This document shows, piece by piece, positions 1-40,277 of a stretch of 40,277 bases of DNA. The position numbers and the translations under genes were made by a program. The first letter of the stretch is position 1. Each line of letters starts with the position of its first letter. The DNA comes from Bdellovibrionia bacterium. Lineage in GTDB: Bacteria > Bdellovibrionota > Bdellovibrionia > Bdellovibrionales > UBA1609. The stretch lies in NCBI GenBank assembly GCA_030432925.1, contig JAUILT010000017.1, positions 1 to 40,277 on the forward strand. The letters run 5' to 3'. Under the pieces are notes generated by a model. That model did not search any database and was not told where the DNA came from. It worked only from the letters and a program-made list of their open reading frames with translations.

Positions 1-148
1 TGGTTGCTGCCTGAACCATATGCTCTTTGTAATATTTTTGTCAAAATTTCACAATTTGATTGAAACTCAAAATTGTGTTGGGTAGGTTGCTTGTCAGAGG
101 GGTCCAAGGGAGAGACCCTGACATGAGGGTCCATCAGGGAGGAAAAGT

Positions 149-865
149 TTGTTCACTTCAATGAATCAACAGCTAAGACATCACATTTTTTTCAAGTTTA
201 TCATTGTTATTCTGGTCTCACTTTTTTCTGTCACTGCATTGGGCGGAGGCAAAAATAGTTATGGTGGGCACTACTTTCGCAGTCTAAGGGACGATCAGAC
301 AATCCCCGAAAAGTGTCGAGAGGTGAACCTGAGCCATTTTTCCACTTATGATTTGGAGACTTTCTTCTATGGTCCAGAGGGTGCCAATAACAGGGGTTTT
401 ACCCACGAATATCCAGTGCGTAGGGATGATGCTCGTAAGCTATGGAACCTAGCAAAAGCATTGGTGAATGGGGCCCATCGTGAGGAGATTGAACGCCGCT
501 TAAAAAATAACCAGCAGATGCTCAGAGACTTTAAAATTGTGGCTGATCATTATGAGCAGATGGATTTTGATTTTGAAAGCGAAGGAGAGATCTTGGAGAT
601 TCTGGCCATTCGGGATATGACTCATCAAGTTCCCGAGGACTACTATGTGTACGGATCTGTTTTTTACCATGATAGAATGGCTGGTGAGCTGGATTTGATG
701 GTGGGGCGTCGCTCAGACTGCCAGATTATTTCTATTGGTGAAGCCAAGCTAGGGTTGAAAAGCTTGAGTAAAGCTCACAGGCAGCTAGATCGCTTTAAAA
801 GTTTTTTGCGCACCCATTTACACAATTATTTGAATCCCTTTGCTTTGGAGAAGTACACAAGGTAG
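149..865 (+). CDS. Exported PD-(D/E)XK nuclease-like protein
   Basis: 238 residues from a TTG start, chosen because GGAGG at 138-142 sits 6 nt upstream; the ATG at 161 would be 18 nt away. The N-terminus (residues 11-33) is a hydrophobic signal peptide, so the protein is exported. The C-terminal half carries GELDLMV (E180, D182), then IISIGEAK (E198, K200), then KAHRQLDRF. This is the acid...E-x-K plus following helix order of the PD-(D/E)XK nuclease fold, seen for example in YraN-like proteins. The catalytic assignment is inference; it could be a non-catalytic relative. The bolA-like gene follows 10 nt after the stop, so the two are probably co-transcribed. No close named family was recognised. 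Confidence 0.72.
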   Translation: MFTSMNQQLRHHIFFKFIIVILVSLFSVTALGGGKNSYGGHYFRSLRDDQTIPEKCREVNLSHFSTYDLETFFYGPEGANNRGFTHEYPVRRDDARKLWNLAKALVNGAHREEIERRLKNNQQMLRDFKIVADHYEQMDFDFESEGEILEILAIRDMTHQVPEDYYVYGSVFYHDRMAGELDLMVGRRSDCQIISIGEAKLGLKSLSKAHRQLDRFKSFLRTHLHNYLNPFALEKYTR

Positions 866-875
866 AAATCAGGCT

Positions 876-1211
876 ATGGCAGGACTTATAGAAATCACCA
901 TAGCCAAGAAACTCAATAATGGCTTTCGCCCCGTCCACCTAGAGGTTCTTAACGAAAGCCATTCTCATAATGTTCCTGAAAATTCTGAAACCCATTTTAA
1001 AGTTCTTATGGTGTCAGAGTCCTTTAGTGGACAATCACGTGTAGCTCGGCAGCGTCAGGTTTATCAGACCCTTTCTATAGAACTGGAAGGCCCTGTACAT
1101 GCCTTGAGCCTGAGGCTTTTGACTCCTGATGAGTGGGAAGCCTCAGGAGAGGCTGCGGCTCCTGACTCCCCTCATTGTTATGGAGGAAGTCAAAGAGAGG
1201 AAAATCAGTAA
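876..1211 (+). CDS. BolA family protein
   Basis: 111 residues from the ATG at 876; a longer TTG reading from 840 would overlap the upstream gene and begin outside the family fold. The body contains HLEVLNESHSHNVP, then ETHFKVLMVS, SFSGQSRVARQRQVYQTL and a terminal LSLRLLTPDEWE. This is the BolA pattern: an ESxxH motif, a V(I)VSxxFxGxxxxxRHRxV-like centre and a PxEW ending. BolA proteins work with monothiol glutaredoxins in Fe-S/iron handling and stress responses. The histidines in SHSHN fit the cluster-ligand region. The Shine-Dalgarno is weak, so translation may be coupled to the preceding gene. A short polar tail with CYGGSQREENQ follows the domain. Confidence 0.85.
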   Translation: MAGLIEITIAKKLNNGFRPVHLEVLNESHSHNVPENSETHFKVLMVSESFSGQSRVARQRQVYQTLSIELEGPVHALSLRLLTPDEWEASGEAAAPDSPHCYGGSQREENQ

Positions 1212-1223
1212 CTTTTGAGGCCC

Positions 1224-1391
1224 CTAGTTGGAGAGCGCCTTTATTTTTTGTTTGATTTCGCTGTAGAGCTGCTCTCGCTCCTTTTTGTTATCTTTGACCT
1301 CCTGAGTGGGGATTTTCTCCCAAACCTTAAGGTCTGTGGCCAGTTTCTCGCACAGGTGGGTGATTTTTTTTGAGGGTGAGTTCTTTTTCAT
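1224..1391 (-). CDS. Small charged hypothetical protein
   Basis: 55 residues on the minus strand, beginning MKKNSPSKKITHLCEKLATD and ending KQKIKALSN. It is rich in Lys/Glu, has one Cys and one Trp, and looks like an all-helical amphipathic peptide with no signal sequence. A purine-rich GGGGGAG lies about 12 nt upstream of the ATG. It is convergent with the bolA-like gene and divergent from ettA. The coherent composition over the whole intergenic space is the main support; no family was recognised. Confidence 0.55.
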   Translation of the reverse strand: MKKNSPSKKITHLCEKLATDLKVWEKIPTQEVKDNKKEREQLYSEIKQKIKALSN

Positions 1392-1432
1392 AACTTTCTT
1401 TTGCTCCCCCTGTGATCAGATCCGTTCGGCTT

Positions 1433-1461
1433 TTGACAATAAGCCCCACGTTGGATATCAA
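1433..1461 (+). promoter_or_regulatory. Sigma-70-like promoter of ettA
   Basis: A perfect -35 TTGACA (1433-1438) and a -10 TATCAA (1456-1461, 4 of 6) are separated by 17 nt. This predicts a start near 1468, about 25 nt ahead of the GTG start of ettA. Confidence 0.55.
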
Positions 1462-1492
1462 TCAACCTTTAAAATGAACCGGAGGCGGGCCC

Positions 1493-3172
1493 GTGGCTGA
1501 AGAGATTATTTACACAATGAAGGGTGTGAGTAAAGTTTATCCCCCAAATAAGTACGTATTGAAGGATATTTATCTATCTTATTTTTATGGGGCCAAGATT
1601 GGTGTTTTGGGACTCAATGGTGCGGGAAAATCTTCTTTGCTTAAAATTATGGCAGGCGAGGATCAGGATTTTTTAGGAGAGTCTTTTCCTGCCAAGGATT
1701 TCAAGCTGGGATATCTGAAGCAGGAGCCCGAGCTGGATGAAGATAAGACCGTTAAAGAGAATATTATGCAAGGCCTTGGTGCTCTTAATGACTGGCTCAC
1801 CCAGTTTAATGACATCAGCACACAAATGTGTGATGAAAGCATCGCTCCGGAAGAGATGGAAAAGCTCATTGAAAAACAGGGGGCCATTCAGGAGAAGATT
1901 GAAGCTGCGGATGGCTGGGAGATTGATCAAAAGTTAGATCAGGCTATGGATGCTCTTCGGTGTCCTCCCGGAGATTCTCCCGTGACCAACCTCTCTGGAG
2001 GAGAAAGGCGTCGTGTGGCCCTGACTCGATTGCTATTGAGCCACCCTGATATTTTGCTATTGGATGAGCCCACCAACCACTTGGATGCAGAATCTGTGGC
2101 TTGGCTGGAACACTATTTGGCCAAGTTTCCTGGTACCGTGATTGCTGTGACTCATGATCGTTACTTCCTTGATAATGTGGCCGGATGGATTTTAGAGCTG
2201 GACCGGGGAGAGGGGATTCCTTGGAAGGGCAATTACTCCTCTTGGCTAGATCAAAAGGACAAACGACTGGCTCAGGAAGCCAAGTCAGACCAAAAGCGCA
2301 TGAAGACTTTGGAGAGAGAGTTAGAGTGGGTGAAAATGTCTCCTAGGGGTCGACAGGCCAAGTCCAAGGCCAGGATTTCCAATTATGAAAACCTGCTAAA
2401 AGATCCGGGCCATGAAAAGCTTCAAGATATGCAGATTTATATTCCTCCAGGGCCGCGATTGGGAAATGTTGTTGTGGAAGCCGAAGGCATTTCCAAGGCC
2501 TATGGTGATAAACTGCTTTACGATAACTTAAGCTTCAGTTTTCCCAGAGGCTCTATTATTGGAATCATCGGACCTAATGGTGCCGGCAAGACCACATTGT
2601 TTCGTATGATTGCGGGGCAGGAGTCGCCGGACTCAGGAGCTTTCAAAATTGGTGATACCGTGAAAATGGCCTATGTAGACCAGAGCCGGGATCAACTGGA
2701 TCCCAATAAAACTGTGTTTGAGGAAATTGCTGGAAAAGAGGATATGATTTCGTTGGGCAACCGTGAGGTAGCTTCTAGAGCCTATGTTTCTTGGTTCAAT
2801 TTTACCGGGGGCTCTCAGCAAAAGAAAATGGACACCCTTTCTGGTGGAGAGCGCAACCGGGTGTACCTAGCCAAGTTATTAAAGACTGGTGCTAATTTTT
2901 TGCTTCTTGATGAACCGACCAATGATCTGGATGTGAACACTATGAGAGCACTTGAAGAAGCTCTTTTGGAGTTTGGTGGCTGCGCGGCTGTGATTTCTCA
3001 TGATCGCTGGTTTTTAGACAGAATCTGTACCCATATTTTAGCTTTTGAGGGAGATTCTCATGTGGAGTTTTTTCCGGGGAACTACTCTGAGTACGAAGAG
3101 GACTACAAAAAGAGAAAAGGTGTAGACGAGATTCAGCCCAAGCGGATTCAGTATAGAAAGCTCACTCATTAG
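1493..3172 (+). CDS. ettA: Energy-dependent translational throttle protein EttA (ABC-F ATPase)
   Basis: 559 residues, close to the 555 usual for EttA. It starts at GTG with GGAGGCGG just upstream. There are two ABC cassettes: Walker A GLNGAGKSS then signature LSGGERRR and DEPTNHLD; second Walker A GPNGAGKTT then LSGGERNR and DEPTNDLD. No transmembrane segments are present, as expected for an ABC-F protein. An arm insert lies in the first cassette and a linker rich in Lys/Arg (KMSPRGRQAKSKAR) between cassettes. EttA binds the ribosomal E site and gates entry into elongation according to ATP/ADP ratio. Its stop codon overlaps that of the convergent J-domain gene (3169-3172). Identification is secure from the full-length EttA layout. 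Confidence 0.95.
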   Translation: MAEEIIYTMKGVSKVYPPNKYVLKDIYLSYFYGAKIGVLGLNGAGKSSLLKIMAGEDQDFLGESFPAKDFKLGYLKQEPELDEDKTVKENIMQGLGALNDWLTQFNDISTQMCDESIAPEEMEKLIEKQGAIQEKIEAADGWEIDQKLDQAMDALRCPPGDSPVTNLSGGERRRVALTRLLLSHPDILLLDEPTNHLDAESVAWLEHYLAKFPGTVIAVTHDRYFLDNVAGWILELDRGEGIPWKGNYSSWLDQKDKRLAQEAKSDQKRMKTLERELEWVKMSPRGRQAKSKARISNYENLLKDPGHEKLQDMQIYIPPGPRLGNVVVEAEGISKAYGDKLLYDNLSFSFPRGSIIGIIGPNGAGKTTLFRMIAGQESPDSGAFKIGDTVKMAYVDQSRDQLDPNKTVFEEIAGKEDMISLGNREVASRAYVSWFNFTGGSQQKKMDTLSGGERNRVYLAKLLKTGANFLLLDEPTNDLDVNTMRALEEALLEFGGCAAVISHDRWFLDRICTHILAFEGDSHVEFFPGNYSEYEEDYKKRKGVDEIQPKRIQYRKLTH

Positions 3173-3714
3173 CTCTCAGACAGAGCTCTAGCTACACTTA
3201 AAACCCTTCGAAAAGCGTCCATGGTCTGGGTAAAGTACTTGGGATCTCCGCCGTGATCTGGATGCTCTTTGAGAAGCATGGATCTATAGGCTTTTTTTAA
3301 CTCTGACTCGGTTCTGGGGAGAAAGCCATCTTCTCCCATGTACCCTGAAACAATAGAGGCTGCGGCTAACAATTCAGGAGAATTGAGGTGTTTCATAGTT
3401 ATCTTTGGCTCTTCAAAAAAGGAAGGGGCTTTTTGAAGTGTGGTTTTTTTGTCGTGAATAGGTGGTGGAGAGGTTTGGGAGTTCCAGGGCCGTTGAGATT
3501 GGTATTGATGAACTCCATAAGGTTTTTTGAAATTCAAAACTTTGTGACGAATGACTGGGGGCTCGTACAGAGTGGAGTCAAAAAAAGAAGGTTTTTCCTC
3601 TGAAAAAGGAGGCTTTTGACTTAGGTGCGACATAAAAATTTCGTAGAATGACGGAGCTTTTTCCATGTCTTTTATATCGGAACAATGTTGGGTAAAGCTT
3701 GAACTTATAGGCAT
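3169..3714 (-). CDS. J-domain protein with the J domain at the C-terminus
   Basis: 181 residues from the ATG at 3714, which has AAGAAG upstream; an ATG at 3762 adds 16 residues but has no Shine-Dalgarno. The first 110 residues are polar, low in recognisable structure and rich in Pro, Ser and Phe (KAPSFYEIF, QKAPSFFEEP repeat-like). The last about 60 residues form a J domain with ESELKKAYRSMLLKEHPDHGGDP, containing the diagnostic HPD tripeptide. It should therefore stimulate a DnaK ATPase, with the N-terminal part perhaps acting as a client or localisation region (inference). It is distinct from the canonical dnaJ further along. No signal peptide was seen. Confidence 0.8.
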   Translation of the reverse strand: MPISSSFTQHCSDIKDMEKAPSFYEIFMSHLSQKPPFSEEKPSFFDSTLYEPPVIRHKVLNFKKPYGVHQYQSQRPWNSQTSPPPIHDKKTTLQKAPSFFEEPKITMKHLNSPELLAAASIVSGYMGEDGFLPRTESELKKAYRSMLLKEHPDHGGDPKYFTQTMDAFRRVLSVARALSES

Positions 3715-3956
3715 TTTCTTCTTTATAAACACGACAAAGAGAGAGGCCCTTACAGGGGTCATGAAATTGACGAAAAGCCTTTACAGACAAGGGTTTAGGA
3801 AAAAATATCCAAAGCCTATAAGAATTGGAAAGGGGTGTGTGGAGGGGGTGCACTGAGGGGTTGAAGATGAGCGCGGGGTGTGTAGATAAAACTCTGCACA
3901 CCTCGTATGTGAATGGGTACCAGGAGGAAGAAAATTCATATTTTTGTAATTTTTCT
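3715..3956. other. Non-coding gap
   Basis: Divergent intergenic DNA between the J-domain gene and the H1-like/SWIB gene. No gene, tRNA or strong hairpin was seen; the promoter at its right end is listed separately. Confidence 0.5.
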
Positions 3957-3985
3957 TTGGACAAAATTCAGGAGCTAAGTATCAT
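3957..3985 (+). promoter_or_regulatory. Probable promoter of the H1-like/SWIB gene
   Basis: TTGGAC (3957-3962), a 17-nt spacer, then TATCAT (3980-3985, 5 of 6 to TATAAT). The predicted start near 3992 leaves a leader of about 50 nt carrying GGAGG at 4030-4034. The -35 is poor, so confidence is moderate. Confidence 0.45.
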
Positions 3986-4040
3986 AAGCCTGTAACTCTC
4001 TAGGAGAAGAGTTTTAAACACACCTTTTTGGAGGAAAAGA

Positions 4041-4523
4041 ATGGCCAAGAAAAAGAAGAAGGCAACTAAGAAGAAAGCTGCCAAGAAAAAAACAACAAAA
4101 AAAGCAGCTAAGAAGAAAACAACTAAAAAAGCCACAAAGAAAAAAGTAGCTAAGAAAAAAGCCACTAAAAAGAAGGCCACTAAAAAAGCTGCCAAGAAAA
4201 AAACAACAAAGAAAAAGGCAACTAAAAAAGCCGCTAAAAAAACGACTAAGAAGAAAGCTAAGAAAAAAACAAAAAGAAAGCCTAATGCTGCTTTCATGAA
4301 GCCTTTGACTCCAAGTGCAGCCCTTGCTGCAGTGATTGGAAGCTCTCCAGTTCCAAGAACTCAGGTTGTTAAAAAGCTTTGGGCTTACATCAAAAAGAAT
4401 AACCTTCAGGACTCTAAGAACAGACGAAACATCAACGCTGATGCCAAGCTGAAGCCTGTCTTCGGTAAAAGTCAGGTTTCCATGTTCGAAATGACCAAAA
4501 TTGTGAGCAAGCACCTGAAATAA
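4041..4523 (+). CDS. Lysine-rich histone H1-like protein with C-terminal SWIB domain
   Basis: 160 residues; ATG preceded by GGAGG with 6-nt spacing. Residues 1-80 are almost only Lys, Ala and Thr in AAKKK / ATKKK / TTKKK repeats, like the basic tail of histone H1 or chlamydial Hc proteins. Residues about 83-160 form a SWIB/MDM2-type fold: AFMKPLTPSAALAAVIGSS, then a VVKKLWAYIKKNNLQD helix and INADAKLKPVFGK. SWIB domains occur in chlamydial and other bacterial proteins. A role in DNA compaction is inferred from the tail. The coding DNA is strongly A-rich over 4041-4280 and creates a spurious Phe-rich reading frame on the other strand. It is a single-gene unit with its own terminator. Confidence 0.9.
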   Translation: MAKKKKKATKKKAAKKKTTKKAAKKKTTKKATKKKVAKKKATKKKATKKAAKKKTTKKKATKKAAKKTTKKKAKKKTKRKPNAAFMKPLTPSAALAAVIGSSPVPRTQVVKKLWAYIKKNNLQDSKNRRNINADAKLKPVFGKSQVSMFEMTKIVSKHLK

Positions 4524-4552
4524 GCTTTCTTCATTATTTTGTGTGCAAAGAG

Positions 4553-4583
4553 CCCACCCTTTTTTTAAAGAGTGGGTTTTTTT
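4553..4583 (+). terminator. Intrinsic terminator after the SWIB gene
   Basis: CCCAC (4553-4557) pairs with GTGGG (4572-4576); inside it, after one mismatch, CTTT pairs with AAAG. Seven T residues (4577-4583) follow directly. Confidence 0.88.
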
Positions 4584-4606
4584 ATGGAATTGGGAGCATC
4601 TGTCAG

Positions 4607-4636
4607 TTGCATTTGCTGGAATTCAAAGGGTATATT
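4607..4636 (+). promoter_or_regulatory. Probable promoter of map
   Basis: TTGCAT (4607-4612), an 18-nt spacer and TATATT (4631-4636, 5 of 6). The predicted transcription start (about 4643) is at or next to the ATG at 4645, so the transcript may be nearly leaderless. Confidence 0.45.
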
Positions 4637-4644
4637 GCTGTCCT

Positions 4645-5403
4645 ATGACACCTCTGAAGTCCAATGAAATTCGAAAAATGGAGGCTGCTGGACGGATGGC
4701 CGCCGAGTGTCTTCAATATGTGGGCGGCTTTGTTAAAGCTGGAACCACCACAGAAGAGTTGGATCAGATCGCTTATGATTGGATCATGAGTCGAGAGGCT
4801 ACACCGGCTCCATTAGGATATCATGGGTTTCCCAAGTCTATCTGTACCTCAGTCAACAATTGTATTTGCCATGGAGTGCCTGATGGTACTGTGCTAAAAG
4901 ACGGCGATGCCATCAATATTGACGTGACTTGTATCAAAGAGGGGTTTCATGGAGACACCTCATCCATGTTTTTTGTGGGAAATGTGGCGAACGCTGTCAC
5001 AAAGCTTTCTGACTGTGCCTTTGAAGCCATGCACAAAGGGATTGAAGCTATTTTACCCAATGGCACTGTTGGGGATATTGGCTTTGCTATTAATAAATTT
5101 GTGACTCGCAAAGGCTATTACCCAGTCAAAGAGATTGGCGGTCATGGGATTGGTGCTATTTTTCACGGAGACCCTTTTGTGCCCAGCTATGGTAAGAAAG
5201 GCAAGGGTGAGCCTTTGAAGCCCTTTACCTGTCTGACTGTGGAGCCCATGATCAATGAGACAGAGGCTCCTATCAAGGAGTTATCCATTCCAGGTTCCAG
5301 TATTAAGTATTATGAGACGGGAGATGGCACGCTCTCAGCTCAATTCGAACATACGGTGTTGATTACCGATTCTGGCTATGAAATACTCACCCGGACCGAT
5401 TGA
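4645..5403 (+). CDS. map: Methionine aminopeptidase type I
   Basis: 252 residues from the ATG at 4645; upstream in-frame sequence overlaps the terminator and is not protein-like. The enzyme removes the initiator Met from nascent proteins in the cytoplasm. The five metal ligands are visible: D93 (NIDV), D104 (FHGD), H167 (GGHGIG), E200 (TVEPM) and E235 (FEHT); H76 in ICHGVPD is the substrate-contacting His. There is no N-terminal zinc-finger extension. No Shine-Dalgarno precedes the ATG, consistent with the nearly leaderless promoter proposed. ahcY follows 29 nt after the stop, so the two probably form one unit. Confidence 0.95.
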
Positions 5404-5432
5404 AAAAATTTGAAAACCAAAAGGAGAGATCA

Positions 5433-6812
5433 GTGAAAGAGGTGGTAGACATGTACACTCCGGCGACTGCGCCAGTGACGGCTCAAAAAACTCCAGATTA
5501 CAAAGTTTGTAAAGAAGCTATGGAAAACCCCAAGAAATTTGAAGAGCTTGCAAGATGGGGACGTGAGGAAATCAAAATCGCTGAGACAGAAATGCCTGGT
5601 CTTATGGCTCTTCGTGAAGAGTATGGTCCTTCTCAGCCATTAAAAGGCGTCCGTATTGCTGGGTGCTTGCACATGACTATCCAAACAGCTGTGCTGATTG
5701 AAACCCTGACAGCTTTGGGGGCCAAGATTCGCTGGTCATCTTGTAACATCTACTCTACTCAGGATCATGCTGCTGTGGCTGTAGCTGCGGCAGGTGTTCC
5801 CGTATTTGCATGGAAAGGCGAGACGGAAGAGGAGTTTAACTGGTGTATTGAGCAGACCATTGAAGGGTGGGAGTCCGGCACCTATGATTTGATTCTGGAT
5901 GATGGTGGTGACTTGACCAATATGATGCACGAAGAGCGCTATGCTAAAATTATGGAAAATATCGTAGGACTCTCTGAAGAGACCACGACAGGTGTTCACA
6001 ACCTAGAGCGCTTGCACAAAGCCGGGAAACTAAAAGTGCCAGCTATCAATGTGAATGATTCTGTTACCAAGTCCAAGTTTGACAATTTGTATGGGTGTCG
6101 TGAGTCTCTAGCCGATGGAATTAAGCGAGCCACCGATGTTATGTTGGCTGGCAAAGTGGCTGTTGTGGCTGGTTATGGGGACGTTGGAAAAGGGTCTGCT
6201 CAATCTTTGAGAGCCTATGGTTGCCGTGTACTGGTTACGGAGATTGATCCTATCTGCGCCCTTCAAGCGGCTATGGAAGGCTTTGAGGTGGTGACTATGG
6301 AGCAGGCCGCTCCTCAGGCAGACATCTTTGTGACTGCGACAGGATGTTTGGATATTATCAATGAGTCTCATTTCAGCAAAATGAAGAGTGGAGCTATTGT
6401 TTGTAACATCGGTCACTTTGACAATGAGATCGATATGGCTTGGTTAAATAAAAACTCTGAGATGCGTGAGATCAAACCACAGGTAGATGTCCATCGTTTT
6501 GATGATGGTCGTGAAGTCATCGTTCTGGCCAAGGGTCGATTGGTAAACTTGGGCTGTGCCACGGGTCATCCAAGCTTTGTAATGAGTGCTTCTTTTACCA
6601 ACCAAGTGATGGCTCAATTGGATCTTTGGATGAACAGAGGTAAGTACCAGGACATCAATGTCTACAGGCTACCTAAAGAGTTGGATGAAAAAGTAGCTCA
6701 ATTGCATTTGAAAAAAATCGGTGTGATTCTAACTGAGCTGAGTGATCAGCAAGCCAACTACTTGGGGCTCAATAAAAAAGGGCCTTTCAAGCCAGAGCAC
6801 TATCGGTATTAA
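5433..6812 (+). CDS. ahcY: Adenosylhomocysteinase (S-adenosylhomocysteine hydrolase)
   Basis: 459 residues from the GTG at 5433, which has AAGGAGA 6 nt upstream; an ATG at 5451 with AGGTGG is nearly as good. The enzyme hydrolyses S-adenosylhomocysteine to adenosine and homocysteine, clearing the inhibitor of methyltransferases. Visible features are [10 protein letters not shown], the [10 protein letters not shown] block, [22 protein letters not shown], the NAD-binding [11 protein letters not shown] and the C-terminal HYRY tail with the conserved Lys/Tyr. The roughly 40-residue insert present in many plant and bacterial enzymes is absent, so it resembles the shorter animal type. It lies downstream of map in the same direction. 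Confidence 0.95.
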
Positions 6813-6818
6813 TAAAGA

Positions 6819-7232
6819 ATGTACAGATTGCTTTTTGGTACTGTTATTTTATTCCTATTTATAACGGCGCAGTCATGGGCGTTGGTTTGTAAGGCTTCCT
6901 GTTTGACTCAAACCACAAGCCACTCTGCAGAGAAAAGCAAATCTTCAAGAATGCCTGACTGTCATTCTTCTGAAAAAAAGCAGGAGGGGGCTCCAGAAAA
7001 AGAGCCTCATTCTTGTTCTAAATCTTGTCAGACGGACCTATTGGAACGCTCTTCTCAAGCTCTGAAGAAGGTGGCCTCAGAGAGCCTTGGCAAAGGTTCT
7101 TTTATGGTAGGTAGAGAGAGTCATCAGATTTTGCATGCTTATGTAAACAGATTTGAGGTGGGAGGTGGAAAAGAGTCTTCACCGCCATTTCAGGAGTGTC
7201 TTCTTCTGATTCAACAAAAATTTCTTATTTAA
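6819..7232 (+). CDS. Cys/His-rich exported protein at the head of the copper-efflux cluster
   Basis: 137 residues with a signal peptide (MYRLLFGTVILFLFITAQSW, then A). The mature part has CKASC, MPDCHSS, HSCSKSC and a late ECLLL, spaced by Lys/Glu/Ser-rich linker, and ends with SSPPFQECLLLIQQKFLI. Small exported proteins with scattered Cys/His and a Pro-Pro tail are common beside heavy-metal efflux genes. A periplasmic metal-binding or sensing role is inferred from that and from cusC-like lying 81 nt downstream. It begins 6 nt after ahcY with no strong Shine-Dalgarno, so it could be co-transcribed with ahcY. No named family was recognised. Confidence 0.7.
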   Translation: MYRLLFGTVILFLFITAQSWALVCKASCLTQTTSHSAEKSKSSRMPDCHSSEKKQEGAPEKEPHSCSKSCQTDLLERSSQALKKVASESLGKGSFMVGRESHQILHAYVNRFEVGGGKESSPPFQECLLLIQQKFLI

Positions 7233-7313
7233 TAAATCCTCTTTTCAAAAAACCAGAAAATTCAAATTGGATAAGGTGTACTACTCGTAATAGTGAGAGA
7301 AGAGGAGTGTTCC

Positions 7314-8555
7314 ATGTTTTTTCAGCAAGGTAGATTTCTATTTATAAAAGTATTTATTTTTACTTTTGCTTTTGGAGCAAAGGCCCAGCAAAAATCACTA
7401 AAAGAATTTGTGGACTTGGCCATTCAAAATAACTTTTCATTGAGAGCCAGTGAATTTGAAACTGTGGCGGCAAAAAAAGAGTCTGTGTCAGCCTCTATGT
7501 TAGAGTCTCCTCGGGTGGGAGTCTCTCAACTAAATAGAGGAAGTGAAACCAAATACTGGACGCTCTCCCAGAATGTGAAATTTCCATCAAAGTACTATTA
7601 TAAGGGGAAGGTAAAGTCAGCTACGTCTCACATTTTTAAAATCAAGCAAGGAATTAAAACCCTTTCTATTAGATCTGAGGTGACCAGTTCTCTTTATGAA
7701 TATTATGCTAACCAGCAGATTCAAAGATTGACTAAGAATAACTTGGGACTTGTCAAAGATGCTGCTCGAATTGCAGAAAAAAGATATGCAGCCAGAAAAT
7801 CTTCACAGAGTGACTCTATGAAAGCTCATTTTGAAATCACCCGTTTGGAGCTGGAACTTTTAAAGATTCAAAATAAGCATGCAGATATTGCAGGTCGATT
7901 ACGAACTCTTTTTGGAGACTCTAAATTTGATATGAATATGTTGGAGTCGATACAGTTGAGTGTTCCTGAGCTAATCAAAATGAGAAACGGAGATTTTATA
8001 AAATCTCCGTATATTTCTATTCAGGAATTTCAACTGGAGGTTGCTCGATTAGAAAAGAATAGCTCTCTCAGTGATATGGGTCCTGATTTTCAAATACAAT
8101 ATCAAGAAAGATACTCAGGACTTCCAGAGAATTCTTCTATTTTTTCTATAAATGCCAGTATACCTCTGTGGTTTTGGAGTGACGTATCTAAAGTCTCCAG
8201 TAAAAGAGCAAGATACCAGGCAGAGAAAAATCGTTTGAGCCAAAAAGCATTGGAGTTAAAAGCTTTAAAAATATCTCTGGAAAAAAAGATTCAATTAATG
8301 AAACAATCATTGGTCATTTATCAGACAACTATGCTGCCCCAGGCAGAAGGGGTATTTAGTACGACAAAAAAATCTTATTCTGCAGGGGCGTTAAGTTTTT
8401 TAGACTTATTAGATGCAGAAAGGTCATTGATTCGTGTAAAAACAGAATTCTTTGAAGAGCTTGCTAAGTACGTAAGATTGATTGTTCAATATGAAACTAT
8501 TTTTGGAGTTTCTATTTCCAATCTTTACTTTATTGATGGAGAAATTCAGTCATGA
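7314..8555 (+). CDS. TolC-family outer-membrane efflux protein (CusC/CzcC-like)
   Basis: 413 residues from the ATG at 7314 with AGGAG 6 nt upstream. The first 25 residues are a signal peptide ending AKAQ. The rest shows the duplicated outer-membrane efflux layout: LKEFVDLAIQNNFSLRASEFE at the start of the first repeat, long Lys/Glu/Leu heptad helices, and YSAGALSFLDLLDAERSL in the second repeat, the typical TolC signature. It forms the outer-membrane duct of a tripartite RND pump. The stop overlaps the next gene by 4 nt (ATGA), indicating translational coupling. DNA is more AT-rich than in ahcY or dnaK. Confidence 0.9.
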   Translation: MFFQQGRFLFIKVFIFTFAFGAKAQQKSLKEFVDLAIQNNFSLRASEFETVAAKKESVSASMLESPRVGVSQLNRGSETKYWTLSQNVKFPSKYYYKGKVKSATSHIFKIKQGIKTLSIRSEVTSSLYEYYANQQIQRLTKNNLGLVKDAARIAEKRYAARKSSQSDSMKAHFEITRLELELLKIQNKHADIAGRLRTLFGDSKFDMNMLESIQLSVPELIKMRNGDFIKSPYISIQEFQLEVARLEKNSSLSDMGPDFQIQYQERYSGLPENSSIFSINASIPLWFWSDVSKVSSKRARYQAEKNRLSQKALELKALKISLEKKIQLMKQSLVIYQTTMLPQAEGVFSTTKKSYSAGALSFLDLLDAERSLIRVKTEFFEELAKYVRLIVQYETIFGVSISNLYFIDGEIQS

Positions 8556-9652
8556 ACGTTTCTATTTTTATTATTCTATTTTTGAGTTTATTTTTAACTA
8601 TTTCTTGTGATTTTTCTCAAAAGAAAGATCCTTTTCATTCATCGATGGTTCAAGAAGAAAAGGTAAAATATGCCTGCCCCATGCACCCTCAAATTATCTC
8701 AAACCAACCGGGACAGGTATGCTCTATTTGCGGAATGAATTTGGTTCCTATACAGGAAGAAGAAGGGGGCATTGTTGAGAATGCAAAAAATGACAAGCCA
8801 GAGGGTCGAGAGCAGGTGAGGTTGAGTGAATATAAAAAACAGCTTATTGGGATTCGAACTGAAAAAGTGATAAAAAGGGATTTGGTTGAAATTATTTCTG
8901 CTCCCGGGCGTATGGCGTTTGATCCAGAGCTATTTACGGCACAGACAGAGTATATTGAGGCTTTAAAACAGTTGGGTCGTGTTCAGAACTCACCTTTGGA
9001 GGAGGTAAAAAAAAGCACACGTGAAATGGTTCATTCAGCAAAAACTCGGTTAAAGGTATTGGGGCTCTCAGATTCTGAAATTAAAAAGCTTCATAAAACT
9101 GGATCTGCTTCAAGAGGCTTAATTTTAGGGGAAGGGCGGCAAAGATTGGTGTATGCAGAGGTTTTTGAATCAGAATTAGGAAAAGTAAGAAAAGGTCAAA
9201 AGTCTGTAGTTCGAGGAAACTTTGGAAATAGACCTCACCTTGAGGGTGAAGTGATTGCAGTGGACCAACTGATAGACCCCAAGTCCAGAACAGCAAAAGT
9301 TCGTATCAGTATTACTGATGAAAATATTGTGCTTCCTCCACAGGCCTTTGTCAGTGTGGATATTGTTATTCCTCTTGGCAATCATCTGAGCGTGAGTAAA
9401 TCATCAATTTTGAACAATGGAAAGGATACTTTTGTATTTAAAAAAGTTGCAGAAGGGGAGTATCGCCCTGTGAAAGTAACGTCTTCTGATCAAACTAGAG
9501 ATTTTGCTATTTTGTATGCAGGAGTATCAAATGGAGATCAGGTTGTTTCTAAGTCTCACTTCTTGTTGGATTCAGAATCTCGATTGAAATCTGTTTTTGA
9601 AAAATACAAATTCTCTTCAAAGCAAGAGAGTCACTCTGAGCATAGTCACTGA
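8552..9652 (+). CDS. cusB: RND efflux periplasmic adaptor (CusB-like) with heavy-metal-binding domain
   Basis: 366 residues. The N-terminus is hydrophobic and ends TISC (Cys19), so it may be a lipoprotein, although the lipobox is imperfect. Residues 40-67 form a heavy-metal-binding domain: YACPMHPQIIS, then CSICGMNLVPI (C42, H45, C57, C60). Then come the membrane-fusion-protein parts: a coiled hairpin about 125-165, a lipoyl/barrel region with VYAEVFESELGKVRKGQ and VIAVDQLIDPKSRTAKVR, and a membrane-proximal end. The tail SHSEHSH is His-rich. It links the inner-membrane pump to the TolC-like duct and probably hands over Cu(I)/Ag(I). It is coupled to both neighbours. Confidence 0.9.
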   Translation: MNVSIFIILFLSLFLTISCDFSQKKDPFHSSMVQEEKVKYACPMHPQIISNQPGQVCSICGMNLVPIQEEEGGIVENAKNDKPEGREQVRLSEYKKQLIGIRTEKVIKRDLVEIISAPGRMAFDPELFTAQTEYIEALKQLGRVQNSPLEEVKKSTREMVHSAKTRLKVLGLSDSEIKKLHKTGSASRGLILGEGRQRLVYAEVFESELGKVRKGQKSVVRGNFGNRPHLEGEVIAVDQLIDPKSRTAKVRISITDENIVLPPQAFVSVDIVIPLGNHLSVSKSSILNNGKDTFVFKKVAEGEYRPVKVTSSDQTRDFAILYAGVSNGDQVVSKSHFLLDSESRLKSVFEKYKFSSKQESHSEHSH

Positions 9653-9659
9653 GGCATCA

Positions 9660-12600
9660 ATGTTAAAAAATGTGATTTCCATATGTGCAAAAAATAGATA
9701 TCTCACTCTGATAATTTTAGCAGTTTTTGTTGGTATGGGCGTGCAATCCATGTTCAATATCAACATTGATGCAATCCCCGATCTTTCAGACACTCAGGTG
9801 ATCGTATACTCTCAATGGAATGTAAGCCCTGATATCATTGAAGACCAGGTAACGTATCCTATTGTGACAAGTTTGTTAGGGGCTCCTAAGGTCAAGGATA
9901 TCCGAGGTATCTCTACCTTTGGAGCCTCCTTTGTTTACGTTATTTTTGAAGATGGAACAGATCTTTATTGGGCTCGGTCAAGAGTTATAGAGTATCTTTC
10001 AAAAATTCGAAGTGTTGTTCCTGAGGAGGTGCAGATAGAGTTAGGTCCAGATGCTACAGGTGTCGGTTGGATTTATCAGTATGCGCTAGTAGATGAAAGT
10101 GGAAACAATACTCTTGATGAATTGCGATCTTTTCAGGATTGGTTTTTGAGGTATCAACTGCAGTCAATAGACGGTGTTGCTGAAGTTGCAAGTTTCGGTG
10201 GCTATCAAAAGCAGTTTCAGGTGTTGGTTCATCCAGAAAGATTAAGAGCTTATGGTATCCCTCTTCAAAGTGTGGCCAAGGCAATTAGAGAGGGGAATAA
10301 CGAAACTGGGGCAAAGGTAATAGAGTCATCTGGAACTGAGTACATGGTTCGGCTCAAGGGCTATGCAAAAAATATAGAGCAAATTGAAAATATTGTGATT
10401 TCATCTTCAGAGTCTGGAGTTCCTATTTCTATTAAAAATGTGGCTCAAGTTGTAGAAGGGCCAGCAATGAGGAGAGGTGTTGGTGATTTAGACGGTAAGG
10501 GAGACACTGTTGGCGGAATTGTGATTATGCGCTATGGAGAAAATGCCTATGATGTGATCCAAAACGTAAAACGAAAGTTGAGTGAACTCAGTCATTCTTT
10601 GCCAGTTGGTGCAAAAGTTGTTGAAACCTATGATCGCAGTGAGCTGATAGTTCATTCAGTTCAAACTCTGGTCAAAGAACTTTCTATAGAAATGTTGGCT
10701 GTGGGAATAGTGATCCTTGTATTTCTATTACATTTTCCGAGTGCTATAATACCCATTATTGTTTTGCCTTCGGCAGTAATAATAAGCTTTATTATTATGA
10801 GGCTGTTTAATATTTCAGCTAATATCATGTCGTTGGGAGGAATTGCCATATCCATTGGAGCTATGGTGGATGCTGCAATTGTCGTGGTTGAAAACTGCCA
10901 TAAAAAAATGGAACATTGGTTAAGACACCCCGATGGGAGAAACCGCCTTGATGTGGTGATAGAAGCTATTGGAGAGGTGGGAACCTCAAGCTTTTATTCG
11001 CTTCTAGTGATCGCTATTTCGTTTTTACCTATTTTTGCCCTAGAAGATCAAGAAGGTCGGCTTTTTAAACCTCTGGCCTACACTAAGACTTTAGTAATGA
11101 TTCTAGCAGCAGTGCTGTCGGTAACCTTAGTTCCTGCCTTGATAGCCTTATTTTTCTCTCAGAAAAAACAAGAGATACAACAGAAAAATATGAGTTTTCT
11201 GAAGCGCATGTTCTCTGGCATTTACAGGTCTGAAGAGGATCACCCTATCAGCCAATTTTTGTTTAAAACGTATACTCCAGTTGTCAATTATGTTGTTGAA
11301 AAACGGGTGGCAGTGATTGTTTGTGCTGTTTTGGTGGTGTTGGCAACGACACCTATTTATTTTCTTTTAGGAAAGGAGTTTATGCCCCCTCTCAATGAGG
11401 GAACAGTTCTCTATATGCCAACAACGATGCCAGGACTATCCATTGGCGAAGCCAGCCAACTTTTACAAAGACAAGGCGAAATACTTAAAAGTTTTCCTGA
11501 AGTAAAATCTGTACATGGTAAAGCCGGGAGAGCGGATACTGCGACAGACTCGGCTCCTTTGACCATGATGGAAACTGTGATTCAACTGAAAGACTCCAGT
11601 CAGTGGAGGGAGGGGAGGGACTGGAAAACTTTAGTTCAAGAAATGAATGAAGCCATGAACTTTCCAGGTCTTACGAACGCATGGACTCAGCCTATAAAAG
11701 GTCGAATTGATATGTTGACTACAGGAATTCGTACTCCAGTGGGCATTAAAATATCTGGTGGAGACCTAATGCAGATAGAAAAAGTCGGAATTCAGATAGA
11801 AAAAGAAATTCAAAATATTGAAGGTACACGCAGTGTGTTTGCTGAAAGAGTTACCGGAGGATTTTTCTTTGATATCCTATTTGAAAGAGAGAAGCTAGCT
11901 CGTCATGGGATCAGCATCATGAAGGCCCATAGTGATGTGAGCTTGGCATTGGGTGGGAAGAATCTAACCTCTTCGATACAGGGCAGAGAAAGGTATGATA
12001 TTCATCTTCGATATGCCAGAGCTTTTAGAGAGGACTCTGTGGAGATTGAAAAAATACTCTTGGACTCTCCAAAAGGGTATCCAATTCCTCTCTCTGAAGT
12101 GGCTCATATTTCTGTGGCAAGTGGTCCTGGGGTCATCAGAAATGAGAATGGGCTATTGACCTCATACGTTTATGTGGACATTGAGGGCAGTGATGTCGGA
12201 GGGTATGTGGAGCGAGCTAAACAAAGACTTTCTCAGTCAATAGATATGCCTGCGGGTACATCCATTCACTGGAGTGGTCAATTTGAGAGCATTAAAAGAG
12301 TAAGAGACAGAATGAAAGTTCTTCTTCCGATCACTTTAGTATTAATTATTCTTCTTATTTATCTGAATACAGGTTCGGGAATCAAAACCTCTATTGTTCT
12401 TTTATCTATTCCTTTTTCTGCAGTGGGGGCTATTTGGCTGCTTTTTATATTAGATTACAATATGAGTATTGCTGTGTGGGTCGGACTTATTGCACTTCTT
12501 GGAATAGATGCAGAAATGGCGATTTATATGTTGTTATACCTTGATTTGGAATACGAAAAAAAGAAGAAATCTGTAGGCATTAAAAGCTTTGATGAAATTC

Positions 12601-12839
12601 GACAGGTTATTTTGGCCGGTGCTGTGCAACGAGTTCGCCCTAAGGTTATGACAGTATTGACAACATTTTTTGCATTGTTCCCCATTTTACTGGTTTCACA
12701 GGACTCCACAGGAGCTGACGTGATGAAGCGAATGGCAGCTCCTATGGTGGGTGGAATATTTACATCCTTTTTATTGGAGCTGTTGGTATATCCTGCTATT
12801 TATGCCGTGTGGAAAAAATCAAAGTTAGATAAACTTTAA
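9660..12839 (+). CDS. cusA: Cu(I)/Ag(I) RND efflux pump, inner-membrane subunit (CusA-like)
   Basis: 1059 residues from the ATG at 9660, 7 nt after the adaptor stop; in-frame sequence further upstream lies inside cusB. It is a full-length heavy-metal RND transporter with 12 predicted membrane segments and two large periplasmic loops. The TM4 stretch is GGIAISIGAMVDAAIVVVEN, the CusA/SilA form rather than the DFG-type acidic form of CzcA. The three binding methionines of CusA appear conserved in LYMPTTMPG, APLTMMETV and RIDMLTTG. This supports monovalent Cu/Ag export driven by proton import. It is followed 13 nt later by the cupredoxin-like gene. Confidence 0.95.
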   Translation: MLKNVISICAKNRYLTLIILAVFVGMGVQSMFNINIDAIPDLSDTQVIVYSQWNVSPDIIEDQVTYPIVTSLLGAPKVKDIRGISTFGASFVYVIFEDGTDLYWARSRVIEYLSKIRSVVPEEVQIELGPDATGVGWIYQYALVDESGNNTLDELRSFQDWFLRYQLQSIDGVAEVASFGGYQKQFQVLVHPERLRAYGIPLQSVAKAIREGNNETGAKVIESSGTEYMVRLKGYAKNIEQIENIVISSSESGVPISIKNVAQVVEGPAMRRGVGDLDGKGDTVGGIVIMRYGENAYDVIQNVKRKLSELSHSLPVGAKVVETYDRSELIVHSVQTLVKELSIEMLAVGIVILVFLLHFPSAIIPIIVLPSAVIISFIIMRLFNISANIMSLGGIAISIGAMVDAAIVVVENCHKKMEHWLRHPDGRNRLDVVIEAIGEVGTSSFYSLLVIAISFLPIFALEDQEGRLFKPLAYTKTLVMILAAVLSVTLVPALIALFFSQKKQEIQQKNMSFLKRMFSGIYRSEEDHPISQFLFKTYTPVVNYVVEKRVAVIVCAVLVVLATTPIYFLLGKEFMPPLNEGTVLYMPTTMPGLSIGEASQLLQRQGEILKSFPEVKSVHGKAGRADTATDSAPLTMMETVIQLKDSSQWREGRDWKTLVQEMNEAMNFPGLTNAWTQPIKGRIDMLTTGIRTPVGIKISGGDLMQIEKVGIQIEKEIQNIEGTRSVFAERVTGGFFFDILFEREKLARHGISIMKAHSDVSLALGGKNLTSSIQGRERYDIHLRYARAFREDSVEIEKILLDSPKGYPIPLSEVAHISVASGPGVIRNENGLLTSYVYVDIEGSDVGGYVERAKQRLSQSIDMPAGTSIHWSGQFESIKRVRDRMKVLLPITLVLIILLIYLNTGSGIKTSIVLLSIPFSAVGAIWLLFILDYNMSIAVWVGLIALLGIDAEMAIYMLLYLDLEYEKKKKSVGIKSFDEIRQVILAGAVQRVRPKVMTVLTTFFALFPILLVSQDSTGADVMKRMAAPMVGGIFTSFLLELLVYPAIYAVWKKSKLDKL

Positions 12840-12852
12840 TAGTGGAGGTTGT

Positions 12853-13215
12853 ATGAAAAAATATCTATTTATGATTATTTTAACTTTAAGCTTTATGTCT
12901 CTGGCTAAGGAGAACACACAAGAAAAAAGTAAGAAGCCTAGTTATGGGGCGGTTGTTGTCGTTAAGGTTGATAAAAAAGGGTTTACATCTGAAAAACCTT
13001 TGCACTTCAAAAAAGGAGAAAATATCATATTAGATGTCACCCGAATCACTGACAAAACTTGTATGACAGAGATCCAACATCCTAAAACGGGAAATTTGGT
13101 AAAACTACCCCTTAACAAGAAAACCCGAATAGATTTAGGAAGTTATTCAGAGCCTAAAGAAATTCGGTTGCTGTGTGGAATGAATATGACGGCGGGGGTG
13201 ATTTACATTGAGTAA
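12853..13215 (+). CDS. Periplasmic cupredoxin-like protein
   Basis: 120 residues; GGAGG is correctly spaced before the ATG. A signal peptide (1-18, ending LAK) is followed by a small beta-rich domain. The end reads IRLLCGMNMTAGVIYIE, and TRITDKTCMTEIQHP precedes it. This is the TC...CGMxMxxG pattern of short cupredoxin-domain proteins found beside copper pumps. Cys and Met residues in the last loop are the probable copper ligands. It may deliver periplasmic copper to the pump, in place of CusF, which is not seen here (inference). It is the last gene of the efflux cluster. Confidence 0.8.
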   Translation: MKKYLFMIILTLSFMSLAKENTQEKSKKPSYGAVVVVKVDKKGFTSEKPLHFKKGENIILDVTRITDKTCMTEIQHPKTGNLVKLPLNKKTRIDLGSYSEPKEIRLLCGMNMTAGVIYIE

Positions 13216-13283
13216 AGGCCTTCAGGGAGAACGGATTGGAAAATTTATTTCAGTTTGAGGCACTTTTTGCCGATAGATCCTTT

Positions 13284-13760
13284 ATGAACTTCACTCGCCT
13301 GATCTCAACAATTATTTTATTACTGCTTACGGGCTTTATAGGAATGTTTTTTACCAACTGCAGTGAAGTGGGTACCTTTGAAAGTTCGCTTGTAACCCAG
13401 GAGCAGGAGAGTGATGTCTTCAAAATTGGTGATAAAAACGAAGACTCCTTTGAGAAAATCTCTGAGTATGACTTAGAGGTGATTGGCGCTCGATTGAATG
13501 AAGTAGAAATAGATCAGTTGCGACCTTTAAGTGATCTTAATGATCCCAATGTTCGTGACCTTTACTTGTGCCCATCAACGACTAACAAATATCTGATTTG
13601 TCATATACCCGGCCACTTAGATATACCGGCCGAAGAGGGCTGCCTGAGTGTGGAAGCTGTGGAACAACATATGGAGCACGACAGCCTTCTTAAGGATGAA
13701 GTTGGAGATTTCATAGATGCCTATGATTACCTAGGCCCTTGTAGGTCGACAGTATTTTAG
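13284..13760 (+). CDS. Lipoprotein with degenerate CHxPPGN-type C-terminal motif
   Basis: 158 residues from the ATG at 13284, giving a clean lipoprotein signal MNFTRLISTIILLLLTGF with Cys in FTNCSE. A TTG at 13236 has a better Shine-Dalgarno (AGGGAGA) but would put an acidic 16-residue stretch before the signal. The middle is acidic and unstructured. The C-terminus reads LICHIPGHLDIP, a Cys, VEQHMEH and DYLGPC. It resembles a short motif seen in many secreted proteins, ICHIPPGNP...H.I......HL.HGDYLGPC, but has an insertion and substitutions. Function unknown. It is convergent with the permease gene. Confidence 0.65.
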   Translation: MNFTRLISTIILLLLTGFIGMFFTNCSEVGTFESSLVTQEQESDVFKIGDKNEDSFEKISEYDLEVIGARLNEVEIDQLRPLSDLNDPNVRDLYLCPSTTNKYLICHIPGHLDIPAEEGCLSVEAVEQHMEHDSLLKDEVGDFIDAYDYLGPCRSTVF

Positions 13761-13779
13761 CGTCCAGTTTTTGTCTTTT

Positions 13780-14568
13780 TTATATTTTTTTTAAAGCTAC
13801 AGAAGTCAAACCTATGGTGCTAAACACAATAACTAATGAGGCCCCTGCTGGCCAGTCTAGCAAATAGGAACTTAAAATTCCAAGACAACAAAGTGTCATA
13901 GAAAATATCCAAGAAAAAAGCAATCGTCGAGAAAACTTGTATTCAAAAAGAGAACTCACCAGTGCCGGAACAATTAATAAAGAGAACACCAATAATACAC
14001 CTGCTACATGAACAGAGCTGGTAATCACTATGGCAAACAGCGAATAGAACAAGAAGTCCCAAGTCCAGTGTTTGGTTTCTTTAAAACTGGCTTCCAGTAA
14101 GGGTTTTCGAAAAAACCACAGGAGAATACCAACGATCATGTAAATAAGTGTGGTCTTGATAACCATGGGCCAAGTCACCCAAAGTAATTGACCGACCAAC
14201 GCACTTTTGAGGTGTTCGGCCCCATGGCTTAAAAAATCTAGAAGTATAATTACAGAAGCTGAGGCCAGAGCATAGAGAATTCCAATAACAGCCTCTTGAG
14301 AGATCTTTTTATTATAATGGTTTATCCAAGAAAGAAAAAGTGCTGCGACCAGAGTAAAACTGAGGGAGGTGAGGTAGGAAGACAGGCTATCGTGTTCTTT
14401 TCCACTGAGAAAGGCGACCACAGTTCCTAGTGCAGCTACTTGAGCCAAGGAAAGGTCAATAAAGATGACACCTCTTTGTAGAACATGTAGGCCAAAGTAG
14501 CAGTGAATTCCTGCTAAAACAAAAGCCATCACTAATGGAGCTGCCAAAAAAAATATCGCATCAGCCAC
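13780..14568 (-). CDS. Metal ABC transporter permease (ZnuB-like)
   Basis: 262 residues from the GTG at 14568, which has GAGGT upstream and lies 8 nt inside the end of the binding-protein gene; a longer reading from 14610 would overlap more. It has eight or more hydrophobic segments. It carries the ABC-3 family stretches LQRGVIFIDLSLAQVAALGTV and SSVHVAGVLLVFSLLIVPA. Together with the preceding binding protein it would import zinc, manganese or iron; zinc is preferred because of the outer-membrane partner. No ATPase gene follows, and the stop faces the lipoprotein gene. Confidence 0.88.
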   Translation of the reverse strand: MADAIFFLAAPLVMAFVLAGIHCYFGLHVLQRGVIFIDLSLAQVAALGTVVAFLSGKEHDSLSSYLTSLSFTLVAALFLSWINHYNKKISQEAVIGILYALASASVIILLDFLSHGAEHLKSALVGQLLWVTWPMVIKTTLIYMIVGILLWFFRKPLLEASFKETKHWTWDFLFYSLFAIVITSSVHVAGVLLVFSLLIVPALVSSLFEYKFSRRLLFSWIFSMTLCCLGILSSYLLDWPAGASLVIVFSTIGLTSVALKKI

Positions 14569-15475
14569 GATACACCTCGCCTGTCGAACAGTTTTTGATG
14601 CCATTGACAAGAGTCTCTATTAACTCCAAGTAATTAATGGCGCTGGGAGTGGCCTTGACTTCTGTTGGGACGACGGAAATTCCCACTTGAGTGCTTTTTT
14701 GAAGCCGAATGGCAGCATTGGTTTCGAAAAAACTCTCAACAACAATACAAGAAACCTTTTGTTGCTCGATAGTTTTAATTAATTGTAGAATATGTCGGGC
14801 TGAGGGAGGAATTCCAGGTTTTGACTCAATGGCACCAACAAAGTTCAAACCAAAAGATAAAAAAAAGTCATTCAGAGTTTTATGATAACTTATAAATTGT
14901 CCTCCTGGTTTTAGTCGTTTTTCCCAAGTGATCTGACGAGTTCTTAAAGTTTTCAGGTAGGCTGCCGTGGATTTTTTTATGGCTTCGGCTTTTTCAGGAA
15001 AAAGGTGTTGGAATTTGATAGAGAGACCCTCTAGTACTTTTTGGGCTTTGTCCGGGTTAAGGAGATAGTGAGGGTTACCTAACCCATGGATATCTCCCTG
15101 TGACCGGTCTACTTTTCCAGAGACAGCCTCAATGGGGTGAATAAATTGGCTGGCATCAATGTATCCGGATTTGCCCGGAAGTAAATTAGGGTTGCGTGCT
15201 CCCCTCAAAACCAAAGGCAGCCATCCAACTTCCAAGTCTAACCCGACGCTGACGATAGCTTTGGCTTTTCGCACCTTTACCATAAACGAAGGTTTGGCTT
15301 CTACGTAATGAGGGTCCTGAGGGCCTTTAGTGATGGAATAAACTTCAAAATCCGATCCTACAGAATTTTGTATTAAATCTGCAAGTGTTGTGGTGGTTGT
15401 GACAATCAGTGGTCGAGCTTGTGTCAGACCACTGAATACAAGTAAAACTGTGAGGATTAGGTATCTAGTACGCAT
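14561..15475 (-). CDS. Metal ABC transporter substrate-binding protein (ZnuA/TroA family)
   Basis: 304 residues from the ATG at 15475; the upstream in-frame sequence belongs to the overlapping outer-membrane gene. The signal peptide is MRTRYLILTVLLVFSGLTQA. Features of cluster A-I metal-binding proteins include VTTTTTLADLIQNSVG, GPQDPHYVEAKPS, a YIDASQFI loop, GNPHYLLNP, SYHKTLNDFFLSFGL and VESFFETNAAI. Three likely metal histidines are in DPHY, NPHY and SYHK, with an acidic fourth ligand. There is only a short His/Asp loop (DIHGLG), unlike the long His-rich loop of some ZnuA proteins. Its start overlaps the upstream gene by 11 nt and its end the permease by 8 nt, so the three are translationally coupled. 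Confidence 0.9.
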   Translation of the reverse strand: MRTRYLILTVLLVFSGLTQARPLIVTTTTTLADLIQNSVGSDFEVYSITKGPQDPHYVEAKPSFMVKVRKAKAIVSVGLDLEVGWLPLVLRGARNPNLLPGKSGYIDASQFIHPIEAVSGKVDRSQGDIHGLGNPHYLLNPDKAQKVLEGLSIKFQHLFPEKAEAIKKSTAAYLKTLRTRQITWEKRLKPGGQFISYHKTLNDFFLSFGLNFVGAIESKPGIPPSARHILQLIKTIEQQKVSCIVVESFFETNAAIRLQKSTQVGISVVPTEVKATPSAINYLELIETLVNGIKNCSTGEVYRG

Positions 15476-16532
15476 GAGCTGGATGTGCCCCCATACTAAA
15501 GTTAAACTGCAAGGTGCCCCTTTGCTCATTTTCTGCCTCCGCAGGATCGTCAATGAGATCATATTGCAATCGGATGGCCGAGTATTCCGTAGGAATATAA
15601 CCAACAAGAATAGAGTTTTTTTCAGTGGCACCCAGAGAGTCTGTTTTAAAGTTTTGTTGGCCGTATCGAAACTGTGCCCACCAGTTTGTGTCAAATTGAT
15701 AGATCATCCAAGTAGAAAAGGCATTGATAGGGCCCTGTTGAATTCCTGATTCACCGTAACTATTTTGCGCAGCAGATGCATCCAACGTCCACGAGAAAGA
15801 GGTATTTTTGGATTTTTCCACGGGTCGCCATTTATACGTCAGTGAACTATTGTAAATGTGGTTGAACTGATAGTCTTGATCACGACCATGTCCATAACTG
15901 AAGGTCCACTCGAAGGTGGAGGCATCATTAATATCCCAAAGGTTTTTGAGATGGTACAGCCCCATAAGATCATCGTTGGTTCCTGTTCCAAATACATGTT
16001 CATTAGAAGCTTCGTTGGCATGCGCTGAGACTTCCATAAACCACGGAGTAGGAGCCAGGTAGTAGGCACCTAAGCCAGTTTCACTTAAACCATGTTCATG
16101 AAATAAGGCGGATTGAGAAAGAGGAGCGTCAATAAAGTAGAAAGCATGAGTATGGAGTTCATTGTGCTTTCCAAAAGGTAATAGATATTTTCCCACTCGA
16201 AAGGTCACACCGGGAACCTGAAGAGTTTCTACAAAAATCTCTTCAGGTTCAATATGGTATTCCTCCTCACCTCCATGAAGTGTTTCCTCGGCTTTTTCAA
16301 AAGCTAGAGTCACATCACCTCGAAAGTAGGCGTCTAAATTAGACGTTATACGCAACTCTGCCTCCTTCAGGCTCCAACCATTTTTGAACTCAGAATTTGG
16401 AGTATTTCCTTGAGATCCTAACTGATAGTGAATGAGTCCATTCAAACTGATGTCGGGGTTGAGTGGTTTTTGTTGAGCAAATGCAACGGGAAAAGTACAA
16501 AGTAAAGCAAAAGCACAAATAAGATGGTGCAT
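15465..16532 (-). CDS. Outer-membrane barrel protein of the zinc-uptake operon
   Basis: 355 residues from the ATG at 16532, with AGGAGG 5 nt upstream; the GTG at 16538 overlaps that Shine-Dalgarno. The signal peptide ends AFAQ. The rest alternates short amphipathic strands ending in aromatics (SSLTYKWRP, FSWTLDASA, WWAQFRYGQQNF, NSILVGYIP) and loops, typical of a porin-like barrel. The end reads FNFSMGAHPAHAY. Similar proteins with a GAHxAH tail are known beside zinc ABC genes. Loops carry HGGEEEYHIEPEE and HNELHTHAF, possible metal sites. It probably admits or binds zinc at the outer membrane; this is inferred from coupling to the ABC genes. Confidence 0.8.
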   Translation of the reverse strand: MHHLICAFALLCTFPVAFAQQKPLNPDISLNGLIHYQLGSQGNTPNSEFKNGWSLKEAELRITSNLDAYFRGDVTLAFEKAEETLHGGEEEYHIEPEEIFVETLQVPGVTFRVGKYLLPFGKHNELHTHAFYFIDAPLSQSALFHEHGLSETGLGAYYLAPTPWFMEVSAHANEASNEHVFGTGTNDDLMGLYHLKNLWDINDASTFEWTFSYGHGRDQDYQFNHIYNSSLTYKWRPVEKSKNTSFSWTLDASAAQNSYGESGIQQGPINAFSTWMIYQFDTNWWAQFRYGQQNFKTDSLGATEKNSILVGYIPTEYSAIRLQYDLIDDPAEAENEQRGTLQFNFSMGAHPAHAY

Positions 16533-16647
16533 GTTCACCTCCTAAAAATAAAAAAATTCAATAAAATATAAAAAGAAAACAGGGTTACCAAGAGTCTCTT
16601 TGAAAAAACCCGTAACAAAATAAGTCTTTGGAGAAAGGCTCTAAGAG
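16533..16647 (-). promoter_or_regulatory. Upstream region of the zinc-uptake operon
   Basis: AT-rich 115-nt gap where the operon promoter should lie. It contains GTTAC (16585-16589) and GTAAC (16612-16616) in inverted orientation inside GGGTTAC...ACCCGTAAC, a possible regulator site. No match to the enterobacterial Zur consensus was recognised. Confidence 0.3.
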
Positions 16648-17013
16648 TTATATAGGAGGGCCTCGAGCAAAGGATTGGTGAAGATGACCCTTTGTAGCAA
16701 AGAGTATTGTTGTAAAACCCACCCAGTCGGTAAAAGAGGGAGTTATAGTATCAACCAAAGCTTGAGGATTCTCGATGGATTGGACTTGAGAGGTGATCAG
16801 ACAGTATTCGCAACGGTCTGCCAGCTGTTGATCAGAGTGAACCTTGTGTTCATAACCATGAACTTGAGAAACAACAAGGTTGAGGCCGAGTAAAAAAAGA
16901 AAAATAAGCTTTTGGGGCGATGATTTAACGATAGGACTTCTCCAACCGATGTATTCGTTGTTCCAACGGAGGGTGAGTGGAGAATAGGGCTGCGAGTGTT
17001 CCAGTTTTGCCAT
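16648..17013 (-). CDS. Small exported His/Cys protein near zinc-uptake genes, start uncertain
   Basis: The open frame gives 121 residues from the ATG at 17013, but that start overlaps htpX by 89 nt. The protein-like part begins around KSSPQKLIFLFLLGLNLVV, a signal peptide, followed by HGYEHKVHSD, CEYC and a tail HQSFARGPPI. There is no ATG, GTG or TTG between the overlap and the signal peptide. An ATC at 16932 has GGAGAAG just upstream and would start exactly at the signal peptide, so a rare start codon is possible. The His/Cys pattern and RGPP tail resemble small exported proteins accompanying metal transporters. Real gene likely; exact start unknown. Confidence 0.5.
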   Translation of the reverse strand: MAKLEHSQPYSPLTLRWNNEYIGWRSPIVKSSPQKLIFLFLLGLNLVVSQVHGYEHKVHSDQQLADRCEYCLITSQVQSIENPQALVDTITPSFTDWVGFTTILFATKGHLHQSFARGPPI

Positions 17014-17821
17014 TGATTTTCATGCTGGCGAAGGCCTGGTCTTTTTCGTTATACATTTCGTGGTTGCGTGATAGCGCCCGTAGGGCAGAGATCATTTTTT
17101 CACGGCCAGCATATCTGGCACCGCCAGCATCAGCTCGGTACTCTCTCCAGCGACTGAAAAAATTTACGACCACTGTTCCCAAAATTCCAAGAATCATCTG
17201 AAAAGCCATGTAAAGGCCAAATTGCATCCAGTAACTCCCCCCACCCTCTCGATCACCGCTAAGAGCATTCGCAACGAGAGTGGCTAGAATACGTGATACT
17301 AAAAGCACTACAGTGTTTACAATCCCTTGAATTAAAGTCAATGTAACCATATCACCATTAGCAATGTGAGCCACCTCATGGCCAATCACACCCTCTACGG
17401 CATCGGCATCCATATGGTTCAACAGCCCGGAGGAAACAGCCACCAGAGAATTATTCTTACTGGGACCTGTGGCAAAAGCGTTGACCTCCTGTGAGTTATA
17501 AATGCCCACTTCTGGCATAGTTTTTAGTCCAGCCTGTTTGGCCATACGATGAACCATTTCTACAAGAGTTCTTTCTTGGGGGTTTTGGCTGCGTGCCTCC
17601 AGCATCTGTAGGCCAAAGGCTCTTTTGGCCATCCATTTGGAGATGAATAAAGATACAAAGGCACCACCCATACCTAATACGGAGTACAGAATCAGCAACC
17701 CTCCCATTCCGGAGAGCTCAATGCCCAAAAAGTGGGAAATGATGCTAACAGAAATAGATAGCGTTAACACCACCAGAATATTCACAACGGCAAAGAAGAA
17801 AATTCGTTTGGCAATGGCCAT
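16925..17821 (-). CDS. htpX: Membrane zinc metalloprotease HtpX (M48)
   Basis: 298 residues; AGGAGGT precedes the ATG. Two N-terminal membrane segments (about 5-30 and 38-60), the catalytic HEVAH at 148-152 and a further pair of membrane segments (about 160-215) match HtpX. The later glutamate ligand is in the SRWREYRADAGGA segment. HtpX degrades misfolded inner-membrane proteins with FtsH. It reads in the same direction as clpA, 174 nt downstream of it. The 3' end overlaps the open frame of the small exported protein. Confidence 0.93.
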   Translation of the reverse strand: MAIAKRIFFFAVVNILVVLTLSISVSIISHFLGIELSGMGGLLILYSVLGMGGAFVSLFISKWMAKRAFGLQMLEARSQNPQERTLVEMVHRMAKQAGLKTMPEVGIYNSQEVNAFATGPSKNNSLVAVSSGLLNHMDADAVEGVIGHEVAHIANGDMVTLTLIQGIVNTVVLLVSRILATLVANALSGDREGGGSYWMQFGLYMAFQMILGILGTVVVNFFSRWREYRADAGGARYAGREKMISALRALSRNHEMYNEKDQAFASMKINGKTGTLAALFSTHPPLEQRIHRLEKSYR

Positions 17822-17995
17822 GAACAGATACCTCCTTAAAGGTTTTCCCTAATTTTGGGTTTGAATGGGATTTTGTCAATATAAGCATCGTCAGATGTGC
17901 TTTCATTGGACAGGGCAGCAGATAAAGGAGTGCTGAGATGGCTGTAAATCAGTTTTAAAAAATGGAAAATTCAAACTGGATTGGTATACGTAATA

Positions 17996-20326
17996 CTAGT
18001 GCTTTCCTGTCAGAGCTGGTTTCTTTTTGGCACCAATCTTTTTTTGTTCTTTCATTTCTTCTGAAGAATGCACATGAAACTGAATTTTATTTTTTTCTGT
18101 GGAAACCTTAACCTGCCCACCTTTTGTCAGTTTTCCAAATAAGATTTCGTCCACAAGTGGTGTTTTGATTTCTTGGTCCACAATGCGGGCCAATGGGCGT
18201 GCGCCGTACTGGGGTTGGTGGCCAATATCAAAAAGCTGCTCTATGACAGATTTAGTGACTTGGAGATCTATCTTTTTTTCAGCCAATTGACTTTTGAGCT
18301 CTTCGACAAATTTTTCGACCACTTTGAGTAGTATGGGTTTTGGCAGGTTTTTAAATTCGACGACAGCGTCCAGTCGGTTGAGAAACTCTGGTCGAAATTG
18401 TCGTTTTATGGCCTCCATGCTTTGTGCGGACCCTTCATCAGGGTGGATACCCATGCCACCTTTGGCAGCCTCATGGGCTCCGGCATTACTGGTCATAATT
18501 AAAATAATATTTGTAAAGTCAGACACCTTACCGTTGGAGTCTGTGAGTTTCCCGTTGTCCATGACCTGGAGTAAAATGTTGATTAAATCCGGATGGGCTT
18601 TTTCAATCTCATCCATTAGAACCACAGAGTAGGGGTTTTTATTGACGGCATCTGTAAGTAGCCCTCCCTCTTCATAGCCGACGTATCCAGGAGGGGCCCC
18701 TACAAGTCGTGAGACGGAGTGTTTTTCTATATACTCGCTCATATCATATCTGAGAAATGAAATATTGAGCAGTGCTGCTAGCTGCTTGGAGACTTCTGTT
18801 TTCCCTACCCCTGTGGGGCCTGCAAATAAATAGCTACCAATGGGTTTATTGTCTCTGCCAAGTCCAGTCCGGGCTAACTTAATAGAGTGAACCAGTTTTT
18901 CTACGGCTTTGTCTTGGCCAAAAATCTTTGTTTTCAAGTTGAGCTCTAGGTTTTGTAGCTGAACCCGGTCAGAGTTGGATACAGATTTTGTGGGAACTTG
19001 AGCCATACTGGCCACCACTTTTTCAATATCTTTGATGGAGATGGGCTTGGCTTTGTTGTCTTTGCCATATTGTATACGAATCGCAGCTCCTACCTCATCC
19101 ATAACATCAATGGCCTTATCAGGCAGGTAGCGCGAGGCCATATGTTTTGCTGACAGTTCCACGGCCGCTCGAAGAGTGGCTTTAGAATACTTAACGTTGT
19201 GGTGCTCTTCATAGCGGTCTTTTAATCCTTCGAGAATTTTTACGCTTTCTTCAATGCTCGGCTCATGAACATCAATCTTTTGAAAGCGTCGGGCAAGAGC
19301 CCTGTCTTTTTCAAAGTGATTGCGAAACTCTTTATAAGTAGTGGAGCCCATGCAGCTTAGACTTCCATCAGCCAAAGAAGGTTTTAATAGATTGGAAGCA
19401 TCCATGGCGCCACCAGAAGTTCCTCCTGCTCCAATGAGAGTATGAATCTCATCAACAAATAAAATAGGGTGGTCTTTGGTTTCTAATTCTGTTAAAACTG
19501 CTTTTACTCTTTCTTCAAAGTCCCCTCGGTATTTAGTTCCTGCAAGTAGAGCTCCCATATCCAGAGAGTAGATGGTGGCTTTTTTTAGATTTTCGGGCAC
19601 GTCTCCGGAGACAATTCTTTGTGCTAAACCATCTGCTAGAGCTGTTTTTCCTACACCAGCTTCTCCTACAAATAGGGGGTTGTTTTTTGTTCTTCGTGAA
19701 AGTACTTGAAGAGCCCTTTCAAGGACATTCTCTCGGCCAATCAAAGGGTCTGTGAGACCCTTTTGGACTTTCTCATTGAGGTTTACACAAAAGCTTTTGA
19801 GTGCAGACCCTTTAGATTTGGAGCTATCTTTAGGGTGTCCATCAATGTCCAGTTCTTCGTTGGGTGGAGAGGTCTCATATTTTTGAATGCCATGGCTGAT
19901 ATAGTTAATGACGTCAAATTGAGAGACGCCCAGTTGTTCGAGAATATAGCGGGCAAAGGAATCCTCTTCATGATAAAGGGCGACCAAGATATGTCCACTA
20001 GATACTTTTTTACGCCCTGCACTTTGCACTTGTATAGCAGATCTTTGCAGCAGTCGATGAAAGGCAAGGGTCAGTTCCGGTTTCCAGTGAGCTGTTTTTT
20101 GAAGGTCTTCTTGGGGGATGACGGGACAGGTTTCGCGAATGTGTTGTTCTAGAGCATCAATCAGCGCTTGGAGATCGGCACCGCAGGCTCTAAGGACCTC
20201 ACGGGCTTCTTCATTTTTTTGAGCTAATGCCAGAAGTATATGTTCTAGGCTGACAAACTCATGACCGTTATTTTGTGCAGATTCTACAGCCTGATTGAGT
20301 GAGTTTTCTAGCTTTGGATCCAGCAT
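17996..20326 (-). CDS. clpA: ATP-dependent Clp protease ATP-binding subunit ClpA
   Basis: 776 residues. An N-terminal double Clp repeat (1-145) is followed by two AAA+ modules. The first has Walker A GEAGVGKT (221-228) and Walker B VDEIHT (291-296); the second has GPTGVGKT (503-510) and [10 protein letters not shown] (571-580). There is no ClpB middle coiled coil, so it is ClpA. ClpA unfolds substrates and feeds ClpP. The position of the ClpP-docking IGL/IGF loop reads [10 protein letters not shown] (623-632), with no exact IGL/IGF. clpS lies immediately upstream (9-nt gap), the normal adaptor arrangement. The Shine-Dalgarno GAGGA lies 12 nt before the ATG. Confidence 0.95.
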
Positions 20327-20335
20327 ATTGAGTGT

Positions 20336-20716
20336 CTAATCCTCTTTGTTTGTGTCCTCTTCCATGATGCACTTCAGAGGGTGTTGATGAGAGCGTGCAA
20401 ACTCGTTGACCAAATAAACCTTGGTTTCTGCAATTTCATGGCTATAAATGCCAGCAACTCCTGCTCCCTGGTGATGCACCTGTAACATGATTTGACTGGC
20501 TTCTTCTTCGGGTTTTCGGAAGAAGCGTTTCAGTATCAAAATGACAAAGTCCATAGGAGTGAAATCATCATTTAAAAGGATCACTTTGTACATGGAAGGT
20601 TTTTTTAGCTTTGGTTTGAAGCGAGTCAGTGTTTGCTCTTGAGTGGCTTCCTCGGAGATATCAGCCCCAACAGGCGCCAGCCAATGGCTTTTATTCTTGT
20701 TTAAAAAAAGTCTCAT
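20336..20716 (-). CDS. clpS: Clp protease adaptor ClpS
   Basis: 126 residues. It contains YKVILLNDDFTPMDFVILIL, then HHQGAGVAGIYSHEIAETK and a terminal HPLKCIMEED, all hallmarks of ClpS. The DD and the Met/His pocket residues bind N-degron side chains, and the protein delivers N-end-rule substrates to ClpA. The N-terminal 40 residues are a variable extension, longer than in E. coli ClpS. It is the first gene of the clpS-clpA pair and is divergent from pilA. Confidence 0.95.
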   Translation of the reverse strand: MRLFLNKNKSHWLAPVGADISEEATQEQTLTRFKPKLKKPSMYKVILLNDDFTPMDFVILILKRFFRKPEEEASQIMLQVHHQGAGVAGIYSHEIAETKVYLVNEFARSHQHPLKCIMEEDTNKED

Positions 20717-20858
20717 TTTAGAACCGATCCTTAGCCACTCATCTTAACCTGGTATTTTTCATGCGTAAAGCAAGGTGGTTTCTATAATTTTTAAGTATTT
20801 TAGCTTAGGTTTTTAAAATAACCTTCCGATAGGACTAAAGTATGGAATGCTGCGTGTA

Positions 20859-20959
20859 CCGTCTCTTCTGTACATGAGGACCGTAGACCTTTAGTACGGA
20901 TCTGGGACGGGTGAGTGGGTTTTCATCAAATTCCTTGAATTCATTGGGAATTCAAGGAA
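20859..20959 (+). ncRNA. Candidate structured leader of pilA
   Basis: Within the 310-nt gap before pilA, CCGTC (20859-20863) can pair with GACGG (20906-20910), enclosing a second stem CCGTA (20881-20885) / TACGG (20895-20899). A perfect 12-bp stem follows (20931-20959). No match to a known riboswitch was recognised, including c-di-GMP-I. The fold is by eye and the transcript start is unknown. Confidence 0.3.
20931..20959. repeat. Perfect 12-bp inverted repeat upstream of pilA
   Basis: TTCCTTGAATTC (20931-20942), loop ATTGG, GAATTCAAGGAA (20948-20959). There is no T-run after it, so it is not a simple terminator. It lies 67 nt ahead of the pilA start and could be an operator or an mRNA hairpin. 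Confidence 0.85.
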
Positions 20960-21026
20960 AATAAACATGGAACTTTTTGAACACTTTTTACCTAAACGAC
21001 TACAGAACGTAATAGGGGGATTAAAA

Positions 21027-21542
21027 ATGAAAAATGAAAAAGGTTTTTCACTTATCGAGTTGATGATCGTTGTTGCGATTATCGGAATTCTTGCAGCGAT
21101 TGCTGTACCTAACTTCCAGAAGTATCAGGCAAAATCCAGGCAGTCAGAAGCCAAGTCATTACTGACAGGTATTTTTACGGCAGAAAAAGCTTGGGCTGCT
21201 GAGTGGACATCTTTCTCTGGCGATTTTGGAAAAATAGGGTTTGCTCCTGAGGGAGACCTTCGCTACAACGCCGGGTTTAGTGGCTCTGGTCCTGCAGTGG
21301 CTGCTAACTACACAGGTCCTAACCCAGCTACCGACTATCAGAGTACATCAGCTTATTGCCCAGGTGCAGGTACTTGTACTGATGTCAGTGGAGGGGATAC
21401 GACCAATTTTGCTGCTCCTACTGCGACGGCCTTTATTGCTGCGGCCAATGGTGACGTGGATGGTGATGCAACGCTAGATAACTGGACTATCAATGAAAAT
21501 AAGCAGCTTAGAATTACTGGAGCTAACGACTTGGATGACTAA
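21027..21542 (+). CDS. pilA: Type IV pilin (PilA)
   Basis: 171 residues from the ATG at 21027, with AGGGGGA 6 nt upstream; the in-frame ATG at 20967 only adds a non-leader extension. The class III leader is MKNEKG, cut before [20 protein letters not shown], with the conserved Glu at mature position 5. The rest is a globular domain rich in Gly, Ala, Thr and Asp, with a Cys pair (YCPGAGTC) that may form a disulfide. The pilin is assembled into surface fibres for adhesion or twitching, and in predatory relatives for prey entry. It stands alone, with a terminator directly after it. Confidence 0.92.
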
Positions 21543-21576
21543 TACGTAAAGGTATTTGAATACTTTACTGTGATTG

Positions 21577-21609
21577 AAAGCAACCCCTGTTAAAGGGGTT
21601 GCTTTTTTT
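21577..21609 (+). terminator. Intrinsic terminator after pilA
   Basis: GCAACCCCT (21580-21588) and AGGGGTTGC (21594-21602) form a 9-bp stem, followed by TTTTTTT (21603-21609). Three A residues before the stem extend pairing into the T-run. Confidence 0.95.
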
Positions 21610-21635
21610 GTGTCGATCGTTGGAAAATATAAGCC

Positions 21636-22403
21636 ATGTTTAGGCTTCTTTTCGCTTTAGCAATTTCACTGACAGTGATTCAGCTTTCCTATAACAGACT
21701 CATCAGTAATAGGGAGAAATCTCGGACGGTTTATATTCCTCCGCCTCAATATATCAAGTATTTGCATTTTGGTTACTCTGAAGCCATGGCCGACAGTTTG
21801 TGGATTCGAGCTATTCAAGATTTTGATTTTTGTGAGAATCCACAGGGCGAAATGGTTAAGGGAGAGGATGAAATTCTGGCCAAAGAGGTCAAGGCGCATA
21901 AGAGCTTGCTTAATGAAGAGCTTGCTTATTTGATGAAAAATATCACCTCTTTGAATAAAGGGCTTAAAACATGTCGTAATGGTTGGTTATCTCAGATGTT
22001 GGATGCTACTACGGAATTAGCTCCAAGATTTAAGACAGTTTACATGACTGGAGGAACCTCTCTCAGCGTGATTCTCAATGATTATGAAGGGGCTTCAAAA
22101 CTTTTCAATAAAGGCATTCGGCAGTTTCCGGATGACTGGAGGCTGCCCTATAATGCTGCTTATCATTTTATGTACGATCGGCAAGATTTGGCTCGGGCTG
22201 CCGAATTGCTTAAAATGGCAGCTAAAAATGGAGCTCCTGCATGGGTGCACTCTCTGGCCGCTCGGGCTTTTACAGCTTCTGGGCAAGGAGAGCTAGCTAT
22301 CCGAACTTTAATGGAGTTTAGAAAATACACGAAAGGTGAGCTGACCAGACAGGTGGACGAGCGTATTCGTAAAATTAGAGAGGCCCTTGTAAAAGGCCCA
22401 TGA
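21636..22403 (+). CDS. TPR-like protein with N-terminal membrane anchor
   Basis: 255 residues. The N-terminal 18 residues are hydrophobic (MFRLLFALAISLTVIQLSY), an uncleaved anchor or signal. Then come PPPQYIKYLHFGYSEAMADSLWIRAIQDFDF, a linker, and helix pairs of the TPR kind: DYEGASKLFNKGIRQFPDDW, DLARAAELLKMAAKNG and GELAIRTLMEFRKYTKG. It is probably periplasmic-facing and mediates protein contacts. The position after pilA suggests a possible role in pilus biogenesis, but a terminator separates them and the link is weak. The specific function is not recognised. Confidence 0.75.
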   Translation: MFRLLFALAISLTVIQLSYNRLISNREKSRTVYIPPPQYIKYLHFGYSEAMADSLWIRAIQDFDFCENPQGEMVKGEDEILAKEVKAHKSLLNEELAYLMKNITSLNKGLKTCRNGWLSQMLDATTELAPRFKTVYMTGGTSLSVILNDYEGASKLFNKGIRQFPDDWRLPYNAAYHFMYDRQDLARAAELLKMAAKNGAPAWVHSLAARAFTASGQGELAIRTLMEFRKYTKGELTRQVDERIRKIREALVKGP

Positions 22404-22500
22404 AAAGATCACATCCTAAAAAGCCCCCAGAAAATTCCCTATAACCCTATAAAAGTAGAAGGTGCCACCTTGACGACACATCTCTTCGCCTCATATTGGG

Positions 22501-22527
22501 GGCGTGTTCTCATTCTTAGTACACGCC
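22501..22527. repeat. 7-bp inverted repeat upstream of dnaJ
   Basis: GGCGTGT (22501-22507) and ACACGCC (22521-22527) with a 13-nt spacer, 23 nt ahead of dnaJ. It is not the CIRCE heat-shock element. Possible regulator site. Confidence 0.5.
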
Positions 22528-22549
22528 AGTCGTAGCAAAGGTATAATGC

Positions 22550-23644
22550 ATGCAGTCAGATTATTATGAGGTTTTGGGCGTGGATCGTAATGCCAGCGCT
22601 GATGAGATTAAAAAAGCCTATCGTAAGATGGCCATGAGATACCATCCAGATAAGAACCCTGGAGATGCGTCGGCGGAAGACAAGTTTAAGGAGGCCGCTC
22701 GGGCTTATGAGGTTCTTTCGGATCAGAGTAAGCGTCAGCGCTACGATCAGTTTGGTCACCAAGGGGTGGATGGATCGGGTGGTTTTACTGGAGGGTTCCA
22801 TAATGTAGATGATATTTTTTCTTCATTTGGTGATATTTTCGGAGATCTATTTGGAGGGGGGGGACGAGGTCGCCGCCGCCGCGAGGGGCCTCAAAGAGGT
22901 ATGGATCTTCGTTACTATCTTGAAGTAGATCTTGAAGATGTGATTGACGGCACCAAAAAAGAGATTTCTTTCGAATTGGATAAAAGTTGTGAGACTTGTT
23001 CGGGGAGTGGTGCTGAGCCAGGCACCAGTCCTGAAATTTGCGGATCATGTGGAGGCAGTGGTCAGGTGGTTCGTCAACAAGGATTTTTTTCTTTAGCAAC
23101 ACCTTGTGGAGCCTGTCAGGGGTCTGGTCAAGTGATCAAAAGCAAATGCTCAGACTGTAAAGGCAGTGGACGGGTGCCGTCTCAGAAAAACTTGCGAGTC
23201 AATGTTCCAGCGGGTGTGGGCGATGGCACTCAGTTACGACTGACGGGAGAGGGTGAGGCCGGAAAACTGGGGGGACCTGCTGGGGATCTTTATGTAGAAG
23301 TTCGTATTCGGCCTCATGATCAGTTCGTAAGAAAAGACATCCATCTTTATGGCGCCAAAGATGTGAGCTATCTCCAGGCCCTTTTGGGAGCAGAACTGGA
23401 AGTAAAAACACTTCGCGGTATGAGTCTTCTGGTAATTCCAAAGGGAACCAACCCGGGAGATGTAATCACTTTACCTGGAGAAGGGGTGCCTTCATTGAGA
23501 ACTGGGCGTAAAGTCGGAGATCTACATTTTGAAATCCGGATTCAGATTCCCAAAAAATTAAGTAAAATGGAGGAAAAACTTCTGCGTGAGATTGCAGGGG
23601 AGAAAAAGGAAAACGTGGCTTCAAAAAAAGGCCTATTTGGCTAG
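22550..23644 (+). CDS. dnaJ: Chaperone DnaJ (Hsp40)
   Basis: 364 residues. The J domain ([10 protein letters not shown]...[10 protein letters not shown]) contains HPD. It is followed by a Gly/Phe-rich linker ([10 protein letters not shown]...[10 protein letters not shown]). Four zinc motifs follow: [24 protein letters not shown] and CSDCKGSG. The C-terminal peptide-binding domains have [18 protein letters not shown] and [16 protein letters not shown]. It stimulates DnaK. It lies upstream of dnaK by 92 nt in the same direction, opposite to the common dnaK-dnaJ order, and grpE is not seen in the window. Confidence 0.95.
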
Positions 23645-23736
23645 ATGCAAGACCTTGACAGGTCCGCTAAAGGCTGCACATTGAAATTGTTATACCGATT
23701 CGGTTGGAATGATGATGAATGAAAGAGGAGTACAAC

Positions 23737-25644
23737 ATGGGAAAAATCATAGGAATTGACTTAGGAACAACAAACTCTGTTGTTGCAGTTATGGAGGGCG
23801 GGGAGCCTAAAGTGCTGGTCAACGAAGAGGGAGCAAGAACAACTCCGTCTGTGGTGGCATACACCAAAGACGGTGAGAAATTAGTGGGTCAGGTGGCTAA
23901 GAGGCAGGCTGTGACCAACCCTGAGAAAACTATTTTTTCTGCAAAACGATTTATTGGCCGACGCTATGATGAAGTGAAAAGTGAATTGAAGTATATCCCC
24001 TATAGAGTGGAGGCCAAAGGAGACACTGACTGTCAATTTATCATTGATACAGAAAAAGTAGCTCCAGAAGAAATCTCTGCAGCGGTTCTCTCAAAGCTAA
24101 AAAAGGTGGCTGAGGATTATTTAGGGCAGGAAGTGACAGAAGCAGTGATTACTGTTCCTGCTTACTTTAACGATGCCCAGAGGCAGGCAACAAAAGATGC
24201 TGGAAAGATTGCCGGGCTTGAAGTGAAGCGAATTATTAATGAGCCCACAGCAGCTGCATTGGCTTATGGGTTGGATAAAAAAACAGATCAGAAAATTGCC
24301 ATTTATGACTTTGGTGGTGGAACGTTTGATATCTCTATCCTTGAAGTGGGTGACAATGTGGTTGAGGTAAAAGCCACCAACGGTGATACTCACCTCGGCG
24401 GTGACAATTTTGATACAACAATTCTTGAATGGTTGGTGGGTGAGTTTAAGAAAGACCAAGGCATTGATCTTGCGTCTGATAAAATGGCTCTGCAGCGCTT
24501 AAAAGAGGCCGCGGAAAAAGCAAAAATTGAACTCAGTAGTGCCCAGGAAACAGAGATCAACCTTCCTTTTATCACAGCAGACTCTAGTGGTCCCAAGCAC
24601 TTAAATATGAAGCTAACACGTTCTAAGTTCGATCAACTCACTGATGACCTTGTTAGACGCTCTATGGAGCCTTGCAAAAAGGCTTTGGATGATGCGGGGC
24701 TGAGTGCTTCAGAAATCAATGAGGTGGTTTTGGTGGGTGGATCCACTCGAATTCCAGCTATTCAAGCTGCGGTGAAAGAGTTTTTTGGGAAAGATCCTAA
24801 CCGTACCGTGAACCCCGATGAAGTCGTGGCACTGGGAGCCGCTGTCCAAGGAGGAGTTCTTGGTGGTGATGTCAAGGATGTTCTTCTCTTGGATGTGACC
24901 CCCTTGTCCTTGGGTATTGAAACCTTAGGGGGAGTGATGACCAAGCTGATTGACAGAAACACAACTATTCCTACAAGAAAATCTCAGATTTTTTCTACAG
25001 CAGCGGACAATCAAACCAGTGTGGACGTGCACGTGCTGCAAGGTGAACGGGAGATGTCTACAGATAACAAAGCTCTGGGGCGCTTTGAGTTGGTGGGAAT
25101 TCCCCCTGCACCCAGAGGTGTGCCTCAAGTTGAAGTGACCTTTGATATTGATGCCAATGGGATTTTAAATGTATCAGCAAAAGATTTAGGGTCAGGTAAG
25201 GAACAGGCTATTAAGATTACTGCTAAATCAGGGTTAAGTGAAGACGAGATTGATAAGATGGTCAAGGATGCCGAAGCTCATGCGGATGATGATAAAAAGA
25301 AAAAGGAGCGCATCACTCATAGAAACAATTTGGACAATCTTATCTATCAGTCAGAAAAGCTGATGAAAGATCATGCTGACTCGATTCAGGACAGTGACAA
25401 AAATAAGCTGACAGAAGCTGTAACTCAGGCAAAGGCGACTTTAGAAAATGAAACCGTTTCAGTGGACCAGTTGAAAGAGCAATTTGATACACTGACTCAA
25501 GCGTCTCATGCTGTGAGTGCAACCCTCTATAACAAACAGAGTGAGAGTGCTGATGCAGGAGGAGCTGAAAAACCAAGTGAAGAGGACTCCAAAAACTCAG
25601 ATGAAGACGTTATTGATGCTGATTTTAAGGATGTTAACGAGTAG
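23737..25644 (+). CDS. dnaK: Chaperone DnaK (Hsp70)
   Basis: 635 residues from the ATG at 23737 with AGAGGAG 6 nt upstream. All three Hsp70 signatures are present: IDLGTTNS near the start, [14 protein letters not shown], and [14 protein letters not shown]. The nucleotide-binding domain ends near [19 protein letters not shown]; the substrate-binding domain and alpha lid follow, with a C-terminal acidic tail ([15 protein letters not shown]) typical of proteobacterial DnaK. It works with the adjacent DnaJ in protein folding. Confidence 0.97.
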
Positions 25645-25661
25645 TAACTCTAGAGTTAGTT

Positions 25662-25700
25662 ATACCCGATCCGGAAAATTCAAAAAAGCCGGATCGGTAT
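25662..25700. repeat. Imperfect hairpin after dnaK
   Basis: ATACCCGATCCGG (25662-25674) pairs with CCGGATCGGTAT (25689-25700), leaving one bulged C and a loop of 14 nt. No T-run follows, so it is more likely an mRNA end-stabilising hairpin or operator than a terminator. It lies ahead of the glycosyltransferase gene. Confidence 0.6.
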
Positions 25701-25728
25701 AAAAACGTCAGTCTTGGGAGACATTATT

Positions 25729-26493
25729 TTGCAGCCGTTATCTTTGGTGATCATTACAAAAGATGAGGAGCAAAATCTAGAAAGATGTATCCGATCGGTA
25801 CCGTTTGCTGACGAAGTTTTAGTTATGGACTCTGGAAGTGTCGATGGAACTGTAGCTTTGGCGGAAAAATTGGGAGCTCGGGTTATTCAGCAAGAGTGGT
25901 TGGGATTTGAAAAACAAAAACAAAAAGTCACAGACGCTGCCAAACATCAATGGGTTTTAAACTTAGATGCTGATGAGGCTTTGAGCCCAGAGTTACAAAG
26001 TGAGATCAGGGATCTTCTTCAATCAGAAGTAGCTGCAGATGCTTTTGAAATGCCTCGTCTTGCATGGCATCTTGGGAGATGGATCCGTCACGGGGGTTGG
26101 TATCCAGATTACCAAAAACGTTTGTACAATAAAAACATGGCTCGATGGGGTGGTGGAGAGTTGCACGAGTCCATTCAAGCCAAAAATATCGTTCGACTGA
26201 AAAATGCTATTCATCATTACGTTTTTACCAGCTTATCTCAGCAGGTGATAACTAACGATCGCTACTCCACATTGGGAGCTAAAAAACTATTGAATGAGAG
26301 CTGTTGTGGTAAGGTGACCTGGCTGCATTTGATTTTTCGCCCCTGGGGGAAGTTTATTGAGTGTTACTTTTTGAAACGAGGCTTCATGGATGGTCGTGCA
26401 GGCTTTATAATTGCTGTGAGTGCGGCTTACTCCTTATTTCTCAGATATGCTAAAGTGTGGGAGTCTCAAATTAAGAAAGCTACACCAAGCTAG
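25729..26493 (+). CDS. Glycosyltransferase family 2 (LPS core WaaE/KdtX-like)
   Basis: 254 residues from the TTG at 25729, with GGGAGA 7 nt upstream; a TTG at 25714 overlaps that site. The GT-A fold is clear: LSLVIITKDEEQNLERCIRS, DEVLVMDSGSVDGTV, WVLNLDADEALSPEL and a later LHESIQAK. This layout (ITKDEE...MDSGSVDGT...LDADE) is that of the WaaE/KdtX group, which adds hexose to the lipopolysaccharide core. There is a hydrophobic segment near the C-terminus (AGFIIAVSAAYSLFL). It is cytoplasmic or membrane-associated. The substrate sugar is not deducible. Confidence 0.85.
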   Translation: MQPLSLVIITKDEEQNLERCIRSVPFADEVLVMDSGSVDGTVALAEKLGARVIQQEWLGFEKQKQKVTDAAKHQWVLNLDADEALSPELQSEIRDLLQSEVAADAFEMPRLAWHLGRWIRHGGWYPDYQKRLYNKNMARWGGGELHESIQAKNIVRLKNAIHHYVFTSLSQQVITNDRYSTLGAKKLLNESCCGKVTWLHLIFRPWGKFIECYFLKRGFMDGRAGFIIAVSAAYSLFLRYAKVWESQIKKATPS

Positions 26494-26640
26494 AAGCGGT
26501 CTCATCTTTATCCTATTCTTAAATGAACCTCTTGATGTTCACTCAATTTCTTTAAGTTTTCAGTGAGATATGTCGATCTTATATAAGAGCCTATCCAAAA
26601 AACTGTACATGGACGTATACGGGCACCATGAGGTTTTAGT

Positions 26641-27936
26641 GTGAGTCACTTTCATAGAAGACTAAAAATCAAAGAGAAAGCTCAACGTTGGGATTTATCC
26701 AATAAGGACTTTAGGTTCTGGCTGTTACTCTTGTTTATTCTTAGTATGGTTCTTGTGCATTATGGTCAGGCAGAGGGAGCCTCCTGCGAGTGCCCCAAGC
26801 TGGAGTGTGACCCTTGTTTTGAAGAGCAAGGGGTAACGTTTTATTCAGAAAAATGCGGACCAAACCAATCACGAATTAAAAGCTGTGCTCGACCCACTTG
26901 TATTCCTATGGAGCCCAAGCCGGCTCAGTGTAAATCTGTTAAAGCCTTTGGGAAAGAGCCAATGACTCGTAAGGTAGCATCGCAAAAGGGGGCCGAAAAA
27001 ACGCCTGTTTCAAAAAAGATGATGGACAGGAGAATGGCTGAGTTCCAATCAGAAATGCGTGGTAAAGATGTGGGTGTTATTCATACCGTTATGGGCAAAG
27101 CCTGGTTAAAATTGCCTTCTGGCGATAAGATGAAAATCATCAAAGGAACTCGAGTCCACGAGAAAGATCAGATTCGAACCCTTTTGAGGGGACATGTGAA
27201 AATTGTTTTTGATGATGGCAATATTGCCAATATCAAGCCCAATTCGGAGATTATCGTACAGGAATACAGTATGGGTAAAGACAAAAGAGCTCTTCTGAAT
27301 CTGATTAAAGGGAGAGTGCGCTCTAAAGTGAGACAGAAGTATGAAGGAAATGATACCAGTTACTTTCGAGTGAAAACAAAATCAGCTGTGGCTGGAGTGC
27401 GAGGAACTGACTTTGTTGTGGAGTATACAAACAAGGATCGGTGGATCACCAAAGTTTCTACTCTAGAAGGAGAAGTGAAGTTTGGTGGCAATGAATATGA
27501 AGACCGTGTGGGTATTAAGGCTGGCCAGCAAGCCTCTTTTATAGTGGCGAGTAACGAGTCAGAAGTATTTTCTGATGAAGAAATCAGTGATTTTGTGGCA
27601 AGAGGATATATGACACCGGTTTATAGTTTATCTGCCGAAGAGGTGGCACAGCTCAGTCAATTGACAGAGGTCGGTGATCCAGTTGCAAGAAATATTGCTA
27701 GCACTAGGCCCAACTTTATTTGTCACTCTCCCAAAGGGGATCTTAATCAGTGTGCATGGGTGTGTAAAAATAACCCGAAGGGATCCAAAAGGTGTCGCAC
27801 AGATTTGCCCCAGGTAAATTGTGTGAGGACACGGTGTGACGCTAATGGTCAGTGGTCTGATGAAAGTCGATTGCCAGCAAGCTTTCATGATTCTTGCCAA
27901 GCAAGAGGTTTTAGGGTGGGGCCTTGCGACTACTAG
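26641..27936 (+). CDS. FecR-domain exported protein with Cys-rich ends
   Basis: 431 residues from a GTG (GAGG 8 nt upstream). A long n-region is followed by a membrane/signal stretch (FWLLLLFILSMVLVHYGQ). Then comes a Cys-rich module (CECPKLECDPC ... CGPNQSRIKSC ... CARPTC). The FecR domain at about 140-305 contains GVIHTVMGKAWLKLPSGDK, HVKIVFDDGNIANIKPNSE and VAGVRGTDFVVEY. A second Cys-rich tail (CHSPKGDLNQCAWVC ... CRTDLPQVNC ... CQARGFRVGPC) closes it. Here the FecR domain is not next to a sigma factor, so a structural or surface role is more likely than anti-sigma activity. The barrel gene follows. Confidence 0.8.
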   Translation: MSHFHRRLKIKEKAQRWDLSNKDFRFWLLLLFILSMVLVHYGQAEGASCECPKLECDPCFEEQGVTFYSEKCGPNQSRIKSCARPTCIPMEPKPAQCKSVKAFGKEPMTRKVASQKGAEKTPVSKKMMDRRMAEFQSEMRGKDVGVIHTVMGKAWLKLPSGDKMKIIKGTRVHEKDQIRTLLRGHVKIVFDDGNIANIKPNSEIIVQEYSMGKDKRALLNLIKGRVRSKVRQKYEGNDTSYFRVKTKSAVAGVRGTDFVVEYTNKDRWITKVSTLEGEVKFGGNEYEDRVGIKAGQQASFIVASNESEVFSDEEISDFVARGYMTPVYSLSAEEVAQLSQLTEVGDPVARNIASTRPNFICHSPKGDLNQCAWVCKNNPKGSKRCRTDLPQVNCVRTRCDANGQWSDESRLPASFHDSCQARGFRVGPCDY

Positions 27937-27994
27937 TGTTTCGACCAATAAATCTTTTTTTCCTATATTCATAGTTTTCATATACTATTTTGAT

Positions 27995-28963
27995 GTGTCT
28001 CTATTTCAGCGGGTTTTGATTTTATTTTTTACTTTTATGGTGTCCCCCTCTAGTGCCGAAAACTACACTGATCATTCTGAGGGTTTCGCATTGGCTTTTG
28101 TCGTTGAGCAACCGGGCTTTGATTTTTTGATTAAACCTGATGAGAACTCTGACAAGGAGATCAGGTACAAGCCAAACCTGCGTGAGACAGTAGGCTTGGC
28201 AGGATCGGCCTTTGGACTTTCAGCCTCTTATCTGTTTCAGCATGATCAGACTCGGAGTGAGCGGGTCAATAAGGGAGATACCTCTTATGATGACATTCGA
28301 TTATCTACATTTTTTGGCAGTCGTAAACAATGGCGACTGGCTGCCTACTACACTCGATACAGTGGGTTTTATATTGAAAACTCAAACTATGTGAATTCGA
28401 GTGTGGGGCCTGGTGATCCTCGAGTACAAAGACCTGACTTAAAGTTTCGTAATGGTGGCTTATCTTTGCTACATATAGTTACATCTCGTGAATTCTCAGT
28501 TTCAGCAGTGACAAATTTCACTCATCAGCAGACAAGTAGTGGAGGCTCTTGGCTGATTCGTGCAGATTTGGATCATACAACCTTCACAGCACGATCAGCG
28601 ATAGTTCCTGCAAGCGTTCAAAATGACTTTGGTCCAGATGGCAGTCTGGAAAGAGGGGGGTTTAACACTCTTAGTTTGCTGGGAGGATATGGACATACAT
28701 TCGTTTACAATAATTTCTTCTTTACTCCTCTGGCTTTATTTGGGGTTGGTATTCAGAATAGAAAGTACAAACTCAATGGGCAGGAAGAAAGTTCTATCAA
28801 GGGTTCTCGAAAATTCTCTGCTTCCGTGTCTATGGGCTACAATGGGGAGCAATTTTACTCAGGCCTTAACCTCAGCTCTAACGGACTTCAGTTCACGACA
28901 GGATCTTTGCTATTGGAAACACAACTCAATGCTATACGTATTACATTAGGTAGACGGTTTTGA
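27995..28963 (+). CDS. Putative outer-membrane beta-barrel protein
   Basis: 322 residues from the GTG at 27995, chosen because it starts directly at a signal peptide (VSLFQRVLILFFTFMVSPSS, cut near AEN); longer readings overlap the FecR gene. The mature part alternates strands with aromatic ends (WRLAAYYTRYSGFYIENS, YGHTFVYNNFFFTPLALF, FSASVSMGYNGEQFYSGL) and ends LNAIRITLGRRF, a terminal Phe as in barrel proteins. No Shine-Dalgarno is visible; TATACT lies 8 nt before the start. It probably partners the FecR-domain protein at the outer membrane (inference from adjacency). No named family was recognised. Confidence 0.65.
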   Translation: MSLFQRVLILFFTFMVSPSSAENYTDHSEGFALAFVVEQPGFDFLIKPDENSDKEIRYKPNLRETVGLAGSAFGLSASYLFQHDQTRSERVNKGDTSYDDIRLSTFFGSRKQWRLAAYYTRYSGFYIENSNYVNSSVGPGDPRVQRPDLKFRNGGLSLLHIVTSREFSVSAVTNFTHQQTSSGGSWLIRADLDHTTFTARSAIVPASVQNDFGPDGSLERGGFNTLSLLGGYGHTFVYNNFFFTPLALFGVGIQNRKYKLNGQEESSIKGSRKFSASVSMGYNGEQFYSGLNLSSNGLQFTTGSLLLETQLNAIRITLGRRF

Positions 28964-29021
28964 TATCATGGGGTAGTCTTCTTTATAGACAGAGAGTGGA
29001 TTTTTGTTTAGGAGCGAAAGT

Positions 29022-29312
29022 ATGAAAGTTATACTGTTAGTTATAAGTCTATTGATTGTAGAAGGGCCAGCAAGTGCTGCAGGAAATGCCATTGTGGGAA
29101 GTGACGAAGTACTCACTGTTTGGCTGGATGAAGCTGAGGGAAAGCGCAAATACAGCATTCCTCACCATGACTTAAGTCCGAAGTTTGCCAGTGGTAATTA
29201 CTATTGTAAAAAATTGGAGAATAACAAATGGATCCGTTGTTCTCGTCGAACAGGACAAAATTTTGGTACGCTTTTTGATCACAAACTTCAATGTGAAAAA
29301 AACCTCCCCTGA
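29022..29312 (+). CDS. Small secreted protein, probably the 5' part of a decayed gene
   Basis: 96 residues from the ATG at 29022 with AGGAG 7 nt upstream. The signal peptide is MKVILLVISLLIVEGPASA. The mature part has VLTVWLDEAEGKRKYS, YYCKKLENNKWIRCSRR and a late LQCEKNLP. It may be complete, but protein-like sequence continues beyond its stop in other frames (see next entry), so it may be truncated by frameshift in a C-tract. No family was recognised. Confidence 0.6.
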   Translation: MKVILLVISLLIVEGPASAAGNAIVGSDEVLTVWLDEAEGKRKYSIPHHDLSPKFASGNYYCKKLENNKWIRCSRRTGQNFGTLFDHKLQCEKNLP

Positions 29313-29587
29313 ACTCTTAATTTTTTTTAAAGAATGCTGAGCGGGTTCGACGAAGTATATACAGTGAGCTGGACGGTGTCGAATGGACCGAAGCCATGAA
29401 AACGGTGTTTACACCGTGACTGATTCCCAAATTAAAATCAGCAGCAAGAGACTGCTTAATCGTTACTATAAAAACTACCGACACTCTAAGTACACTCTCA
29501 GTTTTAATTCCAATGGAGAGCTCGAGTCTATCGAGGCCGACATCAAAGAGAAGTGGCCATTTCCTCAGAGCATTTGGAGTGACTTCG
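29313..29587 (+). pseudogene. Frameshifted gene remnant left of the IS3 remnant
   Basis: After the stop at 29312, readable protein appears in shifting frames: PELLIFF at a T8 run, then KNAERVRRSIYSELDGVEWT (29330-29389), then ENGVYTVTDSQIKISSK and SKYTLSFNSNGELESIEAD up to about 29580. Each piece has normal protein composition and they follow one another, as in a gene broken by indels in homopolymer runs. It then ends where the transposase sequence begins. Sequencing error in the C4 and T8 runs is an alternative. Confidence 0.4.
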
Positions 29588-29872
29588 ATGATATTCAATG
29601 TCTCCCATGGAGCTATTACCTCGTATATTAAGAAGTATAAGTCACTAGATAAGAAGGCCCATAAAAAGGCAACCCGAACCAAGCATCAAGAAAAAATTGA
29701 AGACTATCGACATGAAGCTGAAATCAAGAATTTGAAGCATGAAATTGCAAACCTCTATCTTGAAAACGTTCTTTTAAAAAAAGCATTGGAACTCTCTCAA
29801 CAGACGAAAAAAGAAGATTCATCCGTGATCACATCAAAGAGTTTGGAACAATCGCAAACGGATGCCGAATAA
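29588..29872 (+). CDS. IS3 transposase OrfA, N-terminally truncated
   Basis: 94 residues from the ATG at 29588. VSHGAITSYIKKYKS is the recognition end of a helix-turn-helix, followed by a basic linker and a leucine-zipper helix IKNLKHEIANLYLENVLLKK typical of OrfA. The frame runs on upstream without OrfA-like sequence. At 29776-29782 there is A AAA AAA in the OrfA frame, a slippery heptamer; a -1 shift there gives an uninterrupted reading (TDEKRRFIRDHIKEFGTIAN) into OrfB, the IS3 way of making the OrfAB transposase. Confidence 0.65.
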   Translation: MIFNVSHGAITSYIKKYKSLDKKAHKKATRTKHQEKIEDYRHEAEIKNLKHEIANLYLENVLLKKALELSQQTKKEDSSVITSKSLEQSQTDAE

Positions 29873-30708
29873 TGGGAGTCGTAAAGTCGACATTCTATTA
29901 TAAAACAGAAGATAAGGATGAGCGTATAGAGAGTGACCTTGAGCTAAGAGATGAGATTGAGAAGATACATGTAGATTTACCTGGATATGGTTATCGCAGA
30001 ATAAGAGAAGATTTGCTTAAAAGGGGCAAAAGAGTTAATTCTAAGCGCATTAGGAGGGTTATGAAAGAGTACTCTCTTCATTCATGTATTAGAAAGCTCA
30101 TGAAGCCCAGAGGAACTCATACTCCAGTAAAGCTTTATTACCCTAATCTCATAAGAGGTTATCAGATAAATGGTCCCAACCAAGTTTGGGCCACTGATCT
30201 AACATATATCAGACTTATGAATGAGTATGTTTATTTAAATGCTATCATTGATGTTTACACCCGAAAAATCATTGGCTGGTCTCTTTCGAGAGATCTCAGT
30301 CATAAGTTTTGCTTAATGGCCCTAGATATTGCAATCGAAGCTTGTGGGCCACCAAAAGGGTGCCTCCATCACTCTGATCGAGGAGTCCAGTATACGTGTG
30401 AAAAATATATTAGTCGTCTCTTAGAATACGGTTTTGAGGTCTCTCAATCGAGATTAGCAACGCCGCAGGATAATGCTTATATTGAATCATTTTTTAAGAC
30501 ACTCAAAAAAGAGGAGGTTTATTTTAAGAAGTATAAAACGATGGCAGATATAAAAAATAACTTGCCACAGTTTATTGATGAAATTTATAGCAAGAAGAGA
30601 CTCCACTCAAGTCTAGGGTATAAAACCCCTGAAGAGTTTGAGAGTGAAGTCTTGAATATGAAACCCGCTAGTCGCCCAGTTCAGAAGTTATGGGGATGGA
30701 AAGTCTAG
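29872..30708 (+). CDS. IS3 transposase OrfB (DDE integrase core)
   Basis: 278 residues in the -1 frame relative to OrfA, the ATG overlapping the OrfA stop (TAATG). It has an HTH_21-like start (LPGYGYRRIREDLLKRGKRV) and the rve core with catalytic D in WATDLTY, D in HHSDRGVQY and E in AYIESFFKTLK, followed by KRLHSSLGYKTPEEFE. The frame upstream of the ATG is open back to the slippery site, so the functional product is probably OrfAB. The catalytic triad is intact. Confidence 0.93.
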   Translation: MGVVKSTFYYKTEDKDERIESDLELRDEIEKIHVDLPGYGYRRIREDLLKRGKRVNSKRIRRVMKEYSLHSCIRKLMKPRGTHTPVKLYYPNLIRGYQINGPNQVWATDLTYIRLMNEYVYLNAIIDVYTRKIIGWSLSRDLSHKFCLMALDIAIEACGPPKGCLHHSDRGVQYTCEKYISRLLEYGFEVSQSRLATPQDNAYIESFFKTLKKEEVYFKKYKTMADIKNNLPQFIDEIYSKKRLHSSLGYKTPEEFESEVLNMKPASRPVQKLWGWKV

Positions 30709-30710
30709 TT

Positions 30711-30726
30711 TTAGGGGCGCAGTCCA
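30711..30726 (+). repeat. Right terminal repeat of the IS3 element
   Basis: TTAGGGGCGCAGTCCA, 3 nt after the OrfB stop and ending in CA as IS3-family right ends do. No left partner was found; TGGACGG at 29370 matches only the first five bases clearly. Confidence 0.6.
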
Positions 30727-30785
30727 AGTTAGTGACCGCCTAGGGAACTGCAAAATACTGGTTCACTCATTCGAGAACCCCAGTC

Positions 30786-32774
30786 TTAGCCGCCCCTAGG
30801 CACTCGCCACTCAGTTGATCCAGGCTCAACCAACTCTCCCGAGTAAATCCTCACTGTAACTCCTGCCGGGTACCTATAATAGAACCCATCTGAAGCTAAC
30901 AGCACCAAATTTTCTGAACTCTTGAATCTCAGGAATTGATCAAATGTGAACCTTCGAGCTTGCATAACTTGTATCTCTTGACCTTGAAACTCCATTGGAA
31001 CGGCCTCATGAGCATCAAAGCTTAAAAGCTTTCCCTCACTAAATTGTAAATCTCCCTTTTTAGTCTTTACCGAGACTCCAGTTTCCAGCTGATAGACGCC
31101 ATCCACTTCTGTCTCAAACGAGCCACTGTTCACATTAAACTCTGATACGGCGTTTACCGTAATATCGCCATAGTTGAGATTCGTGGGACTCACTAGCTGT
31201 CCATGAACGACAAAGCCGTTGGAATCAATTCCTACCCGGCTGAGTCTTCTGAAAAAATGGGCACCATTGTCTCCACGGACATAGAGTTCAGTGTCTCGTG
31301 AAAGCTGAAAACCAGCGGGGATACCATTTTTATGAAAATGAACAAGTCCGTAAATATCGTATTCAGGAACCCTTTCAATAATCACTTGTTTTCCACGAAT
31401 GTTCAAAATAGTCCCTGACTCGACTGTACCTTCTTTAAGAGTTGCAGTCTCTGTATGAAACTCTAGTCTTCCGCTCTGAAAGTTTATCAACTGCCCATTA
31501 ACGCCGATAGTGCTGTCTTCCTTCGTTGAGAAGTAGAAAGTCTTTCCCCAATCCCAAGCAGCGTTGAAGTAATCAACTCCCCTAATTGTATGACCTCCAA
31601 AATACATGTTTGTGGGGGCAAGTAAGTTCCCCCTTATGACATCTTCATATTCATTAAACCTTAAAGAACTCGTTTCTAAAGCCATTGCCTCAGGCTGGTG
31701 AACGACTCTAAAATTCATGTTATCAGGTGCCTCTAAAACATCTGCGCCGATAATATACGCCATATTGGGCCCGAAAGAGATATCTTGTTTCAATGTTACA
31801 CTTTGACCTTGCAAGGAAACTTCAAGAGGATCAACAAGGTCTCCGTTCAAGAGATTTCCATCTTTATAAAATATAACAAAGCCATCTACTTTCAGAGACT
31901 GTCCGCTATAGACAACTGTGATTGACTCGCCAAATTTTAGCTGAGCATAACTGACATGACCATTATCGTGAAAGCCAATATCATAATTACGGTCAGCATC
32001 GATTTCTAACTTCTTACCCTTATAGTAAAAGAAAACATCTCTTCCAGGAAGGACTTCTGCTTCCTCAGGCATTCCATTTGGATGTCTACGAGTTATGTGT
32101 AAGTCTCTGATATCAATACCTTGATGCAAGCTTTGAAAGGTGAGATCATTTTTGTAGATGTACTCTTGAAAGACAAATGATGTCACAAAAGAAAATTCTC
32201 TGGATGTCACCCAACTGACAAAATCTCTCACCGTAAGAGAGTTTCTGTGCCCTAGATTATAGGCCTCTCTATATACGATTTCATGAATGATCAGACCGGC
32301 CTTATTAGTATTATCCAAAAGATCCCAAAAACTCTGATCAATAAAATACCTTTTATCTGTTCTTCGAATTGGTTCTCTGTGAATAGCGGCTTGTTTTATC
32401 CCGCAGCCATATGGAACACCAATGTGACCACTGTCGGGAATATCAATCAAGTCCATTGGTTCAATTTGAGCTTCATCAAAAAAGACAGACCAAAAATTTC
32501 GGTATCGCTCTCCTCGTTCGGGATCTACTCGGTCAATCCTCTCGAGAAAAATTTCAACTTTCTCAATAACAGATAGGCTTTCCTCTCCCAAATCTATTGT
32601 ATAAGGCCTCCCCATGAATCGTGCCTCGTAAAAGTCGAGTAATTCAATGCTCGTGACTCGACCATTTTCTTTACATTCCAAAACGTCTCCACCGTTGCCG
32701 ATATATTCACCACCAGGAAAAGCCAAAGGGGAAAAAATGAGTCCTAGAAAAATTAATAAAGCCCTAACAACCAC
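30786..32774 (-). CDS. Secreted GNGGD/HExx(x)RE protein with beta-hairpin repeats
   Basis: 662 residues from a GTG with AGGAGGT 5 nt upstream. A signal peptide (1-19) is followed by EYIGNGGDVLEC (G26-C34) and LLDFYEA, then a helical domain with GLIIHEIVYREAYNLGHRNS (H164, E165, R169, E170, H176). The GNGGD...HExxxR(E) layout recurs in exported proteins of Bdellovibrio-type bacteria. HE...H could be a zincin-like metal site, but it is not a strict HExxH. Residues 230-660 are repeated short strand pairs such as VIFYKDGNLLNGDL, VHFHKNGIPAGFQL and FQSGRLEF, like MORN-type surface repeats. It starts 1 nt after the TIGR02147 gene, one operon. Function unknown. Confidence 0.75.
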   Translation of the reverse strand: MVVRALLIFLGLIFSPLAFPGGEYIGNGGDVLECKENGRVTSIELLDFYEARFMGRPYTIDLGEESLSVIEKVEIFLERIDRVDPERGERYRNFWSVFFDEAQIEPMDLIDIPDSGHIGVPYGCGIKQAAIHREPIRRTDKRYFIDQSFWDLLDNTNKAGLIIHEIVYREAYNLGHRNSLTVRDFVSWVTSREFSFVTSFVFQEYIYKNDLTFQSLHQGIDIRDLHITRRHPNGMPEEAEVLPGRDVFFYYKGKKLEIDADRNYDIGFHDNGHVSYAQLKFGESITVVYSGQSLKVDGFVIFYKDGNLLNGDLVDPLEVSLQGQSVTLKQDISFGPNMAYIIGADVLEAPDNMNFRVVHQPEAMALETSSLRFNEYEDVIRGNLLAPTNMYFGGHTIRGVDYFNAAWDWGKTFYFSTKEDSTIGVNGQLINFQSGRLEFHTETATLKEGTVESGTILNIRGKQVIIERVPEYDIYGLVHFHKNGIPAGFQLSRDTELYVRGDNGAHFFRRLSRVGIDSNGFVVHGQLVSPTNLNYGDITVNAVSEFNVNSGSFETEVDGVYQLETGVSVKTKKGDLQFSEGKLLSFDAHEAVPMEFQGQEIQVMQARRFTFDQFLRFKSSENLVLLASDGFYYRYPAGVTVRIYSGELVEPGSTEWRVPRGG

Positions 32775-32775
32775 G

Positions 32776-33504
32776 CTACACCTCCTGTATTTTCTTTGAT
32801 TGGGGGAAAATTTGTATTGATACCGTATAAATTCGATTGGGTTTTTTCTTTTTATCTATGAGTTTTGAAACCTTATCTCTAAAGTCTTCTGAATATTTCT
32901 TTATTAATTCAAATTGATTCTCATCAATTGCAGCCGTGATTGATGAAAACTCTCTTTCGTCAATGGGCGTATTATATAGGCTCTTTTTAGCACGGCTTAG
33001 ATTGCTGGCATGTAGATCTTTAATAATTCTCGAAGGATAACCACTGGATGTTGATACTGAAGAGGATTTCCGTTGAAGGGTATCTCCGTCCAAGTCTATC
33101 AGATTCTCATCAGAGAGGACTTTTAAGATTTTCTCGACAGTCTTTACATCTACCTCCAATACCTTACTGATCCAATTCGGATTAGAGGAGCAGTTTTCTA
33201 TTTCACTAAGGGCCAGTACTGAAAAGTAAGTGGGATCACTGAGTTGGCGGAGCTGATCTTCGGTTAAGAGGTGCCTTGAGTTAAAATCAGATAGCTGCTG
33301 AATCTCCACTTCGGTTATGTTCAGCCTCTTCTTAATCGAATCTATAGATGTCTGTGACAAACCCCGTCTTCCGCTTAAAAAATCAAGAAGGGTCGACCTT
33401 GAAACTCCCAGATCTGTAGCATAGGCCCGCTTAGAATAGCGAGGGTTCCTCGTACTTCGTCTTTGGTATTCCTGGCACAAAAAGTCTCTGATCTTTTCAA
33501 TCAT
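32776..33504 (-). CDS. TIGR02147 family regulator
   Basis: 242 residues. The N-terminus has IRDFLCQEYQRRSTRNPRYS, KRAYATDLGVSRSTLLDFLSGRRGLS (a Cro/C1-like helix-turn-helix) and ITEVEIQQL, then DPTYFSVLALSEIENC, NPNWISKVLEVDVKTVEKIL (a second winged-helix-like part), LQRKSSSVSTSSGYPS and a C-terminal EREFSSITAAIDENQFELIKKY. This matches the TIGR02147 family of Bdellovibrio and Fibrobacter. It is cytoplasmic, with no membrane segment. It is the first gene of the pair and probably controls the secreted partner; nested palindromes lie 59-91 nt upstream. Confidence 0.85.
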   Translation of the reverse strand: MIEKIRDFLCQEYQRRSTRNPRYSKRAYATDLGVSRSTLLDFLSGRRGLSQTSIDSIKKRLNITEVEIQQLSDFNSRHLLTEDQLRQLSDPTYFSVLALSEIENCSSNPNWISKVLEVDVKTVEKILKVLSDENLIDLDGDTLQRKSSSVSTSSGYPSRIIKDLHASNLSRAKKSLYNTPIDEREFSSITAAIDENQFELIKKYSEDFRDKVSKLIDKKKKPNRIYTVSIQIFPQSKKIQEV

Positions 33505-33562
33505 ATTTTATCACCCCCACTCGTTTGATATTCCCAGAGGCAAATGACCTTGTAAACTCTTG

Positions 33563-33595
33563 ACGCGGTCAAGGTGACCGCGTAGGCTGCGGTCA
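33563..33595. promoter_or_regulatory. Nested palindromes upstream of the TIGR02147 gene
   Basis: ACGCGGTCA (33563-33571), AGG, TGACCGCGT (33575-33583) is a perfect 9-bp inverted repeat. A third GCGGTCA follows at 33589-33595. An overlapping CTTGAC-GCG-GTCAAG offers an alternative pairing. The position 59-91 nt before the ATG suits an operator for the regulator, possibly itself (inference). Confidence 0.55.
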
Positions 33596-33933
33596 AAACC
33601 TATGGCTAGGTTAGGAGCTTGGCGCTCAATAAACCAATGGCCAGTGACGGTAAAATATCATTTTACTTATGCTTTCACGATATTAGGCCAAAACCTTGAA
33701 TAATTGACTGAGCTTTCCTGAGTAAGTTTTAGAGAATGACATTTCGTGACTTAAACTTTGTTTTGGATCGAAATGCGGAGGCCATTATTCAGAGAATGGG
33801 CCAATTTTCACGATTTCAGTGCTTTGTTGTGTAAAAACTGGGCCCGTATTATTGGGTTTAAATCTCACAATACATATGAAGCTGGGTGTACCCGATGAGT
33901 CGCAAAAGTAAGTCCGTACCTCTTTTATCTGGG

Positions 33934-33961
33934 CTAAATTCATATGATCATACGAATTTAG
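33934..33961. repeat. 28-bp palindrome with one mismatch pair
   Basis: CTAAATTC (33934-33941), A, TATGATCATA (33943-33952), C, GAATTTAG (33954-33961). Only the A/C pair breaks symmetry. Operator-like. Confidence 0.8.
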
Positions 33962-33965
33962 TACT

Positions 33966-33983
33966 TAAATAGGAGACTATTTA
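33966..33983. repeat. 7-bp inverted repeat
   Basis: TAAATAG (33966-33972), loop GAGA, CTATTTA (33977-33983), immediately after the 28-bp palindrome. Confidence 0.7.
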
Positions 33984-34006
33984 GTGAGAAAGACCAGAAT
34001 TCACTC

Positions 34007-34084
34007 GATCATGGGAAAAATATTGAAAAACACTATTTATAGGTTAGTATAGAGATAATATTGCCATGATCATGGGAGAAATAT
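34007..34084. repeat. Direct repeat GATCATGGGANAAATAT, two copies
   Basis: Copies at 34007-34023 and 34068-34084 differ at one base (A/G) and start 61 nt apart. Function unknown. Confidence 0.7.
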
Positions 34085-34334
34085 GTCTACCTTATCGCGA
34101 CTTGCGGTAGAAAAAATATTTAATGATTTCGATAGGATAACTTAAAAATGCCAGAACTCCCCGATGTGGGAAAGGCGTTTTAATTAACTGAAGGATTTTC
34201 GTAAGTTACTGAAGTAGTCATCGCTTTTCCCGTTTCTTTATTTTCACTGGGTCTCACTTGAGATCATTGTTTTTTTAGCCTTAAGAGCCCTGATTAAATT
34301 TGCCTTAGCTGAGGGTCAAAGGAAGGTCTCTAGA

Positions 34335-34361
34335 GGCAACCTATAGGGTTGCCCATTTTTT
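34335..34361 (+). terminator. Intrinsic terminator with no recognised upstream gene
   Basis: GGCAACC (34335-34341), loop TATAG, GGTTGCC (34347-34353), then CA and TTTTTT (34356-34361). It faces plus-strand transcription although no plus-strand gene lies between 33600 and 34330. Confidence 0.8.
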
Positions 34362-34429
34362 AGGCGATTAGAATCTTAGGACGGGGTAAAAGCCAGTATA
34401 ATAAAGGCGATCTTTGCCTTAAAGTACTG

Positions 34430-34540
34430 ATGAGAAGTCATTTTGCACATGGGCAGCATTTTGATTTTATCCACGATGGACATTATCATCATGTTCATTT
34501 GGATCATGTGGATGAGCACGGACTCGTTGTAGATAACTAA
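34430..34540 (+). CDS. 36-residue His-rich mini-protein, probably zinc-binding
   Basis: The ATG at 34430 opens MRSHFAHGQHFDFIHDGHYH, continuing HVHLDHVDEHG and ending VVDN, with 10 His in 36 residues. From recollection it matches a family of small His-rich proteins with the core HGDHxDYLxDGHxHHPHGDHxDDHG, almost position by position, which argues strongly for a real gene although it is too short for usual gene finders. Zinc or nickel buffering is the likely role (inference). TATAAT at 34397-34402 may be its -10. No Shine-Dalgarno is visible; an upstream non-ATG start in the same frame (CTG at 34427) cannot be excluded. Confidence 0.65.
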   Translation: MRSHFAHGQHFDFIHDGHYHHVHLDHVDEHGLVVDN

Positions 34541-34680
34541 ATTTTATTCGAATTAGAATGTCCAAGGGGACAGTCATTTCGAACCTCTCGCTGCTAGAGA
34601 TCGTGTGGCGTAACATTCTCATGCCTAGCCATCCCTTGATCAAGAGCCGTATCACTATAGTTTCTACACAGATTCTTTTC

Positions 34681-35823
34681 TCAATCCAGTCTTTTTGAAC
34701 TTGCGTGCCCCACACGGGTGCGAGGCTGTAAATTTCCGATGTAATCGATATTACCGGCCATACTTACGTTCGATATATTTTCAAATTTTAATTCTAGTTC
34801 AGCATAAACAAAATCATAATCTTCAAGGTACTTATGCAATTTAAATCTTCTTTTTATTGTTGCATACCCCTTGTGACAATGGCCCTCAACAGGGGTGTTT
34901 TCCACTTCTATTTCTATTCCACTATCCGTATAGGACTTCTCAACGTGTGTTTTCAGTTGACCTAAATACTTATTTTCATGATTGCAGACACCTTCAATGT
35001 GGAATCTATGAGTGGAAATGGCATTTTTTATAATTCTACCAAGGTCATGTAAAATCAAAGCTCCTTGAAATTTTCCTGTAGGTGAATTGTTAAAATCAAT
35101 GTCATTGAGATCAGCAAATTGAAATAGACTAAGACTGTCTGTGTCCAGCTTTCCTCTCACAGATTGGTCATAAAAACTATACACCCCATAGCCCCCAGTG
35201 CCCCAGCCTGAACTTGTTACTACTAACCGATAGTAAGTGTCTGAATGATTGTTCCCCAGGGATGGGTAAGCGCCAGTAAAACCTGGCAACTGAACGACTC
35301 CCTGCGGAGAAACATCTAAGTCATAGATAATTTCGTTATCAAGAAAATCTGTCAGCGTGCCCCGATAGACAGACACTGTTATTCCAAATATATCCTTAAT
35401 CCATGAAGTATAATTGACTCCACTGCTCAGCCTCAAACGAGCTTCAGCTGGCTTAGTCCGAAATATTGTGATGTCTTTTGACTTACGATGAAACTGAGGA
35501 AGTCTTGAATCAAGACCAAGGTATCTTCCTCCATTGGGTAATTCTACCAAAATCCCAATGTATTTAACCCTAGAAATGGCTCTTACTTTAAACCTTCCAT
35601 TTTTATCAACCCTCACTACCTTTTTTCTGACGGAGCAATTAAACCGATACCAATGATCAGGCTCACACATTGCGCTGTACACGACAACTTTTAGAGAGTC
35701 CGTGGAATACATGGTTTTGTTAGTCACTACTCCAGAAAAGCTCAATGAAGCCTCTGATCCACCTGAATGAGAGTGTTGACAAAACACCGCAAAAAAGAAA
35801 ATCATAAAGTTCAATAGTTTCAT
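34681..35823 (-). CDS. Exported protein of unknown function
   Basis: 380 residues; GGGAG precedes the ATG. The signal peptide (MKLLNFMIFFFAVFCQHSHS) is followed by beta-strand-rich sequence: SLSFSGVVTNKTMYSTDSLK and VVRVDKNGRFKVRAISRV suggest an Ig-like or carboxypeptidase-regulatory-like domain at the N-terminus. A middle part has GALILHDLGRIIKNAISTH and the C-terminal part HVEKSYTDSGIEIEV and DYDFVYAELELKFENIS. Three or four Cys suggest disulfides in the periplasm or outside. The next gene upstream is also exported; no family was recognised. Confidence 0.7.
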   Translation of the reverse strand: MKLLNFMIFFFAVFCQHSHSGGSEASLSFSGVVTNKTMYSTDSLKVVVYSAMCEPDHWYRFNCSVRKKVVRVDKNGRFKVRAISRVKYIGILVELPNGGRYLGLDSRLPQFHRKSKDITIFRTKPAEARLRLSSGVNYTSWIKDIFGITVSVYRGTLTDFLDNEIIYDLDVSPQGVVQLPGFTGAYPSLGNNHSDTYYRLVVTSSGWGTGGYGVYSFYDQSVRGKLDTDSLSLFQFADLNDIDFNNSPTGKFQGALILHDLGRIIKNAISTHRFHIEGVCNHENKYLGQLKTHVEKSYTDSGIEIEVENTPVEGHCHKGYATIKRRFKLHKYLEDYDFVYAELELKFENISNVSMAGNIDYIGNLQPRTRVGHASSKRLD

Positions 35824-35887
35824 CTCGACTCCCTAACTATTGTAAAAAATGAATACTGTATCTACAGGCTTTCCCACAAAAGTAAGC

Positions 35888-36493
35888 TTATTTAGTCTCA
35901 AATGCTCTGACTGACGTACAGGAGAACCAGCCATTTATCTGATGATTTGATCTCCATCTGTCGGAATACCCCGGACCTCTTACTCTGTAAGGTGCAGGAC
36001 CTGGACTCTTTAGAATAGTCATTTTCATGGAGTGTTCAGCACAAAAACTTTTCGCACGTTCCAAAGTCCTTCTAATTGCAGCTTTTTTAGAGTTTTCATC
36101 TTCTTTAGGGTACATCTCGCTCAAAACAAACCATGAGTTTGTATGACGCTCGCTATTCAAGTAGCAAATCTTCTCCCGTATAAGGGGGTAGCCATTTTTG
36201 TCAAACGAAATAATTTTTTCAAATGTATTTTGGGAGTGAACACTTTTTCTTACATAGTAACTTTCTCCCCAATAGGAGGTATCCCCCCAGCGGCCAGTAC
36301 TCGAATCAATAATTTCCTCTTTTTCCACGATATTATTTTGATTAACAATGATTAAATCGTGCCAACCGATGACAACACCATACCTGGTACCATCACGACT
36401 TGTACAAGGCCTCTGAGTGGACCAGTAATCACCATATGCGAAAAAAGGCGATACAATGAACGAAACTACGGCAAGCAAATATACTTTAAACAT
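35888..36493 (-). CDS. Exported protein of unknown function
   Basis: 201 residues from the ATG at 36493 (AAAGGG 6 nt upstream); an earlier ATG at 36568 would place 25 extra residues before the signal peptide. Signal peptide MFKVYLLAVVSFIVSPFFAY. The mature part has WSTQRPCTSRDGTRYGVVIG, a middle of short strands, KICYLNSERH, a helix RTLERAKSFCAEHSMKM, and ends NGWFSCTSVRAF. Its four Cys could form two disulfides. Same strand as the 380-residue exported protein, 64 nt upstream of it, so probably co-transcribed. Unknown function. Confidence 0.65.
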   Translation of the reverse strand: MFKVYLLAVVSFIVSPFFAYGDYWSTQRPCTSRDGTRYGVVIGWHDLIIVNQNNIVEKEEIIDSSTGRWGDTSYWGESYYVRKSVHSQNTFEKIISFDKNGYPLIREKICYLNSERHTNSWFVLSEMYPKEDENSKKAAIRRTLERAKSFCAEHSMKMTILKSPGPAPYRVRGPGYSDRWRSNHQINGWFSCTSVRAFETK

Positions 36494-36715
36494 TTTTAAC
36501 CCTTTCGATAAGATTAAGGTTAGGAAGACTTTTAGCCAAACCAATTGAAACAAATAACGACTTTCCAAATTTTCCCTGACTTCCCGCCATCTTTCAAGTG
36601 GTGTAAATTTAGTACTATCTAAATTATTAATAACATTCTCCTTGTAAAAATGCAGTTGAACTTTAATGTCCGGTTTAGATAAAGTAGAGGGACTCTGTTA
36701 GTCACACAATTTGCA

Positions 36716-36748
36716 TTCGTGACACTTTCTCGGGAAAAGTGTCACGAA
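36716..36748. promoter_or_regulatory. Perfect 13-bp inverted repeat upstream of the TetR-like gene
   Basis: TTCGTGACACTTT (36716-36728), loop CTCGGGA, AAAGTGTCACGAA (36736-36748). It has no T-run on either strand and lies 53 nt before the TetR-like start, in the divergent gap. Operator-like; autoregulation is inferred. Confidence 0.7.
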
Positions 36749-36801
36749 CCAGGCTTGTCAGAAGCGAGTCTTTTAAAGATCCTGAGTGAAATAGGTATTT
36801 T

Positions 36802-37356
36802 ATGAATAAAGTTTCCAAGCTCAACATTTTCTCAAATATAGTCCTTAGGGAAGAAATGTTAAAAGGCCACCTAAAGTGGACAGTCTCACTTGTGGCCAAA
36901 GAAGCTGATGTTTCTAGAGCGTGGGCTTATAAAAACTTTGGTCCAGACAAGAATGAAATCCTTTATCAATCTTTAAACACCGCACTAGACGATTTTCTTT
37001 GTTTGTCAGAAGAGCGAATGGAGCTTTTGAAAAATGAAGGGGCCACCGCAGTGTTTTTGCGCTCGAGAGAGCTTCTTACAGAAACTCCCGAAATTATCAG
37101 CTTTTATTTAAAGTACTTTTTTTCTGATTGCCGATTTGGCGAACTCATACGCTCTAAAGAAAATTATTATGTCCGACATGGCCTAACCAATCGTAGAAAT
37201 TTGAAAAATCGATTTCAGGCTAATTTTTTGCGAAGCTTACAACACGGAACTGTTTTGGCTTTTTTTTTAAACCCAGAAGAAACAAATGAGCTCATCGATT
37301 TCTCTGTCAGTGAAAAGTTTTTAGATTGGCTTCGACAAATGCCCTTGGAGGAGTAG
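36802..37356 (+). CDS. TetR/AcrR-like transcriptional regulator
   Basis: 184 residues. The N-terminal part has HLKWTVSLVAKEADVSRAWA with YKNFGPDKNEILYQSL, the TetR pattern of a helix-turn-helix followed by Y(K)xFxxKxxIL. The rest is helical, with the ligand or dimerisation region unlike a named subfamily. Only a weak Shine-Dalgarno is present. It is divergent from the exported-protein pair and convergent with the lipoprotein; the 13-bp inverted repeat upstream may be its operator and may serve both directions. Confidence 0.8.
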   Translation: MNKVSKLNIFSNIVLREEMLKGHLKWTVSLVAKEADVSRAWAYKNFGPDKNEILYQSLNTALDDFLCLSEERMELLKNEGATAVFLRSRELLTETPEIISFYLKYFFSDCRFGELIRSKENYYVRHGLTNRRNLKNRFQANFLRSLQHGTVLAFFLNPEETNELIDFSVSEKFLDWLRQMPLEE

Positions 37357-37509
37357 CTTTACTTCTCTCCGTGAAAGTTGTTTTTTAAAAAAGCCCTTGA
37401 TTGAAGCCTCGACTTGGTCGCCGAGACTCAGAAAAATTGAGCCATCAGAAATACACAGGACAGACGCGAAAGCCTGGCCATTATTCAAGTGTTTAAAGCT
37501 AATTCAGGC

Positions 37510-37546
37510 TAGGAGTTCTTAGTTTTTTAGAGATCCTTTTTTATAA
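37510..37546 (+). terminator. Possible weak terminator after the TetR-like gene
   Basis: AGGAGTTCT near 37512 can pair partly with AGAGATCCT (7 of 9 positions) across a T-rich loop, followed by TTTTTT. It is 150 nt after the gene, so this is uncertain. Confidence 0.3.
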
Positions 37547-37593
37547 TGGAAAAACGTAATTAATTATTAAATTTCTTTGGTTACGACACTAGA

Positions 37594-38997
37594 TTAGGGT
37601 TCCATGCCTATGATACTAATCACCTCGTAGACCAGTTCATGTCCGTATTTCTCTTGAAGCGTATAGGGGTTAGAGTAGGCCTTTCCCTTGGCGTAAGCGT
37701 AATAGCCGCCCCCCCGTGCGGGATCAATTTTAAAATACAGGTCTTCGATACCGACCTTCATACGGTTAACGAGAGCTTGAGTCATAGCATTATCTTGCCA
37801 GTAACCATTGGCTATTAAGGCCACCTGCACGGTGTTGACAGGGCGCAAGCCCTCAAAGGCATAGCTGGCTGAACTGCGAGGACCGCCAGCATCAGCAGAG
37901 TTTAATTCATGGAGCATGCCCACTTTTCCTTTATTGGGTAGCAAACTGCAATTTTTAGCCATACGACCACCGGTGACTCCATCTTTAGTAATTCCATCGT
38001 TATCATTGAGACCACAAAAGACATCTTTCCCGTAGGTGTAACTAGCTAAGTGATTGAATAGGGCAAGTGGGTCTAAATCATTTACAGTAAAATAGGAAAA
38101 TTCTTTGTGGAGTGTAGTTTCAATTTGAGTATTACTGGGATTATTGGAAGACTCATAGGTCTTAACAAGATTTGTTAATCCTACATTTTTTAAGCGAGAA
38201 ATAAAACTGGCATGATTGTGTCCTTTTAAGCGAGCCTTGGCCTCAGTCACTCCAAAATGACTGGTGGCAATAATGACACTTCCCATATTACCAGCCCGAA
38301 AATTGGGGTTCCAATTTCGATTAAAGTTGGTGCCACCATCCATGCTGTACTGCTGTCCACCCGCTTTGACAAAGGGGTTCTCATTTGAGGTGACAAAGGC
38401 ATTTGACACAAGAGCAGCCTCAAACATGAGGTCGATTTTATTTTTTTCTGCAGAACTTAATTGATTCCAAAGACGAGGAATTTTACTGATCAGTGAAAAT
38501 GCCGTGAGAATTCCTACCTGGTGTTGATCCGCGTAACCACCTTGAGCTGTTGTTCCATTGCCTGGCTTTAAAACATTGCGAATGTGCTGAAGCAATCGAG
38601 CATCGGCCCGAGTATCACCACAGGCAGCATGTACAGCTAGGGCCACTTCGGCATAATGAAAGGTCCAGCTATGGGCTCCGCCACTCAAATCTTGGTCAAA
38701 CCAAATCAGACCTTGAGAGAGAGCCAAGTTGAGCATCTCATCAGAGAGGCAACTAAATTCGCTAGCAATAGGAGTGGGTTCAACCCGTGAAGGCTCTTCG
38801 TTTTCAGCGATAGAGTTTCCATTGTCTGGATTCGAGCCATCTTCAGCTTGATTGGCAGAGTCGCTATCAGGTTCTCCCGATAGTGAATCACTCTGGCTAT
38901 AGGTACTGGAAGAACGGTTTTGATATGATTCAACCCCACTACATCCCAAAAAGAAAAGACTACTAATTATTAAAAAGTACCGCCCCCAAAGTCCCAT
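37594..38997 (-). CDS. Large lipoprotein, possible alpha/alpha-toroid fold
   Basis: 467 residues; AAGGTGAG precedes the ATG. Lipobox FFLGCSG (Cys19). Residues 25-75 are a Ser/Asp/Glu/Asn-rich linker, as in surface lipoproteins. Then comes a helical domain with LSQGLIWFDQDLSGGAHSWTF, AEVALAVHAACGDTRADARL and FSLISKIPRLWNQLSS, with conserved-looking loops AGGQQYSMDGG and NFNRNWNPNFRAGN. It ends ARGGGYYAYAKG and YGHELVYEVISIIGM. Repeating helix pairs with Gly/aromatic loops resemble (alpha/alpha) toroids of polysaccharide lyases or glycosidases, but no catalytic set was identified. Function unknown; stand-alone gene. Confidence 0.7.
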   Translation of the reverse strand: MGLWGRYFLIISSLFFLGCSGVESYQNRSSSTYSQSDSLSGEPDSDSANQAEDGSNPDNGNSIAENEEPSRVEPTPIASEFSCLSDEMLNLALSQGLIWFDQDLSGGAHSWTFHYAEVALAVHAACGDTRADARLLQHIRNVLKPGNGTTAQGGYADQHQVGILTAFSLISKIPRLWNQLSSAEKNKIDLMFEAALVSNAFVTSNENPFVKAGGQQYSMDGGTNFNRNWNPNFRAGNMGSVIIATSHFGVTEAKARLKGHNHASFISRLKNVGLTNLVKTYESSNNPSNTQIETTLHKEFSYFTVNDLDPLALFNHLASYTYGKDVFCGLNDNDGITKDGVTGGRMAKNCSLLPNKGKVGMLHELNSADAGGPRSSASYAFEGLRPVNTVQVALIANGYWQDNAMTQALVNRMKVGIEDLYFKIDPARGGGYYAYAKGKAYSNPYTLQEKYGHELVYEVISIIGMEP

Positions 38998-39503
38998 CTT
39001 TACTCACCTTTCTCTCACCTCACTAAATATATTGAGCAAGAACCGTACCTTTGTACTCAAAAAAGGCAGGTTAAAACCAAGGAGAAGGTGTCGACGTACT
39101 TATCAATAAGGTGACAGAGAGGGGTGTATGTATTTGTTTTTATAAGCCCTTAGCTATAAGTGATTAAATAAAGAGAGTGTTTAAAGTATCACCGTAGCAA
39201 ATTGAGATTGAATACTGGAAAGTATGTATGGCTCAATAAAAGGCTCTCAGAGAAGTATGGCCAAGCCCCACACTTACTACCACCTACAGTCGAAAGGTGT
39301 GAACGAGAATAACCGTCACATTAAATGATGCTAACGAGCGTACTTGATTGATGAAGGGCTCACTCTAAAATTCATCCATATTGAATGTGCTGTGAGATTT
39401 TAAGCAAATGTCTAAATCGAAAAAATGCTCTGCATAGTATTGAAATCCTGATTCCCTTTGAGGGCCTTGAATATTCTCTTGAGCATTCGCGACCATTTTG
39501 GGG
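38998..39503. other. Non-coding gap of about 500 bases
   Basis: No convincing gene, tRNA or strong hairpin. A short open frame starting MAKPHTYYHLQSKGVNENNR near 39257 stops after 24 codons and could be a decayed remnant. Confidence 0.45.
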
Positions 39504-39812
39504 CTAAGACACCCGGAGATCAATTTCGTGCTGAAGATTCACTTTTTCGAGGAGGCCCAGTAGTCTGTCAGTGCTTATACCATCAATTCGAAAACGAAAG
39601 ATTCGGCTTAAATCAGCCTCTGGTACATTCAATTCATTTGCCATTTCGACATTTTTTAAGTTCTTATCCATCTTGTATTTTAGTAAGGCTTGACAGATTT
39701 GATACCGAAACTTTTCGATAGGGGGAGCATCAGGGCCAGGAATCAGTGAACCTTCCCAAGCCTCAGATTCCTTGCGAATTTTATCAAGTTCTTTTTTATT
39801 TGGGAAAGCCAT
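39504..39812 (-). CDS. XRE-family antitoxin-like regulator (HigA/HTH_37 type)
   Basis: 102 residues; AGGAGG precedes the ATG. The first 40 residues are charged (NKKELDKIRKESEAWEGSL). The helix-turn-helix is KYKMDKNLKNVEMANELNVP, continuing EADLSRIFRFRIDGISTDRL and closed by LEKVNLQHEIDLRVS, the layout of XRE antitoxins in HTH_37. It starts 3 nt after the stop of the small upstream protein, so the pair is one operon, toxin-like gene first as in higBA. It probably represses its own promoter through the palindrome at 40122-40147 (inference). Confidence 0.8.
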   Translation of the reverse strand: MAFPNKKELDKIRKESEAWEGSLIPGPDAPPIEKFRYQICQALLKYKMDKNLKNVEMANELNVPEADLSRIFRFRIDGISTDRLLGLLEKVNLQHEIDLRVS

Positions 39813-39815
39813 GTT

Positions 39816-40079
39816 TCACCTCCTATAACAATTCACAATTCCTACATAGATGGTATTGTCTTCAAGTAGCCAAACAAGCTTATAGAGCTTATTGTTCAGT
39901 ACCATTTTATCTGTTGAGAAATAGCTAAAAGTGCCCATAGGCTTTTCAACTTCGACAATTCGTCCATCAAGTTGTTTTACCAGCGCAAGGATTGTTTCAT
40001 CATCCATGGAATCGGCGTGCTTTTTTTCATAGTGCGGATCAATAGTGATCTTCTTTATGAGCCGATTGTTGATGGTCAG
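39816..40079 (-). CDS. Small toxin-like protein of a toxin-antitoxin pair, non-ATG start likely
   Basis: 87 residues if it starts at CTG 40079, giving MTINNRLIKKITIDPHYEKK. The first ATG (40007) would remove 24 residues of this well-formed N-terminus. The frame is open only back to 40097, and no ATG, GTG or TTG lies in that stretch. The end reads YKLVWLLEDNTIYVGIVNCY, then RR. Similar small proteins ending IWLLEDxxxYIGVVNAYRR and paired with XRE antitoxins are recalled, but the family name and target are not known to me. A RelE/HigB-like role is inferred from the operon layout. A frameshift near 40090, joining the ATG at about 40101, is an alternative. Confidence 0.6.
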   Translation of the reverse strand: MTINNRLIKKITIDPHYEKKHADSMDDETILALVKQLDGRIVEVEKPMGTFSYFSTDKMVLNNKLYKLVWLLEDNTIYVGIVNCYRR

Positions 40080-40113
40080 ATGAGTTTGATACTCTCGTCA
40101 TTTCACGTACCCG

Positions 40114-40147
40114 ATAATAACAAATCTTGTGTAATTACACAAGATTT
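40114..40147 (-). promoter_or_regulatory. Toxin-antitoxin promoter overlapped by a 26-bp perfect palindrome
   Basis: On the minus strand -35 TTGTGT (40142-40137), a 17-nt spacer and -10 TATTAT (40119-40114). The palindrome 40122-40147 has arms AAATCTTGTGTAA and TTACACAAGATTT with no spacer and covers the -35 and most of the spacer, so a bound repressor would block RNA polymerase. It lies 43-68 nt ahead of the CTG start. Confidence 0.7.
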
Positions 40148-40221
40148 TTGTAGATAACAGTCATACGAAAACTCAACCCGCCAGAGGCCAAATCGAATAT
40201 AGTACACTTGAGGAGAATAAA

Positions 40222-40277
40222 GTGATAAATCTGCTGTATTTTTCTGACCTCGCCGGTTTTTCAAAAATAAAGTTGAA
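40222..40277 (+). CDS. 5' end of an unidentified gene, cut by the window edge
   Basis: GTG at 40222 with AGGAG 6 nt upstream (40211-40215) opens a frame reading MINLLYFSDLAGFSKIKL to the end of the window. The good Shine-Dalgarno supports a real start. Too short to identify. Confidence 0.45.
   Translation, partial: MINLLYFSDLAGFSKIKL

What the first reader, a model, noticed from the sequence alone, without database searches (positions are those of the whole stretch)
30786..33504. TIGR02147 regulator coupled to a secreted GNGGD / HE-x3-RE repeat protein
The two genes are 1 nt apart. The secreted partner combines a GNGGD-to-HEIVYRE N-terminal domain, perhaps zincin-like, with about 430 residues of MORN-like strand-pair repeats. 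TIGR02147 regulators are lineage-restricted and their paired exported proteins are uncharacterised.
Basis: partly seen in the sequence, partly recalled or inferred. Interest (0 to 1): 0.6.

Follow-up and report, generated by a model that had tools for sequence, protein, structure and literature searches.

The report
Self-regulated exported metallopeptidase-fold modules in Bdellovibrionota
The two genes are one copy of a module repeated many times in the bacterial-predator phylum Bdellovibrionota: a DNA-binding regulator, usually with its own DNA palindrome, next to an exported protein built like a zinc protease but with an altered metal site, a pairing for which I found no description.

Summary
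A 242-aa TIGR02147/DUF4423 regulator is followed 1 nt later by a 662-aa exported protein with GNGGD and HEIVYRE.

The pairing is not local chance. The exported N-terminal domain (about 190 aa, absent from Pfam, NCBIfam and PDB by sequence) sits beside a TIGR02147 gene in 6/6 own-genome copies, 19/19 named Bdellovibrionota loci and 39/40 further one-per-genome loci. It occurs in 105 of 192 genomes sampled from the phylum.

Its AlphaFold2 model (pLDDT 90, pTM 0.89) weakly but almost exclusively matches zincin metallopeptidases. A related exported family with a true HExxH has the same regulator. In the main family H164 and E165 are invariant but the second zinc histidine is Tyr (92%); S179, R183 and a Cys pair are conserved, and H176 is not. 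So it is zincin-fold with an HE-x2-Y site, and catalysis is unproven.

Palindromes about 60-72 nt upstream of the regulators (23/64 against 5/64 in a control) suggest each regulator controls its own operon. The window has ACGCGGTCA-N3-TGACCGCGT.

I read it as a family of autoregulated export modules, probably envelope- or prey-directed hydrolases. The C-terminal repeats are real but are not Pfam MORN and are dispensable.

The parts
32776..33504 (-). TIGR02147/DUF4423 regulator, 242 aa: N-terminal Xre-like HTH plus DUF4423
   Evidence: PF14394 1.8e-37; TIGR02147 96 bits over cut-off 50; HTH_3 0.00078, below its cut-off
30786..32774 (-). exported 662-aa partner, GTG start, 1 nt after the regulator
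   Evidence: ORF; paralogue on contig C112 88% identical under purifying selection
32712..32774 (-). signal-peptide-like N-terminus (residues 1-21)
   Evidence: hydrophobic core before GNGG in 67 of 72 family members against 1 of 72 at control positions; no SignalP run
32685..32699 (-). GNGGD motif (residues 26-30), a few residues after the presumed cleavage site
   Evidence: invariant G26-D30 in 20-21 named relatives; exact codon-pattern hit
32139..32711 (-). zincin-fold N-domain (residues 22-212)
   Evidence: AF2 pLDDT 90.1, pTM 0.89; structural matches nearly all zincins
32265..32285 (-). HEIVYRE (residues 164-170): H164, E165 invariant, Y168 in place of the second zinc His
   Evidence: 64 pairs: H 1.00, E 1.00, Y 0.92; S179 0.94, R183 0.94
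30789..32105 (-). C-terminal beta-strand-pair repeats (residues about 224-662), accessory
   Evidence: strands at low pLDDT; no Pfam family above cut-off; missing from stand-alone members
33563..33583 (.). candidate operator: perfect 9-bp palindrome ACGCGGTCA-AGG-TGACCGCGT, centred about 69 nt upstream of the regulator ATG
   Evidence: only match in the window at <=2 mismatches, 0 expected; palindromes enriched at this distance across the family

Best explanation
This is one copy of a lineage-specific, repeatedly duplicated module. A cytoplasmic TIGR02147 regulator binds a palindrome of its own about 60-70 nt upstream of its start codon and controls an operon whose second gene (or third, after a lipoprotein) exports a zincin-fold protein to the periplasm or envelope. 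Shown by computation: the pairing, its recurrence and co-inheritance, export signals, the zincin-like fold, the invariant HE and the palindrome enrichment. Inferred: autoregulation, and that the exported protein is a metal-dependent hydrolase with an atypical HE-x2-Y site acting on cell-envelope or prey material, with variable C-terminal domains or the lipoprotein giving anchoring or specificity.
For: Linkage: 6/6 own genome, 19/19 named loci, 39/40 one-per-genome sample. Codon-pattern test in 4 genomes: 13/13 exported GNGGD proteins are beside TIGR02147 against 2/14 other GNGGD occurrences. HExxH sister family: all 12 GNG-type members (11 with GNGG, one with SGNGD) have the regulator directly upstream, the 6 without it do not. 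Regulator and partner distances correlate (Mantel r 0.48, 0 of 5000 permutations). Fold: at least 25 of 29 PDB matches are zincins; HE of the HExxH family aligns on HE here (profile P 1.6e-4 local). Palindromes >=8 bp in 23/64 upstream regions against 5/64 inside genes. Other TIGR02147 genes sit beside subtilases, so exported proteases recur as neighbours.
Against: All structural matches are weak (VIA Z at most 4.5; Foldseek prob at most 0.38). The second zinc histidine is absent, so the protein may be a binding pseudoenzyme. Metal-site geometry was not examined. About two thirds of upstream regions show no perfect palindrome of 8 bp or more. Three of 15 own-genome regulators (L003, L011, L014) have no exported partner detected. 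Regulator and partner distances may correlate partly through the species tree.
Confidence: 0.6

Rival explanations
1. The exported domain is a pseudo-zincin: the fold and the HE pair are kept for structure or ligand binding and it does not catalyse, serving as an adhesin or scaffold in the envelope.
For: Second zinc His replaced by Tyr in 92% of pairs; stand-alone domains travel with a conserved lipoprotein; large beta-repeat C-terminal parts in several members.
Against: H164 and E165 are invariant over 64 divergent pairs, together with Y168, S179, R183, D114; pseudoenzymes usually lose such residues. A sister family keeps the full HExxH.
Confidence: 0.4
2. An ImmR/ImmA- or DdrO/IrrE-like switch: the zincin cleaves its neighbouring HTH regulator to derepress the operon.
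For: Xre-like HTH gene next to a zincin-fold gene; IrrE is among the structural matches (Z 2.3).
Against: The partner carries an export signal in 67 of 72 members and a conserved Cys pair (97-98%), so it should act outside the cytoplasm where the regulator is.
Confidence: 0.06
3. Feedback signalling: the leader or GNGGD-bearing mature N-terminus of the exported protein, rather than its enzyme part, is read by the regulator system (export sensing or peptide pheromone).
For: GNGGD/GNGG, not the catalytic type, predicts TIGR02147 linkage: 13/13 exported against 2/14 other GNGGD; HExxH relatives lacking it lack the regulator; the one unlinked member in the sample of 40 has LNGGD.
Against: GNGGD also lies in the folded domain just before strand 1, so fold constraint and common descent may explain it; no receptor or importer was identified.
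Confidence: 0.12
4. Chance neighbours or a local duplication without functional link.
For: The pair is duplicated in the genome (C112) and lies next to an IS element.
Against: Near-universal linkage across the phylum and purifying selection on both genes.
Confidence: 0.01

Closest known systems
TIGR02147 (Fsuc_second) / DUF4423 PF14394 regulators
   Same: The regulator is a clear member.
   Different: No paper holding the term TIGR02147 was found and only one for DUF4423; it lists Bd3700, a DUF4423 protein upregulated during growth in prey (PMC12546842). The exported zincin-fold partner is not described in the passages read.
Minigluzincins and selecase (abylysin, jannalysin, selecase)
   Same: Best structural matches of the N-domain: selecase 4qhf Z 4.5, 90 aligned, rmsd 3.5; 4jiu and 4jix Z 3.8.
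   Different: They are HExxH peptidases (own knowledge); here HE-x2-Y, exported, an added N-terminal beta hairpin with GNGGD, a conserved Cys pair and variable C-terminal domains. No sequence match in the PDB.
PF18894 putative phage metallopeptidase
   Same: Sub-threshold matches over the HE region in family member L006 and in the HExxH sister L007 (E 0.002 and 0.043), and in two of the 20 named relatives.
   Different: Below the curated cut-off; the window protein itself does not match.
ImmR/ImmA and DdrO/IrrE operons (own knowledge)
   Same: HTH regulator gene adjacent to a zincin-fold gene.
   Different: Here the zincin-fold protein is exported and lacks HExxH.

Membership tests
TIGR02147 / DUF4423 | Curated profile score over cut-off | tested here: met
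   96 bits against 50; PF14394 129 bits against 30
Zincin fold | Zincin alpha/beta fold with active-site helix carrying HE | tested here: met
   Model pLDDT 90; matches almost exclusively zincins of about ten families, but all Z <= 4.5, so the support is from uniformity and not from any single score
Zincin metallopeptidase | HExxH zinc-binding motif | tested here: not met
   HEIVY in the window protein; HE-x2-Y in 92% of 64 pairs. Met only in the sister family
Zincin metallopeptidase | Third metal ligand and a bound metal | not testable with these tools
   No coordinates or metal data; H176 is not conserved
MORN repeats | Match to the MORN profile | tested here: not met
   No MORN hit in Pfam at E <= 1
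ImmA/IrrE-type regulator-cleaving zincin | Cytoplasmic zincin acting on the adjacent HTH protein | tested here: not met
   Export signal in 67 of 72 members
GNGGD-HExxY module described here | GNGGD after a signal peptide, Cys pair, HE-x2-Y...S-x3-R, TIGR02147 neighbour | tested here: met

The most novel reading that the evidence does not exclude
Bdellovibrionota use TIGR02147 regulators as dedicated partners of exported proteins marked by a GNGGD-type mature N-terminus, whatever the enzyme behind it. The N-terminal tag (or its leader) is part of a feedback circuit by which the cell senses export or fate of each effector and sets its expression.
Probability: 0.12. Interest if true: 0.85.

Novelty: new variant of a known kind. 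Interest (0 to 1): 0.62.

Why it matters
Predatory bacteria of this phylum carry many uncharacterised regulators (about 15 TIGR02147 genes in this genome, about 40 in one relative) and many uncharacterised exported proteins. This ties the two sets together, gives the exported proteins a fold and an invariant candidate active site, and gives many of the regulators a candidate operator. Both halves become directly testable in a laboratory strain. If the HE-x2-Y site is active it would be an unusual zincin active site.

Tried and rejected
H176 as ligand: rejected, not conserved. MORN: no profile match. C1q and UBact hits: below cut-off, ignored. Full-length model: the C-terminal part is too poor (pLDDT <55), and its fold-search list is dominated by unrelated beta structures. 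PDB by sequence: nothing. BFVD fold search: no match better than E 0.2, though two of the better-scoring named matches are metallopeptidase or SprT-like. A sigma-70-type promoter scan upstream found only a match at the chance level. Literature: no paper on TIGR02147, nothing relevant for GNGGD. Raw counts of the GNGGD codon pattern are not above the reversed-pattern control; only the N-terminal, exported subset is informative.

Full report
What is there. On the minus strand, a 242-aa regulator (32776-33504) is followed after one base by a 662-aa exported protein (30786-32774). The regulator is a TIGR02147/DUF4423 protein over curated cut-offs. The partner matches no Pfam, NCBIfam or PHROG family above cut-off and no PDB sequence. 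A second, diverged copy of the pair lies on contig C112: partner 88% and regulator 90% identical, dN/dS 0.07 in the N-domain and about 0.19 in the C-part and in the regulator, so both genes are under purifying selection.

The neighbourhood recurs. The genome has 15 TIGR02147 genes; 12 have an exported protein directly next to them or one gene away. I built a profile of the partner's N-domain and searched with it alone, without reference to the regulator. Own genome: 6/6 hits beside a TIGR02147 gene, one of them divergently. Phylum sample: 105 of 192 genomes have the domain and 172 of 192 have TIGR02147. I picked 40 listed hits, one per genome and over a range of scores: 36 have the regulator upstream in the same direction (6 with one gene between), 2 divergent, 1 downstream, 1 none. 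The single unlinked member has LNGGD instead of GNGGD. With about 15-40 regulators per genome, chance adjacency would be a few per cent.

The motif predicts the link. I searched four genomes for the codon pattern of GNGGD. Of 27 hits, 13 fall just after a signal peptide and all 13 lie beside a TIGR02147 gene; of the other 14, two have one in the fetched stretch (hypergeometric about 5e-6 by hand). Four of the 13 belong to families other than the main domain or the HExxH class as defined by my profiles. A related exported family with a genuine HExxH (own genome L007, L009 and others) shows the same: all 12 members with a GNG-type motif (11 with GNGG; L158 has SGNGD) have the regulator directly upstream, the 6 without it do not.

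Two architectures. The domain is either fused to a variable C-terminal part (beta repeats in the window protein, L025, L026, L029, L031; unrelated sequences elsewhere) or stands alone (about 203-224 aa). In 15 such loci the stand-alone form follows a lipoprotein of about 220 aa, all mutually similar. The repeats are therefore accessory.

The fold. AlphaFold2 on 20 aligned relatives gave the N-domain at pLDDT 90.1, pTM 0.89. Foldseek against the PDB is weak (best E 0.2) but its first four rows are zincin-fold proteins. The second alignment lists 29 entries with Z >= 2 from 466 chains, at least 25 of them zincins by my reading of the titles: selecase (Z 4.5), abylysin, jannalysin, a zincin-like protein 3e11, anthrax lethal factor, SprT-type, LTA4 hydrolase, BlaR1, YbeY, MATCAP, IrrE. 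Each score alone would be unconvincing; the uniformity is the evidence. Profile comparison with the HExxH family puts HE on HE (local P 1.6e-4, global 1.4e-5 for a single comparison; probability only 50-58%).

The active site. Over 64 regulator-partner pairs H164 and E165 are invariant, D114 1.00, D47 0.98, C34/C124 0.98/0.97, Q128, S179 and R183 0.94, Y168 0.92 (the set was filtered for GNGG/GGGG and for HE somewhere in the protein, so the figures for those two motifs are partly by construction). In the unfiltered named alignment GNGGD, C34, D47, D114, C124 and Q128 are invariant and H164, E165, S179, R183 at least 90%. The second zinc ligand of HExxH is Tyr. Whether a metal binds is open.

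Regulation. Perfect inverted repeats with arms >= 8 occur upstream of 23 of 64 regulators paired with the main domain, against 5 of 64 in a control stretch inside the gene. Many centres lie 60-72 nt before the start codon, with different sequences in different loci and a shared TGTTTCA...TGAAACA in several, mostly lipoprotein-type operons. The window has ACGCGGTCA-AGG-TGACCGCGT at 33563-33583, unique in the window and largely kept upstream of the C112 copy. This suggests autoregulation by a dimeric HTH protein; activator or repressor is unknown. Regulator and partner distances correlate (Mantel r 0.48, 0 of 5000 permutations).

Reading. The exported proteins next to TIGR02147 genes include zincin-fold proteins of two kinds, and two TIGR02147 genes sit next to subtilases. 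I conclude that the pair is an autoregulated module for an exported, probably hydrolytic, envelope or prey-directed protein. The only literature link found is that one DUF4423 protein (Bd3700) rises during growth inside prey (PMC12546842). Export, fold and linkage are well supported; catalysis, substrate and the direction of regulation are inferred.

Noticed in passing
window 29513-30708 (+): An IS3-type transposase pair ends 78 bp from the stop of the exported gene, converging on it. The gene is not truncated: its C112 copy has nearly the same length.
   Followed up: partly
L004 2283-2951 and 14 other loci: Conserved lipoprotein of about 220 aa (often SCAS..PG) between regulator and the stand-alone GNGGD domain; no Pfam family above cut-off.
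   Followed up: partly
L002 545-2813; L123 2524-3402: TIGR02147 genes next to subtilase (S8) genes; in L123 a small exported GNGQIGS protein is divergent, in L002 a 161-aa exported protein follows.
   Followed up: no
L121, L122, L123, L125: Exported proteins with GNGxxGS or GPGQIGS near the mature N-terminus beside TIGR02147 genes in one relative; possibly a variant of the GNGGD signature.
   Followed up: no
L016 1438-1830: Truncated TIGR02147 gene (130 aa, HTH part only) followed by an integrase-like and transposase-like ORF; probably a pseudogene.
   Followed up: no
L106 3526-4260 (-): A domain copy with LNGGD, without a TIGR02147 neighbour; a nearby ORF looks like an ECF sigma factor.
   Followed up: partly
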